Assembly: GCF_002287075.1 (NCBI RefSeq)
Contig: NZ_NSKE01000001.1
Span: forward strand, 310,001-374,000
Direction of reading: 5' to 3'
Source: Fodinibius salipaludis
GTDB lineage: Bacteria; Bacteroidota; Rhodothermia; Balneolales; Balneolaceae
Length of the DNA stretch: 64,000 bases
A program made the translations under genes and the position numbers. The notes beneath the pieces are model-generated. The model ran no database searches, was not told the origin of the DNA, and was given only the letters and a program-made list of their open reading frames with translations. Numbering within the stretch: the stretch's first letter is position 1; each line of letters opens with the position of its first letter. Positions 1 through 64,000 of this stretch are shown one piece after another.

Positions 1-377
1 GGAAAAAAGACACCGATTAACATCATGGCAACTGAAGTAATCTGCATCTTAAACCCAAAAATAGAAATCATCCAGGCGGTAACCGTTGTACCTATATTGG
101 CTCCCATTATAACCCCTGTGGATTCCATAAAAGTAATCAAACCAGCATTCACAAAACTCACCACCATCACCGTTGTGGTAGAAGATGATTGTGTGATTGA
201 TGTAGTAGCAAACCCGGTGAGAATACCCCGAAACCGAGTGCTGGTCATTCCTTTGAGAATAGCCCGAAGCTTATTACCTGCAACTTTCTGAAGACCATCA
301 CTAAAAACCTTCATGCCGTAGATGAAAATTCCCAATGCCCCGATAAGCTGCAGAAAATCCCAAAACGTATACGTCAT
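1..377 (-). CDS. Na/Pi cotransporter family protein, N-terminal part (runs off the left edge)
   Basis: About 125 residues are readable from an ATG at 377-375 towards the left edge, without a stop. The translation is hydrophobic and has the two hallmarks of the NptA / Na-Pi cotransporter II family: a QSSS motif at residues 63-66 and a GANIGTT motif at 92-98, each in a membrane-embedded repeat. Family members couple sodium entry to phosphate uptake or export across the inner membrane, and many carry a C-terminal PhoU-like domain, which would lie outside this window. The opening motif LGIFIYGMKVFSDGLQ also fits the family. It is divergent from the methyltransferase gene at 561, with an AT-rich 183-base gap between them. 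The family call is secure; substrate and full length cannot be judged from the fragment. Confidence 0.85.
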   Translation of the reverse strand, partial: MTYTFWDFLQLIGALGIFIYGMKVFSDGLQKVAGNKLRAILKGMTSTRFRGILTGFATTSITQSSSTTTVMVVSFVNAGLITFMESTGVIMGANIGTTVTAWMISIFGFKMQITSVAMMLIGVFF

Positions 378-560
378 TATTCGTTTGTTTATATGCTAAT
401 CTAAATTAAATGGGATTGTATCCCGAAAAAACAGCGCGGGTAAATATAACAGATATCAGCATTTTTTAACAGAAATAAAAGAACAGAAATCAATCCCATT
501 AGTATTAAACAACACATTACTTTATACTACTTTTATAAGGCAGATTAAACTTCGCAAATA

Positions 561-1205
561 ATGGTGTTCTTCAGTTTCAACAAGTTTAGAAAGTATATAT
601 CTACTATTTTTCTGGTGCTTCTGGTAACCGTCTCCATTTCCTGTGCCCAAGCTCCGGGTAATCAATCAGACGTAGACTGGCTTATTGAAGCTCTTGAAAT
701 CGAAAGTGAATCGACCATCGCTGATATCGGAGCGGGAGACGGCGACCAAACACTGGCGATTGCCAAGCATCTCGCTGCTAAAGGTACTATTTACAGTACT
801 GAGCTGGGAGCCGACAGACTTGAGGAGCTAAAAGAAAAGGTCCAGAATTCCAATTTCGATAATATATCCGTTCTCGAAGGACACCCCGATAAAACAAACC
901 TCCCCGAGCAGTGCTGTGACGCCATATTTTTGCGACGCGTTTACCATCATATCACAAATCCCAAAACCTTTAACGCCAGCCTGTTCAAATCTCTTAAACC
1001 CGGTGGACGCTTGGCCATTATTGATTTTGAACCTCGTGGATCTGAAGCTGATCCTGAAGGAAGATCATCCGGCAGTCAACATGGCGTAACAGCCGAAACT
1101 GTAGTAGAAGAACTAAAAAAAGCAGGATTTTCGCTTATTGACTCTAAAAAAGGTTCGGGAAGAGATATCTACGTAGTAATGCAAAAACCAAACAGGAATT
1201 CCTGA
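561..1205 (+). CDS. Lipoprotein with class I SAM-dependent methyltransferase domain
   Basis: This 214-residue protein starts with a basic, hydrophobic leader (about 1-27) ending in a lipobox VSIS-C with Cys28, so it should be exported and lipidated. The rest is a compact class I methyltransferase fold: motif I is IADIGAGDGDQ at about 53-63, an acidic residue follows the second strand (STELGAD), and LKPGGRLAIIDFEP near 148-162 is the usual late motif. There is no internal start that would give a cytoplasmic form with an intact motif I. The predicted location is odd because SAM is a cytoplasmic cofactor. Secreted proteins of this type do occur in other bacteria, and their substrate is not known to me. 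It appears monocistronic; the cupin gene follows after about 110 bases. Confidence 0.8.
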   Translation: MVFFSFNKFRKYISTIFLVLLVTVSISCAQAPGNQSDVDWLIEALEIESESTIADIGAGDGDQTLAIAKHLAAKGTIYSTELGADRLEELKEKVQNSNFDNISVLEGHPDKTNLPEQCCDAIFLRRVYHHITNPKTFNASLFKSLKPGGRLAIIDFEPRGSEADPEGRSSGSQHGVTAETVVEELKKAGFSLIDSKKGSGRDIYVVMQKPNRNS

Positions 1206-1306
1206 GTTTTATCAACTGAGGATTAGTTCCTAAATCTGACCTCATATTTCTTTATCCGTTCAATAATTCTAAGTAGATTGTTTGTATCAATTCCTACCAA
1301 ACGAAC

Positions 1307-1311
1307 GGAGG
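1307..1311 (+). promoter_or_regulatory. Shine-Dalgarno sequence GGAGG for the cupin gene
   Basis: GGAGG lies six bases before the ATG at 1318. A good Shine-Dalgarno is uncommon in this window, so this one decides the start in favour of 1318 over an upstream in-frame ATG at 1282. Confidence 0.6.
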
Positions 1312-1317
1312 TTGACT

Positions 1318-1659
1318 ATGAGTTACGGACACGTGAAATCGGGTGATCGTATCAACCTGCAAACACTACGCGAAGAACTGGAAGTAGACACCACCTACGC
1401 CTTGGTCAAGACGGACAAAATGGAGGTTATTCGTATGGCATTGCATAAGGGAAAAGTTGTTGATCGACATACTGTTGACAGCGAAATATCTGTATTATGT
1501 CTGGATGGAGAAATCTTATTCCATATTGACAGTACAGCGGAAACACTTACCAAGGATGACTGGCTCTATTTAAAGGAGGGCCAACCCTTCTCGTACAGTG
1601 TAAAAGAAGATACTATCCTTTTGGTCACCATTGTTTTTGGAGAACGAGAGTCAAATTAA
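1318..1659 (+). CDS. Small cupin-domain protein
   Basis: The protein has 113 residues from the ATG at 1318, chosen because of the GGAGG six bases upstream; the ATG at 1282 would add twelve residues without family character. The sequence reads as a single-domain cupin barrel: a first beta motif around MALHKGKVVDRHTVDSEISVLCL, a middle strand GEILFHIDS, and a second motif around DDWLYLKEGQPFSYSV. The usual metal-binding pattern is degenerate: only one histidine is in the right area (DRHTV) and the HxH pair is missing, so metal-dependent catalysis is doubtful and a sensory or binding role is as likely. It sits alone between the lipoprotein methyltransferase and the amine oxidase, same strand, with no sign of tight coupling. 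Confidence 0.65.
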   Translation: MSYGHVKSGDRINLQTLREELEVDTTYALVKTDKMEVIRMALHKGKVVDRHTVDSEISVLCLDGEILFHIDSTAETLTKDDWLYLKEGQPFSYSVKEDTILLVTIVFGERESN

Positions 1660-1758
1660 CCTATGGCCAGATATTATGGCTCCAGTTTATTCTGTTTGAT
1701 CGCCGAAAAGGACTGAGTAATTTATTTTTCTGTTCTAATTGAGCCCCCTATATAAAAT

Positions 1759-2823
1759 ATGCAACCCAAAAATATTATCATTATTGGCGGCGGACTTTGC
1801 GGTTTTACATCAGCCTATCTGCTTGCCAAAAAAGGAATCAAAACAACAATTCTCGAAGCACGTGATCGACTCGGGGGACGTATTCATACCCTGCGCAACG
1901 ATGGCGAAGCTCCTATTGAAATGGGGGCCACCTGGCTGGGTAATAAGCATCATCACTTGCTGGAGCTTCTGGATGAATTGAATATCGACACCCATGAACA
2001 GTTCATGGGTGACAAAGGATATTATGAGCCCATGTCGGTTTCGCCACCCCAACTTGTTAATCTACCGCCCAACGAAGAACCCAGCTACCGCATCGAAGGA
2101 GGCAGTGATAATCTCATTTACTCGCTGGCAAATCACCTGGATGACAACCAAATTTTGTTGGGTCAGCCTGTAAGTTCCCTCCGAAAACAAAAAAATAAGT
2201 TGGAAGTAGAAACCGATAACGACCTTTTTGAAGCTGATGCAATCATTAGCACACTGCCGCCCAAGCTACTTGTAGATTCTGTCGCTTTCACTCCAACACT
2301 GCCCAACGAGCTTCATGAAACAGCTCGTCAAACACACACCTGGATGGCTGAATCCATCAAGGTAGCCCTGACTTTTCAAGAACCGTTCTGGAGAAAACCT
2401 AACTCCAGCGGCACTATTTTCAGTAATGTGGGTCCACTTAACGAGATGTACGACCATTCCAATGAGCATCAATCCCAATACGCGCTGAAAGGATTTATGA
2501 ATGAGGCCTATCACTCAGTATCTTATAACGACCGAAAGAAGTTGGTACTTAAGCAATTACATCGATTTTACGGGGATAAAACCGATAGCTACCACTCCTA
2601 TCACGAGGCAGTATGGAAGGATGAACCATACAGCTTTGTAAAATATGACAACGATCTAATTCCTCACCAAAACAACGGGAATCGCATATTTCAAAAACCC
2701 TATTGGGATGATCAGCTCTTTATCTCAGGATCAGAAACGGCAAGCTCTTTCCCGGGCTATATGGACGGTGCTGTAGAAAGTGCACACCGAACTGTTGATC
2801 AAATAATGGAAAATTTAGCATAG
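1759..2823 (+). CDS. FAD-dependent amine oxidase (flavin monoamine oxidase family)
   Basis: The protein has 354 residues. The N-terminus is a Rossmann dinucleotide fold with GGGLCG at residues 10-15, followed by the acidic ribose-binding E33 and the RDRLGGR motif at 35-41, typical of the monoamine oxidase / phytoene desaturase superfamily. The C-terminus has the second FAD-binding stretch (SGSETASSFPGYMDGAVESA). It has no signal peptide, so it is cytoplasmic. Family members oxidise primary amines or related C-N bonds with oxygen, giving an imine and hydrogen peroxide. At 354 residues it is shorter than most amine oxidases (430-500), mainly in the middle. The substrate cannot be told from sequence. 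No operon partner is evident. Confidence 0.82.
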   Translation: MQPKNIIIIGGGLCGFTSAYLLAKKGIKTTILEARDRLGGRIHTLRNDGEAPIEMGATWLGNKHHHLLELLDELNIDTHEQFMGDKGYYEPMSVSPPQLVNLPPNEEPSYRIEGGSDNLIYSLANHLDDNQILLGQPVSSLRKQKNKLEVETDNDLFEADAIISTLPPKLLVDSVAFTPTLPNELHETARQTHTWMAESIKVALTFQEPFWRKPNSSGTIFSNVGPLNEMYDHSNEHQSQYALKGFMNEAYHSVSYNDRKKLVLKQLHRFYGDKTDSYHSYHEAVWKDEPYSFVKYDNDLIPHQNNGNRIFQKPYWDDQLFISGSETASSFPGYMDGAVESAHRTVDQIMENLA

Positions 2824-3085
2824 TTATTTGGTTAATTAGGCATTCTACCGCATTGATTCCTGCTGATCGGGACTGATAAAAGAAACCTAAATTACCGATT
2901 AAATTTACATGGATAGACTCATGTTCCTGTCCGTAAATTGAAGCAAGACTTTTAAAAAGAACATTTTTTAGAAATCTGTTTACGTAAATCGTCCAACAAA
3001 TCTTGAAGAGACTTTAACTGTTTGAACTATGCCTTCAAAAATTTTATAGTCTTAAGTAATCATTTCTTTAACAAATTTTATCAGT

Positions 3086-6000
3086 ATGAAAGTTAAACTC
3101 ACCTCTCTCCTATTACTCATCTTTCTCGTGCTGGGCGGAACTCCGCTTGCGGCACAAGACGATGCCAGAAGTGTTTCAGAAGCCAATTATAGCGGACTTG
3201 AGCTCCGCAATATCGGTCCGGCATTAACATCCGGTCGAATAGCCGATATTGCTATTCATCCCAATGACGAAAATACATGGTACGTAGCTGTAGGTTCCGG
3301 CGGTGTATGGAAAACCACTAATGCTGGTACCTCTTGGGATACAATATTTGATAACCAGTCTTCCTATTCAATCGGGTCGGTAACTATTGATCCGAATAAT
3401 CCCAATACTATTTGGGTTGGAAGCGGAGAAAATGTTGGCGGACGTCATGTAGGTTACGGCGACGGCGTTTATAAAAGCACTGACGGCGGCGACAGCTGGC
3501 AGAATATGGGACTCAAAAATTCCGAACATATTTCCAAGGTCATTGTCCATCCCAAAGATTCGGACATAATCTGGGTTGCAGCTCAGGGCCCCCTTTGGGA
3601 TAGCGGAGGTGATCGCGGCTTGTATAAATCCACCGACGGCGGCGATAACTGGAATAAAGTTCTCGGCGATGATGAATGGGTCGGGGTAACAGATATTGTC
3701 ATGGACCCTCGAAATCCTGACCGGCTCTATGCTGCTACCTGGCAACGACATCGAACAGCGGCAGCCTACATGGGCGGCGGTCCGGGTACCGGCATCCACA
3801 AAAGTACCGATGGCGGCGATAGCTGGAAAGAATTAGAAAGTGGACTTCCGAGTTCAAATATGGGTAAAATTGGGCTGGCTATATCCCCACAAAAACCCGA
3901 CATCGTTTATGCTGCCATCACGCTTGATCGAACAACCGGCGGTGTATTCAAATCCGAAGATCGCGGCGCATCCTGGAAAAAGATGTCCAATACGGTTGCC
4001 GGTGGAACTGGGCCGCACTACTACCAGGAACTGTATGCTTCGCCCCATCACTTCGGTACTCTCTATTTGATGGATGTTCAAACCGAGGTTTCTACTGATC
4101 ACGGCGCTACCTTTGAGGAAATGGATACCGATTCCCGACATGTAGATGATCATGCGATAGCTTTTCGAGAAGATGATCCGAATTATATCCTAATAGGAAC
4201 GGATGGTGGGATCTATGAAAGTTTTGACCAAGGAAAATCTTGGCATTTTATTAATAACATGCCGATTACCCAGTTCTACAAAGTAGCTGTCGACGATGCC
4301 AAACCGTTTTATAACGTGTATGGGGGAACTCAAGATAATGGATCACAAATGGGTCCTTCACGCACAGATAACGAAGACGGTATCCGTAATGCCGACTGGC
4401 AGAAAACACTCTTTGCCGACGGTCATGATACAGCTACCGAACCCGGAAATCCGGAGATCTTCTATGCTGAAACCCAGCAGGGCGGCCTTCACCGAATTGA
4501 TCGAACCACCGGTGATCAAGTTATGATCCAGCCTCAAGCCGGCAAAGATGAAAAGTCTGAACGTTTTAACTGGGACGCACCCATTGAGGTAAGTCCACAT
4601 AGCCCAACAAAACTACTATTTGCTTCACAACGGGTATGGATTTCTGAAAATCGTGGCAACAGCTGGACCGCCATATCTGGGGATCTCACGCTCGACCAAA
4701 ATCGGCTTAAGCTACCCATTATGGGTAAACAACGCAGCTGGGACAATCCCTGGGATATGAATGCTATGTCAAACTACAATACGATTACCTCACTCGCAGA
4801 ATCGCCCCGGCAGGAAGGCCTTATTTATGCAGGTACTGATGACGGCCGTATCCAAGTTACCGAAAATGGCGGCGACAGCTGGCGTGAGATTAAGCTGTCT
4901 GACATTGATGGCGTCCCCGAGAAAGCTTTTATCAATGATATAAAGGCAGATCGTTTTGACGCTAATACCGTGTATGTGGCTATGGATGATCACAAAAACG
5001 GAGATTTTTCTCCCTACTTAATTAAAAGCACCGATCGTGGGGAATCATGGTCATTAATTAGCAATGATCTCCCCGATCGTCACTTAGTATGGCGTGTCAT
5101 CCAGGATCATAAAAAACAAGATCTCCTATTTGCCGGTACAGAATTCGGCGTATTCTTCACCGTCGACGGTGGTGAAAACTGGCAAGAACTAAATGGTGGT
5201 GTTCCAACTATCCCTTTCCGTGATCTTGAAATTCAGCGCGACCACAACGACTTGGTAGGTGCGACGTTTGGACGGGGATTCTATATCCTCGACGACTATA
5301 GCCCACTTCGTGAAGTTGACAACCAGACTCTCAATCAAGAAGCGAAACTATTTACGCCGCGAGAGACTTTCTGGTATATAGAAAACAGTGTAGTTGGTTC
5401 TATGGGTGATAACTATTTTAAAGCAGAGAATCCCCCCTTTGGAACGGTATTCACTTACTATCTCAAAGACAGCTATAAATCGATGAAAGCTCAGCGGCAG
5501 GAACGAGAAGCCGAACTGGATAGAGACGAAGACGTTCCTTTCCCCGGTTGGGATAATCTTGAAGCTGAGATGTGCGAAGAAGAACCCAAAGTTGTAGTTA
5601 CCATCAAAAATGAAAGCGGTAATGTAGTAAACCGAATTGAAGGACCTACCTCCGAAGGATTTCATCGGATCAATTGGGAACTCAATTACCCATCGAAAGA
5701 TGTGGTTGAGCTGGATGAGTCCAGCAGCATTTTTGATGACGGATTTATGGCGACTCCCGGCACTTATACTGCCACCCTATCAAAAGTTGTCCGTGGCGAA
5801 GTAACCCAACTTTCAGAACCGGTAACGTTTGATGTCGTACCTCTTCGCGATGGTGCACTTGAAGGTGCTTCAAATGAAGAGTTTGCTGAATTCAGGGAAA
5901 CCCTTGAAAACTTCCAGCAAGATCTTACTCGCACGACAAATACCCTGCAGGATCAAATCACAAAGGTCAATACCCTGCAACGAGCTTTATCTCGGGCAGA

Positions 6001-6325
6001 TCAAGAAGCTCCTGACTTAGTTACCAAGCTTAATAACGTACGACTCCGTCTACAAGAGCTGAACGAACGAATGAACGGCAGTGAGGCCAAACAGGAAGTC
6101 GGTCAACTTGCTGATAGCACTTCTCCCCGATCGAGATTATTCGTAGGATACCGGGCGTTAAATACAACTTACGGACCTACTCAGCTGCATCGGGAAACTA
6201 TTGAAACTGGTAAAGAAGAGTTATCGGAATTTCAAAAGGATCTTAGTGACTTCACTGAAAATGTAATGCCGGAGCTCGAAAAGGCGGTCCAAAATGCAGG
6301 AGCTCCTCCTATCGAGGATAATTAA
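3086..6325 (+). CDS. Secreted VPS10/sortilin-like beta-propeller protein with Asp-boxes
   Basis: This 1079-residue protein begins with a clear signal peptide (about 1-23, cleavage near LAAQ-DD). Eleven Asp-box type repeats (S/T-x-D-x-G-x-x-W) run through the first two thirds, such as KSTDGGDSWQN, KSTDGGDNWNK and FTVDGGENWQE. They mark the blades of one or two BNR/sortilin-like propellers. A beta-rich domain follows (about 780-920). The last 150 residues are helical and Glu/Gln-rich, probably coiled coil. Proteins of this build are common in Bacteroidota and are often annotated as glycosyl hydrolase or VPS10-domain proteins, but I see no catalytic set that would prove an enzyme. Location is periplasmic or outside the cell. 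It is transcribed alone and ends at a strong two-way terminator. Confidence 0.85.
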   Translation: MKVKLTSLLLLIFLVLGGTPLAAQDDARSVSEANYSGLELRNIGPALTSGRIADIAIHPNDENTWYVAVGSGGVWKTTNAGTSWDTIFDNQSSYSIGSVTIDPNNPNTIWVGSGENVGGRHVGYGDGVYKSTDGGDSWQNMGLKNSEHISKVIVHPKDSDIIWVAAQGPLWDSGGDRGLYKSTDGGDNWNKVLGDDEWVGVTDIVMDPRNPDRLYAATWQRHRTAAAYMGGGPGTGIHKSTDGGDSWKELESGLPSSNMGKIGLAISPQKPDIVYAAITLDRTTGGVFKSEDRGASWKKMSNTVAGGTGPHYYQELYASPHHFGTLYLMDVQTEVSTDHGATFEEMDTDSRHVDDHAIAFREDDPNYILIGTDGGIYESFDQGKSWHFINNMPITQFYKVAVDDAKPFYNVYGGTQDNGSQMGPSRTDNEDGIRNADWQKTLFADGHDTATEPGNPEIFYAETQQGGLHRIDRTTGDQVMIQPQAGKDEKSERFNWDAPIEVSPHSPTKLLFASQRVWISENRGNSWTAISGDLTLDQNRLKLPIMGKQRSWDNPWDMNAMSNYNTITSLAESPRQEGLIYAGTDDGRIQVTENGGDSWREIKLSDIDGVPEKAFINDIKADRFDANTVYVAMDDHKNGDFSPYLIKSTDRGESWSLISNDLPDRHLVWRVIQDHKKQDLLFAGTEFGVFFTVDGGENWQELNGGVPTIPFRDLEIQRDHNDLVGATFGRGFYILDDYSPLREVDNQTLNQEAKLFTPRETFWYIENSVVGSMGDNYFKAENPPFGTVFTYYLKDSYKSMKAQRQEREAELDRDEDVPFPGWDNLEAEMCEEEPKVVVTIKNESGNVVNRIEGPTSEGFHRINWELNYPSKDVVELDESSSIFDDGFMATPGTYTATLSKVVRGEVTQLSEPVTFDVVPLRDGALEGASNEEFAEFRETLENFQQDLTRTTNTLQDQITKVNTLQRALSRADQEAPDLVTKLNNVRLRLQELNERMNGSEAKQEVGQLADSTSPRSRLFVGYRALNTTYGPTQLHRETIETGKEELSEFQKDLSDFTENVMPELEKAVQNAGAPPIEDN

Positions 6326-6350
6326 TCAAAAAATCAATCTTAGCTAATAG

Positions 6351-6383
6351 GCAAAAAAGGGACGCCCATGCGTCCCTTTTTGC
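6351..6383. terminator. Two-way rho-independent terminator
   Basis: The hairpin has the arms AAAAAGGGACGC and GCGTCCCTTTTT around a small CCAT loop. The A-run on one side and T-run on the other give a U-tract in both directions. It lies between the converging propeller gene and the luxC-like gene. Confidence 0.85.
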
Positions 6384-6410
6384 TTTTTACCTAATTTATA
6401 TACCCCAAAA

Positions 6411-7490
6411 CTATTTCTCTTGGATTAACCATTCCACTGTATCCACCCCATCGGGTTTCCAATCTATAGCAGGCTGCTGAGCATTTGATAGATGCTCTAC
6501 TTCCAAATCCCGATCAGCCAGATCAATCTCGGAGTCTGTTACGTAAATACTCTGTAGCTGATCACGATAGGTTGTAGCCAGCTCTTTGAGTTTTGACTCG
6601 TCACCCTCTATCCAGTAGCAGACAAAATCCTGATCCAATTCCAAGCCTCCCTCCTGCAGTAAAAAATACTCCAACCATAACTGCGAGCGTTCAACAGCTT
6701 CGTTATAGGCAAACTGCTGTTTTATCTTTGGGGATGGATATTCGTGCTGGGGATTTTCGAGCCAGAAACTTTTTGCGTGATTTGTCAGCTCCGCTTTAAG
6801 TTCAGCCAGTGAAAAAGGAGAAACTATAATAGCCGCCGATCGGCAGCCTTTCCCGCCATATCGAAATATTGCCTCCGTCAATGCTTGCAGGGCCTCCTCG
6901 TCTTTTCTATCGAGATAAGCCATTGAAAAATGAGCTGTACGAATCAAAAACCGGGCATCGGGCTTGGCTAAATCCAGCTTTTGAATGGAGTTTTTCACGC
7001 CCGACACGGATGATTCTGATCCAGCAAAGATAATGGCATCATGAGGCATTCCTTCAAAATCATCCAGGCGGTGGGTCCACTGTACATCGCGGTCGGACCA
7101 TAAATCCGTCTTCTTTACTTCATTCAGAAAAGTCGGCAGCAGGTACGGGTCTTTACGAGAAATTTTACCCGTATAACGTGCACCGCTCAACAATGTGGCA
7201 AGGGCATCCTGAAAACCAACCAATGGCAAATTTCCGGCATGCAGACACAGTACATTTTGGTCGGATGCATCATGCTTGTCATTCAATCCAGCCTGTTCGA
7301 CCCACTCCTCTATTGCTAATATGCTAATACTTTTCTTTATAGCCTCAATAGCATAGTTAATATCCTCAAAACTGAAATAGCCCTCTCTTACTGTTCGGTC
7401 GATGGCATCTTTTAAATATAGATTATCATCTGACAGCCAGTTTTCAGTAGCTTTAATTAAGGTATCTATTCGTTGTTGAGTGTCTGTCAT
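6411..7490 (-). CDS. LuxC-like fatty acyl-CoA reductase
   Basis: The 359-residue protein matches the LuxC / acyl-CoA reductase family, relatives of aldehyde dehydrogenases that reduce activated fatty acids to aldehydes with NADPH. Visible marks are HAGNLPLVGFQDAL at about 84-97, the central FAGSESSVSG stretch, and GGKGCRSAA around residue 216, where the cysteine sits in the expected position of the acyl-accepting nucleophile. The gene lies just downstream of a LuxE-like acyl-activating enzyme on the same strand, so the two probably work in sequence: activation of an acid, then reduction. No luciferase (luxAB) or LuxD is nearby, so light production is not implied. In other Bacteroidota similar pairs occur without luciferase; their product is uncertain. 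Confidence 0.83.
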   Translation of the reverse strand: MTDTQQRIDTLIKATENWLSDDNLYLKDAIDRTVREGYFSFEDINYAIEAIKKSISILAIEEWVEQAGLNDKHDASDQNVLCLHAGNLPLVGFQDALATLLSGARYTGKISRKDPYLLPTFLNEVKKTDLWSDRDVQWTHRLDDFEGMPHDAIIFAGSESSVSGVKNSIQKLDLAKPDARFLIRTAHFSMAYLDRKDEEALQALTEAIFRYGGKGCRSAAIIVSPFSLAELKAELTNHAKSFWLENPQHEYPSPKIKQQFAYNEAVERSQLWLEYFLLQEGGLELDQDFVCYWIEGDESKLKELATTYRDQLQSIYVTDSEIDLADRDLEVEHLSNAQQPAIDWKPDGVDTVEWLIQEK

Positions 7491-7504
7491 AAAAATATTT
7501 ATCT

Positions 7505-7574
7505 AAAACCCTACGGGTCTAACAGATGTTGAAAAAGTAAGATATAAAACCCCTTTGAGAGACCCGCAGGGTTT
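7505..7574. repeat. Imperfect inverted repeat between the luxC-like and luxE-like genes
   Basis: The arms at 7506-7520 (AAACCCTACGGGTCT) and 7560-7574 (AGACCCGCAGGGTTT) pair with one mismatch across a 39-base spacer, and each arm is itself partly self-complementary (ACCC-GGGT). It fills most of the gap between the two genes. It looks like a dispersed intergenic palindromic element rather than a terminator, because no T-run follows on either strand. I found no second copy in this window. Confidence 0.6.
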
Positions 7575-7590
7575 ATAATTCTATGTATAT

Positions 7591-8649
7591 TTAATCTTCA
7601 TCAATTAAAAAATTACAGCCTCGCAGGTCTCGAGGATTCCAACGTCCCAGTACTTTAAAACGCCCGTCTTTATCCATAACACCTTTATCACCCGTCAAAA
7701 GAAAAGAGCAACTATGCACATTTGCGAGATCAATGACGCCAATTAATCCTTCCTCATATGGCGGCAGAATTTCATTCGGGTTCTCAGGGTTACGGATGGT
7801 AACCTGCATCCACGGGACCGTAGAAAACCATTTTCCCGTAGCATAGGCCTGACTCAATAACTCGGCCATACCATACTCAGAATGAATGCGACTACCGTCC
7901 AATCTAAACCCCTTTGCCAGTCGGCGATGTAACTCACTGCGAGAAATTTCTCTTCGATGAGTTTTCATTCCCCCCGTCTCAATTACAATGCTGTTGGATG
8001 GCAAATTAATATCATCCATCTCTAACAAATCCAACAATCCAAAGGCAGCCCCGAATAATATTAACTGTTTCCCCTGCCGCTGCACTTCTTTAATCGCACC
8101 GGGATTCACCGGCTCACCCAGTGGCAAGAAGCGACTCAACCCACTGTTATCCTGATCAATAAGCTTCTGGATCATATAGATCAGCGACGAATGCGGATTG
8201 TCCGCATACCCGGGTGTATAGCCCCAGATAACGGCATTATCAAGATTGTAAAAATGCCGAAACCCTTTTAACAGCGATTTATCGTAAAGTTCAGGATTAT
8301 GCACCCGATGGATACTCCGCTGCATATCTGAGGTACCGCTGCTTTTAAAAATAAGTTCAGCCTCTGCATCAGTCCTGGTCGTCACATCCGCGTCCTTGAA
8401 TGCCTTTATAGGTAACAGTGGAATACTTTCCCTGTCATCCTGAACTCGTTTCAGGATCTCCGAATCATTATTTTGAGTCGCATGAGATTCCGAAACAAGT
8501 TCGGAATGACGCGAAGTTTTTATTTCATCCAGTGCCTCACAATATCTCCGATACACAGGATTCTGCTCGAACTGGTATTCAAAAACCTGTTTGGCTTTCT
8601 CTTTAAATGAAAGCGTATCCGAAAAAATAATATTTGCCCAATCTTTCAT
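7591..8649 (-). CDS. LuxE-like acyl-protein synthetase / acyl-activating enzyme
   Basis: This is a 352-residue member of the LuxE family (adenylate-forming enzymes that activate fatty acids with ATP and pass the acyl group to a protein or partner reductase). Marks are LIFKSSGTSD at about 99-108 (phosphate-binding loop), the central GYAD...SSLIYMIQ region and HSEYGMAELLSQAY near 260-275, the usual A5-like motif. The start at 8649 gives MKDWANIIFSD, which fits relatives; an ATG at 8685 would add twelve residues of different character. Residues 47-73 are encoded by a palindromic repeat inserted in frame (see 8433-8511), between the helix ending VYRRYCEALDEI and the strand IPLLPIKAF. The reductase gene follows after 100 bases. 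Confidence 0.82.
   Translation of the reverse strand: MKDWANIIFSDTLSFKEKAKQVFEYQFEQNPVYRRYCEALDEIKTSRHSELVSESHATQNNDSEILKRVQDDRESIPLLPIKAFKDADVTTRTDAEAELIFKSSGTSDMQRSIHRVHNPELYDKSLLKGFRHFYNLDNAVIWGYTPGYADNPHSSLIYMIQKLIDQDNSGLSRFLPLGEPVNPGAIKEVQRQGKQLILFGAAFGLLDLLEMDDINLPSNSIVIETGGMKTHRREISRSELHRRLAKGFRLDGSRIHSEYGMAELLSQAYATGKWFSTVPWMQVTIRNPENPNEILPPYEEGLIGVIDLANVHSCSFLLTGDKGVMDKDGRFKVLGRWNPRDLRGCNFLIDED
8433..8511. repeat. Palindromic repeat element inserted in frame inside the luxE-like gene
   Basis: The arms at 8433-8460 and 8484-8511 are inverted copies of each other over 28 bases, with about six differences, all C/T when the arms are aligned. Read on the gene strand it gives HSELVSES...EILKRVQDD, and on the other strand the near-identical CHPELVSGS...IPKQVRND. 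I recognise this peptide pair from repeat elements that are usually intergenic in many bacterial genomes. Here the reading frame stays open through it. Confidence 0.85.
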
Positions 8650-8671
8650 AACTAATTCTATTATAACACTG

Positions 8672-8714
8672 ATGACACAGGTCATTACGAGTAATCACAG
8701 ATATTTATCTGTGA
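8672..8714. promoter_or_regulatory. Two small palindromes between purB and the luxE-like gene
   Basis: TCACAGATA and TATCTGTGA form a perfect 9-base inverted repeat with a 2-base centre at 8695-8714. A shorter one, ATGAC-ACAG-GTCAT, lies at 8672-8685. Neither is followed by a T-run, so an operator for the luxE-luxC pair or a weak purB end are both possible. Confidence 0.35.
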
Positions 8715-8744
8715 AGTTATGTCGTATCTGCTAAAGTCAGCCTT

Positions 8745-10040
8745 CTATTCTAATCCTACGCGCTCAAAGATACGCTCGACATTTCGAGTGTGGTGATCCA
8801 GGTCAAAAGCTTCCTCGATCTCCTCATCAGTGAGATTTTTCTGCACCGTATCATCGGCTTCTACCAAATCACGGAACATCGTCTTTTCTTCCCACGCCTG
8901 CATTGCCAGCGGTTGAACCGTATCGTATGCTTTTTCACGCGACATACCGGTATCGATCAGCTTATGCAGTACGCGCTGAGAAAACGTCAACCCAAACGTC
9001 TTATAAATATTATCGTGCATATTGTCTTCGAAAATGGTCAGCTTTTCGACCACACCGGAGAAACGATTGAGCATGTAATCCATTAAAATAGTAGCATCGG
9101 GCAGGATAATGCGTTCGACTGATGAATGCGAAATATCGCGCTCATGCCAGAGCGGAATATTTTCATAGGCCGACATCATATAACCGCGGAGCACACGAGA
9201 GCAGCCCGAAATATTCTCTGAGCTCACCGGATTTCGTTTGTGCGGCATCGAGGAAGACCCCTTTTGTCCCTTCCGGAAAAACTCTTCCGCTTCTCGGACT
9301 TCGCTGCGCTGGAGATGTCGTATTTCTACGGCCATTTTTTCCATCGTTGATCCGATCAATGCCAACGTTGAAATATAGTCGGCATGGCGATCACGCTGAA
9401 GCGTTTGGGTAGATATCGGTGCGGGTGAGAGTCCCAATTCTTCACAAACAGAAGCTTCTACTTCCGGCGGAATATTCGCAAACGTTCCCACCGATCCGCT
9501 CATTTTTCCAAACTCCACATTCTCAGCAGCTTTCTCAAAACGTTCCAGATTTCGTTTCATCTCCGCATACCAGAGCGCACATTTAAGTCCGAAGGTCGTT
9601 GGCTCTGCATGTACCCCGTGCGTACGTCCCATCATCACGGTGTACTTGTGCTTTTTTGCCTTTTCCGCCAACACATCAATAATATGCTGTATGTCTTTCC
9701 GCAGGATCTCATTAGCCTGCTTCAAGCGATAACCGTTGGCCGTATCCACTACGTCAGTCGAAGTAAGTCCGTAGTGCACCCACTTCTTCTCTTCACCGAG
9801 CGACTCTGAAACCGACCGGGTAAAAGCCACAACATCGTGACGGGTCTGTTTTTCGATCTCTTTAATCCGGTCGACATCAAACGACGCATTTTCGTAGAGC
9901 TTCTCGACATCTTCTTTTGGGATTTTACCAAGTTTGCTCCACGCGTTACAGGCGGCCAGCTCGACCTCCAACCAGGCTTGAAATTGGTTCTCCAGCGACC
10001 ATATCTCGGCCATCTCCTTACGGGAATATCGCTCAATCAT
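8745..10040 (-). CDS. purB: Adenylosuccinate lyase
   Basis: The 431-residue enzyme belongs to the fumarase/aspartase superfamily. It performs two steps of purine synthesis: cleavage of SAICAR to AICAR and of adenylosuccinate to AMP, releasing fumarate. All three superfamily regions are visible: TSTD at 93-96, [14 protein letters not shown] at 138-151 with the catalytic histidine, and the signature [10 protein letters not shown] at 262-271 carrying the flexible-loop serine. Length and order are normal for the bacterial tetrameric enzyme. The start at 10040 gives [10 protein letters not shown], a typical beginning. The luxE-like gene lies about 95 bases downstream on the same strand, but the palindromes between them make co-transcription uncertain. 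Confidence 0.97.
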
Positions 10041-10135
10041 TGCTTATAAATTTGGGCTGTAATTAAAATGTAGGTTCGCCCAAAGATATTGGATTTATTG
10101 ATAAAGGAGAAAGGCAAAACATGAAATATAAGACA

Positions 10136-10155
10136 GCAGATATAAAGTGATCTGC
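10136..10155 (-). terminator. Possible weak hairpin after the M48 protease gene
   Basis: GCAGAT and ATCTGC pair across an eight-base loop right after the stop of the M48 gene. It has no good U-run, so only a weak terminator or mRNA end-stabilising hairpin is suggested. Confidence 0.3.
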
Positions 10156-10161
10156 CATTTA

Positions 10162-11646
10162 TTACTGACGGGGTATCTTAATCCAATTGCCCTGTTCAAT
10201 TGTAGCATCCACATCAATCTGATTGAGGATCGCCACATCTTCAGCCGTAATATCCATGGGTAAATTATCGGTAAATCTCGATAAGGACTGTGATCGATCC
10301 ACCTTTTGTGCTTGCAAGCGAACAGGCTCTCGATTTAGCTTATCCTGATCATTTAATTCCGAAAATGAGTAGCTGGTTTGCTCAAAGTTTGTGCGATAGC
10401 TGTCAAATTTTTCAGCTAAACTATAATTTGTAAAGCGATAAATATTGCCGTCATAATCAACCGCATAAACCAAAAACCGATATTCTGTCCCATCTTCGGT
10501 AGTTGCTATAGCCAATGCCTGGTAACTATTCAATCCATTTTGCTGAGTTGTATTCTGGGATTGTACTGAAAACCCCTCTTGGCTAACATAATTCATTACC
10601 GATGATTCTGGCGAATCAGTCTCACTGTCAATTTCCATTAGAGAAATAGCATCCTGATCTTCATTCACTGCTGCAACTAAGGTTGGCTGATTCACGATCT
10701 CCCAGTTATCAGGATAATCAAACTGAAACTTCAAATCCGGATGGTAAAAGTTACCATCTTCGCTAAATCCTTCGCGCGGATTTTCTCCGTAAATAATGCC
10801 GTCGATTGTACTCATATATTCATCCGTATTCTCAATATTCTGCTCATATCCTTTTTCGCGCCACTGATCGGCCAATTCAGGAATCCGGGTAGCACGCTCA
10901 GATGGGTCAGGGTGCGACGACTGCCAGCTGGGGATACTCTGCCCCGATTGTTCAGATATACGTTCAAGCGCCGAAAAGAATCCTGCTCCATCTTCGGCTT
11001 CATAGCTTTTCATAGCTGCATATTCGACTCCCAGCTGATCCGATTCCCGCTCATCATCTCGTCCGTAACTCAAAAACAAAAACTGTGCAGCCTGACTGCC
11101 TAACTGTAATACGCTTTGTCCCGGTATCCCTAACAGCTCCTCACCGGCAACCGCGCCCCCAATAAGTGCGATCTGTCCTAACTGCTGTTCAAAAGCACGT
11201 TGAGAAGCATGTCGTGCTGCCACGTGCGCAATTTCGTGTCCCAGTACCATCGCAAGCTGAGCTTCGTTTTTAAGGTGTGCCAGCAAACCTCGTGTTACGT
11301 AAATATACCCGCCAGGCAATGCAAAAGCGTTCACCACCGGACTATTAAGCACTCTGAAATGAAATTCTGTCTCCCGATATTTGGGGTCGGTATCTTCGCG
11401 CCGCATATGGCTTACTTCCAACACTTCTTGCCCAATACGGTCTACGTATTGTTGAACTTCTTCATCATCATAAACTCCATATTGTTGCTGTATTTGCTGG
11501 TCAGCCTCCTTTCCAATTTTTACCTCCTGCTGCCAGCTATATCCGTATGCTCTTTTAGAACCGGTAATCGGACTTTTCTGAACAGTACAAGCACTTACAA
11601 AAAATGCCAATAATATGGCTGTGACAAATACTCTTAGTGAAGACAT
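10162..11646 (-). CDS. M48-family zinc metalloprotease, lipoprotein
   Basis: The 494-residue protein starts with a lipoprotein signal (AFFVSA-C, Cys20), so it is anchored in the envelope. The protease core has HEIAHVAARH at 137-146 (zinc ligands H137 and H141, catalytic E138), preceded by NAFALPGGYIYVTRGLL, and a third ligand in the DERESDQLGVEY region near residue 203. This is the BepA/LoiP type of M48 peptidase, which in other Gram-negatives helps assemble or clear outer-membrane proteins. After the core comes an extra domain (about 290-440) and a C-terminal segment ending in WIKIPRQ, a LysM-like or substrate-gating tail seen in relatives. It is flanked by purB and the DUF2779 gene, with no tight coupling. 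Confidence 0.9.
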   Translation of the reverse strand: MSSLRVFVTAILLAFFVSACTVQKSPITGSKRAYGYSWQQEVKIGKEADQQIQQQYGVYDDEEVQQYVDRIGQEVLEVSHMRREDTDPKYRETEFHFRVLNSPVVNAFALPGGYIYVTRGLLAHLKNEAQLAMVLGHEIAHVAARHASQRAFEQQLGQIALIGGAVAGEELLGIPGQSVLQLGSQAAQFLFLSYGRDDERESDQLGVEYAAMKSYEAEDGAGFFSALERISEQSGQSIPSWQSSHPDPSERATRIPELADQWREKGYEQNIENTDEYMSTIDGIIYGENPREGFSEDGNFYHPDLKFQFDYPDNWEIVNQPTLVAAVNEDQDAISLMEIDSETDSPESSVMNYVSQEGFSVQSQNTTQQNGLNSYQALAIATTEDGTEYRFLVYAVDYDGNIYRFTNYSLAEKFDSYRTNFEQTSYSFSELNDQDKLNREPVRLQAQKVDRSQSLSRFTDNLPMDITAEDVAILNQIDVDATIEQGNWIKIPRQ

Positions 11647-11727
11647 AATTCCTTTGTTTTATTGGTTCATTGATCAGTATTTATAAATGTACGCAACTCC
11701 CAAAATGTTCCTGCTAAAAACTTCAGA

Positions 11728-13623
11728 CTACCCCATCTTTTCCTGCCAGTGCTGAAATATCATCATCATAGCCAAGGTATCCAACTCACAGTATTTCAGC
11801 AATGCATTTTGATAGGCTTGCTTTTTTTTAGGATCTAACTTTTGAGCAATCATTTTGCCATATACCACCATGGCCTCAGTACCGCGTCGAATTGGTGAAT
11901 CACCACTTTCCGTTAGTACGGCATAAGGATTTTTTGCCCCACCCTTTCCATCCGGCTGCCACCAAATAATATCTCTGAAATTACTACTGGAATAAGGCCT
12001 CGAGTAAATTTCTTTAAGATAAGAACTGTGACTCATTACCGACCGAAGCACATCTTTTATACTCAGTGAACTCTCCATCTCCCGGTTATAATAAAAATTC
12101 TTTACTAAGCGACTTATATCAGCGATATAAGGCGGCTGCGAATGAGAGGAGTCGTGGCGATTAATGAGCTGTTCAATCCAGCTAACAAGCTGAATAGCAT
12201 CTGAAATTTCATCATGTTCCTTTAATAATTCTGAACGAATCGTTTTTAACGCATGTCGTTCAAAGTTGGAATACTGAACAATAGTACCTTCTTCGATATC
12301 CGAAATATCCTTTAGCCTTCGAACCAGTTCATAGTTAGAATATCCACTATTCAAATCGTCAATCCACTCCCGATGTTTCCAAGTTCCATCTTGATACAGC
12401 GTGTGACATGAAAACTGGAAAACGACTAAATGATAAGGGGTACGATTTTTTCGGATCGGTACCGCAAAATTTCCTGCTTCAAAATCAAGGAAATGCAATG
12501 GAAATTCCCATCGATCGAGCTCTTCAAATAATACAGGTCGAATAATCTCCTCGGGCACATCCTCATTCTTCCTTTTGTGAACTTGCAATGCTTGACGCAT
12601 CTCCTGAGAAATCCGTCCCTCCGATTTGATAACACTTGCAGAACTAAATATGGAATCGAGGGGAATATCTCCCTGATCATAATTTCCGTTGGCAAGCCGC
12701 CGATTGGTTCCCGGACCAATTAAATCAAAAATGTGATTCTTTGATGGGCTTCCCTCCGACATCACCGGCGACCAACACTCGTTAAATCCACTTTTTTCTC
12801 CCTCACCAACCCTGTTTTCTTCGATACGGAATTCACAATTCTTGCACTTCAGACCAACCTCGGGCTCAGGTTTATCATCCCCAGAATACACGGCTGAAAA
12901 GTATTTTAACGTCTCTTTTAAGGTGGGTTTCGGAAGATAATTTTCAGCAAAAACCGGTTGGCTCACTAATTTTTCAACCACCTCTGTTACATCCAGTTTA
13001 GCCAACAATTCCTGATTGGAAAAATCGACATCCACTACCTTTTGGCTGTTATCTAAAGGATGTAATAACAAAGGAAGATTATCGGTATACGCACTGCTCG
13101 ATTTCTCCGGCATTACCAGCATCGCCTGAATATCCAAACCGGGAAAATTGTTCTGAATCAAATACACCTGGTAAGCAAAATCCAGAATATACTTTTCCCA
13201 TTTACTGTTGATAAAACCGTTAGCGTCTGTAATTCTATGCTTACGAGAATCAAAGGCCTTAGTGCGGATATAGAAAGCCGTCAGCTTATTACCGGTTTTA
13301 TGCACAATGGGTAACCGGGCCATCATACTCTTATGCTCAAAAACGGCATCAAAAAGTACAACATTAGCGCTTTGCAATAACTGATGCGTTTTATCAGCTG
13401 CTTTTGGCACCTGTTTCTCATCTACCAATATTCCATCAGGATAAACCGAGCGGACTAATGCCGTTAGTAATCTTTTATTATAGATAGCATGTTCAATAAA
13501 GGGTCGTGACTGCTTATTTTGGGGATACCCCTGCCGGTAGTAATAAAGCTTAACCGGACATTCCAAACCGGCACCAAAGAGGTGTCTGGTCAAATATTTA
13601 TCGCGATCGTTAAACCTTGCCAT
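11728..13623 (-). CDS. DUF2779-domain protein, nuclease-like
   Basis: The 631-residue protein has two halves. The N-terminal half (1-290) looks like a worn Cas4/PD-(D/E)XK-type domain with four widely spaced cysteines, C22, then C260-x2-C263, then C283, a layout that in Cas4 and AddB holds an iron-sulfur cluster; the usual D...ExK catalytic set is not clear (the expected area reads ARLPIVHK...YIRTKAF). The C-terminal half matches DUF2779, with LDFEA at 379-383 and a later NFERHALK, which resemble the acidic motifs of DEDD 3'-5' exonucleases. Its role is unknown; a nucleic-acid enzyme is the natural guess. Its start overlaps the end of murB by 14 bases, so the two are probably co-transcribed and translationally coupled. 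Confidence 0.75.
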   Translation of the reverse strand: MARFNDRDKYLTRHLFGAGLECPVKLYYYRQGYPQNKQSRPFIEHAIYNKRLLTALVRSVYPDGILVDEKQVPKAADKTHQLLQSANVVLFDAVFEHKSMMARLPIVHKTGNKLTAFYIRTKAFDSRKHRITDANGFINSKWEKYILDFAYQVYLIQNNFPGLDIQAMLVMPEKSSSAYTDNLPLLLHPLDNSQKVVDVDFSNQELLAKLDVTEVVEKLVSQPVFAENYLPKPTLKETLKYFSAVYSGDDKPEPEVGLKCKNCEFRIEENRVGEGEKSGFNECWSPVMSEGSPSKNHIFDLIGPGTNRRLANGNYDQGDIPLDSIFSSASVIKSEGRISQEMRQALQVHKRKNEDVPEEIIRPVLFEELDRWEFPLHFLDFEAGNFAVPIRKNRTPYHLVVFQFSCHTLYQDGTWKHREWIDDLNSGYSNYELVRRLKDISDIEEGTIVQYSNFERHALKTIRSELLKEHDEISDAIQLVSWIEQLINRHDSSHSQPPYIADISRLVKNFYYNREMESSLSIKDVLRSVMSHSSYLKEIYSRPYSSSNFRDIIWWQPDGKGGAKNPYAVLTESGDSPIRRGTEAMVVYGKMIAQKLDPKKKQAYQNALLKYCELDTLAMMMIFQHWQEKMG

Positions 13624-14662
13624 CCGAACTCACAATATTAACTTCCGGGACGAGCGCAATACCAAACTGTTCTTCAACTGATTCTTTGATCTGATCAGCT
13701 AAATTTAAAATCTCACCACCTGTGGCTCCCCCATGGTTAACAATCACCAACGCCTGCTGTTTATAAGTCCCGGTATTCCCAACTACTTTTCCTTTCCACC
13801 CCGCCTCTTCAATCAGCCAACCTGCCGGCACTTTCATTTTTTGATCCCCCATCTCATAACCCGGAGCCTCGGGGTACTCCATTTTGATACGTTCAAACAC
13901 ATCATTTTCCACAATGGAATTTTTAAAGAAACTCCCCGCATTGCCGAGCAAATCGGGGTTGGGCAGCTTGCTATTTCTGATATCAATTACAATATCACTG
14001 ATATCACGAATAGTTAGTTCATCGATATTTCGCTTTTCAATTTCTGACTGGATAGCTCCATATGATGTATTCAATTCCGGATTTTTAGAGAGTTTCAAAA
14101 CCACATTCGTGACAATCACAACACCTTTTAGCTCCCCTTTAAAGATGCTGTCACGATAACCAAAATTGCAATCCCCTTTTTCATATCGACGTGTTTCCCT
14201 TCCCTCAATATCCACAGCTTCGAGCCATTCAAAAACTTCTTCCAGCTCAACGCCGTAAGCCCCTATATTTTGTATGGGCGCCGCACCTACCGTCCCCGGA
14301 ATAAGCGACAGGTTTTCAATTCCGCCCCATCCCTTCTCAACACAGTATCTGACGGCCTGATGCCAATTTTCACCCGCACCAATTTTCAACCACACATACT
14401 CATCGTTTTCCTTAACCACTTCCCGTCCTTTTATCTCGATATGCAGTATTAAACCGTCAAAATCATCCGCAAAAAGAACATTACTGCCACCGCCCAACAC
14501 CATAATTTTGAGCCCCTCAGTCTTAGGATGTCGTAATACTTCTTTTAACTGAGATTCCGATTCTATTGTGGCAAAATAACGTGCCCTTGCGGAAATATTC
14601 AGCGTATTATAGGGCTTTAAATCAACATCGGTTTCAACTAATGATTTAAAATCGGTGCTCAT
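13610..14662 (-). CDS. murB: UDP-N-acetylenolpyruvoylglucosamine reductase
   Basis: The 350-residue flavoenzyme reduces UDP-GlcNAc-enolpyruvate to UDP-MurNAc with NADPH, the second committed step of peptidoglycan precursor synthesis, in the cytoplasm. FAD-binding motifs are clear: GGGSNVLF at 57-64 and LIPGTVGAAPIQNIGAYG at 120-137. The third domain has NAGSFFKNS, which carries the catalytic serine, and VPEVNIV near the C-terminus, which carries the catalytic glutamate. The order and size match the type I (E. coli-like) MurB. The start at 14662 is close to the gldE-like gene upstream (30 bases), and the end overlaps the DUF2779 gene by 14 bases, so gldE-murB-DUF2779 looks like one transcript. 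Confidence 0.96.
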   Translation of the reverse strand: MSTDFKSLVETDVDLKPYNTLNISARARYFATIESESQLKEVLRHPKTEGLKIMVLGGGSNVLFADDFDGLILHIEIKGREVVKENDEYVWLKIGAGENWHQAVRYCVEKGWGGIENLSLIPGTVGAAPIQNIGAYGVELEEVFEWLEAVDIEGRETRRYEKGDCNFGYRDSIFKGELKGVVIVTNVVLKLSKNPELNTSYGAIQSEIEKRNIDELTIRDISDIVIDIRNSKLPNPDLLGNAGSFFKNSIVENDVFERIKMEYPEAPGYEMGDQKMKVPAGWLIEEAGWKGKVVGNTGTYKQQALVIVNHGGATGGEILNLADQIKESVEEQFGIALVPEVNIVSSDGKV

Positions 14663-14692
14663 CTATATAAATATGCTGTTTTTACAGATTTT

Positions 14693-16063
14693 TTATGATT
14701 TGGGGCGTTCCTGAACTTTGACACGAAGTTTTTTTACACGGTTATTTTTAACTGAGTGAATTGTAAGCTCTAACCCTTCATAGTAGACACGTTCCCCTAC
14801 ATTGGGTATACGCTCTGTGAGATGATAAACGAGTCCACCAAGTGTTTCATATTCATCATCTTCAGCGGTAAGCTCTGTATGGAGGATATCCTCCATATCA
14901 TCAAGGTCAATCTTGGCATCAAAAATATATACGCCGCTTTTAAATTTTGTATAGAGACTTTCTTCTACCTCATCATACTCATCAGATATTTCCCCGACAA
15001 TTTCTTCAAGAATATCATCCAGCGTAATGAGTCCCTCGGTACCGCCGTATTCATCAACTACAAGAGCGATATGTGTTTTTTCTTGCTGAAAATCACGAAG
15101 TAGATCATCTACTTTTTTAGTAGAAGGCACAAAAAGAGCTTTACGGGCAATAGTTCGCCAATTTATTGTTGTCCGTTCGATATCAGAGTTGATATAAGGC
15201 AGTACATCTTTAGAATGTATTACGCCCAAAATATTATCAAGATCGCCATCATATATCGGCATACGCGATAGCCCCTTTTCTCGAATCAGCTGTAAAACTT
15301 CATTGAGAGAATCATCAGTAGAAATGGCAACGATATTAACACGTGATGTCATTATCTCACGAACTGTGGTAGTGCCAAATTCAATCACATTCTCAATAAT
15401 CTCTCGCTCATCACTTCTGATGGATCCCTCCTGTTCACTCACCTCGGCCATCGTCATAATATCTTCGGAGGTCATCTTGCTGTCGGGTTTGGGGAGCCGT
15501 TCTTCCAAACTAAGTGTGCTATTGGCAATAAGACTTGAAAGTGGGGTAAGCAGCTTAAATAATACGTAGATGAAAGAGCTTATCTGTCGCGCACTTTTCA
15601 GCGGATTATTAATGGCAATAACTTTGGGCGTAATTTCGCTGAGAATTAAAATCATAAAGGTCAAGACCACCACTTCCAGCGTGTAAATAAAAACCTCTGA
15701 AAGTCCAAAAGAGGCCACAATATTACCGGCTACCACGGCAGCCAGTACGGATGCCACGATATTCGCAAAGGTATTGCAAATTAGAATGGTAGCCAGCAAT
15801 CGCCTTGGATATGCTAACATCTTTGCAATCATTCGATCTTTGGAACCCTTTGTATCCTGATCTATGAGCAGATCTTGTTGATTAATAACAGAAAAAAAGG
15901 CTACCTCAGCGCCTGAAAAAAGAGCAGAAAAAACAAGTCCCAAAACAATGATTATAAGCTGTATCGTCAACGCTACAGGATCTATTGTAGAATCGATAAG
16001 AACAGATTCCCCTTGCCGGGAAATAAAATCGAAAATAAACAGTAAACTACTCGGGTCTTTCAA
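14693..16063 (-). CDS. GldE-like membrane protein with CNNM, paired CBS and CorC/HlyC domains
   Basis: The 456-residue protein has an N-terminal CNNM transmembrane domain (about 28-190; FSALFSGAEVAFFS is the typical entry, LSEITPKVIAINNP the typical exit), then two CBS repeats (about 215-335; ESLMT-like motifs REIMTSRVNIVAIS and ILGVIHSKDVLP), then a CorC/HlyC-associated FAD-like domain to the end. Such proteins are inner-membrane, and relatives have been linked to magnesium or other cation transport. In gliding Bacteroidota the GldE member of this family sits beside ssb, and here ssb is the next gene upstream on the same strand, which supports calling this one GldE-like. Whether it works with T9SS in this organism is inference. 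Other HlyC/CorC paralogues look alike. Confidence 0.85.
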   Translation of the reverse strand: MKDPSSLLFIFDFISRQGESVLIDSTIDPVALTIQLIIIVLGLVFSALFSGAEVAFFSVINQQDLLIDQDTKGSKDRMIAKMLAYPRRLLATILICNTFANIVASVLAAVVAGNIVASFGLSEVFIYTLEVVVLTFMILILSEITPKVIAINNPLKSARQISSFIYVLFKLLTPLSSLIANSTLSLEERLPKPDSKMTSEDIMTMAEVSEQEGSIRSDEREIIENVIEFGTTTVREIMTSRVNIVAISTDDSLNEVLQLIREKGLSRMPIYDGDLDNILGVIHSKDVLPYINSDIERTTINWRTIARKALFVPSTKKVDDLLRDFQQEKTHIALVVDEYGGTEGLITLDDILEEIVGEISDEYDEVEESLYTKFKSGVYIFDAKIDLDDMEDILHTELTAEDDEYETLGGLVYHLTERIPNVGERVYYEGLELTIHSVKNNRVKKLRVKVQERPKS

Positions 16064-16128
16064 CTACCTATTTTTAATTTTGGGTTGTCTTAAAGCTATT
16101 GACTGTACTCATGCGGTGCAAGAAAAGT

Positions 16129-16159
16129 AAAAGCGGCAAGGGATTACCTCACCGCTTTT
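16129..16159 (-). terminator. Rho-independent terminator after ssb
   Basis: The stem AAAAGCGG...CCGCTTTT, extended by an inner AGG/CCT pairing, has a GATTA loop. On the minus strand it is followed by a T-rich run (TTTTACTTTTC). It separates ssb from the gldE-like gene, so the two may not share one transcript. Confidence 0.7.
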
Positions 16160-16189
16160 AAATGTATGCTAAAAATGGAACGGATACCA

Positions 16190-16630
16190 TTAAAATGGCA
16201 AGTCGTCGTCAATATCGTCAAAATCTTCATTTAAGTCGACATTGCTCGATACCGGCTGAGAGTTATCCGGCTTCGGAGGTACATCACCACTACTTTCACC
16301 TTTGCTGTCAAGCATCGTCATAGTCAATGCTTTTATCTCAGTAGAGTACCGTGTTTGGCCTTCTTTATCTTCCCACTTACGGGTTTGGATAGGACCTTCA
16401 ATATAAACTTGTGATCCCTTCTTTAGATATTCCTGGCAAATTTCGGCCAAACGCCCCCATGCCACCACGCGGTGCCATTCGGTGTTCTCTTTCCATTCGC
16501 CCTGCTTATCCTTATAACGTTCGGATGTCGCAACTGATAAGTTTGCAACAGCTGTATTAGACTGCGTATAACGTACGTCGGGATCTTGACCCAACCGGCC
16601 AATAATCATTGCTTTATTGAGTGAACTCAT
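16190..16630 (-). CDS. ssb: Single-stranded DNA-binding protein
   Basis: The 146-residue protein has an N-terminal OB fold (about 1-110) with the typical opening [21 protein letters not shown] and the [12 protein letters not shown] stretch around residues 52-63, a short Pro/Ser-rich linker, and the acidic tail [11 protein letters not shown] that recruits DNA repair and replication partners. It binds single-stranded DNA as a tetramer during replication, recombination and repair. A GAGG stretch lies about seven bases before the ATG. It is divergent from the DUF2207 gene. Length and tail are fully normal. Confidence 0.97.
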
Positions 16631-16720
16631 AATATTTCCTCATTTATTTTTTATCGTTTCGTTCTAAAGGTAAGATATATTTCGGAGGAAATCCTTACAG
16701 AAAAAATCTTGGCATTATCC

Positions 16721-16742
16721 TTACCTATTGTTAAATAGGTAA
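16721..16742. promoter_or_regulatory. Palindrome between divergent ssb and DUF2207 genes
   Basis: TTACCTATT and AATAGGTAA are perfect 9-base arms around GTTA. The site lies in the 196-base divergent gap about 90 bases from each start. It lacks a following T-run on either strand, so an operator is more likely than a terminator. No regulator can be named. Confidence 0.4.
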
Positions 16743-16826
16743 AAAATTTAACTAATTTTAAACTCCTGTTGAATAGTCAAAATGATACACAAATAAACTT
16801 GAATATCATTATAACGTAACTTTCTC

Positions 16827-18578
16827 ATGTGGATTAGAACACTCATACTCTCAATCATACTAATCGGTAGTAGTTTTCTTTCTACTTCTGCAAAGTCGTA
16901 TGAAATACCTGATGTTCGAGTTGAAATCACTATCGATGCAGATGGTACTGTTCACGTTACCGAACACTTAACATACGTTTTTGATGGTTCTTTTTCCTGG
17001 GCAGAATATGAAATTCCCCGACAGGGTTTTTCCGCTCTCACCAATATCCAGATTCAGGAAAACGGGAAGTCCTATATCAACGAAAATACAGAATCTTCCG
17101 GGACGTTCAGCGTGGCAGAAAATAAAGAGGCCATTAAGCTAACGTGGTATTATTCTGCGGAGGATGAAAAACGAACGTTTACCGTTTCGTACACTTTGCA
17201 GGAAGCATTAACCGTCGGCCCCAAATGGTCGCAATTTTTCTGGAACTATTTATCGAATGAACGAGACAAATCCACCAGCCAGCTAAAAATCAGTATTCAG
17301 CTACCCGAATCAGTTTCAGGGGATTCACTTTACGGCTGGACAAGAGGTCCTAAAGGACAATTTGACCTACAAAAGTCAGCCGGAATGTTTACCATCAATG
17401 CTTCCAATATTGATGATGACGAATTTGCAAAAGTAAGAGCGATATTCCCCACTGCAGTTCTAAATAAGTCGCCAATCTCTGTTACTGATGAGGATTTCTC
17501 ACTCAGTCAGGCTCAAAAGGAAGAGCAAACATACCAAGAGAAACGTGACCAACAGATAAAACGCCAGGAGTATCTTTCCGATCTTTGGGAAACACTGAAC
17601 TATATGATCATTCTGTTTAGTATTGCAGGATTTTATTTCCTTTACCGTAAGTATGGAAAACGACACTCCACCTCCCGTTTTTCATCCAAAGAAACAATTA
17701 TGGCCCCGGGTGAAATTCGTCCGGCAGCTATTGGCTGGCTTCTGCAGGGACAAAATATCACCAGTAACTTGCTTATGGCTACGGTTCTTGATCTGGCACG
17801 AGAAGGATATTTCAAAATACAGGAAGAACCGCCTGAAGAAGGGTTTTTGGCAGATGATAAACCGACGTTTTCTATCGAGCGAACGGAGAAACAATTGGAT
17901 GAGAATTTACAGGAATGGGAAAACCAAATCATCACCTTTGTGGAGCAGCGCCTCAAAGATGGTCACCAGAAATTACACAACATCTTTGGGGGAACTAATT
18001 CTGAGGTATCCTCATGGTTTACCAAATGGAGAAAAAATTTAAAAGAGTATGCATTTGATCAAAATTGGGTTGATGAAAAAAGCTACACCGGCTGCTACTG
18101 GAATATCGCGGTACAATCGTTACTTGTTATAGCAAGCATTCCCGCACTCATTTATGCAGGTCCGGTTGGATTAATGTCCCTCTTTGTTTCCGCCTTTGCA
18201 TTGATATTTTCTTTCCTGATTATTCGGCGTACTCCCGAAGGAGAAGAAGTATATCATCAATGGAGCAACTATAAAGAAGGACTTAAAAATGCCAAGGAAC
18301 ACAGTATCTCGTCCGATAAACTAGACAAACATTTTATCTATGGACTTGCTTTCGGCCTGGGAGAAAAAGAGCTCGAGAGCATTATTGCTACCAATGCCAA
18401 TGCTGTACCAGTTATTGCCTGGATTGCCTTCAGCTCAAATACTAGCTCAGTAGCAAGTGTTGCCAGTAGTTTCTCAACCCTCGGGGCAACGGGTGCAACC
18501 TCCTTTCCCGGCACAGCCGGAGGTGCAGGAGCTTCTGCCGGCGCTGCGGGCGGCGGCGCTTCAGCAAGTGCAGGCTAA
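16827..18578 (+). CDS. DUF2207-family membrane protein
   Basis: The 583-residue protein has a signal peptide (about 1-22), an extracytoplasmic beta domain of the DUF2207 type (from DVRVEITIDADGTVHVTEHL, about 30-215), a membrane helix around 252-268 (MIILFSIAGFYFLY), a cytoplasmic domain (about 275-415; APGEIRPAAIGWLLQG is the usual entry), two more membrane helices around 425-465, and a final Gly/Ala/Ser-rich low-complexity tail. This layout is standard for the family, which is widespread and uncharacterised. The gene stands alone on its strand. Its stop codon overlaps the end of the acyl-CoA dehydrogenase gene on the other strand by four bases, with no room for a terminator. Confidence 0.85.
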   Translation: MWIRTLILSIILIGSSFLSTSAKSYEIPDVRVEITIDADGTVHVTEHLTYVFDGSFSWAEYEIPRQGFSALTNIQIQENGKSYINENTESSGTFSVAENKEAIKLTWYYSAEDEKRTFTVSYTLQEALTVGPKWSQFFWNYLSNERDKSTSQLKISIQLPESVSGDSLYGWTRGPKGQFDLQKSAGMFTINASNIDDDEFAKVRAIFPTAVLNKSPISVTDEDFSLSQAQKEEQTYQEKRDQQIKRQEYLSDLWETLNYMIILFSIAGFYFLYRKYGKRHSTSRFSSKETIMAPGEIRPAAIGWLLQGQNITSNLLMATVLDLAREGYFKIQEEPPEEGFLADDKPTFSIERTEKQLDENLQEWENQIITFVEQRLKDGHQKLHNIFGGTNSEVSSWFTKWRKNLKEYAFDQNWVDEKSYTGCYWNIAVQSLLVIASIPALIYAGPVGLMSLFVSAFALIFSFLIIRRTPEGEEVYHQWSNYKEGLKNAKEHSISSDKLDKHFIYGLAFGLGEKELESIIATNANAVPVIAWIAFSSNTSSVASVASSFSTLGATGATSFPGTAGGAGASAGAAGGGASASAG

Positions 18579-20260
18579 TACTCCCAGCCAATCAGCATTT
18601 CAATTTGTTCAATATCCAGCGGGGTATGTGTACTTAGCGTGCTGTCAAAAGTATCTGCCAAGTAATTAAGGGCTATGGCATATCGCTTGCTGCCATCTGA
18701 TTGTGCCTCTTCAATAAGAAGTGCCATCTGAAAGAGTCTGATCAACTGTTTGAACATCGGCTTGGCAGAGGCTTCCATTCGATCGCGATCATCCAGTTCT
18801 CGAATGTCCTTCCATACTAATTTCATTTCGGTCAGTTTCTCTGCTAAAATTCCCCCGTAATCCGATGATCTATCAGCTGCTTGTTCAATCATCTCAAAAA
18901 TAATATCCAGTCCGCGTGATTTTTCAGTGGCGCGAAGCATATCCAATACAATAATATTGCCGGATCCCTCCCAAATTGGCAGCACATTGATGTCCCGAAG
19001 TAATTTGGGCATTACAAAATCTTCTATATAACCGTTGCCCCCCATCAGCTCCATGCATTCACGAACACTATAAACAGCATTTTCGGCCGACCACCACTTG
19101 GCCATGGGAGTAATCATGCGCAGCAAGTGTTGCTCTTCTTCGTCTCCTTTTTCAGCAGCATCCATCGCCCGCAACCCGCGCCAAACCAGTAGAAAATCGG
19201 CCAAATATTTCGATCCCAGCTCCAGAAGTTTCTCCCTGATCAATGCATGGTCAACGGCTCGTTTTCCAAAAGTTCTCCGGTGATTCAGATACTGCCATAC
19301 CTCAATTATTGCCCGACGATTGCCAGCCAGAGCAGCCACAGAATTATAATTTCGAGAAATATTAATCATCTGGGCCATGATTTTGAATCCTTCACCCTCA
19401 TCGCCCAATCGTTTGCCCTCGGTATCCTGAAAACGAACTTCTGCCGAAGCCATTGAGCGTACGCCCAGCTTATCTTTAAGGCGAATAATTTCCATGGGGT
19501 TTCGCTCGCCATTGGATAACACTTTTTCTACCAAAAATAGCGACAATCCTCTTGTGCCCTTTTCTACCGGACCTGTTCTGGCCAATGCCATAATCACCTC
19601 GGCATTGACGTTACTACAAAACCACTTTTCACCATTTAATCGGTAACGATCTCCCTCTACCTTATCAGCTATGCACAAATTTGCCCCCACATCCGATCCG
19701 CCGGACTTCTCCGTCAAAAACATGGCACCTGAATAAAGCTCCGCTCCCTCTTTAGCTGTCAACCGAGACAAAAGCCGTTTTTTATCTTTCTCATCCGCAA
19801 ACTGTTCAATTAAGTAGGCTGCACCGTCAGTCATGCAATGCGGACAGTATTGTCCCAACTCGCTCATCGCATACAGTTGCCCCAGCGCAAAACCCATTTG
19901 GTGCCGACTTCCTGTGAATTCCCCCTTTCTGTCAGGATGATATTTCAAATAAAACATCTCTGACTCGGCTGCGATATCCATTAGCTCCCAATAGGCAGGG
20001 TGAAACTCAATCTCATCAATATCTTCACCGAACTTGTTGCGCTTTTCTAACACTGGCCCGTTTTTATCTGCCTTTTGAGAGAGCTCATCCATCTGCGTTG
20101 CCGCAACTTTCCCCAACTGATCTAATTTTTCATCCAGAATTTTTTTGGCGTACTCCGAAAGATACCGATTAACATACTCACGGAGAATAAGGTCAGATTC
20201 ATAAAAATTTTTGCTGACGTTGTAATCATCGGTAAGCACTTGGTTTTTAGGATGTGACAT
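18575..20260 (-). CDS. AidB-like acyl-CoA dehydrogenase
   Basis: The 561-residue flavoprotein has the acyl-CoA dehydrogenase core: FLTEKSGGSDVGAN (FAD and substrate loop), the middle beta domain with YRLNGEKWFCSN, and the C-terminal helical bundle with RTFGKRAVDHALIREK and CMELMGGNGYIEDF. The stretch LPIWEGSGNIIVLDML matches the AidB subgroup, in which the glutamate of WEGSGN is the candidate base. AidB itself is an alkylation-response flavoprotein with weak dehydrogenase activity; many AidB-like proteins probably act in fatty-acid or branched-chain acyl oxidation. No beta-oxidation partner is adjacent. It is cytoplasmic. Length agrees with the AidB group. Confidence 0.88.
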   Translation of the reverse strand: MSHPKNQVLTDDYNVSKNFYESDLILREYVNRYLSEYAKKILDEKLDQLGKVAATQMDELSQKADKNGPVLEKRNKFGEDIDEIEFHPAYWELMDIAAESEMFYLKYHPDRKGEFTGSRHQMGFALGQLYAMSELGQYCPHCMTDGAAYLIEQFADEKDKKRLLSRLTAKEGAELYSGAMFLTEKSGGSDVGANLCIADKVEGDRYRLNGEKWFCSNVNAEVIMALARTGPVEKGTRGLSLFLVEKVLSNGERNPMEIIRLKDKLGVRSMASAEVRFQDTEGKRLGDEGEGFKIMAQMINISRNYNSVAALAGNRRAIIEVWQYLNHRRTFGKRAVDHALIREKLLELGSKYLADFLLVWRGLRAMDAAEKGDEEEQHLLRMITPMAKWWSAENAVYSVRECMELMGGNGYIEDFVMPKLLRDINVLPIWEGSGNIIVLDMLRATEKSRGLDIIFEMIEQAADRSSDYGGILAEKLTEMKLVWKDIRELDDRDRMEASAKPMFKQLIRLFQMALLIEEAQSDGSKRYAIALNYLADTFDSTLSTHTPLDIEQIEMLIGWEY

Positions 20261-20312
20261 AACAAATCTCTCTATTTGAAATTTTAGGACTGATTAATAA
20301 AGAAGTATAAAT

Positions 20313-20340
20313 AAAAAAAGGACGGGATTTTATCCCGTCC
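20313..20340 (-). terminator. Rho-independent terminator downstream of pgk
   Basis: GGACGGGAT and ATCCCGTCC (20320-20340) form a perfect 9-base stem with a TTT loop. On the minus strand it is followed by seven Ts. It ends the pgk transcript before the acyl-CoA dehydrogenase gene. Confidence 0.85.
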
Positions 20341-20360
20341 TTACATTAAACTAAAAGAGT

Positions 20361-20384
20361 CCCCGGCACTTCAGAAGTGCGGGG
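20361..20384. repeat. GC-rich palindrome next to the pgk terminator
   Basis: CCCCGGCACTTC faces GAAGTGCGGGG with one bulged G and almost no loop. It lies between the pgk stop and its terminator and has no U-run. It may be a repetitive extragenic palindrome or an RNA-stabilising stem. Confidence 0.4.
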
Positions 20385-20404
20385 GATCTTCATAAAATTA
20401 ATCT

Positions 20405-21598
20405 CTATTTATCCGTCAGTGCAACCACACCGGGCAGATCTTTGCCTTCAAGGAACATCAGACTGGCTCCACCACCGGTCGAAACGTGGGAAACGGCTTC
20501 TTCAAGTCCGGCCTGTTTAATAGCTGATGCCGAATCACCACCGCCAATAATCGTCGTTCCACCGAGTTTTGTTGATTCAGCCAGAGCTTCTGCAACAGCA
20601 TTGGTACCGTCGGCAAAATTTTCCATCTCAAAAACCCCCATGGGCCCGTTCCATACCACAGTCCTTGCATTTTTGATGATGTTCCCGAACGAAATAGCGG
20701 TCTGCGGACCGATATCTACGCCCATCCAACCATCTTCAATACCATCCTCGTCAACAACTTTGTGCTCGGCATCATTTTTAAACTCTTTGGCAGCAACCGA
20801 ATCCACAGGTAATACAACATTGACACCTTTTTCATCGGCTTTCATCATTAATTCTTTGGCTAAATCAACTTTATCATCTTCAACCAGCGAATCACCAATG
20901 GGCAGTCCTTTAGCTTTATAAAACGTGTAGGTCATACCCCCGCCAACGAGAATGCTGTCTACCTTATCAAGCAGGTTTTCAATTACTCCAATCTTATCAG
21001 ATACTTTGGCTCCACCCAATATCGCTACAAACGGTCGACTGGGATTGTTTATAGAGTCATTCAAATACTTAATCTCTTTTTCCAACAAGTATCCCGATAC
21101 CGCCGGCTGAAGGAAACGCGTAACCCCTGCTACAGAAGAATGCGCACGGTGACTACTTCCAAATGCATCGTTACAAAACAGGTCGCCATGTTTGGCCAAC
21201 TGCTTGCAGAACTCTTCGTCATTAGCTTTTTCCCCCTTATGAAAGCGAACGTTTTCCAGCAGTACAATTTCACCGTCTTTGGCCTGATTGATCACTGTTT
21301 TTGCCTTCTCTCCGATACAGTCCTCTGCAAAATGGACTTTTGTATCAACCAGCGTCTGCAGGTGCTTGGCTACCGGTTTGAGGCTCAGCGACTTATCAAC
21401 CTCTCCACCGGGACGTCCTAAGTGACTCATGAGAATGAGTTTGCCACCGTGCTTCGTAACATAATTTATAGACGGCAGTGCCTGTACCATGCGATTGTCA
21501 TCACCAATTTGTCCATCTTTAATCGGCACGTTAAAATCCACGCGCATTAATACTTTCTTGCCTTCAATTTGTACATCCTCAAGCGTCATCTTATCCAT
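20405..21598 (-). CDS. pgk: Phosphoglycerate kinase
   Basis: The 397-residue glycolytic enzyme transfers the phosphate of 1,3-bisphosphoglycerate to ADP. The N-terminal domain has the signature [15 protein letters not shown], followed by [10 protein letters not shown] and the basic patch; the C-terminal domain has the nucleotide-binding [16 protein letters not shown] and the [14 protein letters not shown]...[16 protein letters not shown] motifs. It is cytoplasmic and monomeric in relatives. The start at 21598 gives [10 protein letters not shown]. It is followed by a hairpin terminator, so it is probably a single-gene transcript or the end of a short one. Nothing is unusual in it. Confidence 0.98.
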
Positions 21599-21646
21599 AA
21601 GTAGCTGTAATTTTTAGCTGATTAACTAATGATTTCATAGCTGAAT

Positions 21647-23125
21647 TTACCAGCTTATTGAAAGCCGTCCAAACCCACCATCGAACCATGTGGTATCATC
21701 AATTACTTTATATGTTCCCCGTCCCGTCTGCTTATCCCCATCCAGGTCGTATGATATTCCGGCAAGGAAATAAAAATGTTGGCTATACCTGTATCCAATT
21801 GTGTACGTAACCCGAGCGTTATAATCTCTTACTATGCTGTAGTTTCGTCTAAAATCAAAGCTTCGTATACCATTTTGAGCTTTAGGTCCTTGGGGACGAC
21901 TATATTCTGCGTGAAATTCCAACCCCGTTTTAAATCCAGAAATGATGGGATCATACAATATCCTACTCTTTATACTAATAGGCTCCTCCAAATAATCAAA
22001 CGGATCCCCATGTCGTATAATTTTTTTAGGGACTTTTTTGCCCTTTATTCGATCTCTGTCATATCCATACCATAGCCATTGTTCAAACCGAAAGGCTTGT
22101 AACCGCCCCATAGCATATAAACCTAACTGATTTGTTATCTGCCAATTGTTAAAATTATAATTAGAATCCAAAGTGGGATTTCTTTTTAATTTTGAAAAAG
22201 TACGCTGATACGTTAACCCCACTGTAAAAAGAGGGTGGTCATACTCAACCAATGCTCCCAAATAATGGGCCCACTCTTCATCAATATAATTACTGGTATC
22301 GGCATGCACTTCTATTCTCTTACGCGTATACGTTTGTAAACCACCCAATAATTCAACTTTTAATCTATTATATTGGGAACTGGTATATTTCATTGAAAGC
22401 AGTTCCGGCCTATTGGAATATTGGTGAGTAATATCGTACCGTTCATTCCAGGAGTTTCGACCGTCTTTAGCTAAATCCTGAACAACATTACTGCCCCAAT
22501 CCAAAATGCTTGCACTAATTTGCACCATTCCATCATCAAAATCTCCATATCTGTAAAAAAATGTGGCATCAAGATCAGCCTTATATTGGCTAAGGGTATG
22601 GCTTACCCCCAAAAAATGTTTACCAGTAAGATTTCGAGTATAACCCAGATGAAATAAAAAACGATTTGCGCGAATGTTTTCTGCATGATATCCATCAATG
22701 GAAATCTGATTCTTATCACTAATAGCAATATCACTTTTAATAGTATTTTCAATCGCAAATTCTGTGGCATTTAAACTACCTGTCGACATCCGATATACAT
22801 TTTTAGCCTGTTCAAAATCATAATCCTGAAATAATGTAAATTGATAAGTAATTAAATCCAGGTTATGCTCGGGACTCATTTCATTGAGATGCTCCCGAAA
22901 CAATCCCCGATTAAAATGAGTACCACCATGATTATGAGAGCGATCCAACATAAAATTTCGGGTCCGTTGCTCCCATCCCAATAGTGTTGCCGTTGAAGTA
23001 GAATCCTGACCATTGGCTGTATGAACAGAAGAAAGTTGAAAAATGAATACTAAGACACTCAAAATTAATAGTCGGGGAGAAAACAGATTGTCCATTGATG
23101 ATAGCTGATATTTAATATTGCTCAA
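21647..23125 (-). CDS. Outer-membrane beta-barrel protein of unknown function
   Basis: I do not recognise this 492-residue protein. It has a signal peptide; the ATG at 23095 (MDNLFSPRL) would give a more usual short n-region than the one at 23125. The mature part alternates polar and aromatic residues in many short strands (for example FYRYGDFDDGMVQISAS, NRFLFHLGYTRNL), and ends in GGFGRLSISW with a terminal aromatic residue, which is the BAM signal of outer-membrane barrels. A barrel of roughly 16 or more strands is therefore likely. It could be a porin, a transporter or a structural barrel. It is upstream of pgk on the same strand with only 48 bases between them, which may be coincidence. 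Confidence 0.65.
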   Translation of the reverse strand: MSNIKYQLSSMDNLFSPRLLILSVLVFIFQLSSVHTANGQDSTSTATLLGWEQRTRNFMLDRSHNHGGTHFNRGLFREHLNEMSPEHNLDLITYQFTLFQDYDFEQAKNVYRMSTGSLNATEFAIENTIKSDIAISDKNQISIDGYHAENIRANRFLFHLGYTRNLTGKHFLGVSHTLSQYKADLDATFFYRYGDFDDGMVQISASILDWGSNVVQDLAKDGRNSWNERYDITHQYSNRPELLSMKYTSSQYNRLKVELLGGLQTYTRKRIEVHADTSNYIDEEWAHYLGALVEYDHPLFTVGLTYQRTFSKLKRNPTLDSNYNFNNWQITNQLGLYAMGRLQAFRFEQWLWYGYDRDRIKGKKVPKKIIRHGDPFDYLEEPISIKSRILYDPIISGFKTGLEFHAEYSRPQGPKAQNGIRSFDFRRNYSIVRDYNARVTYTIGYRYSQHFYFLAGISYDLDGDKQTGRGTYKVIDDTTWFDGGFGRLSISW

Positions 23126-23212
23126 TTATTCTACAAACAGGATGTTCGAATGTTTCTATGGTACTGCAAACTATCAGTACAGTCAAACCCTGTTTTTTTA
23201 CCCAAAATTAAA

Positions 23213-23220
23213 TATCTTTG
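23213..23220 (+). promoter_or_regulatory. Possible Bacteroidota-type -7 element
   Basis: TATCTTTG fits the TAnnTTTG consensus of Bacteroidota primary-sigma promoters and lies 15 bases before the first possible start of the cysteine desulfurase gene. The -33 TTTG partner is not exact (a T-run is at the right distance), so this is tentative. Confidence 0.35.
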
Positions 23221-23234
23221 ACTAATAAATTTCA

Positions 23235-24416
23235 ATGCTAAAAACAGGAGACATGGATACCGTCTATTTCGATCACGCCGCTACCACACCGGTTGATGAG
23301 CGTGTGCTTGAAGCAATGATCCCTTACTTTACCGAACATTATGGAAATGCAAACTCTCCCCATGGATTAGGTAACAATGCCAAAGTCGCAGTTGAAGAAG
23401 CAAGGGAAAATATTGCCGAAATGATCGGTGCCGAACCGGCTGAAATTGTCTTTACCAGCGGCGGGACGGAAAGTGACAACTGTGTCATCAAGGGTGTTGT
23501 GAATGCCACGGGCAAAACAGAAGTCATTACCTCCCCGCTTGAACACCATGCCGTTCTGCATACGGCAGAGGCTTTAAAACGTCATGGAGCTAAACCGGTA
23601 TACCTGGAACCAAACTCCAAAGGGATTATCACTGCTGAAAAAGTAGAAGAAGCAATCAACGATAATACAGCGATGGTTTCGCTGATGCATGTTAATAATG
23701 AAATCGGTTCTATAAATCCGCTTGCGGAAATTAGCGAAGTTTGCAGCAAGCACAACATACCCTTCCATTCTGATACTGTTCAAAGCGTGGGTAAAATTCC
23801 GGTGGATGTGGATGAACTCGGACTCGATTTTCTGAGTATCAGTGGACATAAAATATACGGCCCAAAAGGTATTGGTGTAATGTATATGCGTCATGCAACC
23901 CCATGGCTTCCCTGGATGCACGGGGGTTCGCAAGAACGACGCCGACGCGGGGGTACGCTGAACGTGCCCGGGATTATTGGATTAGCCAAAGCGATGGAAC
24001 TCACTCAAAAAGAGATGGATGACCATCGTAAACATTTTATCAAACTCCGCAAACGGCTTATTAACGGACTTGATAAAACATTCGGTGATCGCTACCAAAT
24101 TAACGGCGATACCGAAAACGGAGTCCCCCATATCATCAATATTTCTTTCTTAGATCCCAATGGGGATGGCCTTGACGGAGAAATGCTGCTCCTGAATCTG
24201 GATGTGGAAGGCATCTGCTGTTCCAACGGATCGGCCTGTACTTCAGGCGCTATGGAACCTTCTCACGTGCTTGAAGGCATCGGCTTGGATGAGAAGACAG
24301 CAAACTCCAGCCTCCGTGTAAGCCTTGGCAAACAAAATACCGCAGAAGAAATCGATTACTTTGTAAATAAGTTAAAAGAAGTTGTAGAAAGAATGATGGG
24401 AACTGTTAAAGCATGA
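23235..24416 (+). CDS. Cysteine desulfurase (NifS/IscS family)
   Basis: This PLP enzyme of up to 393 residues removes sulfur from cysteine as a protein-bound persulfide for Fe-S clusters or tRNA thiolation. The PLP lysine is K206 in SGHKIYGPKG, the stacking histidine is in PLEHHAV (about 102-107), and the catalytic cysteine is C335 in NGSACTSGAMEPSHVL, the mobile-loop form of class I (NifS/IscS) enzymes. The start is ambiguous: ATG at 23235 or at 23253, the latter giving MDTVYFDHAATTP, the usual family opening. No iscU or sufBCD gene is adjacent, so a general sulfur-donor role is the safest call. The stop overlaps the next gene by ATGA. Confidence 0.93.
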   Translation: MLKTGDMDTVYFDHAATTPVDERVLEAMIPYFTEHYGNANSPHGLGNNAKVAVEEARENIAEMIGAEPAEIVFTSGGTESDNCVIKGVVNATGKTEVITSPLEHHAVLHTAEALKRHGAKPVYLEPNSKGIITAEKVEEAINDNTAMVSLMHVNNEIGSINPLAEISEVCSKHNIPFHSDTVQSVGKIPVDVDELGLDFLSISGHKIYGPKGIGVMYMRHATPWLPWMHGGSQERRRRGGTLNVPGIIGLAKAMELTQKEMDDHRKHFIKLRKRLINGLDKTFGDRYQINGDTENGVPHIINISFLDPNGDGLDGEMLLLNLDVEGICCSNGSACTSGAMEPSHVLEGIGLDEKTANSSLRVSLGKQNTAEEIDYFVNKLKEVVERMMGTVKA

Positions 24417-24970
24417 GTTTTAAAAATCGAGTTTGTGTTTATTGCGGATCAAAAACCGGTAATAACTCTTCCTTTATTCCTCAAACCAAAGCATTGGGAC
24501 ACGCCCTTGCATCCAACGAAATTGGGTTGGTGTATGGCGGCGGTTCAGTGGGATTGATGAATGAGATCGCAAATGCTACTCTTTCGCGTGGCGGACAGGT
24601 TCACGGCGTCATCCCCCAGCATTTGTATGATATGGAGGTTGCCCACAAAAATCTTACCGCCCTGCATATCACCGATACCATGCACGAACGAAAAGCGATG
24701 ATGGCCGAACTTTCGGATGCGTTTATTGCCCTGCCCGGTGGATTCGGAACGTTCGAGGAGCTGATGGAAGCCATCACCTGGCTGCAGCTGGGCATCCACG
24801 AGAAAACAGTAATCATATTTAATATCGATGGGTACTACGATAAACTGATCGAGTTTATCGATGAAGCAGTCAAAAACAAATTTATCACTAAGGATAATAG
24901 AACACTGCTAAAAACCGGAAATACTATCGAAGAATGCTTAAATCACTTACCGTTTTACGACTCTAATTGA
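24413..24970 (+). CDS. LOG-family (TIGR00730) nucleotide phosphoribohydrolase-like protein
   Basis: The 185-residue protein has the family's two conserved stretches: MHERKAMM at 90-97 and PGGFGTFEE at 108-116, plus VYGGGSVGLMNEIA near 40-53. LOG proteins cleave nucleoside 5'-monophosphates such as cytokinin ribotides or AMP to free base and ribose phosphate; in bacteria the physiological substrate is often unclear. It overlaps the cysteine desulfurase gene by four bases (ATGA), so the two are translationally coupled. A link between the two functions is not obvious. It converges with the small membrane-protein gene just six bases downstream. Confidence 0.9.
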   Translation: MSFKNRVCVYCGSKTGNNSSFIPQTKALGHALASNEIGLVYGGGSVGLMNEIANATLSRGGQVHGVIPQHLYDMEVAHKNLTALHITDTMHERKAMMAELSDAFIALPGGFGTFEELMEAITWLQLGIHEKTVIIFNIDGYYDKLIEFIDEAVKNKFITKDNRTLLKTGNTIEECLNHLPFYDSN

Positions 24971-24975
24971 TAGGA

Positions 24976-25464
24976 TTAGCCAAAGGTTGTTAGTCCCGGT
25001 TTATACCATCCCAGCAACGTACTGATAACAACAAGAATGTATACAGCAACAGTATAACGGTAAGCCGCACTCCACTTTTCTACCGATTGTTTTCCTACAA
25101 AGTCACCTGCTTGTAATCGTTTGTTAAGTTCTTTACTCCTGTTAAGGTCTATAACAATAAACACAAGAATGATTACAAAAAGCAGTTGTTTCAATGCCAG
25201 CCAGGGATAGAGCTGAATATCGAACCATCCCCACTGCGGACCTTGTGCAATACTCGATAATGCCCAGCCAGAAACAATTATTCCTCCGGCGCCAACTATA
25301 GTCCCCCACTTTGCCAATAACCGCTCGGTCTGTATTAAGTTATCTGTAGAAGATGATTTTTTTGTCCGATAAATTCTAATACCGTACAGCAAGCTTCCGA
25401 CAAATGCACACAACCATATTAAATTTGAAAGAATGTGAATCCACCGAGAGAGTTCATACAACAT
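24976..25464 (-). CDS. Four-helix membrane protein, CopD/DUF2269-like
   Basis: The 162-residue protein has four membrane helices (about 5-27, 50-72, 85-105, 135-155). The opening LSRWIHILSNLIWLCAFVGS with a histidine near the start of helix 1, plus the small size, recalls the CopD / DUF2269 group of inner-membrane proteins that resemble small cytochrome-b-like or copper-related bundles. No metal-binding cluster beyond isolated histidines is visible, so the function is open. It lies 12 bases downstream of the acyl-CoA ligase gene on the same strand and is probably co-transcribed with it. Confidence 0.55.
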   Translation of the reverse strand: MLYELSRWIHILSNLIWLCAFVGSLLYGIRIYRTKKSSSTDNLIQTERLLAKWGTIVGAGGIIVSGWALSSIAQGPQWGWFDIQLYPWLALKQLLFVIILVFIVIDLNRSKELNKRLQAGDFVGKQSVEKWSAAYRYTVAVYILVVISTLLGWYKPGLTTFG

Positions 25465-25475
25465 CCAAATCCAGC

Positions 25476-27350
25476 TTAATTTGAAAAAATGTCATCAATA
25501 AGATGACCGTATTTATCCTCAACTATACGGCGCTTAATTTTTAACGTAGGGGTTAACTCACCCGACTCAACCGTAAATTCATTAGACACAATGCGGAAAT
25601 CTCTGATCTTTTCATGGGAGGCCAAGTCTTTAGAGTAGCTTCGCACCTCGTTATTATAAATTTTCTGAATCTCATCTTTTTGGATCAGATCCTCGATAGA
25701 ACCATATTCAATGCCCTCCTCCTCAGCATGAGCTTCAAGCGCCTCAAAATCCGGTACTATCAAGGCAGCCATATAGGGCTGGCGTTCCCCGACAACAACC
25801 AGTTGATCAATCCATTTACTGGTTTTAAACAGGTCTTCAATGGGGCCGGGATAAATATTTTTACCACCGGCGTTTAAAATCATGTGCTTAATACGGTCGG
25901 TGATCTGCAGCTTCCCATCCACAAATTTACCCACATCTCCGGTATGCAGATAACCGTCATCATCGATCATTTCACGAGTTGCTTCTTTATTTTTCCAGTA
26001 TCCCTCCATCACATTGGGACCTTTGCACAAAATTTCTCCCTGCTCAGAATCATGATCCGTCGGATAATCTTCACCACTGATCTCAGCAATAATTTTACTA
26101 TCCTCTAATCGCTGAATAGCAACGGTTACACCTGGCAACACCTTACCAACCGTACCCATCTGCTCATCGCCGTAGGTATTACAACACATAACGGGTGATG
26201 TTTCTGTTAATCCATAGCCCTCAATGATATGGAGCCCTGCTCCCATAAAGAAATGGCCAATCTCTGCCGGCAATGCGGCTCCCCCCGAAACAAAAAATCG
26301 AATACGTCCACCGGTTCGTTCTTTCAGTTTGTCAAATACCAGCTTATCAGCCAGTTTTTTCTGCATCGAAACGATTCCACGTTCCCCGTCAGCATACTTA
26401 CGACCTACTTTCTGGGCCCAATTGAAAATTTTCTGCTTAACAGCACTCCCCTCTTCCACGCTTTTGGAAACAAGATTATAGATCTTTTCAAACAGTCTCG
26501 GAACACTCATAATAATAGTGGGATGGGCTTCTGTCATATTTTTTGCCACCGTATCCACACTTTCAGCATAATAAATTTCTGCACCGCCGGCCATCATCGC
26601 ATAATAACCCGCCGTACGCTCAAAAGAGTGACAAAGCGGCAAAAAGGAAAGGCAACGATCATCATCCATAATTTCAATCTGTTGATGGGCAGCCTTAATA
26701 TTACTGACGATATTTCGATGAGTCAACATAACTCCCTTTGGCTTGCCGGTTGTTCCCGAAGTGTAAATCAGTGTTGCCAAATCCTCCGGCTCGATTGTCT
26801 TACTGCGACGAGCAATTTCATCTTTCTGTTTGGGCAACTCTTTCATTCCCTCAGCCATTGCCTTATCAAAAAGTGATACATACTCATCATCCAAATAGCT
26901 CGAGATGTTGGGTTCATCGAATGCAATCACCCGATTCAAATCCTCACAATTATCAAACACTTCGCGCGCCTTCTTAAGTTGAATACCCGTGGAGACAAAA
27001 AACATTTTTGCCCCCGAATCTTTCAAAATATATTCACACTGTTTGGGTGGCAATGAGGTATAAATGGATACATTAACAGCCCCAATTAGTTGTAAAGCCA
27101 AATCAACAACAGCCCACTCGTAGCGGTTTTCGCTAAGGATAGCTACTCGGTCACCGGCTTCAATACCATGGGTAACCATATAGGCAGCCAGCGTATGTGT
27201 ATCTTCATGAACTTGATCCCATGTGATCGTTTCATAAGGCTCATCCGTTTGCGGCTTTCGTGCAAAAGCCGTCTTTTCAGTTCCCTTATATTTTTTGGAT
27301 AAATTAAGGAACAGCTCAGTCAACGTTTCAAAAGCTACAACTGTAGGCAT
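25476..27350 (-). CDS. Long-chain fatty acid-CoA ligase (AMP-forming)
   Basis: The 624-residue enzyme activates long-chain fatty acids to acyl-CoA through an acyl-adenylate. Motifs in order: LIYTSGTTGKPKGVMLTH at about 193-210 (P-loop), SFLPLCHSFERTAGYY, GYGLTETSPVMCCN in the middle, YLHTGDVGKFVDGKLQITDR near the hinge, and the late GGKNIYPGPIEDLF. The length near 600 and the opening FLNLSKKYKGTEKTAF match the FadD15/ACSL-like group used for uptake and beta-oxidation or lipid synthesis. It is soluble or membrane-associated. A small membrane protein follows at 12 bases. The fatty-acid theme (LuxC/LuxE-like, AidB-like) recurs in the window but the genes are not linked. Confidence 0.93.
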   Translation of the reverse strand: MPTVVAFETLTELFLNLSKKYKGTEKTAFARKPQTDEPYETITWDQVHEDTHTLAAYMVTHGIEAGDRVAILSENRYEWAVVDLALQLIGAVNVSIYTSLPPKQCEYILKDSGAKMFFVSTGIQLKKAREVFDNCEDLNRVIAFDEPNISSYLDDEYVSLFDKAMAEGMKELPKQKDEIARRSKTIEPEDLATLIYTSGTTGKPKGVMLTHRNIVSNIKAAHQQIEIMDDDRCLSFLPLCHSFERTAGYYAMMAGGAEIYYAESVDTVAKNMTEAHPTIIMSVPRLFEKIYNLVSKSVEEGSAVKQKIFNWAQKVGRKYADGERGIVSMQKKLADKLVFDKLKERTGGRIRFFVSGGAALPAEIGHFFMGAGLHIIEGYGLTETSPVMCCNTYGDEQMGTVGKVLPGVTVAIQRLEDSKIIAEISGEDYPTDHDSEQGEILCKGPNVMEGYWKNKEATREMIDDDGYLHTGDVGKFVDGKLQITDRIKHMILNAGGKNIYPGPIEDLFKTSKWIDQLVVVGERQPYMAALIVPDFEALEAHAEEEGIEYGSIEDLIQKDEIQKIYNNEVRSYSKDLASHEKIRDFRIVSNEFTVESGELTPTLKIKRRIVEDKYGHLIDDIFSN

Positions 27351-27418
27351 AAAACTAAAATTAGTTACTGTTAAAAACCCTGATCACAAACTATTTGTAT
27401 ATGCTCGAATATAACATT

Positions 27419-27435
27419 CTGAATTGAAAATTCAG
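27419..27435. promoter_or_regulatory. Small palindrome in the divergent acyl-CoA ligase / Fur-family gap
   Basis: CTGAATT-GAA-AATTCAG is a perfect 7-base inverted repeat 69 bases before the acyl-CoA ligase start and 107 before the Fur-family start. It could be an operator for either gene. The evidence is only its symmetry. Confidence 0.3.
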
Positions 27436-27541
27436 TACAGGTCAACATTCCGGGTTTTCCCCATTCGTTTCAGACATTACGATTGAATTTTTTTAGGAAG
27501 TCCAATTCCTTATATTAAAAGAAAAATTTGACCCTCTTTTT

Positions 27542-28051
27542 ATGGCTCATCCGGCAAGTGAAGAAACAATTGATTTAGTTAAAGAGATTTTCAGCTCATA
27601 CCTAAAGGAGCACAACCAACGGCAAACCCCGGAGCGGTTCATGGTTTTGGAAGAAATTTACCGTGCCGACGGACATTTTGATGCCGATGATATCTTTTTC
27701 AATATGAAAGAAGGCGGCACTCGCGTATCCAGGGCAACGGTGTATAACACACTCGATCTTTTGGTGGAATGTGGATTGGTACAACGCCAGCAATTCGGAG
27801 AAAACCAATATTATTACGAGCGTGCCTACGCCTACCAACAACACGATCACATCATCTGTAAAAAATGCGGTAAGGTTTTAGAGTTCTGTGATCCGCGTAT
27901 TCAAGAGATCAAAACGATGATGGAGAAAATTCACAAGTTCGATATCTCAGGCCACTCCCTCCACTTTTTTGGCACTTGTCAAGATAAGGAAGCCTGCGAA
28001 AAGCGTCAGAAAGAACAATCCGGCACCAAAAAATCGAAAGTGAAGTCATAA
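27542..28051 (+). CDS. Fur-family metal-dependent transcriptional regulator
   Basis: The 169-residue protein is a Fur-superfamily repressor. The N-terminal winged helix spans about 10-85 (RQTPERFMVLEEIYRADGHFDADDIF, recognition helix in VSRATVYNTLDLL at 62-74). The C-terminal dimerisation half has HDHIICKKCGKVLEF with the C106-x2-C109 pair, and a second pair C146...C152, which together form a structural zinc site; H101 and H103 are candidate regulatory-metal ligands. Fur, Zur and PerR cannot be told apart safely: the general build suggests Fur proper. It controls iron or peroxide-related genes elsewhere. Its own promoter region is shared with the divergent acyl-CoA ligase gene. A GNAT gene follows after 22 bases. 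Confidence 0.92.
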   Translation: MAHPASEETIDLVKEIFSSYLKEHNQRQTPERFMVLEEIYRADGHFDADDIFFNMKEGGTRVSRATVYNTLDLLVECGLVQRQQFGENQYYYERAYAYQQHDHIICKKCGKVLEFCDPRIQEIKTMMEKIHKFDISGHSLHFFGTCQDKEACEKRQKEQSGTKKSKVKS

Positions 28052-28073
28052 TATAACTATTAGGGTTTGGCTG

Positions 28074-28562
28074 ATGATTATCCCCGCCCGTTCTCACCAT
28101 CTTCCAGCCATTAATAACATCTATAACCAAGCGGTAGCGGATAGTTTTAGAACGGCTCATACCAATCCGGTTTCTCCGGATGAGCGTAAACAGTGGTTTG
28201 CTGACCATTCTCCCAGTACCTACCCCGTTTTTGTCTATTTGGATGATGAGACCGTACTCGGTTGGCTTTCAATTTCTTCCTATAGCAAAAATCGTCAAGC
28301 TCTTGCCGACGTAGTTGAAGTAAGCTACTATATTGACTACAACCATCACAACCAGGGTATTGCTTCGGCATTAATGGAACACAGTCTGCAATTTTGCCGG
28401 GAATATGGCTATCGTATTGCTGTTGCTATTTTAGTCAGTGATAATAAACCAAGTATTGCCCTTCTCGAGAAGTTTGGATTCAGTGAAGCGGGACGTATTC
28501 CCGACGGACTTAATTTTGACGGTGAGTTTCGGGATCATCTTTATATGTACAAAAAGTTGTAA
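28074..28562 (+). CDS. GNAT-family N-acetyltransferase (Pat/phosphinothricin-like)
   Basis: The 162-residue protein is a single GNAT domain. Motif A appears as VEVSYYIDYNHHNQGIASALMEH around residues 82-104, in which NQGIAS is the Q/R-x-x-G-x-G/A acetyl-CoA pyrophosphate loop. The opening IPARSHHLPAINNIYNQAV and the late ALLEKFGFSEAGRIPD are typical of the phosphinothricin/methionine-derivative acetyltransferase group, which acetylates amino groups of amino-acid-like toxins. It follows the Fur-family gene by 22 bases and may share its transcript. The actual substrate is unknown. Confidence 0.88.
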   Translation: MIIPARSHHLPAINNIYNQAVADSFRTAHTNPVSPDERKQWFADHSPSTYPVFVYLDDETVLGWLSISSYSKNRQALADVVEVSYYIDYNHHNQGIASALMEHSLQFCREYGYRIAVAILVSDNKPSIALLEKFGFSEAGRIPDGLNFDGEFRDHLYMYKKL

Positions 28563-28732
28563 GGACTAACCTCTTTTTTTATCAGTATAACTAATGGGAA
28601 AAACCGAATAAGTTAATCCGCTTTTCATACCAAAAAGTTAATTTCTTTTCTATTTGAAAACGTCGTAATATCCTAATTGTGGGATGTATCACGAGTCCCG
28701 CAATAACCTATAATTAAACTGATATTAGACGA

Positions 28733-28996
28733 ATGAATATTTACGTAGGAAACCTTTCTTATAAGGTTTCAGATCGGGAACTGGAAGAAATTTTCGAAGA
28801 GCTTGGTGATGTAATTTCAGCCAAGGTTATCAAAGATCGTGAAACCGGCCGATCAAAAGGATTCGGTTTTGTAGAAATGCAAAATGACCAAGAAGCCCAA
28901 GCCGCTATTGATAAACTTGATGGCGCCGAAATCAAGGGCCGAACTGTTAAAATAAATAAGGCCCGTCCCAAAGAAACAGCCGGCAGCCGACGGTAA
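28733..28996 (+). CDS. Small RNA-binding protein with one RRM domain
   Basis: The 87-residue protein is a single RNA-recognition motif followed by a short basic tail. RNP2 is IYVGNL at residues 3-8 and RNP1 is KGFGFVEM around 43-50, with the RNA-stacking aromatic residues present. Proteins like this are common in Bacteroidota and cyanobacteria, where they bind RNA and often respond to cold or stress. The 170-base leader contains no other gene and may hold post-transcriptional control, though I see no specific cold-shock motif. A strong terminator follows directly, so it is a single-gene transcript. Confidence 0.93.
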   Translation: MNIYVGNLSYKVSDRELEEIFEELGDVISAKVIKDRETGRSKGFGFVEMQNDQEAQAAIDKLDGAEIKGRTVKINKARPKETAGSRR

Positions 28997-29016
28997 AATT
29001 TACTTTTTGATTTATT

Positions 29017-29050
29017 AAAAAGCCTCAGAATCCTTTCTGAGGCTTTTTTT
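29017..29050 (+). terminator. Rho-independent terminator after the RRM gene
   Basis: AGCCTCAGAA pairs with TTCTGAGGCT across a TCCT loop and is followed by a T-run. It isolates the RRM gene from the metal-resistance unit downstream. Confidence 0.88.
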
Positions 29051-29110
29051 GTTTAATAGACATTTCACTATCGACAATAAAGTTCCAATTGGCCTTAAAA
29101 CCTTGTATTT

Positions 29111-29132
29111 TATATCATTGTATAATGATATA
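29111..29132. promoter_or_regulatory. Operator-like palindrome of the metal-resistance unit
   Basis: TATATCATT-GTAT-AATGATATA is a perfect inverted repeat with 9-base arms, ending ten bases before the repressor's ATG. The centre contains TATAAT (29121-29126), a good -10 sequence, so a bound repressor would block RNA polymerase. ArsR/SmtB regulators typically bind this sort of AT-rich palindrome in their own promoter. Confidence 0.75.
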
Positions 29133-29142
29133 TTAATAGACT

Positions 29143-29490
29143 ATGGATACCGAACAATTATTGATCGATGAACAAGCCATTCAAATAAAAGCAAAGTTAT
29201 TTCGTGGATTTGCTGACCCCTCGCGACTAATGCTCATTGAAGTACTTCGCAACGGGAAGAGAAGTGTAGGAGAATTAGTTGAAATTACCGGACTTTCTCA
29301 ACCAAATGTTTCGAATCACCTGCGGTGTCTCGCTGATTGCGATCTGGTTAAAAAAGAACGAGACGGGCGTTATATCTATTATAGACTAAGTGATACGCGC
29401 ATAACAATGATCCTACAGAAGTCTGAACAGCTTCTCTCAGAAGTTGCTAAAGGGGTCTACGATTGTACGCGATACGAATCAAAAAAATGA
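29143..29490 (+). CDS. ArsR/SmtB-family metal-sensing repressor, CmtR-like
   Basis: The 115-residue winged-helix protein carries the ArsR fold (FRGFADPSRLMLIEVL, recognition helix in LSQPNVSNHLRCLADC). The cysteines C62 and C66 form C-x3-C in the recognition helix and C108 sits in the C-terminal tail (YDCTRY). This is the pattern of CmtR from actinobacteria, where Cys57, Cys61 and Cys102 bind cadmium or lead. The likely role is to hold the operator at 29111-29132 closed until soft divalent metal appears. The gene overlaps the ATPase gene by ATGA at 29487-29490, so the two are coupled. Cadmium/lead sensing is inferred from cysteine placement. Confidence 0.88.
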   Translation: MDTEQLLIDEQAIQIKAKLFRGFADPSRLMLIEVLRNGKRSVGELVEITGLSQPNVSNHLRCLADCDLVKKERDGRYIYYRLSDTRITMILQKSEQLLSEVAKGVYDCTRYESKK

Positions 29491-31598
29491 ATCAGCAAAT
29501 AATGAATAAGAAAGAAGTTCAACTCACGGTTAAAGGCATGGATTGCTCGGGCTGTGCCAACAATGTAAAAACTGCACTCGAACAACTTGAGGAAGTAGAA
29601 TCTGCCGAGGTTCTGCTATCAGCCGAAAAAGCCCGAATTAATACCAAAACTGACCAGCCTGATCTCGATAGTATCAAAAAAGCCGTTGAGGATATTGGCT
29701 ATCATATTCCTGATAACACATCAGATCAATATCGAGAGGAAAACGAATCACTGAAAGAAAAAGCTCAAAAATCCTTTCGATTATTCGGACTTGTGTTTGG
29801 GGCCATATTGCTCATCGTCATTGCAGGAGAATGGCTCGGACTCTTTCAAACGCTTACCCAGTGGATTCCCTTCTGGTTGGGAGCCCTTCTCGTACTTTTT
29901 ATGGGATATCCCGTTTTTAAACAGGTTATCGTAGCTGCTAAAAAGGGACTGGTTACTCCACACGCTCTCATGGCTCTGGGATCAATTACAGCACTGGCCG
30001 CGGGAGAATGGGTAACGGCCGGTATCGTCGTATTTTTTATGCGAACCGGCGATTACATCGAAAGTTACACCACCGAAAAGGCTCGGGATTCTCTTCGCTC
30101 ATTGACAAAACACGCACCGCAGACCGCTACTGTATTACGGGACGATACTGAGCAAGAAATTCCCATTGACCAAGTAAAACAGGGTGATAAAATCCTTGTC
30201 CGCCCCGGCGGTAAAATCCCCGTCGATGGTACTGTAATCGACGGACAGGCTACCATTGATGAATCACCTATTACCGGTGAATCAATGCCGGTTGAAAAGA
30301 CAGAAGGATCCAATGTTTTTGCATCTACCATTGCACAAGGAGGATTTCTAACGTTACGCGCAGAAGCTATTGGTCGGGATTCCACCTTCGGGAAAATCAT
30401 AAGCATGGTCGAAGAAGCTGAATCTCAAAAGGGAGCGATACAGCGCTATGCCGATAAATTCTCGGCGTGGTATCTGCCGGTAGTAACGTTCATTGCAGTA
30501 CTTACCTATCTACTGTCCGGTGACCTCATGGCAACCGTGGCCGTGATGGTAGTGGCGTGTGCCTGTGCCTTTGCTCTCGCAACCCCGGTAGCCCTGCTCG
30601 CTTCTGTAGGATCCAACGCCAAACGTGGAGTACTTATCAAGGGCGGTAAATATATTGAAGCACTGGATCGCGCCGATGTGTTGTTGATTGATAAGACGGG
30701 GACGCTAACATTCGGTCGACCGGAAATTTCGGATATCATACCGTTCAACGGAACTACCGAAGGTGATCTTCTTGCCATGGCTGCAAGTGCCGAACAGTAT
30801 TCTGACCATCCCATCGGTAAAGCAGTGGTTGAAGCAGCTCAAAAACGTTACCTGACTCTCTCAAAACCGGATAACTTTAAAGAAATCACTGCAAACGGAG
30901 TTCGCGCCTCAGTGGATGGGCACACCATTACCGTCGGGAACCAGCGTCTGCTCGACGATGAAACCCAGGAAATTAAATCGGCGGTTGATACCCTCAAAAA
31001 AGAAGGTAAAACAGCTATTATTGTACAGAAAAACGGTCTGCCTGTTGGTGTGTTAGCAGCCCGGGATACTGAACGATCCGAAGCTGGAGCAGCTCTTGAA
31101 AATCTCCGTGAACAACATTCGTTTGATACCGTTGAACTTTTGACGGGAGATAATATCGAAACTGCCCGCCATTTGGCAAAGAAATTAAATATCGATTTCA
31201 GGGGTGAACTGTTGCCCGAAGATAAAATTGATATCGTCAAAAAATATCAGTCAGAAGGTCACACAGTAGTCATGATTGGCGACGGCATCAATGACGCTCC
31301 TGCTCTTGCTCAAGCCGATGTTGGTATCGCAATGGGAACAACCGGTACCGATGTTGCTATCGAAACAGCTGATATCACCCTGATGCGCGACGATTGGTAT
31401 CTCGTGCCCGATCTTTTTGCTTCGGCAGATAAAACCATGCGTGTTATCAAATGGAATTTCGGGTTTACAACGGCTTATAACCTGGTGGGACTGTCACTGG
31501 CGGCCTTTGGAATCCTTCCCCCTGTTCTGGCTGCCGCGGCACAATCTCTGCCTGATGTAGGGATATTGCTTAATTCCTCACGCCTGCTAACAAAATAA
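29487..31598 (+). CDS. P1B-type heavy-metal-exporting ATPase with a Cys-Ala-Cys motif
   Basis: The protein has 703 residues from the ATG at 29487, chosen because it forms an ATGA overlap with the repressor; an ATG at 29463 is less likely. An N-terminal HMA domain has GMDCSGC (C20, C23). The actuator domain has TGES, the phosphorylation site is D402 in DKTGTLT, and the nucleotide domain has HPIGKAV (HP motif) and GDGINDAPALAQADVGIAMG. The membrane CPx motif reads C358-A359-C360, lacking the usual proline. The last helix has LPDVGILLN, with an aspartate like the Zn/Cd/Pb (P1B-2) group. It probably expels soft divalent cations across the inner membrane. Specificity is inferred. Confidence 0.92.
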   Translation: MNQQIMNKKEVQLTVKGMDCSGCANNVKTALEQLEEVESAEVLLSAEKARINTKTDQPDLDSIKKAVEDIGYHIPDNTSDQYREENESLKEKAQKSFRLFGLVFGAILLIVIAGEWLGLFQTLTQWIPFWLGALLVLFMGYPVFKQVIVAAKKGLVTPHALMALGSITALAAGEWVTAGIVVFFMRTGDYIESYTTEKARDSLRSLTKHAPQTATVLRDDTEQEIPIDQVKQGDKILVRPGGKIPVDGTVIDGQATIDESPITGESMPVEKTEGSNVFASTIAQGGFLTLRAEAIGRDSTFGKIISMVEEAESQKGAIQRYADKFSAWYLPVVTFIAVLTYLLSGDLMATVAVMVVACACAFALATPVALLASVGSNAKRGVLIKGGKYIEALDRADVLLIDKTGTLTFGRPEISDIIPFNGTTEGDLLAMAASAEQYSDHPIGKAVVEAAQKRYLTLSKPDNFKEITANGVRASVDGHTITVGNQRLLDDETQEIKSAVDTLKKEGKTAIIVQKNGLPVGVLAARDTERSEAGAALENLREQHSFDTVELLTGDNIETARHLAKKLNIDFRGELLPEDKIDIVKKYQSEGHTVVMIGDGINDAPALAQADVGIAMGTTGTDVAIETADITLMRDDWYLVPDLFASADKTMRVIKWNFGFTTAYNLVGLSLAAFGILPPVLAAAAQSLPDVGILLNSSRLLTK

Positions 31599-31606
31599 TA
31601 TTTGTT

Positions 31607-32221
31607 TTGTCTGACTCAACGATCCACCGCTATAACCGAAAAGCAAAAATGTATGAGCAAAAATGGGGGGCATATCTCGACCACACCCACCAAAGGCTGC
31701 TCAAATATATCGAAGTTGATCCATCAGATGTCATTTTAGATCCCAGCGCTGGCACGGGATTACTTGCTAAAAAACTTATAGACCGAAAGTCTTCTTTTGA
31801 CCATTTGGTCGTTAATGATCCTTCTGATGAAATGCTCACAATTGCCCGGCAACGACTATCCAGCAATCCCTCAATTAGCTTTGCCAATCACAAAGTTCAA
31901 CACCTCTCCTACCCGCCAAATTATTTCACCAAAATTATCTGCCTGAATTCTTTTCACTTTTATAAAAATCAGCAGCAGGTTTTAGGTCAGTTTTATAATA
32001 TCCTAAAGCCGGGCGGAAAACTTTATATCCTGGATTGGAATCGAGAAGGTTTCTTCCAGATTTTTAATCAGCTTATACGTTGGACTAATTCAGAATATAT
32101 AAATACTTGTTCCCTGGGGGAGTTAAAACAAATGATGAGCGCTCAAAAATTTAATATCAAAATATCGCACAGCTGGAACTGGCGATACTGGAAACTTCTG
32201 CTTCTGGAAGGAATTAAGTAG
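31607..32221 (+). CDS. Class I SAM-dependent methyltransferase
   Basis: The 204-residue cytoplasmic protein has motif I as VILDPSAGTGLLAKKL at about 43-58, an acidic NDPSDEML after strand 2, and LKPGGKLYILDWNREG as the late motif near 136-151. The small UbiE/COQ5-like build does not reveal the substrate. The start used is TTG at 31607, which keeps the helix IHRYNRKAKMYEQ complete; the first ATG (31649) would cut into it. It follows the metal ATPase by nine bases, so it probably belongs to the same transcript. Methyltransferases beside metal-resistance genes sometimes act on metalloids, but no arsenite-methyltransferase cysteines are seen here. Confidence 0.8.
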   Translation: MSDSTIHRYNRKAKMYEQKWGAYLDHTHQRLLKYIEVDPSDVILDPSAGTGLLAKKLIDRKSSFDHLVVNDPSDEMLTIARQRLSSNPSISFANHKVQHLSYPPNYFTKIICLNSFHFYKNQQQVLGQFYNILKPGGKLYILDWNREGFFQIFNQLIRWTNSEYINTCSLGELKQMMSAQKFNIKISHSWNWRYWKLLLLEGIK

Positions 32222-32293
32222 ATATCAACTTGTTGCTGTTACATTCGAATCCTATCTTTAGCGCGAACTAAATTCCAAATATTTAATGGCATA

Positions 32294-33181
32294 ATGAAGT
32301 ATTGCGCCTTTCTTTCAATGGACAATCTCGATGATTTTGAAGTGTATGATCATCTGCTTTTTAAACCACTCAAAGAATTAGGATGGCAAGCTGAAGAGGT
32401 TTCGTGGCGTAATGAAAACATAGACTGGGATAGCTATGATGCCGTCATTATTCGAAGTCCGTGGGATTATCAAGACGACCCACAGACTTTTTTAAAGGTA
32501 CTGGAAGAAATTGAACAATCTGAGGCAGTACTCGAAAACAGCCTCGAAATTGTTAAATGGAATATTGACAAAACCTACCTTCGGGATCTGGAATCACGGG
32601 GCCTTGAAATCGTCCCCAGCCTGTGGTATCAAAAATTTAATTCGGATCTATTCCCCTCCATTTTTACTGATTTAAAATCAGCAGAGATTGTTATCAAGCC
32701 AACCATTAGTGCCGGAGCTGATAATACGTTCCGTATTCACAAATCAAACTATGGTATTTTTGTTAATGATCTTAAATCCGTGTTCAAAAACCGGCCCTTT
32801 TTGGTACAGCCCTTCATGGATAATATAACAGCAGAAGGCGAATTTTCGGTCTTCTTTTTTGGAGACATCTACAGTCATACCATCCTAAAAACACCTAAAA
32901 CCAATGATTTTCGCGTACAGGAAGAACACGGCGGAAGGTTAACGCTGGTTGAACCTGAAGAAGATCTCCTAAAAACGGCCCGAGCCATGCGGGATCTGAT
33001 TGATCCTGAACCGTTATATACCCGTGCCGACTACGTCCGTACGGCCGAGAATACCTTCGCGCTGATGGAGCTGGAGCTCATCGAACCCTCACTATATTTC
33101 AACATGGATCCGGAATCTCCAAAAAGATTTGCAAAAGTATTTGACGAGTGGATGGAGAAAAAGCTCTCGATCCAGGATTAA
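32294..33181 (+). CDS. ATP-grasp domain protein
   Basis: The 295-residue cytoplasmic protein has an N-terminal Rossmann-like domain (WDSYDAVIIRSPWDYQDD around 47-62) and an ATP-grasp fold: EIVIKPTISAGADNTF is the lysine-containing strand and glycine loop, FLVQPFMDNITAEGEFSVFFF the second, and ALMELELIEPSLYF the acidic metal-binding strand near the end. This matches the family that includes DcsG of cycloserine biosynthesis, which activates a carboxylate with ATP. Proteins of this type are frequent in Bacteroidota with unknown substrates. It starts 72 bases after the methyltransferase and ends at a hairpin. Confidence 0.85.
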   Translation: MKYCAFLSMDNLDDFEVYDHLLFKPLKELGWQAEEVSWRNENIDWDSYDAVIIRSPWDYQDDPQTFLKVLEEIEQSEAVLENSLEIVKWNIDKTYLRDLESRGLEIVPSLWYQKFNSDLFPSIFTDLKSAEIVIKPTISAGADNTFRIHKSNYGIFVNDLKSVFKNRPFLVQPFMDNITAEGEFSVFFFGDIYSHTILKTPKTNDFRVQEEHGGRLTLVEPEEDLLKTARAMRDLIDPEPLYTRADYVRTAENTFALMELELIEPSLYFNMDPESPKRFAKVFDEWMEKKLSIQD

Positions 33182-33182
33182 A

Positions 33183-33214
33183 ATAAAAAGGTCACACTGC
33201 AGAGCAGTGTGACC
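33183..33214 (-). terminator. Hairpin terminator between the ATP-grasp gene and dnaJ
   Basis: GGTCACACTGC and GCAGTGTGACC (33190-33214) are perfect 11-base arms with an AGA loop. On the minus strand the stem is followed by TTTTTATTT, so it best ends the grpE-dnaJ transcript; on the plus strand it lacks a U-run. Confidence 0.8.
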
Positions 33215-33281
33215 AAATAAAATATTTAGTTGGTGTCTTAGTAGTTTTCAACTCAATACTAACTACTCATCACTAAAGACA

Positions 33282-34439
33282 CTACGTAAACACATCTTTT
33301 ATTTTAGAGAAGAATCCTTTTCCATCATCTTCTTTATTTGTAGCACTAAAATGCTCATTACCTCTCAGAGCCTCCACATGTTCACGTTCCTCATCGGATA
33401 GATCTTTAGGCATATACACATTCACCCGCACAAATTGGTCACCGATACCCGAACGGTTTAACCCATGAATACCTTTGTCCTTCATCCGAAGCAGTCTGCC
33501 GGGCTGTGTGCCCTCTTCTATTTTTATTTTAGCTTTTCCTTTGAGAGTGGGCACTTCCACTTCGGTACCCAAAATAGCATCGGGCATGCTAAGCACAAGA
33601 TCGTAATAAATATCGTTACCATCGCGCTCGAAATGCTCGTGCTCTTTCTCTTCTATCAGCACAACCAACGAACCCGCATCACCGCCGCGCTTACCGGCAT
33701 TCCCTTTTCCACGCAGGGTTATATAGTTACCTTCTGATACACCTGAAGGAACATTTACTTTAACCGTCTCTTCACCCCGATAGCGTCCTTCTCCACTACA
33801 TTTTGAGCATTTATTGCGGATGATACGACCTTCGCCACGACACTCTGGGCACGGCTGTACATTTACCATCTGGCCAAGCATCGTTTTGCGAACCTGTCTC
33901 ACTTCACCGGTACCATTGCAGGTACCGCACATTTCGAAATCTTCTTCCGATTCCGCACCGGTACCGTTACATTCGTCGCATTTGATCTGCTTTTTAACTT
34001 TAAGCTTTTTCTCGGTGCCAAAAGCTATCTCCTCAAGTGAAAGCTCAATTCGGAGTTTCATGTCCGAACCGGGTTGTCCCGAAGAGCGACGACCACGTGA
34101 GCGGCTTCGTCCACCGGCAAAATCACCACCGAATATATCACTGAAACGACTAAAAATATCATCAAATCCGATATCCTCGAATCCGGCAGCACCGCCGCCA
34201 AATCCACCACCGCCATTTACACCACGATGGCCAAATTGATCATATCGCTGACGTTTCTGCTCATCTCCCAATACTTCATAAGCTTCCGAAGCTTCCTTGA
34301 ACTTCCGCTCCGCTTCCGGATCATCAGAATTACGATCCGGATGAAACTTCATCGCTTTCTTTCGGTAAGCTTTTTTAATTTCATCTTCAGATGCATCTTT
34401 ACTTACGCCGAGTACGTCGTAATAATCTGGTTTAGACAT
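33282..34439 (-). CDS. dnaJ: Chaperone protein DnaJ
   Basis: The 385-residue co-chaperone is a full type I DnaJ. The J domain (about 1-70) has the HPD motif in KFHPDRNS, a Gly/Phe-rich region follows ([12 protein letters not shown]), then four zinc-binding CxxCxGxG repeats ([32 protein letters not shown]) and the two beta-sandwich substrate domains. It stimulates the DnaK ATPase and delivers unfolded clients. grpE lies 27 bases upstream on the same strand. dnaK and hrcA are not in this neighbourhood, and no CIRCE-type heat-shock element is visible before grpE. Confidence 0.98.
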
Positions 34440-34466
34440 GTATTGAACTAACTAACCTTATAAATT

Positions 34467-35069
34467 TTATTCGCTTACAATTACTTTTGCGTGACGGATG
34501 GTACGATCGCCCATGCGGTAACCGCTCTCCACAACATTGAGAACAACATCACTTCCAATGCTGTCATCTTCGGGTTTCTGGCGCATCATGGCATCGTGTA
34601 GATCTACATTAAACGGAACGCCCTCCTCATCAATGCGTTCTACACCGTATTTGCTGAGTACTTCTTTAAATTTACTGGCTACAAGGTTTACACCATCCAT
34701 CAGGGTATCATTCACCTCGAGTTCTTCAGCCGCCTTCAGCGTGCGCTGCAGATCGTCGTTGATCTCCAGAAAATCCTCCAATGCATTGGCTTTAGCCGTC
34801 TCATACACCTGGGAACGCTCCCGCTGTACCCGCTTGCGATAATTCTCCAGCTCAGCAGCTTTTCGCAAGTGATTATCTTTTGCTTCGGCAAGTTCCTCTT
34901 CTAATTTCTGTACTTCCTGATCACGCGAAACAAGCAATTCACGAAGCTCATCCGTTTCAAAATCTTCGTATTGGGAATAAAGCTCCTCAGCTTCGTTTTG
35001 TTCTTCAGCCGACTGCTGCTCTTTTTCGGCTGCTTGTTCTTCAGTTACCTTTTCGTTGGATTCGCTCAT
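34467..35069 (-). CDS. grpE: Nucleotide exchange factor GrpE
   Basis: The 200-residue protein has an acidic, disordered start rich in Glu and Gln (1-35), a long dimerising coiled coil (about 40-100; EVQKLEEELAEAKDNHLRKA), and the beta-wing domain at the end (GVNLVASKFKEVLSKYGVERI, FNVDLHDAMMR, VLNVVESGYRMGDRTIRHAKVIV), all standard for GrpE. It releases ADP from DnaK so that the folding cycle can continue. It is the first gene of the grpE-dnaJ pair. The 183-base gap upstream has no other gene and no clear regulatory motif. Confidence 0.97.
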   Translation of the reverse strand: MSESNEKVTEEQAAEKEQQSAEEQNEAEELYSQYEDFETDELRELLVSRDQEVQKLEEELAEAKDNHLRKAAELENYRKRVQRERSQVYETAKANALEDFLEINDDLQRTLKAAEELEVNDTLMDGVNLVASKFKEVLSKYGVERIDEEGVPFNVDLHDAMMRQKPEDDSIGSDVVLNVVESGYRMGDRTIRHAKVIVSE

Positions 35070-35252
35070 GTGAAACTAAATTGACAATTAAATTCTATTT
35101 TTGATTCTTTAGGGTGCAAGAATGCAAATAACATGCCATTACCCTGTGCCTCTATATCTGCTGACAAAGTTACGGAAGTTCTGTTCCTGAATAAAAGCAA
35201 AGATTCAGAGTGTCAGCTTTTTGTATCAGTATCTAACGCACCAATACTAAAA

Positions 35253-35645
35253 TTATTCATCATCTTCCTCATAGAAAAACTCCAGCATATTTCCGTCGGG
35301 ATCAGATATAAACACAAATCGTCCCCGCTTGCGATTCGCCGGCCCACTCAAAATAGAAACTTCCTTTTTACGAAAATAGTCTGCCATCTCGTCAACTTCT
35401 TCCTCGGAATCCAGGTAAAATCCGAAATGATCTACCCGGTAATCCCGTGACTCAGGATCATAGCTTGTTTCCGCCTCAACCAATACCAGCGTATCCTCTT
35501 CACCAACCCGATATACGGCCATGCTTTTCCCCATTTTACGAACCAGTTCAAATCCCAAAACATCCCCGTAAAACTCTTCCGCTCGCTCAATATCGTTTAC
35601 TCGAATCGTAATGTGATTAATACCTGATGGACTAAAATCTGCCAT
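35253..35645 (-). CDS. VOC-family (glyoxalase/dioxygenase fold) protein
   Basis: The 130-residue protein is two beta-alpha-beta-beta-beta modules of the vicinal oxygen chelate fold. The first begins GINHITIRVNDIERAEEFYGDVLGFE, with the early histidine as metal ligand; the second has the RVDHFGFYLDSEEEVDEMADYF stretch and ends in the conserved ISDPDGNMLEFFYE, whose glutamate is another ligand. Such proteins include glyoxalase I, fosfomycin-resistance enzymes and extradiol dioxygenases, and the substrate cannot be fixed here. It is single, with its own gap on both sides, on the same strand as grpE-dnaJ. Confidence 0.88.
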   Translation of the reverse strand: MADFSPSGINHITIRVNDIERAEEFYGDVLGFELVRKMGKSMAVYRVGEEDTLVLVEAETSYDPESRDYRVDHFGFYLDSEEEVDEMADYFRKKEVSILSGPANRKRGRFVFISDPDGNMLEFFYEEDDE

Positions 35646-35855
35646 AATAATTTTGTTTATCTATTTATTTAATAAATTCTGAAAGTGTTGATAACACAAA
35701 AATCTCCAATCATCATTCATTTTCTAACGCAGCTAAATATAGCCTTTTTCCGCCTTAATTTCAGCCTGCCCAATTACCATCATAAGTCGAAATAGTTAAT
35801 AAGTTTTTGTTACTTTTGGTGGGATTTAAACCAAAAACCTTAAACTCAGAAACTG

Positions 35856-36539
35856 TTGAGTACACTCTATATTATTGCCACGCCTATTGGAAATCTTGAG
35901 GATATCTCCGAGCGAGCCATCAAAACCCTCAAATCGGTTTCCTACATCGCCTGTGAAGATACCCGCACCTCAGGCGTGCTGCTGAAAAAGCTTGATATTA
36001 ATGCAAACACCTTTGCTTTTCATGCACATAACGAACATCAAAAGGTAGAGCATCTACTCAACATTTTAGATGCGCGACAAAATGTAGCCATCATTTCAGA
36101 TGCAGGAATGCCGGGCATTTCTGATCCGGGATTTCTGGCCGTTCGTGCTGCTCATAAGGCCGGGCATTCGGTTTCGGTAATTCCCGGTCCCGATGCTGCC
36201 ACAACAGCTCTTGTAGCCAGCGGACTACCGTGCGACAAATATGTGTTCGAGGGATTTCTACCGCAGAAAAAGGGGCGTCAAAAACAGCTCAAACAATTGG
36301 TAGACGAAGGGCGCAGTATTGTGCTGTATGAAAGTCCACATCGCCTGATGAAACTCCTTGAAGAGCTGCGAAAATATATGGGGGATCAGCGCATGATGGC
36401 GGTCTGTCGCGAACTTACTAAAAAGTTTGAGGAAGTGGTGCGCGGATCCATAAAATCGGTGTACGACACTTTTCAACTGCGGGATGACATTAAAGGAGAA
36501 ATAGTCGTTATTATTGCCCCAAAAGATTATAGCGAATGA
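35856..36539 (+). CDS. rsmI: 16S rRNA (cytidine-1402-2'-O)-methyltransferase
   Basis: The 227-residue tetrapyrrole-methylase-fold enzyme methylates the ribose of C1402 in 16S rRNA at the decoding centre. The opening LYIIATPIGNLEDISERAIKTL, the CEDTRTSGVLL stretch and the SDAGMPGISDPGFL motif (SAM pocket) are all diagnostic; VIPGPDAATTALVASGLP and FEGFLPQKKGRQ follow in the usual order. The start is TTG at 35856, since no ATG precedes the conserved opening. A TACTTTTG box at 35811-35818 resembles a Bacteroidota -7 element. It overlaps lnt by ATGA. It is slightly shorter than E. coli RsmI at the C-terminus. Confidence 0.95.
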   Translation: MSTLYIIATPIGNLEDISERAIKTLKSVSYIACEDTRTSGVLLKKLDINANTFAFHAHNEHQKVEHLLNILDARQNVAIISDAGMPGISDPGFLAVRAAHKAGHSVSVIPGPDAATTALVASGLPCDKYVFEGFLPQKKGRQKQLKQLVDEGRSIVLYESPHRLMKLLEELRKYMGDQRMMAVCRELTKKFEEVVRGSIKSVYDTFQLRDDIKGEIVVIIAPKDYSE

Positions 36540-38113
36540 AAAACTCAATACAACAATTCTGGAATAGTAGCTGGGTGTTAAGCATTACGGCAGGAGTCCT
36601 GCTGGGTTTGAGCTATCCCCCGGTACCTCTGCCCTTTCTTATTTTTCCGGCATTCTTGCTCGTCTTTCGCATTATAGATCTGTCTGATTCTGCCCGTGAA
36701 GCAGCCTATAAAATCTATCCGGCATTTCTCATTTGGAATATTATTACCACCTACTGGCTGGTAATGGCAACCGTTGCCGGTGGTGTGGCCGCGATTCTGG
36801 CCAATGCGGCAGTGATGACTATTCCCGTAATGCTCCAGTACAAAGTACAACAGCTAAAAATAAGTCCTTGGCTTATCGCCCTGCTGCAAACAGCCTTCTG
36901 GCTGACGTACGAATTTCTACACCACCAGTGGGATCTGGCCTGGCCGTGGCTCGGGGTTGGAAACGCATGGGCTAACGTGCCCCAGTTAGTACAGTATATT
37001 TCCGTAACCGGCTACTGGGGAATCTCATTGTGGGTTATTTTCACCACCGCATTGGCCTATCAGTACCTGAAAAAGCACAAGCAGAAAACAAAAATTGCAC
37101 TTATTTCGATACTGCTGGTATTTCCTGCTTGGTCCATTTCAATTTCCGCTTTTGAAAGTGAAACTAAACACGAACAAACCCATGAAGTTGTCGTCGTCCA
37201 GCCCAACTTCGATTCCTACGAACCCAATGGCGGATTTGACAGTGCCCAACAAGCCAACGATCACCTTCTGTCTCTGACTGACTCCGTAATTACCGAAAAT
37301 ACCCAACTTATCGCCTGGCCGGAAAATGCCGTACAGAATCAAATTTTAAATATTGATGGGTATCGAAATTTCTCAGACCGGACGAAAAAGCAGCTCAAAA
37401 AATATACTGAGAAACAGGACGCTACACTCATCACCGGGGCTACTTTTTTCGAATTCTATAAAGACGATATTCCTGCCCTACCTTACAAAGGTCAGCGTGG
37501 AGCATATCTGCCATTTAATGCTGCCCTCGGATTCTATCCCGATAAACCGATGGAGGCCTACCGTAAGCACAACCTGGTGCCCATTGTAGAGCGCATTCCA
37601 TTCGTCCACTTTTTAAATGCCATCGATGTCTTCGGATGGGTAAGCTGGAATCAAATTCAAGGGTACGGAAAGGGGCACCACCCTGACCAGTTTTCGGTGA
37701 ACGGTACTGCAACCCCGGCACTTATTTGCTATGACTCAGTTTTTCCAAGCTGGGTTCGGAATTACGTAGAGAACGGATCGGGATACCTGACTATTATTAC
37801 CAACGATGGCTGGTGGGGCAATACCAGCGGACACGAGCAGCACTTTGCTTATGCACGTCTGCGAGCCATCGAATTTGACCGCTGGATCGTTCGCAGTGCC
37901 AACAACGGCATCTCGGGTATAATCGCGCCGGACGGCTCTATAAAAATAGAAACTCCTTATTGGAAATCGACCGCTTTTAATTATAAAGTGCCGGTACTCA
38001 CATCCAAAACCTTATACGCTCGATTTGGTGACTGGCTACCCTATTTGATGATGATTCTCTCAATATTTGGAATAGGATTTTCCTTCTTTGATAAGAAAAG
38101 TAACTCAACCTAA
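36536..38113 (+). CDS. lnt: Apolipoprotein N-acyltransferase
   Basis: The 525-residue inner-membrane enzyme adds the third acyl chain to the N-terminal cysteine of lipoproteins. The N-terminal half has about six helices, and a last helix is at about 500-518. The periplasmic nitrilase-like domain has the catalytic triad: E263 in WPENAV, K344 in YRKHNLVPIVERIPF, and C398 in LICYDSVFPSW. The gene overlaps rsmI at its start by four bases (ATGA). It also overlaps the end of sprA on the opposite strand by four bases. The many lipoproteins in this window are its natural clients. Confidence 0.96.
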   Translation: MKNSIQQFWNSSWVLSITAGVLLGLSYPPVPLPFLIFPAFLLVFRIIDLSDSAREAAYKIYPAFLIWNIITTYWLVMATVAGGVAAILANAAVMTIPVMLQYKVQQLKISPWLIALLQTAFWLTYEFLHHQWDLAWPWLGVGNAWANVPQLVQYISVTGYWGISLWVIFTTALAYQYLKKHKQKTKIALISILLVFPAWSISISAFESETKHEQTHEVVVVQPNFDSYEPNGGFDSAQQANDHLLSLTDSVITENTQLIAWPENAVQNQILNIDGYRNFSDRTKKQLKKYTEKQDATLITGATFFEFYKDDIPALPYKGQRGAYLPFNAALGFYPDKPMEAYRKHNLVPIVERIPFVHFLNAIDVFGWVSWNQIQGYGKGHHPDQFSVNGTATPALICYDSVFPSWVRNYVENGSGYLTIITNDGWWGNTSGHEQHFAYARLRAIEFDRWIVRSANNGISGIIAPDGSIKIETPYWKSTAFNYKVPVLTSKTLYARFGDWLPYLMMILSIFGIGFSFFDKKSNST

Positions 38114-41100
38114 TTAGACCGAATTGACACCACAATATTAAACCTAATGTCGTGATCTGTTCGTCCGTACACTCCTGATGTTTTGGGAAGCAATTTATTG
38201 TAGTTGTATTCAAAATTGGCCTGTATCATCTGTGAAAACTGGTATCCAATAACGGCCGATCCGTTTATCCGTGCTTGTCCCCCGGTCGTTGTACCCGAAA
38301 ATTCCGCCCGATCGGGATCTTTAATAATGTCATCTGGTCCGGCGGTAAGCGCCTCATCAAGATCGGAGTCGAGCTCAAATTTCTTTTCTTCATCTTCGAT
38401 ATAACTTCCGTTCAAGGTAATATCAACGGCGTTATCCAAACGATTGAAAAATGGAATTTTGAAATTACGAATGGTATAGGCAAACGTCAGTTTCAACCCC
38501 TTGGACATACGTTCAATTACCGTGGAGTTTGACAGCGCCAGGCTCATTACCTTACTCTGTTCATATTGGATATTCGTCCGAAGGTTTGATTCCCAAGTCA
38601 AATTTAATCCCACCAGTGGACTAAATCGCTTCTCAATATTAATGCTGTTGGGCTCAAATTCGGGTCGCCGATTGGTAACTGAATAAGCACCCAGCGAAAT
38701 ATCCGGCAACAAGCTTTGATCCTCATTAAATATCCATCCCAGGCGGTAGGTACCGCTGTAATTATGCGATATGGAAGCCCGTGACATCAGATCGCCAAAA
38801 TATGGGATAAATCTTTCTAAGCCTGTCCACGTAATACGCCAGCCGGGCAAAGGAAATGGCGTAAAATTACGATTGCCAATAGCTCCTTGACTAAAAGTGA
38901 GATACGAATCTCTGAAATCTTCCTGCAGGGCTGTTCGACCCAACACCGTTCGTCCATCCGAATTACCGGTAGAGTCGATAATCACACTATTATTGCCAAT
39001 ATCATCAAAAGCAGTACTTAGCTGCTGCTTGAAAAAGTCTTCATAACCACTACCAAAAGCCCAGATACTTGAAGAAATAGAGCCATTCTGCGAACGTACC
39101 GTACTCTTATTTTGATTGGGATCTATAGTAATCGATTGGGAATTCATCTCGCTCCATTTTGAATTCCAGGACAAATCAATGTTCAAGTTATTAAAGGGTT
39201 GCAACCGCGACCGTACGGTAATATCATCAGTTAAATTATGATTGGATGGCAATTGCAGCGACGAAGTTTCGCTCGGATTGTTAATCAGCCGATCGAGCCC
39301 AACTTCATTTGTAAATCCCGTGCGATACGAAAATGGAGGCGAATAATCTTCACCACTTCTCCCAAACATATCGTAGATAGGCGATGTGCCTGCATATCCA
39401 CTTTGGAGCGAACTCTGTGAAATGTTAAAAGAGAAATCCAGAGATTGTATGCTCAATATCGCTCCGGCTGCTTTCTTCCCAATATTGCCAAGCGTTTTAC
39501 CCAACTGATCTTCGGTTAATCCTTCTGTTGTATCAGCTGAAGTAGTGTTATTTCTCCCTCCATTGTTTTGCAGGTTCCGATACCAATCCATTTCGTTCAG
39601 CAGACTCCGAATATTGAAATCCAGCGTCTGGTTCAGCGAAAAGTTATTTGATACGTTTGCCCCTAAATCTGATCCTCTGGGACTGTTTCTCCACTGATAT
39701 CCGCCGCTGTAATTTGCTGAATAATTGATCCAGTCCAACGCACTTACCCTGTTTAACCTGGGCTGCCAGCCGGCAGTATACGACTCCTGATAGTTACTAC
39801 GCCTGGACGAAAGGCTATCAAAAACAAGATCGCTGAGCACATCAAAAGAAGGACGTACCGAATACTGAGTAGAATCGGCTATAGGATTACTCGGTCCGGC
39901 CTCTTCTATTCCTGCTCGGGATAAATCAAACACCGTCCGAGAACGGAAAGTCGTTTTAATGCTCGGCGTAATATTATATCCAAAGCCAAATTCAGTGTCG
40001 TAGGTAAAACTATGTGACTGGCGTAATGCATTTTCCAAATTGGGATCAACAACCCTGCGAAGCTGTTCGTCGTATTCCCGATCGATACCCATTGAAGTAT
40101 TAATTGAGGCCGGAGTATATCCCAACTGTATTCCGGCTAAGGGATGTATTAACGGCACGTCTCCCAAAAACCCGAGTGGTCGAAATACCTTTGTTTGTGG
40201 AAAACTGTAATTGTACCGTATTGAACCGCTGTAATTCCAGTTATCCTGTCGCAGATACTGTGGATTTCTTCTTTCTGTAACGTTGTACACATAATTTACT
40301 GTTGTTTTATCGAGCGTATATTCGGCCAAGTTTGATTGCGATCTCGACTTTGAAAGGTTCGAGACATTGATTGAATAACTTTCAGTTACCGTCTGACTTT
40401 CCCGAATACGCTGATCAATAATTTGTTCTTTCTCAGACTCGGTAATATCGTTACGTGCATTAACCGCATTTTCGAACTCTGAAAGCCGAACATCCCCCTG
40501 GTTGGGTAAATACCGGGGCGTGGATGAGGAACGACGCGTAGAGAGTGATACCGGAATATTCCAGCCAAAACGATCGGGGACAAACTTATGCATGTTAACA
40601 GTGGAATTAAGATCGTACGCCTGCACATTAGACATGCGACGCTGACCCAGTCGAGAGTTTAGAGCTCCGAACCCATCCGTTTCTCTGTTGAAGTTTGCAT
40701 TAATGGTAGCAAAATCAGCCATCTTCATTTCGGCTTTAGCATTGGCCGCCCAACCCGACTTATTATCAAAACCCGATACGCGTAATTCATTGAACCAGAA
40801 CTGACCATCCAAAGAAGCAATTCCACCGTCATCCGGATTTTGTGGATCAAAGGGGTTTTGGATTCCCATCCCAATTTCTCCCACTCTGTCGAGCGAGGGA
40901 TTTCCTTTGACTGCAATAATTGCCCCGGAAGGGGCCTCCTGCAACAAATCACTGCGCTCAAAAACCGTATTTCCTTCAACCCCCTGTTGGTCGCGCAGCT
41001 GTTTTAACTCATTGAACGCCCGCATCAAAATATTCATGCTGTTTTTTTTGTACAGCCAGACCTCCTCGGCCTCCATCTCACGCTCGGCATCACTCATTTC

Positions 41101-44100
41101 ACTAAGGGGTTCAGCGCTGTATGGATAATTCGGATCGGAGGGCGAAATGGGTTGGCGATACTCGTAATAGTTATTCGTCAAATCCGTACCAAAACGTACG
41201 ACCAGCTCAGCATCGCCGCGGTTATCATAACCCTCACCGTGCACAAACATTCGCACATTTGAGTAGTTAATCATATTTAATCCCCCGGGATATATCCGCT
41301 TCATCATCTTCAGTTCTCCGGGGCCCAGGTTTTCCACATTCATAGTGATCGACTGCTCGTTGGCAATGGTCTGGCGCTGTCGATCCCGATTAATGGCTCG
41401 TATGGCTCCCTCGGGCTGCCGGTATGGGATAGGCTGGCGCTGGCTATTTTCTTCAATATTCACAGATGAAATATTAAATTCCCCCTGCGTTGTACCCTGC
41501 TGCTCATCCACATTTTCAGCCGGACGCCATTGACTACCTACCAACTCAAACGTAGCGAAACGTAGTGTAAATGGCTTTTCATATCCCGACAGCCAAACCC
41601 TGATGTACGAAATATTTTGAAAGTTTTCGATCCCCCCTACTTTGCGTACCCACTCTTCAAGTGGAAGACGTACCTGGTACCACCGATCTTCCTGATTGGG
41701 ACCGTCTACTTTATCCACAATAAACGTGCCCTCAGATCCCGGTTCTAATTCAGAAAAATCGGCGGGATTCCAGTCAATTTCATACTGGAAATAAGCATTA
41801 TTCTGCTCGACAATCGATGGGGTTATTAATCCCTCTGTATCGGGCTTATTCGTTACGGCCCGCTTTTCACCCTCGTTTGGTGGTGTGTTGCCATCATGAT
41901 AACCATACATGCGCGAAAACCGCTCTTGGAGATCACCGTTGGCCGCTTCACTTTCTCCATAATAAACGTAATCGTCGTTAGAAGGATCATCTTCAATCTG
42001 CTGGTATTGATCACTTGCGGCCCCATACTCCGAAGCCATCTCCTCAAGAAATCCTGAGAATAAATTCTGTTCATTCTTGTTATCAATACCCCCTTCATTC
42101 GGGGCTCCATCCAATCCCACATCCGCTAATTCACGCGTATCATTCGAAAACTGTCCCTCGGGAGCTGGCAACGGCGTAGGAATATACGACCGCGATTGGC
42201 CGCTAATATTATCTTCCTGCAAATCCTGGGGACGACGAACCAATCCATCCTCGGTATTCGTTTTAAAGTTCGGAATCACATCTTCTGAGACGACTCCGAT
42301 ATCAATATAAATTTTACCCTCATAATCCTGAAGATCCTGGGCAGATGGAGCCTGACCGTTAGGCAATACGGTTTGCATCCAAAATTCCAGAAATTCAATA
42401 TTATTCTGAGTCAGGTCTTCCTGCCCCGAAGGCAGCGTGGTCGTCATCCCGCTCCAGGTACGTTCCGGCTCATTTTCAAACAAGGTTCTCAGATCATCGT
42501 TATAGTTATACGGTCCTCGCTTGGTAGGATCAAAATAGACATCCAATGTGCTAATAAAGTTTTCTTCCGTAAGCACATCCCGATTAGGAAAAACATCGGT
42601 CACCTTAACCTGCTCGGTTTCCGGCATAAAATTAACTCCTCCCAATATCTGATCAATATTTTGTGGGATACTGTACCAAGAAAAGGTTCCCCGAAGATCC
42701 GAACGAGCAATTTTATCTGCGATATTTGAGGATGGATTGTCCGGTGGATTATCCTCAAAAAACACCTCATCCGGTCCATAACCCGGTACAGCTGCCGGTG
42801 CTGCAGCAAGATTCCACCGACCGGGATTCATAAAGCTCAACCCAATATCTGAACCTTCAAAATCATCAATAAATGACAGTCCGTTTTCTTCATCTTCAAA
42901 TAAGCGGTTATCATCAATTGCATCACTCACTGCACTTGTTTGTGAGACACCCGGACGTAAATGGGCAAACTCTCCACTTAATGTTAGGTTCGAATTTTCT
43001 TTGGTCTGTAGCAAAGGAACCTGATCAATCAAACGCGTAAGCCAAGGAGTATCGAAATGAGCATTGGCATCAAATCCCACGACTGAATTATTCACCGGTT
43101 CATCACCAATGCGAATTTTATCTTGCAGGGGACGTTCTTTGAGATTAAAATAAGTGCTTCCCAGTGAAATATTATCCGTAAACTCATACTCAGCCCTAAG
43201 CCCGGTAAAGCTCTTCTTACCTATCTGCATGAGCTGATTATTTTCGTATTCAATTTTTATTTCTTGTCCACGACGAAGATACCGCTCATTTAAGATGGTG
43301 ATACTTCCAATCGAATAATCTACAGCATAATCGGTCCCTTCCTGCAACTCGCGTCCGTTTGCAAAAACTTTTACTGAGCCTTCAACCAACGAATATCCCA
43401 ACGAATAACTGGAGGAAATACTCCCCTGTGAGCTTCCCTGAATACGATAAAAGCTATTTTTTGAACTTTGATTCGCATTTACCTTCTTCTCATTATAAAG
43501 TTCATCAAAAGTAAGATCACTGATACGATCGGGCGGAGTTCCGGATTCAGTAAGCAGCTGCTCAATGCGCGAACCGAAAGGTTCCAGATAGGGAAAAACA
43601 AGCGTGCCGGTCGAGGGCTCCAATACTGTTGTGCTGAAATCAATTTTGTTATCCGGATTTAACGCCCCCTGTTGGTCAACTCGGTCAAGCCCTAAATCCT
43701 GCAGTAAAATTTGATCGCGTTGTGGCAACGAGCTGCTGGGTACATTTTGCTCGGTGTATTTGATATCCAGATCCAACCCTTCCTGCGTTATATTATTCGC
43801 TCCCAGTGAGTACACATTTTTCATCATCAGATCCCACAAAACATTCGAGGTTGTCACTGTTTGTGGACGTAATAATTTTAAATACATACGTTCATTCCCG
43901 CCCTGGCTTATATCTCCAACGCTTATTGTTTCTCCTGTTTGTGAATCGCGATACTTAAAAGAAACCGCCAAAGCCTGTCGCGATCCTAAATTCCTTTTAA
44001 TGGATATATAACCCAAGTTTCGATCTAAACTATAATCACCCCCTTCCTGTAATGGCACAAAGTATCCCTCCACAAATGAGGTAGCCTCAACTCCAAAACT

Positions 44101-45330
44101 TTCAGCTGATACCCCTTGTGCAGGATCCCGATATTGATCCAATGTCGCCTCATTAAAAATATCCTGATCCTCATCGGGCGGAGAAAATGTACTATCCGGA
44201 TTTTGCACTACCCCCAAGTCTCCCAGTGCAATCGCCTGACGTTCCCCCTCTTGTGACTGTGAGGACTCCCTAAGCACCCACACATTAACCTCTGTTAACT
44301 GTAACGCCTGTCCCTGCTGCTGGGGATTCGAAACATTATTTTCAAACTCCTGACGAGGAAAGAAGTCCAAGAAAAAATGTTTGTCGGATTCATAATCGCC
44401 CGGACGAATAGAAATTTTCTGCTCTTTCGCACCGCCCGTTATTGTTTCCGTTTTACTATCTCCCTCTTGTTGAGAGAGTACCGACGTCAGCTTCAGCGAA
44501 CCAATCTGGGCGACAGATTTAATACCAAAAAGAGCGCTACCGCCACGAATAAGCGAGTTTCCCGTCTGCATGGACACATTACCCAATTCCAGACGCTGCA
44601 AGATCTCATCCTCATAACCATCATATACAATGCTCAGACGATTCATAAAGTCAAAATCGCGCTCGGTATCCCAATCGGTTTGGATAGACAATTTATCCCC
44701 AATAGTACCCTGAATATTCAGCTTCAAACTTTGTTCAAAAGTGGGATCTATCTGCCGGCGTTGGTCTTCCGGAACCTCAGGATTTTCGGTCTTTTGGATA
44801 GAAGCCCCGACATTCATATTGGCCGTACCGTTGATACTTAAGTTAACTTCCGGCTTGCCAAAGATAGTCGTAAAAGTGGACTCTTCTCCGCCGGGAATAT
44901 CAAGATTAAAGTCGAGTAACCCCTCTTGGCGCTGTCCCTCTGTTTGTTGCTCTTGAACAAGGGTTTGCCAGTTATCTTTGAGATGACGGCGTTTCGATTC
45001 TTCCGCATACTGCTCAAAGCTCATCTGGAAACTGGAAGCAACCGGCATCTCATACAACAATCGCTGACTCCGGTATGATCCCAGAGAATCACGCTGCACA
45101 TACGTCTCTTCTTGAGACAACTGTATATAAAAAAGTTTGGGAGGAACATCCGGAAAAGGATCCGAAATAGAGGGAAGCTTATGCAACCGGGGCAATGTAT
45201 CAGCCTGGACAGGCGTTATACGAAGTGAGTCCTGTCCGGTCTGAGCCATACTTTGCCCGGGGCCTGCTACCATAGCTGCCAAACAAAAAAATAGAACAAA
45301 CGTTGGAAAGTTAAATGGCTTGAGCTGCAC
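38110..45330 (-). CDS. sprA: SprA, outer-membrane translocon of the type IX secretion system
   Basis: At 2406 residues this is one of the largest genes in the genome type. A signal peptide (about 1-29, ending SMA-Q) precedes a long beta-rich protein. SprA/Sov forms a 36-strand outer-membrane barrel through which T9SS exports folded proteins. The N-terminal section has PTFEQSLKLNIQGTIGDKLS and the DRDFDFMNRLSIVYDGYEDEI stretch typical of SprA; mid-sections have GSITILNERYLRRGQEIKIEYE, and the C-terminal half is barrel-like with many aromatic strand ends and finishes in VVSIRSN. It is transcribed alone, with a 237-base divergent gap before the lptF-type gene. A T9SS plug-type protein is encoded 14.6 kb away at 59906. 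Its end overlaps lnt. Confidence 0.95.
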   Translation of the reverse strand: MQLKPFNFPTFVLFFCLAAMVAGPGQSMAQTGQDSLRITPVQADTLPRLHKLPSISDPFPDVPPKLFYIQLSQEETYVQRDSLGSYRSQRLLYEMPVASSFQMSFEQYAEESKRRHLKDNWQTLVQEQQTEGQRQEGLLDFNLDIPGGEESTFTTIFGKPEVNLSINGTANMNVGASIQKTENPEVPEDQRRQIDPTFEQSLKLNIQGTIGDKLSIQTDWDTERDFDFMNRLSIVYDGYEDEILQRLELGNVSMQTGNSLIRGGSALFGIKSVAQIGSLKLTSVLSQQEGDSKTETITGGAKEQKISIRPGDYESDKHFFLDFFPRQEFENNVSNPQQQGQALQLTEVNVWVLRESSQSQEGERQAIALGDLGVVQNPDSTFSPPDEDQDIFNEATLDQYRDPAQGVSAESFGVEATSFVEGYFVPLQEGGDYSLDRNLGYISIKRNLGSRQALAVSFKYRDSQTGETISVGDISQGGNERMYLKLLRPQTVTTSNVLWDLMMKNVYSLGANNITQEGLDLDIKYTEQNVPSSSLPQRDQILLQDLGLDRVDQQGALNPDNKIDFSTTVLEPSTGTLVFPYLEPFGSRIEQLLTESGTPPDRISDLTFDELYNEKKVNANQSSKNSFYRIQGSSQGSISSSYSLGYSLVEGSVKVFANGRELQEGTDYAVDYSIGSITILNERYLRRGQEIKIEYENNQLMQIGKKSFTGLRAEYEFTDNISLGSTYFNLKERPLQDKIRIGDEPVNNSVVGFDANAHFDTPWLTRLIDQVPLLQTKENSNLTLSGEFAHLRPGVSQTSAVSDAIDDNRLFEDEENGLSFIDDFEGSDIGLSFMNPGRWNLAAAPAAVPGYGPDEVFFEDNPPDNPSSNIADKIARSDLRGTFSWYSIPQNIDQILGGVNFMPETEQVKVTDVFPNRDVLTEENFISTLDVYFDPTKRGPYNYNDDLRTLFENEPERTWSGMTTTLPSGQEDLTQNNIEFLEFWMQTVLPNGQAPSAQDLQDYEGKIYIDIGVVSEDVIPNFKTNTEDGLVRRPQDLQEDNISGQSRSYIPTPLPAPEGQFSNDTRELADVGLDGAPNEGGIDNKNEQNLFSGFLEEMASEYGAASDQYQQIEDDPSNDDYVYYGESEAANGDLQERFSRMYGYHDGNTPPNEGEKRAVTNKPDTEGLITPSIVEQNNAYFQYEIDWNPADFSELEPGSEGTFIVDKVDGPNQEDRWYQVRLPLEEWVRKVGGIENFQNISYIRVWLSGYEKPFTLRFATFELVGSQWRPAENVDEQQGTTQGEFNISSVNIEENSQRQPIPYRQPEGAIRAINRDRQRQTIANEQSITMNVENLGPGELKMMKRIYPGGLNMINYSNVRMFVHGEGYDNRGDAELVVRFGTDLTNNYYEYRQPISPSDPNYPYSAEPLSEMSDAEREMEAEEVWLYKKNSMNILMRAFNELKQLRDQQGVEGNTVFERSDLLQEAPSGAIIAVKGNPSLDRVGEIGMGIQNPFDPQNPDDGGIASLDGQFWFNELRVSGFDNKSGWAANAKAEMKMADFATINANFNRETDGFGALNSRLGQRRMSNVQAYDLNSTVNMHKFVPDRFGWNIPVSLSTRRSSSTPRYLPNQGDVRLSEFENAVNARNDITESEKEQIIDQRIRESQTVTESYSINVSNLSKSRSQSNLAEYTLDKTTVNYVYNVTERRNPQYLRQDNWNYSGSIRYNYSFPQTKVFRPLGFLGDVPLIHPLAGIQLGYTPASINTSMGIDREYDEQLRRVVDPNLENALRQSHSFTYDTEFGFGYNITPSIKTTFRSRTVFDLSRAGIEEAGPSNPIADSTQYSVRPSFDVLSDLVFDSLSSRRSNYQESYTAGWQPRLNRVSALDWINYSANYSGGYQWRNSPRGSDLGANVSNNFSLNQTLDFNIRSLLNEMDWYRNLQNNGGRNNTTSADTTEGLTEDQLGKTLGNIGKKAAGAILSIQSLDFSFNISQSSLQSGYAGTSPIYDMFGRSGEDYSPPFSYRTGFTNEVGLDRLINNPSETSSLQLPSNHNLTDDITVRSRLQPFNNLNIDLSWNSKWSEMNSQSITIDPNQNKSTVRSQNGSISSSIWAFGSGYEDFFKQQLSTAFDDIGNNSVIIDSTGNSDGRTVLGRTALQEDFRDSYLTFSQGAIGNRNFTPFPLPGWRITWTGLERFIPYFGDLMSRASISHNYSGTYRLGWIFNEDQSLLPDISLGAYSVTNRRPEFEPNSINIEKRFSPLVGLNLTWESNLRTNIQYEQSKVMSLALSNSTVIERMSKGLKLTFAYTIRNFKIPFFNRLDNAVDITLNGSYIEDEEKKFELDSDLDEALTAGPDDIIKDPDRAEFSGTTTGGQARINGSAVIGYQFSQMIQANFEYNYNKLLPKTSGVYGRTDHDIRFNIVVSIRSN

Positions 45331-45567
45331 GAAACCGTTGTAGAATATATTTACATATTATTTCTATCAGCAAATCTATGGTAGCAATCCTCTATATACA
45401 GCTCCTTATATTTTATTGAAATGGTCGTGTCCCCATGCACTCTGCAGAATTATAACGGATTCCTGCTTGTCATAAAAATACAAACTCTGATTTTGTAGTC
45501 ATAATAAATATCCATTTTGTAAAGAACCCATATAGACCTAATTTTAGGCTCCTAATTAAACATCAAT

Positions 45568-47007
45568 ATGCAATTACTACCCAACAAACTACAATTAGAT
45601 ATTCTTAAGCGGCATATAGGGCCCTTCATCTTCTGTTTCTGTACCCTGATGTTCCTGCTGCTTATGCAATTTCTAATTCTTTATATTGATCTTCTTATCG
45701 GCAAGGGATTACCGTTAGGAATTATTTTGGAGCTTATCATTACAAATTTGGCTTCGATGGTAGTGCTTGCAGTGCCGATGGCCGTACTGGTAGCTTCGCT
45801 GATGGCTTATGGTAAAATTACGGAACTAAATGAACTGACAGCTATCCGCGCTGCAGGCATCAATCCTATCCATGTTATAAATCCCGTTCTGGTTGCATCC
45901 ATCCTGCTTTCTGTTTTTCTGATGTGGTTTTCCAACGATATTCTGCCCGATGCCAACCAGCGAGCTCGGTCCCTGTTTATTGATATCCGCCTTAAAAAGC
46001 CCGGCTTTGATCTAAAAGAAAATGAGTTTTACGAAGGGATCGACAACTACACCTTTTTGGTTAAGGAGATCACCAACGAATCTGATTCACTTCGTGACGT
46101 AACCATTTATCAGCATCCCACACGTGATCGTAAAGAAGCCTATATAAAAGCCCAAAAGGGGCGGCTCGCGAGTAAGCAGAGCGGACAAACACTCACCCTT
46201 TTTCTGAATGATGGATCGGTGCTTCGCAAACTCGATCGCAGACAAAAAGGAAAACTGGTTGCTGTCTTTGAAGAGACTAAATTTGAGCGGTATCGCATCA
46301 GCTTTGATCTTTCAGATTTAGCCTTCTCGCGCTCCAATCCCGCAGACCGTTCCCGCAATGATCGAACCATGAATATTCAGGCAATGAGCAGTGTCGTTGA
46401 TTCCCTGGACAATCAGATTGAAAAACAAAAAAAACACATCTTAAAAAATACAAATTACATATACCCTACGCTTACCAATCTCAATACTGGCAAAAAAGAA
46501 GAGTCCAAATTAAAGCAATCGAAGATCGATACTACTGATCCACCTTATGAAAGCCAATATTTGGCACTCCAACAGTTTCAATCAAAACCCAACCAGTTAC
46601 GGTTACACGATATTGGACTAATGAAACTGCGCAACTATAAATCCTTTATCGAAGATGTAGTATCAGATACTGAGTGGCGCCTTGAAAGAATTGCCCAGTA
46701 CCTGGTTGAAATCCACAAAAAATTTTCCATCCCCATCGCCTGTATTGTATTTGTTCTCCTTGGTGCCCCAATCGGCATGTATACCAAGAAAGGGAACCTG
46801 GGATACGCAGCTCTCATTGGTACGGTATTTTTAACCTTCTACTGGATTTCCATTATTCAGGGCGAAAAAATGGCCGACCGACTATTTATTTCACCTTTTA
46901 CCGGCATGTGGTTATCAGATATTGTACTCGGTGCCGTGGGACTTATAATGGTAATTAGTATTAGCACTCCTTTTAAACTATCAAAGCTATGGAAACATCG
47001 TGACTAA
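45568..47007 (+). CDS. LptF/LptG-family LPS-export permease (first of two)
   Basis: The 479-residue inner-membrane protein of the YjgP/YjgQ family works with the LptB ATPase to extract lipopolysaccharide and pass it to the periplasmic bridge. Helices lie at about 17-45, 55-80, 100-120, then a periplasmic beta-jellyroll domain (about 130-260) and three more helices near 390-470. The opening LDILKRHIGPFIFCF and TELNELTAIRAAGINP (cytoplasmic coupling loop) are diagnostic. A Lys-rich insert (about 275-345) between the jellyroll and the last helices makes it longer than the E. coli proteins. The next gene overlaps it by eight bases. I cannot decide between LptF and LptG by name. Confidence 0.92.
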   Translation: MQLLPNKLQLDILKRHIGPFIFCFCTLMFLLLMQFLILYIDLLIGKGLPLGIILELIITNLASMVVLAVPMAVLVASLMAYGKITELNELTAIRAAGINPIHVINPVLVASILLSVFLMWFSNDILPDANQRARSLFIDIRLKKPGFDLKENEFYEGIDNYTFLVKEITNESDSLRDVTIYQHPTRDRKEAYIKAQKGRLASKQSGQTLTLFLNDGSVLRKLDRRQKGKLVAVFEETKFERYRISFDLSDLAFSRSNPADRSRNDRTMNIQAMSSVVDSLDNQIEKQKKHILKNTNYIYPTLTNLNTGKKEESKLKQSKIDTTDPPYESQYLALQQFQSKPNQLRLHDIGLMKLRNYKSFIEDVVSDTEWRLERIAQYLVEIHKKFSIPIACIVFVLLGAPIGMYTKKGNLGYAALIGTVFLTFYWISIIQGEKMADRLFISPFTGMWLSDIVLGAVGLIMVISISTPFKLSKLWKHRD

Positions 47008-48082
47008 AAAAATTGATCGCTATATCTTTTTTAAGATGTTGACCATCACATTATTTGTGATGATGGTGCTGATATTTATTTTTATCGTTATCGATTTTTC
47101 AGAAAACAGTGAAGATTTTACGGACAAAGGAGCCACCTTTGCCCAAGTATTCGGAGTATATTATCTCAACTACATTCCCGAAATAGCACGCTTAATCATA
47201 CCTGTTGCCGTATTTATTGCCTGCCTATATCTGACGGGACAAATGGCTGAACGACTCGAAATTACTGCTCTTAAAGCGGCCGGTGTTAGTTTGTACCGAA
47301 TTCTTTTACCCTATCTGGCTTTCGCCTTTTTAATGACAGCTACCATGAGCTATCTGGATGCTTATGTAATTCCCAATGCCAATGAAACACGCCTCGCATT
47401 CGAGTCTGAATATCTTTCCAGTAAATCGGATAAAGTGGATACAAACCGCATTTTTCGGCAGGAATCCGAAAACTCCATCTTTAAAATAAATTATTTCAAT
47501 CCCGATAAAGGAACCGGATACCGGGTAGATGTTATAAATTTTGAAGGCGACAGAATCAGTAAGAAATTGTTTATTCAGCGAATGATATGGCAGGAAGAAC
47601 AACAACACTGGAAGCTTGAAAATGTACGAAAACAAACTTTTACCGAAATGGGATATTCCGAGGTACATGTCGATTCCATGGACACAACGCTGAATATATA
47701 TCCGCGGGATCTAACGCGCAAAACCTCGGATATCTATCAGCTTACCTATCCCGAAGCTCAAAATTATATTCAATCTATCGAACGCAGTGGTGCCGGAGGG
47801 GTGGAGTTACCAAAAGTGCAACTCTACGGTCGATATGCTTATCCCTTTTCAATTATTGTTGTTACTATCGTCGGATTTGCCCTGGCTTCGGTTCGACGGG
47901 AAGGCGGCAAAGGGTTCTATATCGCAGCTGGGTTGGCCGTAAGCTTTCTATACTTGGTAATGATGAAAGTGATTGAGCCATTCGGTGGTCAGGGAGAAAT
48001 TGATCCCATGCTGGCAGCAACACTTCCTCATTTGATCTTTCTGGTAATTGGGGTAAGTATCCTCGTCAACGCCCGAAAATAA
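47000..48082 (+). CDS. LptF/LptG-family LPS-export permease (second of two)
   Basis: The 360-residue partner has the same six-helix and jellyroll build: KIDRYIFFKMLTITLF at the start, the coupling loop MAERLEITALKAAGVSLYRI around 80-99, the periplasmic domain at about 120-265 and the final helices with FALASVRREGGKGFYIAAGLA. The start codon is GTG at 47000, read inside the last codons of the previous gene in another frame (eight-base overlap), so the two subunits should be translated in a coupled way, as fits a 1:1 complex. Length is standard for the family. It converges on guaB with just 14 bases between the stops. Confidence 0.92.
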   Translation: MTKKIDRYIFFKMLTITLFVMMVLIFIFIVIDFSENSEDFTDKGATFAQVFGVYYLNYIPEIARLIIPVAVFIACLYLTGQMAERLEITALKAAGVSLYRILLPYLAFAFLMTATMSYLDAYVIPNANETRLAFESEYLSSKSDKVDTNRIFRQESENSIFKINYFNPDKGTGYRVDVINFEGDRISKKLFIQRMIWQEEQQHWKLENVRKQTFTEMGYSEVHVDSMDTTLNIYPRDLTRKTSDIYQLTYPEAQNYIQSIERSGAGGVELPKVQLYGRYAYPFSIIVVTIVGFALASVRREGGKGFYIAAGLAVSFLYLVMMKVIEPFGGQGEIDPMLAATLPHLIFLVIGVSILVNARK

Positions 48083-48096
48083 TCCCCGGGTCGTGT

Positions 48097-49575
48097 TTAG
48101 CTTACCGAATAGTTTGGAGCTTCTTTGGTAATTTCTACAGTATGAGGATGGCTTTCCTTATAAGCTGCCGCAGAAATTTGTACAAACTCAGCCTGCTGTA
48201 GCCTTGCAATGTCAGGTGCTCCGCAATAACCCATAGCTGCACGCAATCCGCCGGTCATTTGATGGACGACTTCGCTCAAATATCCTTTATATGGAACCCG
48301 TCCTTCAATACCTTCGGGCACAAGCTTGTTAATGTTATCCTCGACATCTTGGAAGTAACGGTCCTTAGAACCTTGTTCCATGGCCCCCAAGCTTCCCATT
48401 CCACGGTACGACTTGTATTTGCGTGACTCATAGATAACAGTCTCACCGGGTGCCTCATCAACTCCTGCAAACATCGATCCCATCATAACTGCGTGTGCAC
48501 CTCCTGCCAGCGCTTTGGGAATATCACCAGTTTGCTTAATTCCACCATCGGCAATGACACTAACACCGGCTTCATGAGCATATTCGGCAACTTCCATCAC
48601 TGCACTCATTTGTGGTACTCCAACACCGGTTACCACGCGCGTTGTACAGATAGATCCCGGTCCAACTCCTACTTTTAAAATATCTGCTCCCGCATCAACA
48701 AGAGCTTTTGCAGCATTCTTGGTTGCAATATTTCCAGCAATCAGATTCAGCTCGGGATATGTTTTTTTAACCTCTTTGACCATATTCAACACCCCTTGAG
48801 AATGGCCGTGCGCGGTATCAATGGTGATAACATCAACACCGGAATCAACCAGTGCCTCAACGCGATCCAGTGTATCTGCTGTAACGCCAACCGCGGCACC
48901 CACTCGCAGGCGTCCCATATCGTCCTTACAGGCATTAGGAAAGTTCATTTTCTTCTCAATATCCTTAAAGGTAATAAGCCCCACCAGTTTCATATTGTTA
49001 TCTACAATAGGCAGCTTTTCAACCTTGTGTTCCTGCAGCAACTTTTCTGCTTCTTCGAGCGTGGTACCTTCGCGCGCCGTGATAAGATTTTCAGTCGTCA
49101 TTATAGTACTCAGTTTCTTATCTACATAATGCTCAAAACGCAAATCCCTGTTCGTAACAATACCAATAAGTGTATTATCATCTTTTACAATAGGGATTCC
49201 GCCGATCTTATGTTTTTTCATAAGTCCGCGCGCTTTGCGAACAGTCTCATTCTTACCCAATGTAACCGGATCAACTATCATCCCGCTTTCACTGCGCTTC
49301 ACCATGCGTACCTGGTCGGCCTGATCCTCAATCGACATGTTTTTGTGCAGCATAGCAATCCCTCCTTCGCGCGCAAGGGCAATGGCCAGCCGATACTCCG
49401 AAACAGTATCCATAGCCGCACTAATGATGGGAGTATTGAGCGTAAGTTCAGAAGTTAAATCCACGCTTGTATCCACATCACGGGGGACAACTTCAGAGTG
49501 GGCAGGGACTAAGAGTAAATCATCATAGGTTAAACCCTGGCGTGAAATTCGGTCGAAAGGAGAGGAATTTTCCAT
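48097..49575 (-). CDS. guaB: Inosine-5'-monophosphate dehydrogenase
   Basis: The 492-residue enzyme oxidises IMP to XMP with NAD, the branch step to guanine nucleotides. The TIM barrel opens with [24 protein letters not shown]. Two CBS domains, which bind adenine or guanine nucleotides for control, interrupt it at about 95-210. The catalytic loop [18 protein letters not shown] has the nucleophile C310, the flap has the [15 protein letters not shown] stretch, and [15 protein letters not shown] is near the end. All key residues are present and length is normal. It is preceded by a terminator belonging to the next upstream gene, so it has its own promoter. Confidence 0.98.
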
Positions 49576-49620
49576 GGTAAAAAGGATCTGCGCATCTTAT
49601 AGTTCCAGTTTGAGCAAAGA

Positions 49621-49688
49621 TAAAAAAAATGTGAGCGACCTGCTTAACAGAATTTCCTTAAAAATTGCTAAGCAAGACCGCTCACATG
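49621..49688 (-). terminator. Long-stem terminator between the 109-residue unknown gene and guaB
   Basis: ATGTGAGCG...TGCTTA (from 49629) pairs with TAAGCA...CGCTCACAT (to 49687), with a small internal mismatch and a loop of about 20 bases. On the minus strand the stem is followed by eight Ts (49621-49629). It ends transcription of the gene at 49719-50048. A second tiny GC-rich hairpin (GCCGCC-A-GGCGGC) is at 49694-49706. Confidence 0.75.
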
Positions 49689-49718
49689 CGCATGCCGCCA
49701 GGCGGCTCTCCCTAATAC

Positions 49719-50048
49719 TCATAAACTTTTAATATGCAAAGCATCAATAGCCGTATCCAACGAGCAAATGCCATCACGATAACATTCTACCCAGTAAGAT
49801 ACACGCTTACGTCGTCGAGCTACATAGGGATCACAACTGGAATATTGACCTTTCAATTCATTAACCATAGCCGATACGTCATCCTTGATTTCCATCTTAA
49901 GCGCATCGGGAATATCACCCCATCCCATAAGCTTAAACATATCCTGAAGCTCACGGTGTTCTTTTTCAGCCTCTTTTAAAACTTTGCGAAGGACGGGCTC
50001 TAAATTAGTGTCAAGACTTTTTTGACTGGCTTTAATCGCGGTATTCAT
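49719..50048 (-). CDS. Small hypothetical protein of unknown function
   Basis: I do not recognise this 109-residue protein. It has no signal peptide or membrane segment. The first half is a charged helix (about 10-40; LRKVLKEAEKEHRELQDMF), then MGWGDIPDALKMEIKDDVSAMVNEL, and the C-terminal part is basic and then Cys-containing (VARRRKRVSYWVECYRDGICSLDTAIDAL). The pattern of conserved-looking Trp, Tyr and Cys residues and a strong terminator directly after it argue for a real, expressed gene. The region around residues 70-100 might be a small helix-turn-helix or nucleic-acid contact, but this is a guess. It is divergent from the GH97 gene. Confidence 0.65.
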   Translation of the reverse strand: MNTAIKASQKSLDTNLEPVLRKVLKEAEKEHRELQDMFKLMGWGDIPDALKMEIKDDVSAMVNELKGQYSSCDPYVARRRKRVSYWVECYRDGICSLDTAIDALHIKSL

Positions 50049-50098
50049 AATGAGTTCCTTTGTTTAATTGATGTTCAGTTCTAACGTAATAATTATGT

Positions 50099-50116
50099 GT
50101 GACACCAGTATGTCAC
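50099..50116. promoter_or_regulatory. Palindrome in the gap before the GH97 gene
   Basis: GTGACA-CCAGTA-TGTCAC is a perfect 6-base inverted repeat 51 bases from the start of the divergent 109-residue gene and 131 bases before the GH97 gene. It could be an operator; symmetry is the only evidence. Confidence 0.3.
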
Positions 50117-50246
50117 CCCTATTTGAATGAATATTACTGCATAGATATTTCATCCCCCATTTTCTTTCAGCAGAGAGTTGTTTTTTATTCCAAAACCATG
50201 AATTTTAGACCCTGCTACAAATTTCTTTTACACCAACTCTTCACTT

Positions 50247-52364
50247 ATGATGCATTATTTGAAAGCGCTTACGTTCGCAATTATTAGTTCTCTTTTAATT
50301 TTTAGTTGCGATATGATGAATAAATTATCAACTGTTTCTTCTCCGGATGGAAACCTCGCGGTTACGTTTTCTCTTTCTAATTCTGGGAGCCCTCAATACA
50401 CTGTGCAGTATGGGGATGATCAAGTTATTGACACCTCAGGTTTGGGAATTGAATTCCAAAGCCTCCCTCCTTTAAAAGACGGGGTACAAATATCGAGCAT
50501 TGAACGAAGGTCTGTTAATGAAACCTGGCAACCGGTATGGGGTGAACAAAAGGAAGTTCGTAGTCACTACAATGAGCTGCTGGTATCACTCAAAGAAACG
50601 AATAACCAAGAACGAGTGGTAAAACTAAGATTTAGAGTTTTTAATGATGGCGTTGGATTTCGGTATGAAGTTCCGGCTCAGAAATCGATGGCCGATAGCC
50701 TGTTTGTTATGAACGAGCAAACTGAATTTGCCCTTACCGGTGACCATACCAGCTGGTGGATTCCCGCCGACTATGACAGTTATGAGTATAATTACAAGCA
50801 AACAAAAGTAAGTGAAATAGATGCCTCAGAATTTGCCGGCGAAAACGAACGGGTTGATCGTCAGATTGATAACTTTAATGCGGCTAATACTCCGATCACG
50901 ATGAAAACAGAAGATGGGATTTACCTGAGCTTTCACGAAGCAAATCTGACCGACTATGCCGGAATGACGCTTGGTGTAACTGAGGATTTAAAGTTAGTTA
51001 GCGAGCTCGTCCCCTGGGCCGATGGTACCAAAGTAAAAACCAAGGCTCCTTTTTCTACTCCATGGAGAACTATTCAAGTCGGCAAATCACCGGCTGCTCT
51101 TGCAGAATCGTTTTTACTTCAAAATCTAAATGATCCCAACAAGCTCGATGACACCTCATGGATAGAGCCCATGAAGTACACCGGCATTTGGTGGGAGATG
51201 CATATCGGAAAGTCGACCTGGGGCATGGAAGATGCAGCGGATGGTTCTTTTGATGATCAAGGAGGATCAACCCATGGAGCTACCACCCAAAACGCAAAAC
51301 AGTATGTGGATTTTAACAACAAAGCAGGTATTAAAGGACTGCTTATTGAAGGTTGGAATACCGGTTGGGAATATTGGGGAACCGATTCATTGGGCTTTTT
51401 CGACTTTACCACCCCCTACCCTGATTTTGATCTGCAGGAAGTCGTTGATTATGCGCAAGCCAATAATGTTGCACTGGTCGGTCATCATGAGACATCGGGA
51501 CAGGCAGCCCATTACGAAACCAGGCTCGATACGGCTTTCCAACTCTATCACGATCTGGGTATTCATCATGTTAAAACGGGCTATGCCGGTGGTGTTATTC
51601 CAAAAGGAGAATATCATCACGGACAATGGATGGTGCGTCACTATCGAAAGGTGCTCGAAAAAGCTGCTGAATATCAGATCGGTATTAATGCCCATGAACC
51701 GATTAAAGCCACCGGCTTACGAAGAACCTATCCCAATATGATGACTCGCGAAGGAGTCCGAGGCATGGAATACAACGCCTGGAGTGAAGGGATGCCACCT
51801 GAACACACAACTATTCTGCCATTCACTCGCGCGCTTAGTGGTCCCATCGATTATACTCCCGGTATTTTTGATATCACTTTTAATGAATATTCTGATCAAG
51901 AACAGGTAAAGTCGACGCTGGCCAATCAGTTAGCCCTGTATGTAGTGCTTTACAGTCCCATGCAGATGGCTGCTGATCTGCCCGAAAATTATTTAATGGA
52001 TAACGGAGACTTTCACCCCATGTTCCAATTTATTCGTGATGTCCCCGTAGATTGGGACGCCTCACACATTATCGATGCCCAAATTGGGGATTACGTTATT
52101 ACAGCCAGAAAGGAAAAAGATAACAGCACTTGGTTTTTAGGTGCTGTGACAGATGAAAATGATCGCACGGTAGAAGTACCGCTCAATTTTCTGGATGATG
52201 ATGAAACCTATGAAGCTACAATCTATAAAGACGGAAAAACGGCCCATTGGGAAGATAATCCGACCGACTATACAATCGATACACAAGAAGTTAACAGTGA
52301 TACAGTGCTGGAGCTTTGGATGGCACCGGGTGGAGGAACGGCCATCAGTTTTGAGGCGTTATAA
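50247..52364 (+). CDS. GH97 alpha-glucosidase, lipoprotein (SusB-like, inverting type)
   Basis: The 705-residue protein starts with a lipoprotein signal (LLIFS-C, Cys21), so it is envelope-anchored. The glycoside hydrolase 97 build is clear: an N-terminal beta-sandwich (from SSPDGNLAVTFSLS), the catalytic barrel and a C-terminal beta domain. Catalytic residues match SusB with a constant offset: E415 (HHETSG) and E484 (AHEPIK) correspond to its two candidate base glutamates, and E502 and E508 (REGVRGMEYN) to a calcium ligand and the general acid. The retaining-type aspartate is absent, since the site reads KTGYAGG. It should cut alpha-glucosidic bonds. No SusC/SusD pair is nearby, so no starch-uptake locus is visible. 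Confidence 0.95.
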   Translation: MMHYLKALTFAIISSLLIFSCDMMNKLSTVSSPDGNLAVTFSLSNSGSPQYTVQYGDDQVIDTSGLGIEFQSLPPLKDGVQISSIERRSVNETWQPVWGEQKEVRSHYNELLVSLKETNNQERVVKLRFRVFNDGVGFRYEVPAQKSMADSLFVMNEQTEFALTGDHTSWWIPADYDSYEYNYKQTKVSEIDASEFAGENERVDRQIDNFNAANTPITMKTEDGIYLSFHEANLTDYAGMTLGVTEDLKLVSELVPWADGTKVKTKAPFSTPWRTIQVGKSPAALAESFLLQNLNDPNKLDDTSWIEPMKYTGIWWEMHIGKSTWGMEDAADGSFDDQGGSTHGATTQNAKQYVDFNNKAGIKGLLIEGWNTGWEYWGTDSLGFFDFTTPYPDFDLQEVVDYAQANNVALVGHHETSGQAAHYETRLDTAFQLYHDLGIHHVKTGYAGGVIPKGEYHHGQWMVRHYRKVLEKAAEYQIGINAHEPIKATGLRRTYPNMMTREGVRGMEYNAWSEGMPPEHTTILPFTRALSGPIDYTPGIFDITFNEYSDQEQVKSTLANQLALYVVLYSPMQMAADLPENYLMDNGDFHPMFQFIRDVPVDWDASHIIDAQIGDYVITARKEKDNSTWFLGAVTDENDRTVEVPLNFLDDDETYEATIYKDGKTAHWEDNPTDYTIDTQEVNSDTVLELWMAPGGGTAISFEAL

Positions 52365-52392
52365 AAATACTGTTGCCACTAAAAGTAAAATC

Positions 52393-52689
52393 ATGTTTAC
52401 CTTTTATCATCAAAAATCTGATACATTTACAAGATGGGTTAAAGACAAGTTAGATGAGATGGTCGTAGCCCACAAGATCATTGATGTAGCCGAATATGAT
52501 TCCGGCTCACTGCCTAATAGTACGTCCCCCAACGACTTGCCGCTGTTAAGTGATGAACATGAATATTGGACATCCCAAGAGGAGATCGAAGATATTCTCG
52601 AGGATTTGCAAAGAGATATTGAGTTTAGCCGAAGCCTGACGTCAGATGTCTGCTATGTAGATCCGGCAAACCCAAACGAGTGTCTTTAA
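52393..52689 (+). CDS. Small hypothetical protein, possibly thioredoxin-fold without active cysteines
   Basis: The 98-residue protein starts at ATG 52393, 28 bases after the GH97 stop; the reading frame is open further upstream into the GH97 gene, but that part is only a shadow. The opening MFTFYHQKSDTFTRWVKDKL, then MVVAHKIIDV, reads like the first beta-alpha-beta of a glutaredoxin, with Ser-Asp where the CxxC would be. The middle is acidic, and the end has two cysteines (DVCYVD, PNECL). No function can be assigned. It is probably co-transcribed with the GH97 gene, although a functional link is not implied. Confidence 0.6.
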   Translation: MFTFYHQKSDTFTRWVKDKLDEMVVAHKIIDVAEYDSGSLPNSTSPNDLPLLSDEHEYWTSQEEIEDILEDLQRDIEFSRSLTSDVCYVDPANPNECL

Positions 52690-52733
52690 ATCGGACAATT
52701 ACAACTGCTAAATTAGTTTAAAATAAATAAGCC

Positions 52734-53627
52734 TTATTCAGGATAAATAGACTTTTTGGCGGCAAGTAAGGTATTTTTCATCAGCATGGCTACGGTCATC
52801 GGCCCCACGCCGCCGGGAACAGGCGTAATCCAGCTTGCCTTATCCTCTACGCTTTCAAAATCACAGTCACCAACCAAGGTATAACCTTTTTCCTTAGTTT
52901 CATCCGCTACGCGATTTATACCTACATCAATAACTACAACCCCTTCTTTCACCATCTCTCCTTTAATAAATTCGGGCTGGCCCGCAGCAACAACCAAGAT
53001 ATCGGCATCAATAGTGTGTTTTGTTAAATCTTTGGTAAACTTGTGACAAACCGTTGTTGTCGCTTTACCCTGCTCACCGCTTTCTTTGTTCAACAAAATT
53101 GAAATCGGCCGCCCTACAATATTGCTGGCCCCTACTACTACGGCATGTTTTCCTTTGGTTGGAATACTGTAATGTTTTAGCAGTTCGATAATACCAGCCG
53201 GCGTACATGATCGAAAACTGGGCTCTCCTACTGTCAGTCGTCCTACATTCATGGGGTGAAAACCGTCCACATCTTTTCGATAATCTATAGATTCAATAAC
53301 ATCATGTGCAGATAAATGATTAGGCAGCGGAAGCTGAACTAAAATACCATCTACAGAGTCGTCATTGTTTAAATCATAAACGGTCTGTTTTAAGGCTTTG
53401 GCAGAAACCGTATCGGGCAGACGCATAGTGTCGGTTTCAATCCCAACTTCTTTGCACGCTTTGGTTTTAGCTCCTACATACACATCCGAGGCAGGATTAT
53501 TGCCAACAAGCACCACCTGTAAAAATGGCGGGCGATTCCCTGCTTTCATCCAATCGTCCACATCCTTTCGGACCTCGTCTCGTGTTAATTGTGCAACTTT
53601 TTTACCGTCAATTATTTTCGCTGACAT
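52734..53627 (-). CDS. folD: Bifunctional methylenetetrahydrofolate dehydrogenase/cyclohydrolase
   Basis: The 297-residue cytoplasmic enzyme interconverts methylene-, methenyl- and formyl-tetrahydrofolate, supplying one-carbon units for purines and formyl-methionine. Y50 and K54 in DVYVGAKTKAC are the catalytic pair, GILVQLPLPNHL follows, the NADP-binding Rossmann part has VVGASNIVGRPISILL, and PGGVGPMTVAMLM is the family signature near the end. Length and motifs are normal. Its upstream gap holds a perfect palindrome (53662-53684). Confidence 0.97.
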   Translation of the reverse strand: MSAKIIDGKKVAQLTRDEVRKDVDDWMKAGNRPPFLQVVLVGNNPASDVYVGAKTKACKEVGIETDTMRLPDTVSAKALKQTVYDLNNDDSVDGILVQLPLPNHLSAHDVIESIDYRKDVDGFHPMNVGRLTVGEPSFRSCTPAGIIELLKHYSIPTKGKHAVVVGASNIVGRPISILLNKESGEQGKATTTVCHKFTKDLTKHTIDADILVVAAGQPEFIKGEMVKEGVVVIDVGINRVADETKEKGYTLVGDCDFESVEDKASWITPVPGGVGPMTVAMLMKNTLLAAKKSIYPE

Positions 53628-53661
53628 CAGTAATTGTTATTAGATACTAAAATTATGATTT

Positions 53662-53684
53662 GATCATTGTACGCTACAATGATC
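53662..53684. promoter_or_regulatory. Perfect palindrome between the NtrC-type regulator gene and folD
   Basis: GATCATTGTA-CGC-TACAATGATC has 10-base arms. It lies 35 bases before the folD start and 37 bases after the stop of the regulator gene. It has no real T-run, so it could be a weak terminator of the regulator gene or an operator of folD. Confidence 0.5.
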
Positions 53685-53720
53685 TTCATTAAGAAGCATA
53701 CCTGTCCGTATCGAGTGCCA

Positions 53721-55094
53721 TCAACGCTCAATATTATACTTTTTCATCTTGTTATACATATGGCTGCGCTGGATATCAATTGCTTCGGCCGTTTGGGAAA
53801 TATTCCAATCGTTTTCTTTCAGCTTACGAAGCAAAAATAATCTTTCGGCTGACTCCTTAAATTTCTGAAAACTCTCCATATTATCGGCTAAATCCGTGAA
53901 TGTATTGCTCTTTTTTCCTCCGGAAAGTGTCAACGCCTGCACATCTTCTTTACTTATCTCGGAATCATCTGCCAGCAACCCCAACCGCTCGATGCCATTT
54001 TGGAGCTCACGAACATTACCGGACCAATTCTGTTGTTTAAGTTCCTCCAGTGCTTTATCCGTAAAACTGATTCCAGAAAACATGATATCTTTTTCGGCTA
54101 ATTTCTGTAACCAGTCTTCAGCTAACAGTGGTATATCTTTTCGTCGTTTTCTCAATGGCGGCACATGAATGGGAATAACATTTAACCGATGATATAAATC
54201 CTCCCGGAATTCACCGGTTTCTATTTCGTCAAGAAGATTCTTGTTAGTCGCTGAAATTACACGGACATCAACTGATATCTTTTCTGTACCCCCAACGCGG
54301 ACGATCGCATTTTCCTGTAAGGCACGCAGCACTTTTGCCTGGGCAGCGGGACTCATATCCCCTACTTCATCCAGAAAAAGTGTCCCCCCATCGGCCTGTT
54401 CAAACTTACCAATGCGCTGGCTGCTGGCACCGGTAAATGCTCCTTTTTCATGGCCAAAAAGCTCACTTTCCAACAAATCAGCAGGGATAGCTGCGCAATT
54501 CACATCCACAAAAGTTTCACTGCTGCGATCGCTTTTTTCGTGAATCCAGCGAGCCACGAGTTCCTTTCCCGTTCCATTTTCACCGGTAATCATTACCCGC
54601 GAACTGGTCTGCGCAACTTTATCAATCGTCTTTTTAATCTTTTTAATCGCATCACTTTCGCCAATGATCTCGGGTACATCAGGCAGTCGCGATTTTATCG
54701 ACTTGTTTTCTTTGGAAAGACGTTGCTTATCCAGCGCATTGCGTACACTCACCAGCAATCGGTTTAAATCCGGGGGTTTTTCGATAAAATCAAATGCACC
54801 TTTTTTCGTAGCCTCTACAGCAATTTCAATATTGCCATGACCCGAAATCATAATCACCGGGAACTGATAGTTTTCGTCCTTCAATTTCGACAGGATCTCA
54901 ATCCCATCCATACCATGCATTTTAATATCCAACAGCATCAGATCCACACGGTTTTTATCCAGAAGATCAAAAACCTCCTCACCACTTTCTGCTTCAAGTA
55001 CAGCATAATCTTCAAACTCGAGGATGTCTCGCAGTGAGTTTCGGATGCTCTTTTCGTCATCCGTTATTAAAATGGTTGGTTTTCTATCAGACAT
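53721..55094 (-). CDS. NtrC-family sigma-54-dependent response regulator
   Basis: The 457-residue regulator has three domains. The receiver (1-120) has acidic D12 and D13, phospho-acceptor D56 in LMLLDIKMHG and K106 in FDFIEKP. The AAA+ domain (about 140-380) has Walker A GENGTGKE at 171-178, the sigma-54 contact loop GAFTGA at 218-223, Walker B GGTLFLDEVG and the arginine-rich LRKRRKDIP. The Fis-type HTH closes it (WNISQTAEAIDIQRSHMYNKM). It should activate sigma-54 promoters when phosphorylated. No sensor kinase is adjacent, so it is an orphan here; dacB lies directly upstream with an 7-base gap. Its targets are unknown. Confidence 0.95.
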   Translation of the reverse strand: MSDRKPTILITDDEKSIRNSLRDILEFEDYAVLEAESGEEVFDLLDKNRVDLMLLDIKMHGMDGIEILSKLKDENYQFPVIMISGHGNIEIAVEATKKGAFDFIEKPPDLNRLLVSVRNALDKQRLSKENKSIKSRLPDVPEIIGESDAIKKIKKTIDKVAQTSSRVMITGENGTGKELVARWIHEKSDRSSETFVDVNCAAIPADLLESELFGHEKGAFTGASSQRIGKFEQADGGTLFLDEVGDMSPAAQAKVLRALQENAIVRVGGTEKISVDVRVISATNKNLLDEIETGEFREDLYHRLNVIPIHVPPLRKRRKDIPLLAEDWLQKLAEKDIMFSGISFTDKALEELKQQNWSGNVRELQNGIERLGLLADDSEISKEDVQALTLSGGKKSNTFTDLADNMESFQKFKESAERLFLLRKLKENDWNISQTAEAIDIQRSHMYNKMKKYNIER

Positions 55095-55101
55095 CGAATG
55101 C

Positions 55102-56571
55102 TTAATACTTTACGTATATATTTTCTAAAATCTGTTCGTGGATGGTATCAATATAAGATGTCTTTTCGGTATAGTTATTTGTTACTACCGAAAATATTAG
55201 CGGCTCACCCGAAATTCCTTCCATATAACCACTTAAGCTGCGTACGCCGGAAACATAGCCCGTCTTACCGTATACCTTCCCTTCGAGCGGCGAATTGGTA
55301 AACCGATTTTCTAACGAGCCATCCTGTCCCGCTACGGGCAAACTCTCTTTATAGACATCAAAGTGTGGATGGTTTCTCATCTCTACCAACAGTTGATTTA
55401 AATCCTCTGTTTTCAACAGTGTAGAAGCAGCCATACCGGAAGCATCCTCTATTTCAAGATTTGTAGTGTCCATCTTCATGGATTTGGCAAAATCTTTTAC
55501 CAGACTTAATCCCAATTCTGTGCTTCCTTCAGTATCAAAGTGCTCGGCAGCAGCTGTTTTAAGCAGCATTTCAGCATAAAAATTATCACTATCTTTATTC
55601 AACTGCGAAAACATAGAATCCAAGGGAACCGATACATGCTCCGCCAACAATTGATATCTATTTTCATTCCAATCATGTGATTTACTGTCTACAATAATAC
55701 CACCGCTAAGATCAATATCTCCATCTTCGAGATACTTTTTGAAGGTGTCCATAAAAAATAGCGGGGCATCATCTATCGAAAGCGATTCCTTTTCCACATA
55801 TCCCTTGGGCAATTTACTCCCCAATACAATGGTATTGGTACCAGGTTTACGACGATAATACTCATCATATTCTGTATCAGCAGGCGTAATTACCTGATCA
55901 TTAATAAATTCTACATAATCCGTATCAAACGGGAACCACTCAATCTCAGGCTTTTCACCCACATTTCCCCGAGCGTAAACGGTCAGATCTACGGCATTAT
56001 TATTAAATGACAACGCATTGATCTCCACTCCATAATAGAAGGACAGGTCTTCCCAACTCCACCCCTTGGGATATGGCTGCTGGTCAAAAAAAGAATCGTT
56101 ACCAATTAAGTTGCCGTCAATTTTTCGAATACCTTTGTCATAAAGCGCTGAAAAAAACTTATCAAACACATAAAAACGGTCATCCCGATAAAAGTCTCCA
56201 CTTATAGATGGGTCACCAACGCCACGAATAATGATATCGCCCTGCCAAGTATCCTCTACCTGTTCGCCAATACCGTACATCTTTGTTCGGAACTGATAAT
56301 CGGGGCCCAATTCATCTAAAATTGCTGCGGATGTTAACAACTTCAAATTTGATGCTGGACGTATCCGTTTCTCAAAATTGTATCCCTCTAAAATCTTACC
56401 CGTAGTATCGCGGACAATGACTGACCAAAAAGCATTATTGGCTCGGCTGTTTTCAATAGTATTAACAACCTCCGGCGAAAATATGATTTGTTGTGCCTGT
56501 ACAGTACTGATCGTAAATAGAAGTGCGAAAAGTACCCCTGCACCCAGATAAATAGATTTTTTATGAGGCAT
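55102..56571 (-). CDS. dacB: PBP4-type D-alanyl-D-alanine carboxypeptidase/endopeptidase (S13 family)
   Basis: The 489-residue protein has a signal peptide (about 1-26, ending VQA-QQ) and the three penicillin-binding motifs: SxxK at S74-K77 (RPASNLKLLTSAAIL), SDN in KDSDNFYAEML, and KTG in VYGKTGYVSGVRSLSGYM. A large insert between the first and second motifs is typical of class C PBP4 (family S13). In the periplasm it trims or cleaves peptidoglycan cross-links. It is upstream of the NtrC-type gene on the same strand and likely co-transcribed with it; ptsN-type is 30 bases further upstream, so all three may form one transcript. Confidence 0.95.
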   Translation of the reverse strand: MPHKKSIYLGAGVLFALLFTISTVQAQQIIFSPEVVNTIENSRANNAFWSVIVRDTTGKILEGYNFEKRIRPASNLKLLTSAAILDELGPDYQFRTKMYGIGEQVEDTWQGDIIIRGVGDPSISGDFYRDDRFYVFDKFFSALYDKGIRKIDGNLIGNDSFFDQQPYPKGWSWEDLSFYYGVEINALSFNNNAVDLTVYARGNVGEKPEIEWFPFDTDYVEFINDQVITPADTEYDEYYRRKPGTNTIVLGSKLPKGYVEKESLSIDDAPLFFMDTFKKYLEDGDIDLSGGIIVDSKSHDWNENRYQLLAEHVSVPLDSMFSQLNKDSDNFYAEMLLKTAAAEHFDTEGSTELGLSLVKDFAKSMKMDTTNLEIEDASGMAASTLLKTEDLNQLLVEMRNHPHFDVYKESLPVAGQDGSLENRFTNSPLEGKVYGKTGYVSGVRSLSGYMEGISGEPLIFSVVTNNYTEKTSYIDTIHEQILENIYVKY

Positions 56572-56601
56572 AAATCTCTACTTAATTACTTTGTATACGT
56601 T

Positions 56602-57072
56602 TTAACTATTCAGCGAAACATGCTCTTCTTTTTTAAAAGCCTCAATAATTTCTTTGGCCGTAGAACAGCTGCGAAGCCGCTCTCTAAATTCACTGTTATT
56701 CATCAGACGTGATATGCGGCTCAGCATTTTTATATGCAAATTATTACTGGCTTGTGGGCCAACCAAAAGGAAAACCATATTCACAGGCTCACTGTCAATA
56801 GCCTCATAATCAACCGGTTCATTTAAAATGGCAAATGCTGCATAAGTCTGTGTAATACCTGATGCTTTACCGTGCGGAATGGCCAACCCTTTGCCAACCC
56901 CCGTAGACATTATTCGTTCCCGCTCAAATACAGCCTCTCTTATTTCTTTCAGTTCGTTATCAGATACCATATCCTCTAATGAAGATATCATCCTGTCCAA
57001 TATCTCAGCTTTATTTTTGGCTTTTAAATCTGGTAATACCGTTTTTTCATTCAATAAGCTGAAAATATTCAT
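56602..57072 (-). CDS. PTS EIIA-family protein, PtsN (EIIANtr)-like
   Basis: The 156-residue cytoplasmic protein is a PTS EIIA type-2 domain. The phosphorylatable histidine is H67 in GKGLAIPHGKASG, with the usual STGVGKG before it and VFLLVGPQASNNLHIKMLSRISRLM after it. Stand-alone proteins of this kind are regulatory (EIIANtr) rather than sugar transporters, and in other bacteria affect potassium, nitrogen or envelope stress responses. Its position upstream of dacB and a sigma-54 response regulator recalls the ptsN-rpoN association in proteobacteria, but rpoN is not here. No other PTS gene is in the window. Confidence 0.9.
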   Translation of the reverse strand: MNIFSLLNEKTVLPDLKAKNKAEILDRMISSLEDMVSDNELKEIREAVFERERIMSTGVGKGLAIPHGKASGITQTYAAFAILNEPVDYEAIDSEPVNMVFLLVGPQASNNLHIKMLSRISRLMNNSEFRERLRSCSTAKEIIEAFKKEEHVSLNS

Positions 57073-57214
57073 GCGGAAAAATCTAAATTAAGTATTTCAT
57101 ATGCAGTTCAAATATACTCATCGTTTTTCATCTGTTACAACTTAATTACACCATCAATTTATAACCCTGAATTTTATATTTTGGTTTAATTGTTGGGAGC
57201 AAATTTTGTAAACT

Positions 57215-57889
57215 TTGCTGATGGATTTTTTACAAGGAATATCGGCCGTTTTAGCTAAGGATTTACAAACAGAGCTTCGCTCAAGGTATGCCATTAACAC
57301 CGTACTGGCGTTTGTCGGGGCCGCCCTGTTGCTCATTCTCTTTGCTCTTAATGCTGAGCAACTGGCTCCCACGCCTAAAAGTGCTCTCGTTTGGATCGTC
57401 ATTCTCTTTGCCGCACTCTCAAGCCTCTCGCGTTCTTTTGTGATGGAAACTGACCGTAAAACCTTTGACCTGCTTCGCATCCACAGCAATGCATCAGAAG
57501 TTTTTGTAGGTAAATTGTGCTATAATTTTCTGTTCACTCTGGCCGTAAATCTGGTTACCTTTTTACTTTATATATTTCTGCTGGGGATGCCTATCGCTGA
57601 TCTGCTCGCATTTATTTTAGTTCTGCTTTTCGGCACCGCGGGATTATCTGGGGTATCCACCATGCTCGGTGCCATTGTCTCGCAGGCCGATCGAAAAGGA
57701 GCTATTTTTTCTGTCCTTAGTATACCGTTACTTTTCCCGTTAATTCTCATTCTCGTGCGAACAACCAAAGCAGCACTTATCGATGGATTTACCGATAATT
57801 ATCTCAATGATTTTTGGGCTCTCGTGGGTTACGCAGGTGTAACAATTACGGCAGGAATTTTACTTTTTGACTATATTTTTGAAGAATAA
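57215..57889 (+). CDS. ccmB: CcmB-type heme exporter subunit / ABC permease
   Basis: The 224-residue protein has six membrane helices and the CcmB sequence pattern: ISAVLAKDLQTELRSRYAIN at the start, WIVILFAALSSLSRSFVMETDR around 70-91, GTAGLSGVSTMLGAIVSQ in the middle and VLSIPLLFPLILILVRTTKAAL near the end. CcmB is the permease of the CcmAB transporter used in cytochrome c maturation. Here ccmA, ccmC and other maturation genes are absent from the neighbourhood; they may be elsewhere, as is common in Bacteroidota. The holB-type gene follows after six bases, so the two are probably co-transcribed. Confidence 0.92.
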   Translation: MLMDFLQGISAVLAKDLQTELRSRYAINTVLAFVGAALLLILFALNAEQLAPTPKSALVWIVILFAALSSLSRSFVMETDRKTFDLLRIHSNASEVFVGKLCYNFLFTLAVNLVTFLLYIFLLGMPIADLLAFILVLLFGTAGLSGVSTMLGAIVSQADRKGAIFSVLSIPLLFPLILILVRTTKAALIDGFTDNYLNDFWALVGYAGVTITAGILLFDYIFEE

Positions 57890-57895
57890 AACGCC

Positions 57896-59098
57896 ATGAT
57901 CGACTACAAGGATCTTACATTTAATTTTGGTGATCGTCGCCTGGTAGGGCAATCTTTTGCCCGTGAGCAAATCAAGCGCATCATCCACTCGGGACGTATT
58001 AGTCACTCCTACCTTTTTTCTGGTCCCCCGGGCATTGGTAAAACGGCTTTCGCCCTGGCTTTTGCTGAACTCATAAACGGTGTTGATCATCTAACCAATT
58101 TGGGCGACCAAGCTTTTTCAAAGAAATCAACATGGTTTACACACCCCGATATCCACGTATTTTTACCGGTACCTACCGGTGTATCGGTCGAGGAATTGCG
58201 CGAACGATTGGAACTCCTGCGCGAAGACCCTTATGAAATTGTGGATTTTAGCCTACGTCCATCACTGAGCAATGAAGAAAGCACAAAGAACAAACGCGCT
58301 TTTTATCCCATCGATTATTTTAGGGAAGAAATCCGTCCCGCTGCTTATTATAAACCCAACGAAGGGCAAAAGACGGTCATCATCATGACCGGTATTGAGA
58401 GCATGAAAAAAGAAGCAGCTAACTCCTTTTTAAAGCTGCTTGAGGAGCCGGCTGAAGATCTCATTTTTCTGCTTACGACCGATAATACCGAAGCATTGCT
58501 ACCTACCATTATCTCGCGTTGTCAACACATTCAGCTCTCATCATTAAAGACAAAAGAGATTGAACAGGCTCTTATTGAGCAAGATGGGGTAGATGAAAAT
58601 GAAGCCGGGTATCTGGCACGCGTTTCGGGCGGTAACTATGCGATGACCCGCTTTTTTGATGTTGATACTCTTAAAAACACCCGTGAAGCTATTATCGAAT
58701 ATTTACGGTACTCATATTCACAGGATGCCGTCAATATTACGCAAACGGCCCAAGATTGGCAGAGTCAGGAGAATCTTGAGGGTCAGATTGCTATCCTAAA
58801 TGTAATGGAAGTTTTTCTGCGCGACTTACTTGTCTATCGATCGACACAGAATAAAGAATTAATTACGAATGCCGACCAACTCGATGTCATTCAAAAGTTT
58901 TGCGAAACAATGAATGATGCTCGGCTTGAGGATATGATTGAGCAGGTTAATGAATGCAAGCCAATGGTTTATCGAAACGTACAACCGAAACTCATTTTCA
59001 CTTCCCTGGCCTTTCGATTTTCGAGCCTGATGCGTGGCAATGATCCCATCATCAACAAACAAGATTCCTGGAAACACTTACCCGCTTTCTCTGAATAA
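57896..59098 (+). CDS. holB: DNA polymerase III delta' subunit (clamp loader)
   Basis: The 400-residue AAA+ protein is a clamp-loader subunit. Walker A is SGPPGIGKTAFALAF around 42-56. A sensor-like LLTTDN and the TIISRCQHIQL motif (SRC) are in the expected place at about 195-210, and a delta'-type helical collar forms the C-terminal third. The EEPAEDLIF stretch is the usual Walker B region, with weak acidic conservation as in delta'. Together with the other subunits it loads the beta clamp on DNA. It sits in the run ccmB-holB-dapF-plug; its stop overlaps the dapF start by one base (ATAATG). Confidence 0.9.
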   Translation: MIDYKDLTFNFGDRRLVGQSFAREQIKRIIHSGRISHSYLFSGPPGIGKTAFALAFAELINGVDHLTNLGDQAFSKKSTWFTHPDIHVFLPVPTGVSVEELRERLELLREDPYEIVDFSLRPSLSNEESTKNKRAFYPIDYFREEIRPAAYYKPNEGQKTVIIMTGIESMKKEAANSFLKLLEEPAEDLIFLLTTDNTEALLPTIISRCQHIQLSSLKTKEIEQALIEQDGVDENEAGYLARVSGGNYAMTRFFDVDTLKNTREAIIEYLRYSYSQDAVNITQTAQDWQSQENLEGQIAILNVMEVFLRDLLVYRSTQNKELITNADQLDVIQKFCETMNDARLEDMIEQVNECKPMVYRNVQPKLIFTSLAFRFSSLMRGNDPIINKQDSWKHLPAFSE

Positions 59099-59934
59099 TG
59101 GATACGCCAAATTATGACATACCATTCACAAAAATGCAGGCGGCTGGCAACGACTTTGTCGTGCTTGATAACCGTTCAAATTCATTCACAAAAAATGAAC
59201 TAATTTCACTGGCGCCCAGTATTTGTGACCGCAAGTTTGGCGTGGGTTCTGACGGTATTTTAGCGCTGTTCCCTCCGGAGCATAACAATGTTGACTATAC
59301 AATGTTTTATCGTAATCCCGATGGCAGCAACGCCGGCATGTGCGGCAACGGGGCCCGGTGTATAGCACTATTTGCACACTCCCTGGGGTTTGATAAGCAA
59401 CATCGATTTAATGTGCATGATAATACTTACATAGCTGATGTTCTGGATTCCAAATCGGTTAGTATCTCTTTCCCAATGGAAGCATCAGTCAACAAAAAAA
59501 CTGCAGGCGGAGAAACTCTGTATGCTATCCATACCGGTACCGAACATGTAGTAAAAAAGATTTCCAAAGGGCAGTTGAAAGATGAGGAGCAACTTACGGC
59601 CGAAGGGAGAAAGCTTCGTTATCATAAACTCTTTGAGCCAAAAGGAACAAACGTTAATTTTATTACAGGTATTGATTCAACCACCCTTAAACTCCAAACC
59701 TATGAACGAGGGGTAGAAGATTTAACACTGGCGTGTGGAACCGGAGCCATTGCCTCTGCCCTTGTTTGGCATCACCTGCAAGGTAGCAGTTCATCAGCCC
59801 AAGAATATTCAGTTGAAACTAAAGGGGGAATATTATCAGTTCATTTTACATTTGATCCCAAATCAAGAAAGTATCACAACATTAAACTCGAAGGTCCCGC
59901 CCATTTTGTATTTAAAGGCACTTTTTTACAGTAA
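59098..59934 (+). CDS. dapF: Diaminopimelate epimerase
   Basis: The 278-residue cofactor-free racemase turns LL-diaminopimelate into the meso form for peptidoglycan and lysine. The two catalytic cysteines are C82 in MCGNGARC and C213 in LACGTGA, one from each pseudo-symmetric half. FTKMQAAGNDFVVLDN at the start is diagnostic, and CDRKFGVGSDGIL follows. Size and motifs are normal. It starts one base before the end of holB and overlaps the following lipoprotein gene by about 29 bases, so the three are tightly packed and probably translated in a coupled way. Confidence 0.97.
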   Translation: MDTPNYDIPFTKMQAAGNDFVVLDNRSNSFTKNELISLAPSICDRKFGVGSDGILALFPPEHNNVDYTMFYRNPDGSNAGMCGNGARCIALFAHSLGFDKQHRFNVHDNTYIADVLDSKSVSISFPMEASVNKKTAGGETLYAIHTGTEHVVKKISKGQLKDEEQLTAEGRKLRYHKLFEPKGTNVNFITGIDSTTLKLQTYERGVEDLTLACGTGAIASALVWHHLQGSSSSAQEYSVETKGGILSVHFTFDPKSRKYHNIKLEGPAHFVFKGTFLQ

Positions 59935-61213
59935 ACTTTTCCCAATACTGCTGGCATTTATTGTTGTGGGATGTGCTACTTCAGGTTCCTCTGAAAAGCG
60001 AGAATCTTCTGCCTCAGAAAGTTATTTGGAAGGAACCTTTGCGCTTGACCAACAAAAAGCCCCCCCGAATGATATTCAAAGTATCCGGCTCCATCCCAAA
60101 GGACAGCCGGGACAAGCTCCCATCATGGAACTAAACACTTCCCAAAAGCTGCTGCTTTCCTTTGATTACTTGGGGACACAAAACCGGCAATTTCGAGTAA
60201 CGGTCGATCATTATAGCAAAAGCTGGAATCGGAGCGGTATTGGACCAAATACGTATCTCGACAGCTTTTCTGAAACAACCATTCAAGCATCAAAAATTAG
60301 CTTTGGGCAGCGCCCCTCCTATCATCACGTAGAATTTTCTTTTCCTAATAATGAGCTGCGACCCGCAGTAAGCGGAAATTATCTCATCAAGGTATATTCA
60401 ACTGATGACAATAGCCTACTGTTCTCGATGCCATTTTTTGTCACTGAAAACGAGGGGCAAATAGAAACAACGGTGGAACGACTTTTTGCCCAGCGCAACG
60501 ATGGGCGCCCCCTCGACCAGCTTTTTAGCACCTATCATTATCCTAACTTTGTAGAATATCCCCAGTTTGATTTATCGATGTCATTTGTACCAAACCAGTT
60601 CTGGGGACGCACAAAACAGGTCGAATTTCTCGATACCATCACACCGAGTCAACTGCGGGGATATATTGAGCACGACAATGCTTTTGTTGGAAATTACGAG
60701 TTCAAGCACCTGGACCTTCAAAATTTTGACGGCAACGGCCAACAAATTCTGGAACATCAGCCCGGGGTTACGCCGCCCAGAGTTACTTTACGACGGGATG
60801 TTCAAAACCTGGATCCTTCCCCTAACCTGTCCGAGGCAACTGTGAACATGGGAATGCCTGATGATGATCGCAATAGTAACTACGCGCAAGTAGAATTCAG
60901 GCTACAAACAGATGATAGCATTCCACCCTCTTCGAAAATTTATATCGTGGGTCACTTTAATAATTGGATGATTAACGACCTCAATAGAATGAGTTTTGAT
61001 TCCGATAAGCAAATGTGGACGGGACGAGCGTTAATTAAGCAGGGTTCCTACGCTTACAAATATGTGCTCGTACGAGATAATCAGATAGATGACCTTACTT
61101 TGGATCAGGGATTTTTATCGGCTCAGCAGGAGTATTTAACCTTCATTTATTTTAAGGATCCTCATCAAAATTTTGATCGGCTTCTCAAAGTAGATGGGAT
61201 TATTCAGCGATGA
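59906..61213 (+). CDS. T9SS plug-type (DUF5103) lipoprotein
   Basis: The 435-residue protein is read from a TTG at 59906 inside the end of dapF, because that start gives a proper lipoprotein leader, MYLKALFYSKLFPILLAF then VVG-C; no ATG fits. The body has the DUF5103 pattern: beta-rich N-terminal domain (IRLHPKGQPGQAPIMEL...LLLSFDYLG), central YHYPNFVEYPQFDLSMSFVPNQFW, and a C-terminal E-set-like domain with KIYIVGHFNNWMINDLNRM. In Flavobacterium a protein of this family plugs the SprA pore when no substrate is present; sprA is present in this window. Family assignment is confident; plugging SprA here is inference. Confidence 0.85.
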   Translation: MYLKALFYSKLFPILLAFIVVGCATSGSSEKRESSASESYLEGTFALDQQKAPPNDIQSIRLHPKGQPGQAPIMELNTSQKLLLSFDYLGTQNRQFRVTVDHYSKSWNRSGIGPNTYLDSFSETTIQASKISFGQRPSYHHVEFSFPNNELRPAVSGNYLIKVYSTDDNSLLFSMPFFVTENEGQIETTVERLFAQRNDGRPLDQLFSTYHYPNFVEYPQFDLSMSFVPNQFWGRTKQVEFLDTITPSQLRGYIEHDNAFVGNYEFKHLDLQNFDGNGQQILEHQPGVTPPRVTLRRDVQNLDPSPNLSEATVNMGMPDDDRNSNYAQVEFRLQTDDSIPPSSKIYIVGHFNNWMINDLNRMSFDSDKQMWTGRALIKQGSYAYKYVLVRDNQIDDLTLDQGFLSAQQEYLTFIYFKDPHQNFDRLLKVDGIIQR

Positions 61214-61230
61214 ACCTTATAACAAAGAAA

Positions 61231-61263
61231 TAAAAGAGAGCCTGATGGTTAAATCATCAGGCT
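61231..61263 (-). terminator. Hairpin between the plug gene and the propeller-barrel gene
   Basis: AGCCTGATG and CATCAGGCT (61239-61263) pair perfectly around GTTAAAT. On the minus strand a T-rich stretch (CTCTCTTTTATTTC) follows, so it ends the large minus-strand gene best, and may slow the plus-strand transcript. Confidence 0.7.
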
Positions 61264-61283
61264 GATAACAATAAGCTTGCTGC

Positions 61284-64000
61284 TTAAAAATCCACACCAA
61301 TCGTAATATAGTGGATAGGATCTCCTCCAAAGCCATCACGATAATACGGCCAACCTACGTCGTAACGGAGCGGGAATCCAAAAAGTATTGTGCGTAATCC
61401 AAATCCGGCTCCCATCAAAACATCACCATCATTGACTGGCACATTAAATGTACCGTTACCGGTATCCACTTGACGCTGCGTTCTTTCACTCACTCTAAAA
61501 TCAAGTTCATCATCATTTAAAACTATTCCATCGCGATTTCCTGCTTGATTACGATATTCAAAAACAACGTCCTGTCCCCAAGCCATACCGGCATCCCAAA
61601 AAGCGACACCTGATAAGTTATATAAGGGTAATATTGGGATTGGCCCCGGTAGAATTGCTGCAAATAATGGAAATCGAAACTCTGCGTTAATTAGCGAGAA
61701 TCTATCTCCGTAAATTGAATTATAAGGGTGCCCGCGCAGTGGAAGTGCAGGCAAGGTAAAGAAAGTACTTCCAAAGCGATCAGAGGGAATACTACGCCCT
61801 GAATATTTTGCATTAATCCACCCAAGCATACCCCCCATAAAAAATGTCTGTGAATCTCTTCCAAACGAAGCCGCACCTGAACCTCTTAATGCAAAAGAGT
61901 AGCGCGATCCCAAGTTAAAATATTTGCGATAATCGCCCAATATCGAAGCAAATTGCAAGGTTTCGTTTGTTATGGGAGGGCTTCCCGTAAGGCTAATCGA
62001 ATAACGTGATCCGCCGGCGGGAGTAATATATCCGGGAAGCGTTTTGTCACTGGTATAAATAATTTGAGGATAAGCAAAAGAAGTCGCCTCATTCTCGCTG
62101 ATATCGGCATAAGCAACGCTATAATCCTGTGATATCCCAATGGCCGATAATCCCACATCAATACGGCGGAATTTGTCGAATGGATACCGCATATTTATTC
62201 CACCGCCATATGATCGGAATCGATAAAGCTGACCGGAAAAATCCTGGAAATTACTGGCGTTGTGAAAGAACGTAAATTGCCAATTAGCCCTATTTTTCAG
62301 GTAGGAATACTGCAAAAAGTACGTACTATTTCGTAAGTCCAAGTTTAGGTTCGTACCAAAAGAAATCTGGTGGTCCCCTAACAGATCACTAAACTGAATC
62401 TGTGTTATACCATAGGTACCATAAGCCGTAGAAAAGTTACCACCCGCATAAATAATATCAGTACTAAAACGCAATCGGTACTCCCGCGGAATATAACGGC
62501 CGTCGTGGGTTTGATTCCCTTCGAGGTTAAATTTTGACTCATCCATATATTCTTCAACAAAGGAGGTATCTTCTTCTACCGAAGAATCAAACACGTAATT
62601 TCGAAAATCAAAGTTATCTGTTTCCTCTTCTTGCTCCTCAGTGGTATCTTGTTTAGTGGTATCCGACTGGATTGCATTGGTATCTACAAACGCCTCCTTC
62701 GGTTCTGGGTCTATTTGAGCGGCAACAGCATCTGTCAAACTGGTTGAATCTACCGATTGTGTGGCAAGCATTTCACGTACATATTTAGTAGCCGGTACAC
62801 GTTCGCCCTGAGATTCTGCAGCTCTTCTCTTGGCCCATTCATTACGTTCCAACGGCTGACCTTTAACACGCGATAGCGGCGACTGAACCATAAAGATATC
62901 CAGATTACCCTCATTGATAGAGTTTACGGCCAATCGGCTGGCATCAGCGCTGATAGACATCTGCATAACACCCGTCTGCAGATCCGTGACCGGTGATGAT
63001 GTGCGATCTTGAAGATCCATCAAATAAATATTTGGGATACCATTTTCATCAGAGATATAAAACAATCTCCCGTCTCTGCTTGTTGCCGGTTGGCGTTCAC
63101 TCCAGTCAGGAGTCTTCGTAAGTCGTTGTGCCGTTGAAGATCCAATCTTCACAGAATAAATATCAGAAGTGTATAAATCTTCATCCATCAACAAGCGAGA
63201 AGTATTCTGGACATTATTCAAGCGAACCTCATTGCCTCTGTGCGAAACAAAATAGAGGGTTTCTGAATCGGAAGCCCAGGCAGGCTCATAATCCGAAAAC
63301 ACATCGTTGGTTACATTATTAAATTCCTGTGTTTGTAAGTTATACACATAAATATCCTGATTGGGGCCGATATTACCGTCGAAGGCAACTTTGTTACCAT
63401 CGGGAGACCAGTCGACCGAACCGATAGCATCCAGCTTAGGGAACTGAACCATTCTCACCTTGCCAGTTTCATAATCGACAATAGCCAAGTTATCTGATCC
63501 TTTGGATTTGCTGGATAACGCAATTTTCTGGCCGTCCGGCGACCACGTCAGGTTCGGATTAAGAATATTAAGTTCTTCAAAGTTAACATTGTCCTGACCT
63601 TTGATAAGTGTCTTTATTTTATCCCCGGTAATAGCACTAATCACCACAACATCAAAATAGCCCCGATCATTAGTAATCATCGCTATTTTATCGCCCTGAG
63701 GTGATACGGCGGGACTGGTGTCATAGCTTTGGGATCTATCACGCTCGGTTAACAGTTCAGCAAATGATGCTATATCTTCGCGATTGGCCACTTCCGGCAG
63801 ATACCGCTTTCGGTAAAAATCCTGCCAACGCTTCGAGAGTTCCTCGAGACTTAACCCAAGGGTTCTATTTAGTGTCACTTTCAGATTTCGCTGGTTATGC
63901 AAAGTCTGCATAATTTCACTAATCTTTGGACGACCGTATTCTTCAGCAATATAGTTCCAAACCGACTGCCCCCCACGGTAGGCAAAATACCCGCCAAGTC
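61284..64000 (-). CDS. Secreted propeller plus outer-membrane-barrel protein, 5' end missing
   Basis: At least 905 residues are readable; the frame stays open to the right edge (LGGYFAYRGGQSVWNYIAEEYG before the first internal ATG at 63911), so the true start lies outside. The first part resembles the end of a peptidase-MA-like zinc-protease domain. Next come TolB/PD40-type WD-like repeats (SPAVSPQGDKIAMIT, LTWSPDGQKIALSS, VDWSPDGNKVAFDG and more) and an acidic Thr/Glu linker (about residues 420-500 of the visible part). The C-terminal 400 residues form a surface-antigen (D15/BamA-like) barrel ending in PIHYITIGVDF. It is likely an outer-membrane protein with a periplasmic or surface propeller. 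Confidence 0.85.
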   Translation of the reverse strand, partial: LGGYFAYRGGQSVWNYIAEEYGRPKISEIMQTLHNQRNLKVTLNRTLGLSLEELSKRWQDFYRKRYLPEVANREDIASFAELLTERDRSQSYDTSPAVSPQGDKIAMITNDRGYFDVVVISAITGDKIKTLIKGQDNVNFEELNILNPNLTWSPDGQKIALSSKSKGSDNLAIVDYETGKVRMVQFPKLDAIGSVDWSPDGNKVAFDGNIGPNQDIYVYNLQTQEFNNVTNDVFSDYEPAWASDSETLYFVSHRGNEVRLNNVQNTSRLLMDEDLYTSDIYSVKIGSSTAQRLTKTPDWSERQPATSRDGRLFYISDENGIPNIYLMDLQDRTSSPVTDLQTGVMQMSISADASRLAVNSINEGNLDIFMVQSPLSRVKGQPLERNEWAKRRAAESQGERVPATKYVREMLATQSVDSTSLTDAVAAQIDPEPKEAFVDTNAIQSDTTKQDTTEEQEEETDNFDFRNYVFDSSVEEDTSFVEEYMDESKFNLEGNQTHDGRYIPREYRLRFSTDIIYAGGNFSTAYGTYGITQIQFSDLLGDHQISFGTNLNLDLRNSTYFLQYSYLKNRANWQFTFFHNASNFQDFSGQLYRFRSYGGGINMRYPFDKFRRIDVGLSAIGISQDYSVAYADISENEATSFAYPQIIYTSDKTLPGYITPAGGSRYSISLTGSPPITNETLQFASILGDYRKYFNLGSRYSFALRGSGAASFGRDSQTFFMGGMLGWINAKYSGRSIPSDRFGSTFFTLPALPLRGHPYNSIYGDRFSLINAEFRFPLFAAILPGPIPILPLYNLSGVAFWDAGMAWGQDVVFEYRNQAGNRDGIVLNDDELDFRVSERTQRQVDTGNGTFNVPVNDGDVLMGAGFGLRTILFGFPLRYDVGWPYYRDGFGGDPIHYITIGVDF

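Follow-up and report, generated by a model that had tools for sequence, protein, structure and literature searches.

The window analyzed here is a 64,000-nucleotide stretch of DNA (C1:310001-374000) from a 3.58 Mb draft genome in 39 contigs, referred to below as G000. Its minus strand carries a LuxE-like gene and, downstream of it, a LuxC-like gene (Table 1). The open reading frame of the former spans 7591-8685, from which we took the ATG at 8649 as the start, and a profile search matched its product to PF04443 with an E value of 6.7e-13. Matches to LuxE are present in all 58 genomes of our comparison set, and a luxC-like gene lies beside luxE in 20 of the 20 regions compared. A purB-like neighbor adjoins the luxE–luxC-like pair in 13 of the 20.

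Table 1. Features of the luxE-like locus, with positions in the window
Feature	Position	Strand	Description
LuxC-like acyl-CoA reductase family gene, downstream neighbor	6411..7490	-	PF05893, 35.5 bits (cut-off 21)
Host gene, LuxE-like acyl-protein synthetase family	7591..8649	-	352 aa, frame intact; PF04443, 48.7 bits (cut-off 24.9)
Complete element, a tagged-palindrome dimer with outward tags	8433..8511	-	codes residues 47-73 of the 352-aa LuxE-like protein
Inner arm	8433..8459	+	tag TGTC on the + strand, stem ATCCTGAA/TTCAGGAT, loop CTCGT; gene reads the - strand as ILKRVQDD
Spacer between arms	8460..8484	-	unlike the spacer of G004 and G002
Outer arm, first read by the gene	8485..8511	-	tag CGTC, stem ATTCCGAA/TTCGGAAT, loop CTTGT; codes RHSELVSES

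The initial annotation had placed a palindromic repeat in frame inside the luxE-like gene. The coordinates it gave are right, and the frame is open throughout. The 25-base cores of the two arms lie at 8435-8459 (+) and 8485-8509 (−), and two more tag bases on each side extend the element to its full limits. Each arm matches the half-site pattern described below without a mismatch, and each stem pairs at eight of eight positions. When the 28-base arms (8433-8460 and 8484-8511) are aligned as inverted copies, 22 of 28 bases are identical. All six differences are transitions, but they are not only C/T changes as had been noted: on a given strand four are C/T and two are A/G; four of the six make up two compensated stem pairs. 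The 89-nt transcript segment here has a fold energy of −39.9 kcal/mol, whereas its shuffles average −20.5 (z −6.25), and none of the 200 was as stable. A repeat search of the window at seed 7 did not list the arm pair, Rfam at gathering thresholds gave no match in the window, and the peptide signatures of the arms had no match in the literature searched.

Codon arithmetic from the ATG places the insert at residues 47-73; in place of the earlier figure of about 27 added residues, the net gain is about 23-25 relative to outgroup loops of 11-13. The only solved relative of the protein that we found, 7xc6 chain E (E 2.5e-20 with profile A1), aligns with a six-residue length gap in the insert region, which fits a loop that may tolerate changes in length. 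A structure prediction from the window protein together with L066, L067 and L068 had a mean pLDDT of 35.2 and a pTM of 0.23 and was discarded, so that the surface loop between a helix and a strand suggested in the initial annotation is a putative one. A literature search for papers on LuxC–LuxE structure gave nothing relevant among the matches listed.

The repeat family and its distribution

Allowing two mismatches at most, the half-site pattern has 60 matches in G000 and none in a backwards control. These half-sites occupy 47 places, 13 of which are pairs, and in all 13 pairs the tags point outward. The consensus reads (A/G)TGTC, stem AT-N-CTGAA, a loop of five, stem TTCAG-N'-AT, and then CT. 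The tag letters T, G, T and C occur in 56, 58, 59 and 57 of the 60 half-sites, respectively, and the luxE arms carry one CGTC and one TGTC tag. Stem pairing is complete (8/8) in 46 half-sites, with 7 pairs in 13 and 6 in one, statistics that are to be read knowing that the half-sites were preselected by a pattern with no more than two mismatches. The first two stem pairs are A-T in 59 and T-A in 57 of the 60, while the variable pair (positions 4/20) covaries as C-G in 31, G-C in 14 and T-A in 12. The five-nucleotide loop is CTTGT in 23 half-sites, CTCGT in 11 and TTTAT in 11; after the stem, C and T are found in 56 and 57 of the 60, followed by A or G in 48. Two features of the luxE outer arm are rare: the CGTC tag occurs in two and a CCGA stem in three of the 60, and the CCGA variant is found in four of the 30 half-sites of the related genome G004.

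We also observed a long-arm form in which a second hairpin (CCCGATGTGTCGGG type) sits within the loop of an outer 8-bp hairpin. It occurs in G000 at L050, L062, L079 (two), L081 and L088 and in G004 at L141, and therefore some apparent single arms may be unequal pairs. Positions of the element are inherited outside luxE as well: by our own count, ten of the 47 places in G000, among them luxE, are matched by an element at the corresponding place in G004. At two shared places (L046 versus L141 and L082 versus L158) the two arm types appear by eye to have changed places, which would fit an inversion of the pair or a replacement of its arms, and at a third (L051/L160) one genome has a C-G stem pair where the other has G-C.

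We read all 47 places in G000 together with roughly 1.5-2 kb of flanking sequence in both directions. A frame of at least 90 aa covers the element at four of them. Besides luxE these are L039, with opposite-strand frames of 322 and 407 aa to its two sides; L051, seven codons from the 5′ end of a 417-aa frame and by eye before its likely start; and L079, where the frame is 95 aa only. None of the three is credible as a genic copy, and therefore luxE is the only credible one among the 47 places, in agreement with the earlier view that such repeats are normally intergenic. Among 30 loci read in G004, the element is covered by luxE and by one frame of 105 aa (L166).

A longer pattern, searched with up to three mismatches in 58 related genomes, is present in 20. 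It occurs in 11 of the 12 genomes of the genus (89 matches in G003, 71 in G002, 64 in G000, 41 in G008, 38 in G004, 23 in G006 and one in G001, versus none in G011), has a scattered presence elsewhere in the family (9 of 23 genomes), and was found in none of the 23 genomes outside it. We considered an origin from a Y1_Tnp (RAYT-type) transposase, but neither linkage nor co-occurrence supports it. Y1_Tnp genes occur in 30 of the 58 genomes, yet no match was found in G002, G004, G006 or G008 despite their numerous repeats, and within 1.5 kb of the five Y1_Tnp genes of G000 there is no convincing half-site, the only match having five mismatches and looking like a chance one. One weak Y1_Tnp gene and a repeat dimer lie about 1.6 kb apart (C4:107439-107783 and C4:109407-109472 of G000); the other four Y1_Tnp genes are not close to a listed half-site.

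The insertion site in related genomes

We assembled luxE loci from 30 genomes including G000 and scored 29 of them, 12 from the genus and 17 from other genera; L018 was left out because its contig begins after the insertion site. The arm score in each loop was judged against 400 shuffles. Full dimers are found in G000, G004 and G002, with loops of 36, 35 and 35 residues. G006 has a decayed element in a loop of 28 residues with both ends recognizable by eye, and one genome, G007, keeps the outer arm in a loop of 23 residues. Loops with an inner arm measure 17 residues in G008, 17 in G003 (where the arm is decayed) and 15 in G009. G010, G001 and G011 have loops of 17, 15 and 15 residues without a clear assignment, and the six-residue loop of G005, which has no arm, is too short to score. 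Altogether the inner arm is recognizable in 7 of the 12 genus genomes, decayed in two of them, and in all seven its end lies 11 bases ahead of one and the same proline codon.

In eight of the 12 genus loops (G000, G004, G002, G008, G007, G006, G003 and G009) the arm scores better than all 400 shuffles. For G001, G010 and G011 the number of shuffles as good as the real loop is 7, 81 and 114 of 400. In contrast, none of the 17 loci from other genera has a clear arm; 15 of them have loops of 10-13 residues, one has 17 and one, in G021, has 38. Two of these outgroup loops, L027 and L016, are equaled by 2 and 9 of 400 shuffles by chance (78 or more for the others), so the 7 of 400 for G001 is no evidence of an arm. 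G021 is near the genus, and its 38-residue loop lies at the luxE insertion site without a trace of the repeat. We rejected this loop (L013, before PLFP) as an older carrier since 337 of 400 shuffles score as well. The expectation that close relatives would lack the segment was borne out only in part, in that outgroup homologs have no clear arm but congeners hold full, halved and decayed copies at the same site. On the homologs compared, the luxE insert is not private to this genome.

Within luxE the hairpins vary in quality. The outer arm pairs at 8/8 positions in G000 and G007, at 7 in G002 and at 5 in G004, and the inner arm at 8/8 in G000, G008, G009 and G002, at 7 in G004 and at 6 in G003 (wobble pairs counted). 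This unevenness among relatives indicates that the hairpins were not kept everywhere once within luxE.

Phylogenetic trees were built from luxE without the loop, luxC, rpoB (G008 excepted) and a neighbor that we take to be purB, as well as from three concatenated sets. The three concatenated trees all gave support of 100 to a clade of G000, G004, G008 and G002 and to the pair G003 and G010. Single-gene trees back the four-genome clade less strongly (73-89 where G008 is present), and how G009, G007, G005 and the G001+G011 pair branch relative to one another has weak support and varies between data sets.

Outside the loop, pN/pS in luxE is 0.12-0.18 for the three pairs of dimer carriers (G000, G004 and G002), so the LuxE-like enzyme is kept by purifying selection. 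The inner arm in six species has a pN/pS of 0.40 versus 0.18 elsewhere, and so the arm peptide is less constrained than the enzyme.

History of the insert

Taken together, these data favor, at a probability of roughly 70%, one in-frame insertion of a dimer in the ancestor of the genus followed by trimming through in-frame deletions. A dimer of a CGTC-type tagged repetitive extragenic palindrome (REP) would have entered the luxE-like gene once, in an ancestor common to the whole genus (probably Fodinibius, Balneolaceae), in a loop between a conserved 'AL' and 'PLLP'. It would have stayed coding because the frame used passes both arms without a stop and the loop tolerates changes in length. Later lineages would then have shortened the insert by whole codons: G008, G009 and G003 (the last probably together with G010) would each have lost the outer arm, G007 most of the inner arm and G005 everything, and other copies would have been worn by point changes. 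The simplest reading is a single gain at the root of the genus with about six in-frame losses or decays, counted by eye. From these comparisons we infer that there was a single event, that the enzyme tolerates the insert near-neutrally, and in which direction the changes ran.

Several observations weigh against this reading. The arms in G000 match the family pattern without a mismatch although the gene is old, and they look fresher than the age of a genus ancestor predicts. The spacer of G000 is unlike that of G004 and G002, which resemble each other; part of the branching order is weakly supported; G010, G001 and G011 have no clear assignment; and G021 has a long loop with no arm signal. One explanation is a hotspot at which the codons before PLLP received dimers or single arms repeatedly, with for example G000/G008, G004/G002, G007 and G009 as independent events. 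This would account for the differing spacer of G000 and for arms that stay close to the consensus in G000, G008, G007 and G009 when synonymous sites in the rest of luxE are saturated, and a like doubt is raised for Rickettsia palindromic elements RPE-4, -6 and -7 in the available sections of PMC3767692. However, the inner boundary is identical in all seven genomes, the CCGA stem variant of the outer arm is common to G000, G004 and G002, the partial or decayed copies in G006 and G003 resemble the remains of dimers, and with a single one of 47 places in G000 lying in a credible gene, repeated insertion at one codon would be odd. We therefore regard repeated insertion as unlikely.

Another explanation is that the arms of one old insertion were repeatedly restored from other repeats in that genome, either through gene conversion or through renewed insertion into the old copy. 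Synonymous changes between G000 and G004 number 4 of 12.8 sites in the arms versus 140.8 of 204 in the rest of luxE (P 0.011), and between G000 and G002 4 of 12.3 versus 151 of 203 (P 0.005), while the spacer of G000 is saturated (pN 0.61-0.65 against G004 and G002, versus 0.06 between those two). Slow arms beside a saturated spacer in G000 are not predicted by plain descent, and the arms may have been rewritten by other copies. The swapped arm types at L046/L141 and L082/L158, the opposed stem pairs at L051/L160 and the 60 half-sites in G000, against 30 by the same pattern in G004, are in line with such copying. On the other side, the comparison of G004 with G002 has no such synonymous excess (P 0.22), and the G000 outer arm combines the rare CGTC tag with the rare CCGA stem, so that no typical repeat can have been its donor. 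Third positions of the inner arm alone fall below P 0.05 in 4 of 21 pairs and above it in 17 (the pairs are not independent). Copying into a single old insert thus appears to us quite unlikely.

More generally, it is conceivable, if improbable, that this protein loop has been rewritten again and again by genome-wide palindromic repeats, with other copies taking the place of its arms or imposing their sequence on them. If so, the enzyme would carry a module that can be renewed and resized, changing one whole arm at a time over the genus, in which the dimer codes similar peptides in either orientation. That the open frame is an artefact of a wrong start, a broken gene or misassembly is highly improbable even for a draft in many contigs. 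Ahead of the insert there are conserved residues, and the alignment to the solved LuxE starts at profile position 7; independent assemblies, some with contigs labelled uncultured Aliifodinibius, have arms at this site too, and the frame has no stop.

Comparison with known palindromic repeats

By its described features rather than by consensus letters, the luxE repeat fits the superfamily of CGTC-tagged REPs. As given in the available sections of Di Nocera et al. (2013; PMC3733652), these have a CGTC or TGTC tag, stems of 8-9 bp starting with AT and loops of 4-5 nt; they form dimers, are mostly intergenic, have no dedicated transposase and occasionally lie within genes as dimers coding 20-30 residues. 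Our family resembles the type with an 8-bp stem and a 5-nt loop in tag, AT stem start, stem, loop and dimer formation, in being mostly intergenic with an occasional coding dimer, and in showing no association with a transposase, judged here on Y1_Tnp alone. It differs from what those sections describe in two respects. The short unpaired tail is CCA in most, not all, CGTC REPs, whereas here it is CT followed mostly by A or G; and the host here belongs to the Balneolaceae. Dimers of CGTC REPs are mostly HH; all 13 pairs here have their tags outward, an arrangement that may or may not be the HH one. RAYT-linked GTAG REPs are likewise paired short palindromes and mostly intergenic, but they carry a GTAG tag, which is not found here, and our family has no Y1_Tnp linkage within 1.5 kb in G000.

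The luxE element is a further case of already described coding palindromic repeats. Such inserts are best known from Rickettsia, and a genus of the Balneolaceae is now added as a host group. What is new is an arm-by-arm series of one enzyme across one genus, in which the insert is full, halved, decayed or absent. The series opens two long-standing questions to test: are such inserts neutral to the protein, and are genic copies of a repeat remnants of old insertions or do other copies renew them?

The Rickettsia precedent invoked in the initial annotation is an apt one, since the available sections of PMC3733652 equate RPE-6 and RPE-4 with CGTC families and so place them in the same superfamily. 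From what is accessible of PMC3767692, RPE-4, RPE-6 and RPE-7 are also in-frame coding palindromes with inserts at the same locus in orthologs, and their frequent ATGAC motif is the reverse complement of the GTCAT found here; in contrast to the one place of 47 in G000, many of their copies are genic, and the hosts are unrelated. The RPE case is covered as well in the part of the review PMC10969869 at hand. A parallel for the protein is a Rickettsia guanylate kinase that stays active with its RPE insert (Abergel 2006, as described in the accessible part of PMC2229807): there, as apparently here, an enzyme carries an old insert, its activity being measured for the kinase and presumed for the LuxE-like protein.
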